In this document: positions 1 to 11,712 of the stretch, in pieces
Position numbering within the stretch: position 1 is the first letter of the stretch
Layout: every line of letters begins with the position of its first letter
Assembly (NCBI GenBank): GCA_024654165.1
Contig: JANLIP010000075.1
Location: 1-11,712 of the forward strand
Reading direction: 5' to 3'
DNA: 11,712 nt
Origin: Candidatus Kaiserbacteria bacterium
Lineage (GTDB): Bacteria; Patescibacteriota; Minisyncoccia; Phycocordibacterales; UBA2100
Position numbers and translations under genes: made by a program
Notes under the pieces: generated by a model
Database searches by the model: none
What the model was told of the DNA's origin: nothing
The model's input: the letters and a program-made list of their open reading frames with translations, nothing else

Positions 1-975
1 GCGCCGGCGCGCTTCGGGCCCGAGGTGGGCAAAATAAAGGGTCGGGGCTGGCTTGGGCTCGCGTTTTATCTTCGTGCTTCCGCGCACTTCGCAGTTAATA
101 GATATCATCGCTGCCGGAGAATTTCCAAAACGCACTGCGAGCGGATCGTACCTTCCGCCGGAAGCAATGGAAATGCGCACGCCCGTCTCTTCGTCCATGG
201 AAGATATTTCAAAAAGAGAATGCGCCCAGCAGTCTCGGCTTCCCAAAATCTGCGGGTTCAACTCGTATGGCAATCCAAATACTTCCAAATATTCCAGCAA
301 GTCCCAGAATTTTCTGCGTTCTTCCTCCGTAAGATATTCCATTGATTGCGGGGCGCGGGAGGTCGCTGGGTGTCCGCGTTCAATCAATTGCACCAAAGCT
401 CCCAGCGGGTCTTCCACGACGCGCGGGCGAAGCGTGGGCGATATGCTGTCTATGTGTTTGCGCAGGTAGACTCCGACATCGCGTACAAACCGATTTGACG
501 AATCAGAAGACCCGATGCTGTTTATTGAAAGCACTCTCTTCTTCACTCCGGCTCCCGCAGCTATTGCGTCCGCCACGACTATTAAAAGCGCTTCTGCAAT
601 CGCTCCGGACGTGCCGATTACGTGGAGTTCAAGGGAGGAGGCGGGAATGCTGGAACGTTCTGTGCGCGAGCTGAGGGCGTGGCGCCACAATAGCTTAGTG
701 CCGGCATTCTTTGCGCAAGAAAGGCATCTCTTGGCGGTTGCCACAAGCGCACGCTCGTCGCGCCTGGCGAAGGCCATATCCGATTCGCACTCCGATACTG
801 TCGGCACTCGGCGTTTTTCAATGGGCTTAGCGCCGGGTATTGGAGGCTCTTCTTTTGCGCGCGGAGCACGCACGGCATCTTCTAAAGAAGCAAAGCCGTA
901 ATATTCCGCAATATCAATAGCAGAATTTAAGAAGCCCGATGTGTTTTGATGCCTAGTATCTTTTAGCCGGAGCAT
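1..975 (-). CDS. Histidyl-tRNA synthetase-like protein, degenerate active site (C-terminus off the window)
   Basis: The 325 visible codons align by eye to the class II HisRS catalytic domain. Seen: an RTER at 104-107 followed by LELHVIG at about 115-121, like motif 2 (RxER...FGVEVIG); a middle stretch resembling the HisRS insertion; YLTEEERRKFWDLLEYLEV at 214-232 and GLPYELNP at 234-241; SGGRYD at 272-277, the second HisRS signature; and LYFAHLGPEA at 313-322, the usual start of the anticodon-binding domain. Missing: the first histidine signature (RGLDYYT in true HisRS) reads GSRDCWAHSLFE, and the ATP-site RPEGT reads RDERA. It is therefore probably a non-catalytic paralogue rather than the cell's HisRS; its role is unknown. 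The ATG at 975 is the first canonical start after an in-frame stop at 1018-1020. It lies 48 nt after lepB on the same strand, so the two are probably co-transcribed. No good Shine-Dalgarno is visible. Confidence 0.8.
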   Translation of the reverse strand, partial: MLRLKDTRHQNTSGFLNSAIDIAEYYGFASLEDAVRAPRAKEEPPIPGAKPIEKRRVPTVSECESDMAFARRDERALVATAKRCLSCAKNAGTKLLWRHALSSRTERSSIPASSLELHVIGTSGAIAEALLIVVADAIAAGAGVKKRVLSINSIGSSDSSNRFVRDVGVYLRKHIDSISPTLRPRVVEDPLGALVQLIERGHPATSRAPQSMEYLTEEERRKFWDLLEYLEVFGLPYELNPQILGSRDCWAHSLFEISSMDEETGVRISIASGGRYDPLAVRFGNSPAAMISINCEVRGSTKIKREPKPAPTLYFAHLGPEARRR

Positions 976-1023
976 GTTAATTTCTTTAGCGAGTAAAATT
1001 AGCTCGGAAAATATTATTTACTC

Positions 1024-1707
1024 TTAATACCGCACCGTTCCGGGAAGCACGCTGATTGCATTAAATGGAAATAGGCGAGCATCAACTCGGCCGACGATAT
1101 CCTTCTTAGGAAGTTTCCCCCAGATGCGGGAATCAGCAGAGACGTGGCGATTATCTCCCAGGACAAAGTATTCATCGCTCCCAAGATTTACCTCCACGCT
1201 GTCTCCGTTTGATGCATTCTTCGGATCTATGTACGGCTCTTTGAGAACAAGGCCTTTCGGGTATTCAGAATTCGTAATGGTAACAATTGAACCGCTGATT
1301 TTTACCGTTTCCCCCGGCAACCCTATGATTCTTTTGATAAGCGAGCGCCCGGCATCTTGCGGAAGGTTAAGAACTATCACATCTCCGCGCACAGGAGAGC
1401 TAATATCGTAAATAACCTTATCAATTATTAGGTAATGCCAATCAAGAAAGGTTGGTTCCATTGACGAGCCGGAAACCACATAAGGAGCGGCGACGAAAAA
1501 GCGTATAAAAAGCGCAAGCCCCAGCGCCATTACCGTATAAGCAAGGAGCGATGGCTGGGAATCTCGGCTTTGTTTTTGGTTTTGCGCCGGGACAGCCGAG
1601 GTTTTTTCTGAAATGGAATTAGAAGTAGAATTTTGAGATGCGTTGCTCTCCGCACCTTCTCCTTTTTGCGAACGCTCATCGTTTTGAGCATTTCTTTCGG
1701 GAGTCAT
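1024..1707 (-). CDS. lepB: Signal peptidase I
   Basis: Membrane serine protease that removes signal peptides from exported proteins. With the start at 1707 it is 227 aa. Residues 1-50 are a charged S/N/Q/E-rich, probably disordered cytoplasmic tail; 54-74 form one transmembrane helix; the catalytic domain follows on the outer side. Family motifs are present: SGSSMEPT at 79-86 with the nucleophile Ser82, RGDVIVL (box C) at 107-113, IKRIIGLPGE at 124-133 with general base Lys125, and GDNRHVSADSR (box E) near the C-terminus. The open frame continues 37 codons upstream to 1818, but that stretch is AT-rich repeat and hydrophobic junk, and a -10-like TAGACT lies 8 nt before the 1707 ATG, so the shorter start is preferred. 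The gene is divergent from pth and upstream of the HisRS-like gene. The two pilin-like proteins at the right end carry signal peptides it could process. Confidence 0.93.
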   Translation of the reverse strand: MTPERNAQNDERSQKGEGAESNASQNSTSNSISEKTSAVPAQNQKQSRDSQPSLLAYTVMALGLALFIRFFVAAPYVVSGSSMEPTFLDWHYLIIDKVIYDISSPVRGDVIVLNLPQDAGRSLIKRIIGLPGETVKISGSIVTITNSEYPKGLVLKEPYIDPKNASNGDSVEVNLGSDEYFVLGDNRHVSADSRIWGKLPKKDIVGRVDARLFPFNAISVLPGTVRY

Positions 1708-1715
1708 GTGCGCAT

Positions 1716-1745
1716 AGTCTACTCTAAGTGAGGCATTGACACCAA
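1716..1745 (-). promoter_or_regulatory. lepB promoter, near-leaderless
   Basis: On the minus strand TTGGTG (1740-1745) and TAGACT (1716-1721) are separated by 18 nt. The expected transcription start near 1709 is about 2 nt before the lepB ATG at 1707, which has no Shine-Dalgarno. The -35 match is moderate, and the call is based on position and consensus only. Confidence 0.4.
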
Positions 1746-1748
1746 ACG

Positions 1749-1769
1749 CTTGCGATGTTGCATCGCAAG
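1749..1769. repeat. Perfect 9-bp inverted repeat in the lepB-pth intergenic region
   Basis: CTTGCGATG, then TTG, then CATCGCAAG: nine perfect pairs with a 3-nt loop. It lies immediately upstream of the proposed lepB -35 and 114 nt before pth, between two divergent genes. It could be a regulator-binding palindrome. It has no T-run on either side, so it is not a convincing terminator. Confidence 0.5.
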
Positions 1770-1777
1770 AGAATGTA

Positions 1778-1863
1778 AAAATCAAAATGTAAAATTTAAA
1801 ATACAATTCAAAATGCAAAACCCTCTACTGTTGTTTTCGTTTTGGCTTTTACATTTTGGATTT
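1778..1863. repeat. AT-rich low-complexity repeat with 12-bp inverted arms
   Basis: Variants of AAAATnCAAAATG/AAAATTT recur from 1777 to 1820. CAAAATGTAAAA (1783-1794) is exactly complementary to TTTTACATTTTG (1847-1858), with 52 nt between the arms. The left block overlaps the rejected N-terminal extension of lepB. It could be a degenerated repeat element or a bidirectional structure separating the divergent lepB and pth units. No protein-coding signal is seen in it. Confidence 0.5.
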
Positions 1864-1880
1864 GGTGCTAGGATAGCACC
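1864..1880 (+). promoter_or_regulatory. pth extended -10 promoter embedded in a palindrome
   Basis: GGTGCTA-GGA-TAGCACC is a perfect 7-bp inverted repeat that contains the extended -10 TGC-TAGGAT (1866-1874). The predicted start near 1881 is 2 nt before the pth ATG at 1883, giving a leaderless mRNA; no Shine-Dalgarno is present. Because the palindrome would lie upstream of the transcript, it is more likely a DNA operator or coincidence than an mRNA hairpin. A TTTACA at 1848-1853 is a possible but too close (15 nt) -35. Confidence 0.45.
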
Positions 1881-1882
1881 TT

Positions 1883-2476
1883 ATGGCATGGGTAATTGTC
1901 GGTTTAGGAAATCCGGGATACGAATATGAAGACACTCGGCACAATACTGGCCGGATGGCTGTTGAAGATTTTGCAAAATACGCAAAATTCAGCGACTGGA
2001 AGGAAGATAAAAAGGCCAAATCTCTGATTTCTCGCGGACTTATAGAGCGGACAATAGTCGCGCTCGTCCTGCCCAACACATTTATGAACAAATCAGGCTC
2101 TGCGGTTGCAAAACTGGTTAAGAACCCAAAGGGAGCAGAGCGCCTGGTCGTCGTATACGACGATTTGGATCTCCCGCTCGGCACGATGAAAATCTCATAC
2201 AACCGCGGAAGCGGAGGCCACAAGGGAGTGGAGTCAATAATGCGCGCGGTGAAGACTAAAAAATTCACGCGCATCAGAATCGGCGTCTCTCATTCAACGG
2301 CATCAGGCGCGATTAGAAAACCGATAGGGGACAAAGTGATAGTGAATTTTATTTTAACGAAATTCAAAACGCACGAGCTTGAGGAATTGAAGAGGGTATT
2401 CAAGCGCACGAGAGAGGCACTTGAAACAATCGCGACAGAAGGATTAGAGCGGGCGATGAACACGTTCAATACGTAG
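1883..2476 (+). CDS. pth: Peptidyl-tRNA hydrolase
   Basis: Cytoplasmic esterase that releases tRNA from prematurely dropped peptidyl-tRNA so it can be reused in translation. The 197-aa protein matches the bacterial Pth family in length. Seen: VGLGNPG at 6-12 with Asn10, RHNTG at 19-23 with catalytic His20, PNTFMNKSG at 64-72 with substrate-contacting Asn69, YDDLDLP at 92-98 with Asp93, and GSGGHKGVES at 109-118. The positions of Asn10, His20 and Asp93 coincide with E. coli numbering. The glycine-rich loop has Lys114 where E. coli has Asn114 (GGHNG). Translation probably starts on a leaderless mRNA. The gene converges on rpsA, with only 24 bp between the stop codons; both stops lie in one hairpin. 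Confidence 0.96.
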   Translation: MAWVIVGLGNPGYEYEDTRHNTGRMAVEDFAKYAKFSDWKEDKKAKSLISRGLIERTIVALVLPNTFMNKSGSAVAKLVKNPKGAERLVVVYDDLDLPLGTMKISYNRGSGGHKGVESIMRAVKTKKFTRIRIGVSHSTASGAIRKPIGDKVIVNFILTKFKTHELEELKRVFKRTREALETIATEGLERAMNTFNT

Positions 2477-2503
2477 CTTCTAGAAGCTAGTCCCTAGAAG
2501 CTA
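2474..2503. terminator. Bidirectional hairpin containing both convergent stop codons
   Basis: TAGCTTCTAG (2474-2483) and CTAGAAGCTA (2494-2503) are perfectly complementary over 10 bp with a 10-nt loop. The first three bases are the pth stop TAG and the last three are the complement of the rpsA stop TAG. It can form in either transcript. There is no U-run, so it may act as a 3'-end stabiliser or processing/termination structure rather than a classical intrinsic terminator. The inner AGCTTCTAGAAGCT (2475-2488) is itself a perfect palindrome. Confidence 0.55.
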
Positions 2504-3709
2504 GACGGCTGGTTTAAGTGTCATTCTTCGTTCTTTGGGTTCGAAAAACGTTATGACGAAAGGATAGACTTTGCCGAGTTCCAGTTTCGCGCGCAGGTCG
2601 GCTTCGCTTGCGAATTCTGAAATGTGAACGAGGCCGGCAACACCTTCCTCCACGGAAGCGAGCGCGCCGTGCTTGTTGTATTTGATAACGACAGCGTCCA
2701 CCTTATGATCTTTCTTGTATTTGTTAGAAGCAGTGGTCCACGGGTCTTCCATAAGAGCCTTGATGGATAGCGACACTTTTCCGTCTTTGATTTCAATGAC
2801 TTTCACTTTCACTTGTTCGCCGACCTTGTAGCGGGTCTTTGGATTCTCAACGAGCGCCCAATCCATTTCGGAAATATGCACCAGTCCCTCCAACCCCTCT
2901 TCAAGCTTCACGAAAACGCCGAATTCCGTGGCGCCGGTAACAAGCCCCTGGAACACATCGCCGACGTGATATTTTTCAACCAGGGATGAGCGCTCTGTTG
3001 TGCCTGCGCCTTTCTCGCTGAAGATAAGCTTCTGCTCTTTAGGGTTTGCGGTGATTATCATGACCTCTATTCTTTGTCCCGCCATCTTCTTCAATTCTGC
3101 AAAGATTTTATCTTTGTCGCCGTCTTGCACGCGAGGATAGTGCGCGGGAGCAAGCTGGGAGGCGGGCAAGAATCCCTGGATTCCATTCCAAGTGATTATC
3201 AATCCGCCCTTGTTGGCATCTGTGATCTGAAGTTCAAACGAAGTTTTCTTCTGCATCGCCACCTCTGCCTCGTTCCATATAAGGGCCTGGCGAGCTTCGC
3301 GCAGGCTTAATTCAATGTAGCCTTCAGTGTTATCGGTGCCGACAACCTTCGCGGTGACAATATCGCCGATGTTGACGTTCTTTAAGGTCTCGCGCGCGGA
3401 AAGATATTCACGGCCGTAAATGATTCCTGTGCCGTACGGATGCAAATCCACGAATACGCGGGCACGGCCCACGGCTACCACCGGGCCTTCCACTACATCA
3501 TCTATAGAAGGCGCCTCTGGGGCGGAGCGCAAAAGTTCGGCCATAGGTCCGTCTACAGGTGCCGATGTCTGACTCATCGGCCCGTCATTTGCTAGTGTCG
3601 GCGATGAATCCGCCAATCCTCCTTTCTCAACTCCCGTCTCTTCCGAACCCCCCTCTCTCTTCTCTATATCCAAATCCTCCTCCTTTTTAACCTTTTTATT
3701 TCCAATCAT
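2501..3709 (-). CDS. rpsA: Ribosomal protein S1 (four S1 domains)
   Basis: RNA-binding 30S protein that helps recruit and unfold mRNA at translation initiation. The 402-aa chain has a charged, low-complexity N-terminus (1-65) and four S1/OB-fold repeats at about 72-140, 153-235, 246-318 and 330-400. Repeat 3 is the most canonical (GDVFQGLVTGATEFGVFVKL, then GLVHISEM), and repeat 4 has GLVHISEF. Four repeats is the short form, against six in E. coli. A homologous S1-domain protein is possible, but the domain count fits S1. The start codon has no adjacent Shine-Dalgarno; a GGGAGGAG lies about 30 nt upstream. The 5' end of the coding strand (3600-3700) is strongly purine-rich. Its promoter lies about 110 bp upstream, back to back with that of the toxin-antitoxin pair. 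Confidence 0.88.
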   Translation of the reverse strand: MIGNKKVKKEEDLDIEKREGGSEETGVEKGGLADSSPTLANDGPMSQTSAPVDGPMAELLRSAPEAPSIDDVVEGPVVAVGRARVFVDLHPYGTGIIYGREYLSARETLKNVNIGDIVTAKVVGTDNTEGYIELSLREARQALIWNEAEVAMQKKTSFELQITDANKGGLIITWNGIQGFLPASQLAPAHYPRVQDGDKDKIFAELKKMAGQRIEVMIITANPKEQKLIFSEKGAGTTERSSLVEKYHVGDVFQGLVTGATEFGVFVKLEEGLEGLVHISEMDWALVENPKTRYKVGEQVKVKVIEIKDGKVSLSIKALMEDPWTTASNKYKKDHKVDAVVIKYNKHGALASVEEGVAGLVHISEFASEADLRAKLELGKVYPFVITFFEPKERRMTLKPAV

Positions 3710-3796
3710 GTTTTATGTGCGTTTGGCGCCCTCTGCTCCTCCCGTTTTTAGTCAATAGGCAGAAAGGTATAAACCGCGCGCTCTATTAATTAATAA

Positions 3797-3812
3797 TCGG
3801 GCTTACGCCCGA
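3797..3812 (-). promoter_or_regulatory. GNRA-capped hairpin at the 5' end of the rpsA leader
   Basis: On the minus strand TCGGGC-GTAA-GCCCGA forms a 6-bp GC-rich stem with a GUAA tetraloop. The start predicted from the rpsA promoter (about 3812) puts this hairpin exactly at the 5' end of a leader of roughly 100 nt. It could protect the mRNA 5' end or be part of autoregulation, which is known for S1 in other bacteria. This is an inference from position. Confidence 0.4.
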
Positions 3813-3818
3813 GAGAAC

Positions 3819-3847
3819 AATATATAATAGCCACTGCTTCTACGCAA
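3819..3847 (-). promoter_or_regulatory. rpsA promoter
   Basis: On the minus strand TTGCGT (3842-3847) and TATATT (3819-3824) are separated by 17 nt. The predicted start is near 3812, giving an rpsA leader of about 100 nt. The -35 is only 4 bp from the divergent toxin-antitoxin -35. Confidence 0.5.
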
Positions 3848-3851
3848 GTGC

Positions 3852-3891
3852 TTGACAATAGTAGAGACAGGTAATAAAGTAAGGAAGTAAG
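3852..3891 (+). promoter_or_regulatory. Toxin-antitoxin promoter with a direct repeat
   Basis: TTGACA (3852-3857), a 17-nt spacer and TAAAGT (3875-3880) form a good sigma-70-type promoter; the predicted start is near 3887, about 14 nt before the antitoxin ATG. AAGTAAG occurs twice, at 3877-3883 and 3885-3891, one bp apart, overlapping the -10 and start. This is a plausible operator for the AbrB-type antitoxin, since such pairs usually repress themselves. CAAGTGCTTG at 3845-3854 is a further small palindrome between the two divergent -35 boxes. Confidence 0.55.
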
Positions 3892-3900
3892 TAATACCCT

Positions 3901-4143
3901 ATGCAAACAGTACAAAAAGTCCAGAGGGTAACAAGCAAAGGGCAGATTACGCTGCCTGTTTCTTGGCGCAGATTGACTGGCGCACGCATGATTACCCTCG
4001 TCGAAAAAGGCGACCGCATCGAAATCGCTCCAACACGGCTTCACGATGAAAATGAGTACACCGTGTTTGATGCGATACGAGATAATAAGGGAAAAGGAAT
4101 TAAGGCGTCTGATTTGGTGAAAATTCTGCAGAAGCTCAAATAG
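3901..4143 (+). CDS. AbrB/MazE-family (SpoVT-AbrB) antitoxin
   Basis: An 80-aa protein whose first half (about 5-45) is a SpoVT-AbrB DNA-binding fold: VQRVTSKGQITLPVSWRRL, then a short loop and MITLVEKGDRIEIAP. The family forms swapped dimers that bind operator DNA. The C-terminal part (46-80), with a lysine-rich helix ending ASDLVKILQKLK, is where antitoxins of this type contact their toxin. A RelE-like toxin follows 18 nt after the stop (ATG at 4162), so the pair is probably one operon, repressed by this protein. What is seen is the fold signature and gene pairing; toxin neutralisation is inferred. Confidence 0.8.
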   Translation: MQTVQKVQRVTSKGQITLPVSWRRLTGARMITLVEKGDRIEIAPTRLHDENEYTVFDAIRDNKGKGIKASDLVKILQKLK

Positions 4144-4161
4144 CTTTTGGGAAAAAGAGAC

Positions 4162-4401
4162 ATGGACGAGATAGCGAAACTCTTTAGAAAGCTTAGCGAG
4201 AAAGAACGCGATTTGCTTTCCGAAATATCAGGAAAACTTAATAAAGGAGAAACCGCCGGCCTTAAGATTAAAAAGTTGTCCGGCTCCGACTTTTATCGTT
4301 TGCGCAAGGGCGTTTTTCGAATCATCTTTCACCGCGAAAATGGGGCGCCGGTCATTGACTCAATCAGATTGAAAAATGAGAAAACATATCGCGGTTTCTA
4401 A
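4162..4401 (+). CDS. RelE/ParE-superfamily toxin
   Basis: A 79-aa basic protein. Two N-terminal helices (about 1-28) are followed by a beta-rich C-terminal part with the RelE/ParE-like pattern: KIKKLSGSDFYRLRKG, VFRIIFHRE and VIDSIRLKNEKTYRGF. The conserved arginines of YRLR and FRIIF and a terminal K/R-x-x-x-Y motif are present. RelE members cleave mRNA on the ribosome and ParE members poison gyrase; the sequence alone does not decide between them. The preferred start is ATG 4162; an in-frame TTG at 4147 would add five residues. It lies directly downstream of the AbrB-type antitoxin. RelE-like toxins usually pair with RelB, Phd or HTH antitoxins, so this partner is unusual. Confidence 0.75.
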   Translation: MDEIAKLFRKLSEKERDLLSEISGKLNKGETAGLKIKKLSGSDFYRLRKGVFRIIFHRENGAPVIDSIRLKNEKTYRGF

Positions 4402-4449
4402 ACGAGATTTGAGATTGCTGGGAACAAATGGTACTGACCGCAGTTACTC

Positions 4450-4530
4450 CTAAGGATACACCTTGGACATTTCAAAAGAGAAAAGGCGACCAAGGTACAT
4501 TAAAACAGCCGCCTCCTTCTTGCCGTCCAT
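4450..4530 (-). CDS. Possible 26-aa small protein downstream of the 76-aa gene
   Basis: A short frame that begins MDGKKEAAVLMYLGRLFS and ends KVYP, followed by TAG. An AGAGG lies 8 nt before the ATG. It follows the minus-strand 76-aa gene by 31 nt and could be translated from the same mRNA. Its start (MD, then AAV plus hydrophobics) loosely recalls the start of that neighbour (MDPRTKIRMQAAVVALM), so it may be the remnant of a duplicate. No family is recognised. Chance occurrence of a frame this short is likely enough to keep confidence low. Confidence 0.25.
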   Translation of the reverse strand: MDGKKEAAVLMYLGRLFSFEMSKVYP

Positions 4531-4561
4531 GCCTGGCGCCTCTTTTTTAAGGAGTCTTTGC

Positions 4562-4792
4562 CTAATTAGCTGGCTTAGACACAAAATCGATATAATCAGC
4601 AGAAATTGAGTGTTCCGTGTTTGGATCGTTCCGCATCATTTCTGCTGCTTTGCGTACGATCTCCAACTCCGCCGGATCAAGGCTCATCCATTCGATCTCC
4701 GACCTCGCCTCCTCCTCAGTCATCTGGCCGCAATGAACGGCCATCAACGCCACAACCGCTGCTTGCATTCTGATTTTCGTCCGGGGATCCAT
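4562..4792 (-). CDS. Small hypothetical protein, helical and acidic, 76 aa
   Basis: No family is recognised. The start chosen is ATG 4792, because AAGGAGG lies 5 nt upstream, one of the few clear Shine-Dalgarno sites in the window; an in-frame TTG at 4813 is less likely. The protein starts MDPRTKIRMQAAVVALMAVH, predicted as one amphipathic to hydrophobic helix, followed by an acidic segment (QMTEEEARSEIEWMSLDPAELEI) that reads like two short helices, then a polar tail ending FVSKPAN. No signal peptide or metal motif is visible. Upstream is a TATAAT promoter and a leader of about 48 nt holding an 8-bp hairpin. It converges on the toxin-antitoxin pair and may belong to the same accessory insertion. 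Confidence 0.6.
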   Translation of the reverse strand: MDPRTKIRMQAAVVALMAVHCGQMTEEEARSEIEWMSLDPAELEIVRKAAEMMRNDPNTEHSISADYIDFVSKPAN

Positions 4793-4811
4793 AACCCCCT
4801 CCTTTTTTCTC

Positions 4812-4832
4812 AAGTTGGGCAGTCCCCAACTT
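4812..4832 (-). promoter_or_regulatory. Leader hairpin next to a strong ribosome binding site
   Basis: AAGTTGGG and CCCAACTT pair perfectly (8 bp) around a 5-nt loop. In the minus-strand transcript it ends about 12 nt before the AAGGAGG of the 76-aa gene, so it may tune ribosome access. On the plus strand the 3' arm is followed by TTTTCTC, which is too weak for a confident terminator. Confidence 0.4.
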
Positions 4833-4846
4833 TTCTCTCGACTAGC

Positions 4847-4874
4847 ATTATATGATTCCGTTGCACAAAATCAA
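4847..4874 (-). promoter_or_regulatory. Promoter of the 76-aa gene
   Basis: On the minus strand TTGATT (4869-4874), a 16-nt spacer and a consensus TATAAT (4847-4852). The predicted start is near 4840, giving a leader of about 48 nt. It overlaps the divergent plus-strand promoter at 4861-4889. Confidence 0.55.
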
Positions 4875-4889
4875 TACATGGGTTACAGT
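4861..4889 (+). promoter_or_regulatory. Promoter of an orphan short transcript
   Basis: TTGCAC (4861-4866), a 17-nt spacer and TACAGT (4884-4889). The predicted start is near 4896. It overlaps the promoter of the divergent 76-aa gene, so the two would compete for polymerase or share a regulator. Confidence 0.4.
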
Positions 4890-4895
4890 GTATGT

Positions 4896-5014
4896 ATGCA
4901 GGTAAAGGCAACGAACATACAGAACCGACATCGAACGACCGCCATTCGGCTGTTTTAGGGTGCTTGCGCAGTTACATTGCGAATTCACTAAAGCGGCCTT
5001 AACTGGCCGTTTTT
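4896..5014 (+). ncRNA. Candidate short transcript of about 119 nt (small RNA or 20-aa leaderless ORF)
   Basis: Between the 76-aa gene and the next recognisable gene lie 369 bp. This unit fills the middle: a promoter ending at 4889 and an intrinsic terminator ending at 5014. No known RNA family signature was recognised; the SRP RNA core and tRNA-like features were looked for and are absent. The predicted start coincides with an ATG (4896) opening a 20-codon frame, MQVKATNIQNRHRTTAIRLF, which is Arg-rich and ends with TAG at 4956-4958; a leaderless micropeptide is the alternative. The expression unit is inferred only from flanking signals. Confidence 0.35.
4990..5014 (+). terminator. Intrinsic terminator
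   Basis: CGGCC (4994-4998), loop TTAACT, GGCCG (5005-5009), then TTTTT (5010-5014). The upstream AAAG can pair with part of the T-run to lengthen the stem. It is the best intrinsic terminator in the window. No recognisable plus-strand gene lies just before it except the orphan transcript at 4896. Confidence 0.75.
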
Positions 5015-5061
5015 GATTAATAGGGTAAAATCAAGCAGTAAATATGGAAATGAACTTTTAG

Positions 5062-5158
5062 AACCCAGTGAAATCCTGCGCTTCGCGCAGGAGCCGCAAC
5101 GCGGCTATTTCACGGGTTGTAAGATTTTCTAAACTCATTACATTCGTTAACAAAATCT
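5062..5158 (+). promoter_or_regulatory. Structured leader RNA, copy 1 (three-way junction plus start-codon hairpin)
   Basis: P1: AACCC and GTGAAAT (5062-5066, 5068-5074, A5067 bulged) pair with ATTTCAC and GGGTT (5107-5113, 5114-5118). Inside it P2: CCTGCGC/GCGCAGG (5075-5081, 5085-5091) with a UUC loop, and P3: GCCGC/GCGGC (5093-5097, 5101-5105) with an AAC loop. After P1, P4: AGATTTT/AAAATCT (5122-5128, 5152-5158) with a 23-nt loop. The ATG of the next gene is at 5162, 3 nt after P4, with no Shine-Dalgarno. It aligns without gaps to copy 2 (offset 4511) with compensatory changes in P2 (T-A to C-G) and P4 (two pairs). It matches no riboswitch family known to me. Role in control of initiation is inferred. 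Confidence 0.75.
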
Positions 5159-5161
5159 AAC

Positions 5162-5782
5162 ATGATAATTACCTATCACGAAGGTTCATGCGTGCGTATA
5201 AGCGCCGGGGATACCACCCTTGTGCTCGGGCCGGTGTCAAAGCAATCCAAGAATTTCAAGCCGACCAATTTTGGCGCGGATGTGGCGTTCGTCCCCCTCA
5301 ATCACGCGGATATGAACGGCGTGGAAGAGGCCGGCCGCGGAGAGAGGGTGCCGTTTGCCGTCACGGGTCCGGGAGAATACGAGGTAAAGGATGTAACGGT
5401 AAGCGGGTTCGGGACAAAATCAAAATACGAGGGGAGCGAAAAAATAAATACGATTTACTCGCTGATTTTTGACGGCCTCTCCGTGCTATATATGGGCGCG
5501 CTAGGCGACACCAATCTTCCGGCAGATGTTTTGGAAATGGATTCTCCGGACATCTTAATAATTCCAGTCGGAGGAAACGGCGCGCTCTCTCCTGCAGAAG
5601 CGCAAAAACTTTCCGTGAAGCTTGAGGCAAAGATAATCATTCCAATTCTTTATGACGACAAAACTCTAAGGCAATTCTTGAAAGAGGCCGGCGAAGAGGG
5701 AACCAAGCCAGTTGAAAAACTCACCCTGAAACCGCGCGATGTGGCAGGGAAGGAAAATGAAGTGGTAGTATTAAGCTCGTAG
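5162..5782 (+). CDS. Metallo-beta-lactamase-fold protein (COG2220/UlaG-like) lacking metal ligands
   Basis: A 206-aa protein with the spacing and landmarks of the COG2220 family: an N-terminal MIITYHEGSCVRI strand pair, GPGEYEVKDV at 69-78 (PGEYEVKG in relatives), INTIYSLIFDGLSVLYMG at 95-112, SPDILIIPVGGNGALSPAEA at 127-146 and KIIIPILYD at 156-164. The zinc ligands are mostly gone: the usual HxHxDH reads LNHADMNG (46-53), the HLGDLG-type aspartate region reads YMGALGD (110-116), and the late histidine in PMHY is Leu162. It is therefore probably a non-hydrolytic, structural or binding paralogue, or depends on other residues. It follows structured leader copy 1 and precedes a small membrane protein and gyrA. 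Confidence 0.75.
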   Translation: MIITYHEGSCVRISAGDTTLVLGPVSKQSKNFKPTNFGADVAFVPLNHADMNGVEEAGRGERVPFAVTGPGEYEVKDVTVSGFGTKSKYEGSEKINTIYSLIFDGLSVLYMGALGDTNLPADVLEMDSPDILIIPVGGNGALSPAEAQKLSVKLEAKIIIPILYDDKTLRQFLKEAGEEGTKPVEKLTLKPRDVAGKENEVVVLSS

Positions 5783-5862
5783 CTAAAAGCCAGTAGCCTG
5801 TAGCCAGGCATTCCGAATGTATTCTGGCTACTAGCTGTGGGCTAAGGGCTACTAGCTAACCT
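5783..5862. repeat. AGCTAGTAGCC-type intergenic repeat field
   Basis: The gap between two genes is made almost wholly of GCTA/TAGC modules. GGCTACTAGCT occurs twice as a direct repeat (5826-5836, 5847-5857). GTAGCCAG (5800-5807) pairs with CTGGCTAC (5824-5831), and CATTC-C-GAATG lies in the loop between them. The short hairpin at 2474-2503 is built from a similar AGCTTCTAG module. It may act as a 3'-end structure for the upstream gene; it could also be a small dispersed repeat family. Confidence 0.6.
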
Positions 5863-6165
5863 ATGGTTCTACAAAAAGCAGTAAATCATCTAAGGAATCG
5901 CCCCAAAGAAGAGCGCAGAGCTACCGCGCTTGGCATCGCGCTCTTGATTGTCGCCATACTTTTTATCGGCTGGACCATCATGTTTTTCAAAAGGATACAG
6001 AGCAGTAGTATTCGCACTGAATCCATAGGAACTTCTGTAAATAGGGCATTTGACCTCTCTGCAGCAAGGGAATCGCAGCGGCAATTGCTAAATGTCTACG
6101 ATAATTCGGCAAACCCAGCATCTCAAAACGCAGAAGCTGGCCTCTCCTCACAGAACGGGTATTAG
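5863..6165 (+). CDS. Single-pass membrane protein, 100 aa, unknown function
   Basis: No family is recognised. A basic, helical N-terminus (1-20: KAVNHLRNRPKEERRA) precedes one clear transmembrane segment at 22-42 (ALGIALLIVAILFIGWTIMFF), followed by KR and a polar 55-residue tail rich in Ser, Asn, Gln and Ala. By the positive-inside rule, both flanks being positive, orientation is uncertain. There is no cleavable signal peptide or lipobox. The ATG comes straight after the repeat field, with no Shine-Dalgarno. The stop TAG (6163-6165) lies inside a TAGCAC-G-GTGCTA palindrome, 78 bp before gyrA. It may be co-transcribed with the MBL-fold gene 80 bp upstream. Confidence 0.65.
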   Translation: MVLQKAVNHLRNRPKEERRATALGIALLIVAILFIGWTIMFFKRIQSSSIRTESIGTSVNRAFDLSAARESQRQLLNVYDNSANPASQNAEAGLSSQNGY

Positions 6166-6179
6166 CACGGTGCTATTTT
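6163..6179 (+). promoter_or_regulatory. TAGCAC/GTGCTA palindrome with extended -10-like sequence
   Basis: TAGCAC-G-GTGCTA (6163-6175) is a 13-bp palindrome. It carries TGC-TATTTT (6171-6179), laid out like the pth palindrome at 1864-1880, which shares GGTGCTA. It could be an operator or an upstream second gyrA promoter; as RNA it would form only a 4-bp stem, so it is a poor terminator. Confidence 0.3.
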
Positions 6180-6225
6180 ATCCACAAAATACGCCATTTA
6201 AAGACTAGAAACCGCCAGCTCTTTG

Positions 6226-6234
6226 TGATACAAT
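6226..6234 (+). promoter_or_regulatory. gyrA extended -10 promoter, near-leaderless
   Basis: TGA-TACAAT is an extended -10 with five of six consensus bases. The predicted start near 6241 is 3 nt before the gyrA ATG at 6244. No convincing -35 and no Shine-Dalgarno are seen, which fits an extended -10 promoter and a leaderless mRNA. Confidence 0.5.
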
Positions 6235-6243
6235 GGCTAGAAT

Positions 6244-8766
6244 ATGGTTCGTAAAATCAGTGCAAAAGCGGGCGGGAAAAGCCCTGATTCCGATCCAAAG
6301 GTTGCCATAGCGGGCATAATCTCCAGAAACATCACTACAGAGATGCGCGAATCGTATCTTGATTACGCGATGTCCGTAATCACGGCGCGCGCGCTTCCTG
6401 ACGTGCGCGATGGCCTCAAGCCAGTGCACCGCAGGATTTTGTTTGCGATGCAAGAGGCAGGGCTTTCCGCAAATGCAAAGACGCGCAAATCAGCGACCGT
6501 CGTCGGAGATGTAATCGGAAAATATCACCCGCACGGCGATGTAGCCGTATACGATTCCATGGTAAAGATGGCGCAAGATTTCACGATGCGCTATCCACTC
6601 ATCATCGGGCAAGGCAATTTCGGAAGTATTGACGGCGACAGTGCCGCTGCATACAGATATACAGAGGCCAAAATGTCCAAGCTCGCGTCCCTGATGATGA
6701 ACGACATAGATAGAGACACCGTAGATTTCCTTCCCAACTACGACAACACCAAAAAAGAACCCTCGGTATTGCCCGCCGCATTCCCGAACCTTCTTGTGAA
6801 CGGCACTCTTGGCATCGCTGTCGGAATGGCAACGAATATACCTCCGCACAACATCCGCGAAGTCTGCGAGGCGTCAATTCACCTGATAGAAAATCCAGAT
6901 GCAACTACGGATGATTTGCTGAAATTTGTGCAGGGCCCCGATTTTCCGACAGGCTGTATCGCGTTCAACGAAAAAGACATCGCACACGCGTATTCCACAG
7001 GACGGGGAGGAGTCGTCGTACGCGGGAGCGCGGAGATTGTTGAGGGCAAGAAAGGCGATTATCAAATCGTAGTCACCTCAATTCCATTCCGCGTGAACAA
7101 ATCCGATCTTCTCACAAAAATCGCCGACTTAGTTCATGAGAAGAAAGTGGAAGGAATTAAAGACATCCGCGATGAATCCACCAAAGATATCCGCGTGGTA
7201 ATAGAACTTAAAAACAACGCTCATCCGCAAACAGTCCTGAATTATTTGTATAAGCACACCCAGCTTGAGGAGACATTCCACTACAACGTAGTAGCTCTTG
7301 TAGACGGCGTTCCGCAGACGCTTTCTCTAAAGGCGCTGATTGAATATTTCATACTGCACCGCAAAGAAGTTGTAACCCGGCGCGCCAAATTTGATTTGAA
7401 TCAGGCGCAGGCGCGCGAGCATATATTGCTGGGCCTTTCCAAAGCACTTGACCATATTGACGAGATTATCAAGCTCATCAAGAAAAGTGCAGATGTGGAT
7501 TCGGCGCGCCTCGCGCTCATGAAAACGTTTAAATTTTCGGAATTGCAGGCAAACGCGATTCTGGATATGCGCCTGCAGAAGCTGGCGGGCCTTGAGCGCA
7601 AAAGAATAGAAGATGAATTGAAAGGAGTGCAGGCGCTTATAGCGTCGCTCCTCTCGCTTCTTAAGAGCGAGAAAAAGCTGATGGAGGTCATCACAAAAGA
7701 AATCCGCGAAGTAATAGAAAAATACGGAGATTTGCGCCGTACAAAAATAGTGAAGCGGGGCGCAACGATACTTTCTGCCGAGGATTTGGTGGCAGATGAA
7801 GACAGCGTGCTCGTGCTCACGTCCGGCGGATACATAAAGCGCACGAATCCGAATGAATACCGCCGGCAGAAGCGCGGAGGAATAGGCGTGATGGATTTGG
7901 ATACCAAAGAAGAAGATTTCGTCACACAATTCTTGAAAGCTAGCGCGCACAGCGACATTCTTTTCTTCTCTGACCGCGGGAAAGCATACCAGCTCAAAAT
8001 GTACGACCTTCCAGAAGGGAAGCGAGCTACGAAAGGAAAATCAATAATGAACTTCCTCTCCCTGGAGCAGAGCGAGACAGTTACATCCGTGCTTGCGATG
8101 CCAAAAGAGATGAAGGCGATCCAAGGGCTCTCGCTCATACTCGCGACTAAGAACGGGACAGTGAAGAAAGTTTCTGCCGATAAATTCCGCGACGTGCGCA
8201 GGAGCGGACTAATTTCCATAAAACTGGAGAAAGGAGACGCGCTCATTTCAGCAAAATTTGCGCACAAAGGAGACGACGTGATGCTCACGACATCCAAAGG
8301 GCAATCAATACGATTCAAAGAATCCGATGTGCGCGAGATGGGCAGGCAGGCCGGAGGCGTGCGCGGAATAAAGCTGGGGACAGGGGACTTTCTTGTGGGC
8401 TCGGGCATTGTTCCGGGAAGCGGAAAAGGAGCCGAGCTCCTGGTGCTTTCTTCCACTGGTTATGGAAAAAAGACAAAACTGTCGGAATATAAGACGCAGG
8501 GCCGAGGAGGTTCCGGTATTAAAACGATGTCCATAACCGCAAAAACTAAACAGCTTGTCGGTGCTAAGGTGGTTGGCGGGGAGGAGCAATCTGCGAAAGA
8601 AGGCGAGCTCGTAGCAATTTCGCAAAAGGGAACTGCAATACGCACCGGTCTGGATGAAATACCTACATTGAGCCGGGCGACGCAGGGAGTTCGCGTGATG
8701 AAACTTCGCGAGAACGACAAAGTAGCATCCTTTGTTGTTTTCCCTAGAGAGGAGGAGGCGGAGTGA
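6244..8766 (+). CDS. gyrA: DNA gyrase subunit A
   Basis: The breakage-reunion subunit of the type IIA topoisomerase that introduces negative supercoils with GyrB. It is 840 aa, full length. Seen: the winged-helix/tower core with [26 protein letters not shown] at about 39-64, [10 protein letters not shown] at 95-104, and the catalytic Tyr139 in YRYTE; then a coiled-coil gate region (about 380-520, with ILDMRLQKL); then a C-terminal beta-pinwheel of repeated SxGxxKR/KxxxxxE units. The GyrA box is QKRGGIG (542-548), close to QRRGGKG, which favours GyrA over ParC. The position equivalent to E. coli Ser83 is Val100; the Asp87 equivalent is retained as Asp104. Start ATG 6244 follows an extended -10 by 9 nt. 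gyrB is not in the window. Confidence 0.97.
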
Positions 8767-8822
8767 TTGCAAAGGTTTCCCCAACCGGATACCCGTGGAA
8801 GAAAATCCACCAAAATACGTTA

Positions 8823-8828
8823 TATAAT
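8823..8828 (+). promoter_or_regulatory. Consensus -10 box downstream of gyrA
   Basis: A perfect TATAAT. The predicted start near 8835 falls beside an ATG at 8836. No -35 match is seen at the proper distance; GTGGA/TCCAC (8795-8799, 8806-8810) can form a small hairpin upstream. It is either a leaderless small gene's promoter or the start of a leader for the methyltransferase 115 bp downstream. Confidence 0.35.
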
Positions 8829-8835
8829 GAACGCA

Positions 8836-8928
8836 ATGCAAACGGCCAAACCCGTCGCCGATCGCGTCTTACATGCGAACTTTGCCCGGTACTACACTTT
8901 GGCGTTGTTTTGCGAGCGTAAATATTGA
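8836..8928 (+). CDS. Possible 30-aa leaderless small protein
   Basis: A frame of 30 codons ending TGA at 8926-8928, starting MQTAKPVADRVLHANFARYY and ending ALFCERKY. It is basic with aromatic residues. Its ATG lies 8 nt after a perfect TATAAT, the same geometry as pth and gyrA here. It fills half of the 183-bp gap between gyrA and the methyltransferase gene. No family is recognised, and a frame this long can arise by chance. Confidence 0.35.
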   Translation: MQTAKPVADRVLHANFARYYTLALFCERKY

Positions 8929-8949
8929 TAATCAAAAGATTTAATTGTT

Positions 8950-9555
8950 ATGCAAATTGTTCATAAGCAGAAAATAAATACGGCAAAACAAGAGCCACGC
9001 CAAAGTGTGGTCACCGGGTTTGCGCATCCCGCGCGCAACGTCGTAGCGATTGGCATAACCCCCGGAATGAAGGTTGCCGATTTCGGCTCTGGCAGCGGAG
9101 CATATGTGCTTGCTATAGCAAAAACGCTTTGCAACAGCGGGCACGTCTATGCCATAGACGTACAGCGCGATCTTTTGCAGAGAATAAAAAATGAGGCGCA
9201 CAAGGGCGGACTCAAGAATGTTGAGGTGTTATGGGGGGATTTGGAGAGGCCGGGCGGATCTAAGATTGCAGACGGCGCATTGGATGTCGTTTTAATCTCA
9301 AACCTGCTGTTTCAGGCAACGGAGAAGGGCGCGGTACTGGAAGAGGCGATGCGGATATTAAAACCCCAAGGACGCCTAGTTATAATAGACTGGGCCGAAT
9401 CGTTTGGGGGGACCGGCCCCCAGCCGGAGGATGTCGTCAAGAAAGAAACTGCTCTTTCTCTTGCTATGAAAGCCGGATTTAAGCTTGAAAAAGAATTTTC
9501 CGCTGGAGCGCATCACTATGGCTTAGTATTTAGAAAAATAACGAGTGAAGCATGA
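8950..9555 (+). CDS. Class I SAM-dependent methyltransferase
   Basis: A 201-aa Rossmann-fold methyltransferase of the Methyltransf_11/UbiE-like type. Motif I is VADFGSGSGAYVL (42-54), which binds S-adenosylmethionine; the ribose-binding acidic residue is Asp70 in VYAIDVQ; WGDLE (95-99) is the adenine-contacting region; DVVLISNLLF (112-121) is motif IV; ILKPQGRLVIIDW (136-148) is the post-motif hairpin. The substrate cannot be told from the sequence. The first 25 residues (with QEPRQSVVTGFAHPARN) resemble the substrate-facing N-terminus of related small methyltransferases but carry no diagnostic motif. A TTGTTT-N16-GATAAT promoter (8905-8932) is possible, with a start near 8939. It is followed by structured leader copy 2, which would also lie in its 3' UTR on readthrough. 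Confidence 0.85.
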   Translation: MQIVHKQKINTAKQEPRQSVVTGFAHPARNVVAIGITPGMKVADFGSGSGAYVLAIAKTLCNSGHVYAIDVQRDLLQRIKNEAHKGGLKNVEVLWGDLERPGGSKIADGALDVVLISNLLFQATEKGAVLEEAMRILKPQGRLVIIDWAESFGGTGPQPEDVVKKETALSLAMKAGFKLEKEFSAGAHHYGLVFRKITSEA

Positions 9556-9572
9556 ACGACTATATTTTTCTT

Positions 9573-9669
9573 AACCCAGTGAAATCCCGCGCTGCGCGCG
9601 GGAGCCGCAAAGCGGCTATTTCACCGGGTGTAAGAGATTCTAAACTCGTTTTACTCGTTAATAATCTCT
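9573..9669 (+). promoter_or_regulatory. Structured leader RNA, copy 2
   Basis: Same length and fold as copy 1. P1: AACCC/GTGAAAT (9573-9577, 9579-9585) with ATTTCAC (9618-9624) and GGGT (9626-9629), an A-C mismatch replacing the bulge. P2: CCCGCGC/GCGCGGG (9586-9592, 9596-9602), loop UGC. P3: GCCGC/GCGGC (9604-9608, 9612-9616), loop AAA. P4: AGAGATT/AATCTCT (9633-9639, 9663-9669), loop of 23 nt containing ACTCGTT twice. The solute-binding protein ATG is at 9675, 5 nt after P4, with no Shine-Dalgarno. A -10-like TATATT at 9561-9566 predicts a start exactly at the first base of P1. Confidence 0.75.
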
Positions 9670-9674
9670 AACAC

Positions 9675-10982
9675 ATGAAAACCCTTTCCATTTTTCAGCT
9701 AGTTCTGCTTGGTACTTTTGGCACGTTTGGCATTATAGGCGTACTTGTTTTTGCTCTCGCGGTGGGCGGAAACAGCAACAGTACTGCGGGGAAGGTGGAG
9801 ATATGGGGAATTCTGAACGGCAAGGCGATATCCGAAGTCCTGGCTCAAGCCGGAGACACGGATCCGAATCTGAAAGAGGTTGGTTACCTTGAGAAAGATC
9901 CTGCTACCTATGAATCGGAGCTTACCAACTCCCTTGCGGTAGGCGCCGGACCGGATTTAATCCTGATGCGCCAAGATTATGTAGTAGAGGACGCTGGCAA
10001 GACGATTCCTTTTCCAACATCAGACATCAGCGGTGCAAAATTCCAGTCATTGTATATAGATGCCGGAACTCCGTATTATTCAAGCACTGCCGGAGCTGTC
10101 GCATTGCCGATCTTGGCTGACCCTCTGGTTCTATACTGGAATCGCGACATTCTAAGCGCAGGGGGCGTGGCAAAACCCCCTGCATTTTGGGATGAAGTGC
10201 TGAACATTGCACAGAACATAAAAATCAATGCGCATACCGATTCTGGTTCAATAAGCAAAAGCGCAATCGCGCTCGGAGAGTATGCCAATGTCGCCAACGC
10301 AAAAGATATTTTGAGCACGATTATTCTGCAGTCCGGAGGCGCGATAACAGCAAATGACAATACAGGAAGATTAGTTGCCTCGCTTTCGCCAGGATATGGA
10401 ACAGGGGGCCTGGGGGTTGAAACCGCGCTTCGATTCTTTACGCAATTTGCCGACCCTTCCAAGAGCTACTATTCGTGGAACCGAAGCCTCAAGAATTCTC
10501 GGCAGGCTTTCTCCGCGGGAGACCTCGCGCTTTATATAGGATTTGCGAGCGAGAATGCGCAGATAGCGAGCATGAATCCGAATTTGAATTACGGCGTTGC
10601 ACCAATGATTCAAATACGCGAGGGCGGGAAGACGGTAAACGCCGCTCGCGTGTATGCGCTCGCCGTTTCTAGAACGGCGAAGAATCCTACAGGCGCCGCA
10701 ATAGTTGCCAAGCTCATTTCTTCTCCGGCCATAAGCAAGAATTTATCAACGGCGCTCGGCATGTCTTCAGCTCTGCGCGACGTGCTCGCAATGCCCGCAG
10801 ACGGCAATTATCTTCTTTTCAACCAGCAGACCCTCATAGCGCGCTCTTGGATTGATCCCGATTCGGCGAAGACATCAGATATCTTTCGCGGTATGATTGA
10901 ACGCGTTTCCACCGGCTCAATGCAGATTTCCGATTCTATCCAACGCGCCAATGATGAGCTGGGAAGGATTTTAGAAAGATGA
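9675..10982 (+). CDS. Membrane-anchored family 1 solute-binding-like protein
   Basis: A 435-aa protein with the layout of ABC-transporter family 1 (sugar-type) binding proteins. A membrane segment at about 8-30 is followed by VEIWGILN (first beta strand), ATYESELTNSLAVGAGPDLILM (78-99, the typical GxGPDLI hinge), ILADPLVLYWNRDILSAGGV (146-165), PPAFWDEVLNIAQNI (168-182), and later AFSAGDLALYIGFASENAQI (about 278-297) and YALAVSRTAKNPTGAAIVAKLISS (about 327-350). There is no lipobox cysteine, so it is probably held by an uncleaved helix. No permease or ATPase gene follows. Its stop overlaps the ATG of a pilin-like gene (ATGA), so translation is coupled and the protein may serve a surface apparatus rather than a classical importer. 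The ligand is unknown. Confidence 0.78.
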   Translation: MKTLSIFQLVLLGTFGTFGIIGVLVFALAVGGNSNSTAGKVEIWGILNGKAISEVLAQAGDTDPNLKEVGYLEKDPATYESELTNSLAVGAGPDLILMRQDYVVEDAGKTIPFPTSDISGAKFQSLYIDAGTPYYSSTAGAVALPILADPLVLYWNRDILSAGGVAKPPAFWDEVLNIAQNIKINAHTDSGSISKSAIALGEYANVANAKDILSTIILQSGGAITANDNTGRLVASLSPGYGTGGLGVETALRFFTQFADPSKSYYSWNRSLKNSRQAFSAGDLALYIGFASENAQIASMNPNLNYGVAPMIQIREGGKTVNAARVYALAVSRTAKNPTGAAIVAKLISSPAISKNLSTALGMSSALRDVLAMPADGNYLLFNQQTLIARSWIDPDSAKTSDIFRGMIERVSTGSMQISDSIQRANDELGRILER

Positions 10983-11350
10983 ATATTGCAAAGAAAATAG
11001 GGCTCTGGTTCTCTTGCGCTTCTGCAGGATTTTTTGCGAGCGTGGCAATAGCTTATTCCGCAACTAACGATGCCAGGCTTGAGAACCCGCTCAATTCGGC
11101 CTTTAGCACGGTACCCGATTTCATTTCGGGCGTTCTGCGCGTGGTGGTTATGATAGCGCTCCCAATCATTACTATTTTCATCGTATTTGCGGGATTTAAG
11201 TTTCTTGCAGCTCGGGGAAATTCCAGCAAACTTGATGAGGCCAAGAAGAACTTCATGTGGGTAATAGTAGGTGCTCTTCTCATCATGGGCGCATGGGTGC
11301 TTGCGACGTTGATTGCTGGAACTGTGACCCAGCTTGTCGGCAAGGTTTGA
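10979..11350 (+). CDS. TrbC/VirB2-like pilin, two transmembrane helices
   Basis: A 123-aa small membrane protein. A signal peptide-like N-terminus (1-28, MNIAKKIGLW... with AYSA before TNDA) is followed by NPLNSAFSTVPDFISGVLRVVVMIA and two helices at about 53-75 and 93-115, joined by a short basic loop ARGNSSKLDEAKK. This N-P-L, DFI, AGFKFLAARGN and GAWVLATLI pattern is what I know from the small VirB2/TrbC-type pilins common in Patescibacteria genomes. Such proteins form the pilus or channel of type IV secretion-like systems. The ATG overlaps the upstream stop by 4 nt (ATGA). Processing by signal peptidase I is likely. Assignment rests on topology and motif resemblance, not on a search. Confidence 0.72.
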   Translation: MNIAKKIGLWFSCASAGFFASVAIAYSATNDARLENPLNSAFSTVPDFISGVLRVVVMIALPIITIFIVFAGFKFLAARGNSSKLDEAKKNFMWVIVGALLIMGAWVLATLIAGTVTQLVGKV

Positions 11351-11356
11351 TTTTGT

Positions 11357-11680
11357 ATGTGGCAAACATGGGCATCAATTCCTGTTTTGGCACTGATGGC
11401 GCCCGCAATCGCTTTTGCTGCCGCTCCGCGCACATGGAGCGAACTTGTCTACTCGCTGGTTTCCATTATGAACGCCGGCGCACTCACTCTCATCACTCTC
11501 GCATTTGTGGGTTATTTCTATGGCATTTCCTCAAACATCCTTGTTTTTGATGGGGACGCCCATGGCGAGAAGAGGCGGGCTTATCTCGTTTGGGGAGTGA
11601 TAATACTTTTCGTAATGGTATCCATCTGGGGCATTCTACAGCTTTTGCAAAATACCTTTATAGGAAATGCTTCGCTATGA
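11357..11680 (+). CDS. Second pilin-like small membrane protein
   Basis: A 107-aa protein of the same general design as its upstream neighbour: a signal peptide (1-22, ending AIAFAA before APRTWSEL), then two hydrophobic helices at about 35-56 and 76-97 separated by a charged loop (FDGDAHGEKRRAY). The two pilin-like proteins differ in sequence, so they are not a recent duplication; they may be major and minor subunits or unrelated components of one envelope complex. It starts 6 nt after the previous stop, and its own stop overlaps the ATG of the next gene, indicating a tightly coupled operon. Function is inferred from topology and context. Confidence 0.65.
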   Translation: MWQTWASIPVLALMAPAIAFAAAPRTWSELVYSLVSIMNAGALTLITLAFVGYFYGISSNILVFDGDAHGEKRRAYLVWGVIILFVMVSIWGILQLLQNTFIGNASL

Positions 11681-11712
11681 CACCGTTTTCAAAAATCAAT
11701 CTAATCGGGGGG
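11677..11712 (+). CDS. Start of a further operon gene (runs off the window)
   Basis: ATG at 11677 overlaps the upstream TGA as ATGA, the same coupling used between the solute-binding protein and the first pilin-like gene. Twelve codons are visible, MTPFSKINLIGG, with an AGGA 14 nt upstream. This is too short to identify; position suggests another component of the pilin operon. Confidence 0.5.
   Translation, partial: MTPFSKINLIGG

Follow-up and report, generated by a model that had tools for sequence, protein, structure and literature searches.

Structured repeats before start codons in Candidatus Kaiserbacteria are probably members of a mobile intergenic family linked to GIY-YIG genes

The stretch of DNA analysed here, referred to as the window, spans 11,712 nt of contig JANLIP010000075.1 from a Candidatus Kaiserbacteria bacterium and contains two similar sequences that fold into hairpins and end almost directly at a start codon. 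This arrangement raises the question of whether the two sequences belong to a cis-regulatory RNA family or to a mobile repeat with RNA-like structure. A first-pass annotation made from the letters alone had offered both readings and put the leader RNA in its title. The two copies (5062-5162 and 9573-9673) have the claimed spacing of 4511 and align without gaps at 85% identity. The proposed fold, in which an outer stem P1 encloses hairpins P2 and P3 and is followed by hairpin P4, is present in both: folding of the + strand is far better than in dinucleotide shuffles (z -6.4 for copy 1 and -5.9 for copy 2), as is that of the - strand (z -5.7 and -7.0), with none of 200 shuffles as good in any case. 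All three compensatory changes described between the copies (5077-5089/9588-9600, 5125-5155/9636-9666 and 5126-5154/9637-9665) are found in the sequence.

Both copies lie on the + strand. Copy 1 begins with the P1 5′ arm (AACCCAGTGAAAT; 5062-5074), which resembles the arms of the type-i copies described below, and continues with P2 (5075-5091), P3 (5092-5106), both supported by folding and by P2/P3 pairing in relatives, and the P1 3′ arm (5107-5118), assigned from sequence. Its right-hand hairpin P4 (5120-5160) scores 68.1 bits with our model R1, in which the copy is included, and lies 1 nt 5′ of the ATG at 5162, which opens a 206-aa gene of the beta-lactamase superfamily (Lactamase_B_3; 5162-5782; PF13483, E 5.4e-21). 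Copy 2 follows a methyltransferase gene (8950-9555; PF13847) whose end, with the stop codon TGA (9553-9555), is located within a left hairpin (TTTAGAAAAATA...TATATTTTTCTTAA; 9529-9574) that a hairpin scan of the copies revealed and the earlier annotation had missed; a recognisable left hairpin is absent from copy 1. The P1 arms of copy 2 (9573-9585 and 9618-9629) were identified by folding and an arm scan, and P2 (9586-9602) and P3 (9603-9617) by folding and by their pairing in relatives. P4 of this copy (9631-9671; 64.4 bits, the copy again being part of R1) lies 3 nt 5′ of the ATG at 9675, the start of a 435-aa extracellular solute-binding protein (9675-10982; PF13416, E 4.1e-14). The outermost P4 pair is U-A in both copies (5120-5160 and 9631-9671); distances to the ATG of 3 and 5 nt, as previously given, hold if P4 stops two bases earlier. 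A Shine-Dalgarno sequence is indeed absent between P4 and the ATG, although this does not set element-bearing genes apart, as element-free nusG-rplK gaps read by eye also have none. Elsewhere in the window, a degenerate P4-like sequence occupies 976-1016 on the - strand, directly 5′ of a - strand ORF that starts with ATG at 975; the part of this sequence at 986-1016 is 71% complementary to copy 2, and the P4-like sequence falls below R1 reporting at E<=0.01. Two small + strand ORFs (3901-4401) resemble, by eye, an AbrB-type antitoxin and a RelE-type toxin.

The window copies belong to a larger repeat family. BLAST with copy 1 found four places in its own genome and, at E<=1, mostly weak matches in 46 of 60 genomes, with P4 as the most strongly shared part of the element. 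Alignment A2 and model R1 comprise 27 of 28 P4 sequences, 23 of them distinct; L048, which has an insertion, was omitted. In A2, where the P4 structure was drawn from the same sequences as those tested for covariation, 95.7% of P4 cells are paired (85.5% in shuffles), 33 cells are changed on both sides (8.3 in shuffles) and the covariation score is 0.289 (0.101 in shuffles), values reached by none of 500 shuffles. Changes on both sides affect seven of the 14 P4 pairs, a number reached by one of 500 shuffles, and further pair types, of which there are nine, are not above shuffles (150 of 500). With the pairing read by hand, P4 contains non-pairs that are invariant or nearly so: at two places UAA faces UAA, and at another UC faces UC. 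Pairing in P2 and P3 is retained despite widely differing sequences: of the 287 cells in 24 distinct ORF-less copies of type i, 278 are Watson-Crick, the others being three G-U, three A-C and three of other kinds. This set was reduced from 27 rows by omitting two reverse-orientation rows of elements already counted and one repeated insert, and includes two copies from other families of the order. Covariation in relatives, a check named by the first-pass annotation, is observed for P4 by comparison with shuffles and for P2/P3 by the retained pairing, in both cases uncorrected for phylogeny.

Of the 52 genomes of the genus, 33 have R1 matches at E<=0.01, and the number per genome ranges from 0 to 59: G071 has 59, G017 has 29, G072 has 22 and the own genome has 17. 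These counts include some left hairpins and are possibly low, because filters were stricter and at most 125 candidates were scored per genome. Across the phylum, six of 286 genomes, the own genome included, have matches at E<=0.001. The exact P4 pattern occurs in six stretches, two from Ca. Kaiserbacteria, one from a Parcubacteria group bacterium and three from two MAGs. Up to E 10, Rfam yielded only two matches, which are at chance level and do not lie in either copy, in agreement with the earlier remark that no known riboswitch or leader could be recognised here. No description of a start-codon hairpin element of this kind was found in the titles and abstract openings of the literature searched.

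The element has a modular architecture, in which a left hairpin, an exchangeable central stem and P4 follow one another in this order. The central stem of type i has ACCC[AT]GTKAAAT together with P2 and P3, and the other types have ACCCAGCACCTTT, CCCCAATTTTG and ACCCGCCTAAATTT. Among 97 copies, 61 have a left hairpin scoring >=14 within 5 nt of the centre and 95 have a central stem above a low cut-off, counts that include some spurious hairpins, as the centre scores <18 in eight of the 97 rows and is missing in two. Where a copy with a left hairpin also has an upstream ORF, the stop codon lies in the left hairpin or <=6 nt from it in 43 of 60 copies; in the remaining 17, other sequence separates the two. 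Central stems are also found reversed (L094 4784 compared with L099 16568), and for central stems as well as for the outer arms of P4 either orientation is seen (L094 4784, L099 16568, L154 and L166), as if the palindromes had turned round in place. A promoter-like hexamer pair (at least nine of 12 positions) is present in 13 of 39 distinct long-loop centres, with 4.0 expected from block shuffles, which is a weak hint of promoters.

The position of P4 relative to genes is strict. In 81 sequences chosen for containing matches, R1 gives 128 matches, which were sorted into 103 right-hand P4 hairpins in the genus, nine left hairpins of other copies and 16 matches in other lineages. All 103 right-hand hairpins are followed, at -1 to +13 nt, by an ATG that opens an ORF (>=40 aa, or >=15 aa if nearer than 6 nt); the distance is -1 to +4 nt in 98 and exactly +1 in 78. 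Random positions or both orientations, which had been named as refuting outcomes, were therefore not what we found: right-hand genus copies lie at a start codon, in one orientation. The genes that follow, named by eye from their translations, are varied core genes, many of them ribosomal, while others include ftsZ, rpoA, tuf, groES and DNA ligase. In L095 (G071), 12 R1 matches on one strand are spread over about 12 kb along a ribosomal protein operon. Outside the genus, the 16 matches are more loosely placed, as judged by eye. In G342 (L107-L111), P4-like hairpins lie shortly 5′ of Shine-Dalgarno-like, G-rich stretches and a start codon. By eye, P4-like hairpins in G195, from another patescibacterial lineage (L114 560 and 814), are situated directly 5′ of tRNA-like sequence.

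Seven copies contain a GIY-YIG gene within the central arms (L166, L178, L215, L216, L106, L095 and L226), and all seven of these ORFs match PF01541 in Pfam (E 3e-17 to 3.6e-13). L166 (G070) and L178 (G014), both of type i, have an 89-aa ORF within the central stem, and the final codons of this ORF extend across the P1 3′ arm and reach into P4. L215 and L216 are built like L166, with a GIY-YIG gene that ends early in P4, and L095 (type ii arms) and L226 (type iii/iv-like arms) have a GIY-YIG ORF inside and then P4. L106, the exception among the seven, is a tandem of a type-i GIY-YIG copy and, after it, a copy that lacks the ORF; in the other six, P4 coincides with the end of the GIY-YIG gene or follows it closely. 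Three kinds of centre (type i, type ii and type iii/iv-like) therefore have a GIY-YIG counterpart between like arms. Most of these copies were met or selected because P4 or rplK was there. Among 20 further loci, L215 and L216 were picked for a P4 adjoining a GIY-YIG match, and L226 also has a P4; in L222, P4 lies about 2 kb from the GIY-YIG match, and none of 30 loci taken from the GIY-YIG search has a P4.

PF01541 is found in all 52 genomes of the genus, those without P4 matches included, and these hits include unrelated nucleases. A flanking inverted repeat (score >=12) is present at 19 of 52 GIY-YIG-like ORFs, or at 15 of 46 when L166, L178, L215, L216, L106 and L095 are left out, compared with six of 300 other ORFs, the control ORFs being longer (100-220 aa) and some ORF starts in the scan being misplaced by the pattern (L095 was given as 50 aa). 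In the own genome, a GIY-YIG ORF located between two genes (L241; G000:C12, about 1200-1520, - strand) has, by eye, a different inverted repeat of about 20 nt. In copy 1 of the window, one frame running through the P1 3′ arm and the start of P4 (5106-5132) reads TAT TTC ACG GGT TGT AAG ATT TTC TAA and resembles the final GIY-YIG codons of full-length type-i relatives. This frame, Y-F-T-G-C-K-x-F-stop, is kept in both window copies (5106-5132 and 9617-9643); it is implied by their common P1 and P4 sequence and so provides no independent proof. A conserved leader peptide was considered for the ORF of copy 2 that extends from ATG 9552 to TAA 9669-9671 and was rejected, as the frame is shifted elsewhere by 3- or 4-nt loops.

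The region upstream of rplK allows the element to be compared at one orthologous site. rplK is present in 50 of the 52 genomes, and its upstream region was read in 31 (32 rows, with the own genome represented twice). By eye, six have an ORF-less element, two a GIY-YIG-bearing element, one (the own genome) a remnant and 22 none; the upstream gene is not nusG in about eight of these 22. Different centres occupy this one site: L154, which is ORF-less, agrees with the GIY-YIG-bearing L166 in its P1 arms and closely resembles it in the left hairpin, whereas the outer arms of P4 are swapped between the two, as after hairpin inversion. The remnant 5′ of rplK in the own genome (L093 and L167; G000:C5), TTTAGAAAAATAAAAAATCTAACATG, looks like a collapsed element that has retained its outer ends and lost the middle. 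A pattern for this collapsed form has two matches in the 52 genomes, the rplK remnant itself and one in G071 with a different sequence, and the remnant is the only candidate for an emptied site. On an rplK tree that is poorly resolved (5 of 28 inner branches starred), presence of the element needs seven changes, compared with an average of 8.0 for shuffled labels, 121 of 500 shuffles being as low; because the changes are no fewer than in many label shuffles, we regard the element as patchy at rplK. Some inheritance is nevertheless likely, given that within one fork of seven rows (G072, G013, G071, G023, the own genome, G021 and G030) five carry the element, the remnant included. In L168, L170, L172 and L174, TTGAAA-like and TATAGT-like hexamers were seen by eye to end a few nucleotides 5′ of the rplK ATG, which suggests leaderless mRNAs in these relatives.

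Of the two readings first offered, the titular cis-regulatory RNA fits these observations less well and the mobile repeat better, given the copy numbers in the genus, the varied downstream genes, the exchangeable central stems, the patchy orthologous site and the endonuclease-bearing copies. We consider it probable that the window copies represent the ORF-less form of a mobile intergenic family of Ca. Kaiserbacteria-like Patescibacteria that is built on inverted repeats and linked to GIY-YIG genes. As in MITE-like elements, copies are dispersed within a genome (17 in the own genome, up to 59), an orthologous site may be occupied or free (8 of 31 rplK sites plus one remnant), and larger gene-bearing relatives share the same ends (the seven GIY-YIG copies, whose autonomy is putative). 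A complete element comprises the left hairpin, the central inverted repeat formed by the P1 arms and the right-hand hairpin P4, and often fills the whole gap from a stop codon to the next ATG. In some copies the central loop contains a small GIY-YIG endonuclease gene, its last codons in type i placed in the P1 3′ arm and early P4; in ORF-less copies, short hairpins such as P2 and P3 of the window, or other inserts, take its place. The endonuclease might cut element-free sites, after which gene conversion would spread the element, and ORF-less copies would either be spread in trans or represent decay products. The palindrome arms may be kept complementary at the DNA level, for example by template switching, and P4, which offers a stop codon in each reading frame and is immediately followed by an AUG, may also support translation re-initiation. 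Several points speak against this reading. GIY-YIG-bearing copies are few, and GIY-YIG modules could have invaded hairpin elements that already existed; P4 is placed more tightly at the ATG than plain mobility requires; no movement, target duplication or cleavage came to light; copy 1 lacks a recognisable left hairpin, and 17 of 60 copies have other sequence between the preceding stop codon and that hairpin; and the mispairs of the left hairpins, described next, favour G-U.

A fold that is kept as mRNA should tolerate G-U over A-C mispairs on the mRNA strand. In P4, 44 A-C and five G-U cells were counted among 1609 cells in 118 distinct rows; 20 of the 44 fall on one pair, and the excess can come partly from this pair and from the conserved 5′ half. 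The eight P4 pairs judged free of the conserved-half constraint have 16 A-C and four G-U cells. The central arms show 71 A-C against 53 G-U, and the left hairpins 44 A-C against 67 G-U, all of these counts being uncorrected for relatedness. Across P4, central arms, left hairpins and P2/P3, there is no consistent G-U excess on the mRNA strand. A folded bottom strand, as in attC sites, was also considered and rejected, because the A-C bias of P4 is not clearly common to the central arms and P2/P3; for the same reason we claim neither strand. DNA template switching of the arms, or a protein that reads the hairpin DNA, would fit this pattern.

Among the alternatives, the one that survives best, although we consider it rather unlikely, is a cis-acting translational leader, in which P4 at the AUG, with a UAA in every frame, would couple termination to re-initiation or gate access to the start codon. 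On this view, the leader would have spread by recombination and be retained for its function at gene starts, and the ribosomal and other core genes that carry it might form a regulon. The adjoining ATG and single orientation of all 103 right-hand copies, the many ribosomal protein genes downstream, the hairpins near Shine-Dalgarno-like stretches in G342, the strong pairing covariation and the promoter-like hexamers in long-loop centres are all compatible with such a leader. Against it, many genomes manage without the element (22 of 31 rplK sites lack it, and 19 of 52 genomes have no R1 match, in counts that are possibly low), G-U is not preferred over A-C among the mRNA-strand mispairs of P4, and genes outside ribosome synthesis carry the element as well. 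Given the invariable start-codon placement and orientation of the right-hand copies, an effect of P4 on translation of the next gene is possible also for a mobile element.

A riboswitch-like RNA family sensing a ligand or protein would account for the stable conserved fold, the invariant or nearly invariant internal loops of P4 and the lack of an Rfam match, yet the sequence of the central domain is free and exchangeable, the downstream genes are varied, presence is patchy and a consistent G-U signature is missing. We rejected this candidate in view of the absence of an Rfam match, the varied genes and a P4 without mRNA-strand signature; a ligand switch is unlikely, and we give the sensing family as a whole very little weight. 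Equally improbable is an element of the REPIN kind, mobilised by a Y1 transposase (RAYT), despite the two inverted hairpins per element and the occurrence of PF01797 in 45 of 52 genomes. No RAYT flanked by the palindrome of our element was found among 21 loci read by eye, over 260 nt on each side where possible; most of these RAYT-like genes have short palindromes of their own, and only L034 shows the element nearby, beyond the palindrome belonging to its RAYT. Moreover, G064 (88% complete) and G013 (69% complete) have 13 and 12 P4 matches, respectively, and no PF01797 match. The own palindromes of the RAYT-like genes (L034 and L133-L152) mostly lie on one or both sides of the gene. Integron-like gene cassettes with P4 as the recombination site, to which the one-orientation array of L095 with an ATG after each hairpin might point, can hardly be entertained and were dropped, since the genes along that array are the core genes of a ribosomal protein operon.

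The mobile, GIY-YIG-linked family that we favour has partial counterparts among known systems. Seg and Mob of T-even phages are free-standing (intron-less) homing endonuclease genes located between conserved genes. Our elements resemble them in having a small GIY-YIG gene between conserved genes and a patchy presence; in contrast, our family is found in core operons of bacteria, its gene is enclosed by an inverted repeat with additional hairpins on either side, the outer structure recurs at many different sites, numerous copies lack the ORF, and cleavage and homing are putative. With REPIN/RAYT systems they share paired inverted palindromes and dispersal, while the PF01797 search of 52 genomes and the reading of 21 loci found no RAYT link. 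The BOX element of pneumococcus is a MITE-like repeat that is likewise short, dispersed and palindromic. To our knowledge, Correia/NEMIS, RPE and BOX repeats show no preference for the bases immediately 5′ of start codons and have no link to GIY-YIG genes. Correia/NEMIS and RPE repeats (PMC2229807) are similarly short, dispersed, palindromic and folded when transcribed, and some carry promoters. Repetitive hairpins and patchy invasion of intergenic regions are also features of RHE in sponge mitochondrial DNA (PMC2800124) and of mitochondrial double-hairpin elements; unlike these organellar elements, our family is strictly oriented at start codons and has endonuclease-bearing versions. Closer in host, CPR rRNA genes contain GIY-YIG-bearing insertions unlike introns of group I or group II, as well as short ORF-less insertions of unknown kind, according to PMC11270868, whose authors doubt homing as the means by which the GIY-YIG insertions spread. 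The likeness to our family lies in the CPR hosts and in the coexistence of GIY-YIG-bearing and short ORF-less forms; those insertions are situated inside rRNA genes, and the portions of PMC11270868 examined do not describe start-codon hairpin elements.

We propose, with less assurance than the mobile reading itself and as a tentative suggestion, that these repeats constitute a new class of mobile element: an inverted-repeat GIY-YIG module with two flanking hairpins that sits in the stop-to-start gaps of core operons and spreads by exchange of its central module, while P4 doubles as the translation-start context of essential genes, so that some gene starts in the ribosomal operon of these reduced genomes would consist of selfish DNA. 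Compensatory changes between copies, usually read as proof of a functional RNA, may also arise in palindromes of mobile DNA, and comparison of G-U with A-C mispairs helps to separate the two. Although the genomes of Patescibacteria are very small and leave little room between genes, a structured repeat is found here at the start codons of essential genes. If its spread is driven by the endonuclease, the family shows a way for selfish elements to survive genome reduction, namely by occupying the gap from one stop codon to the next start.
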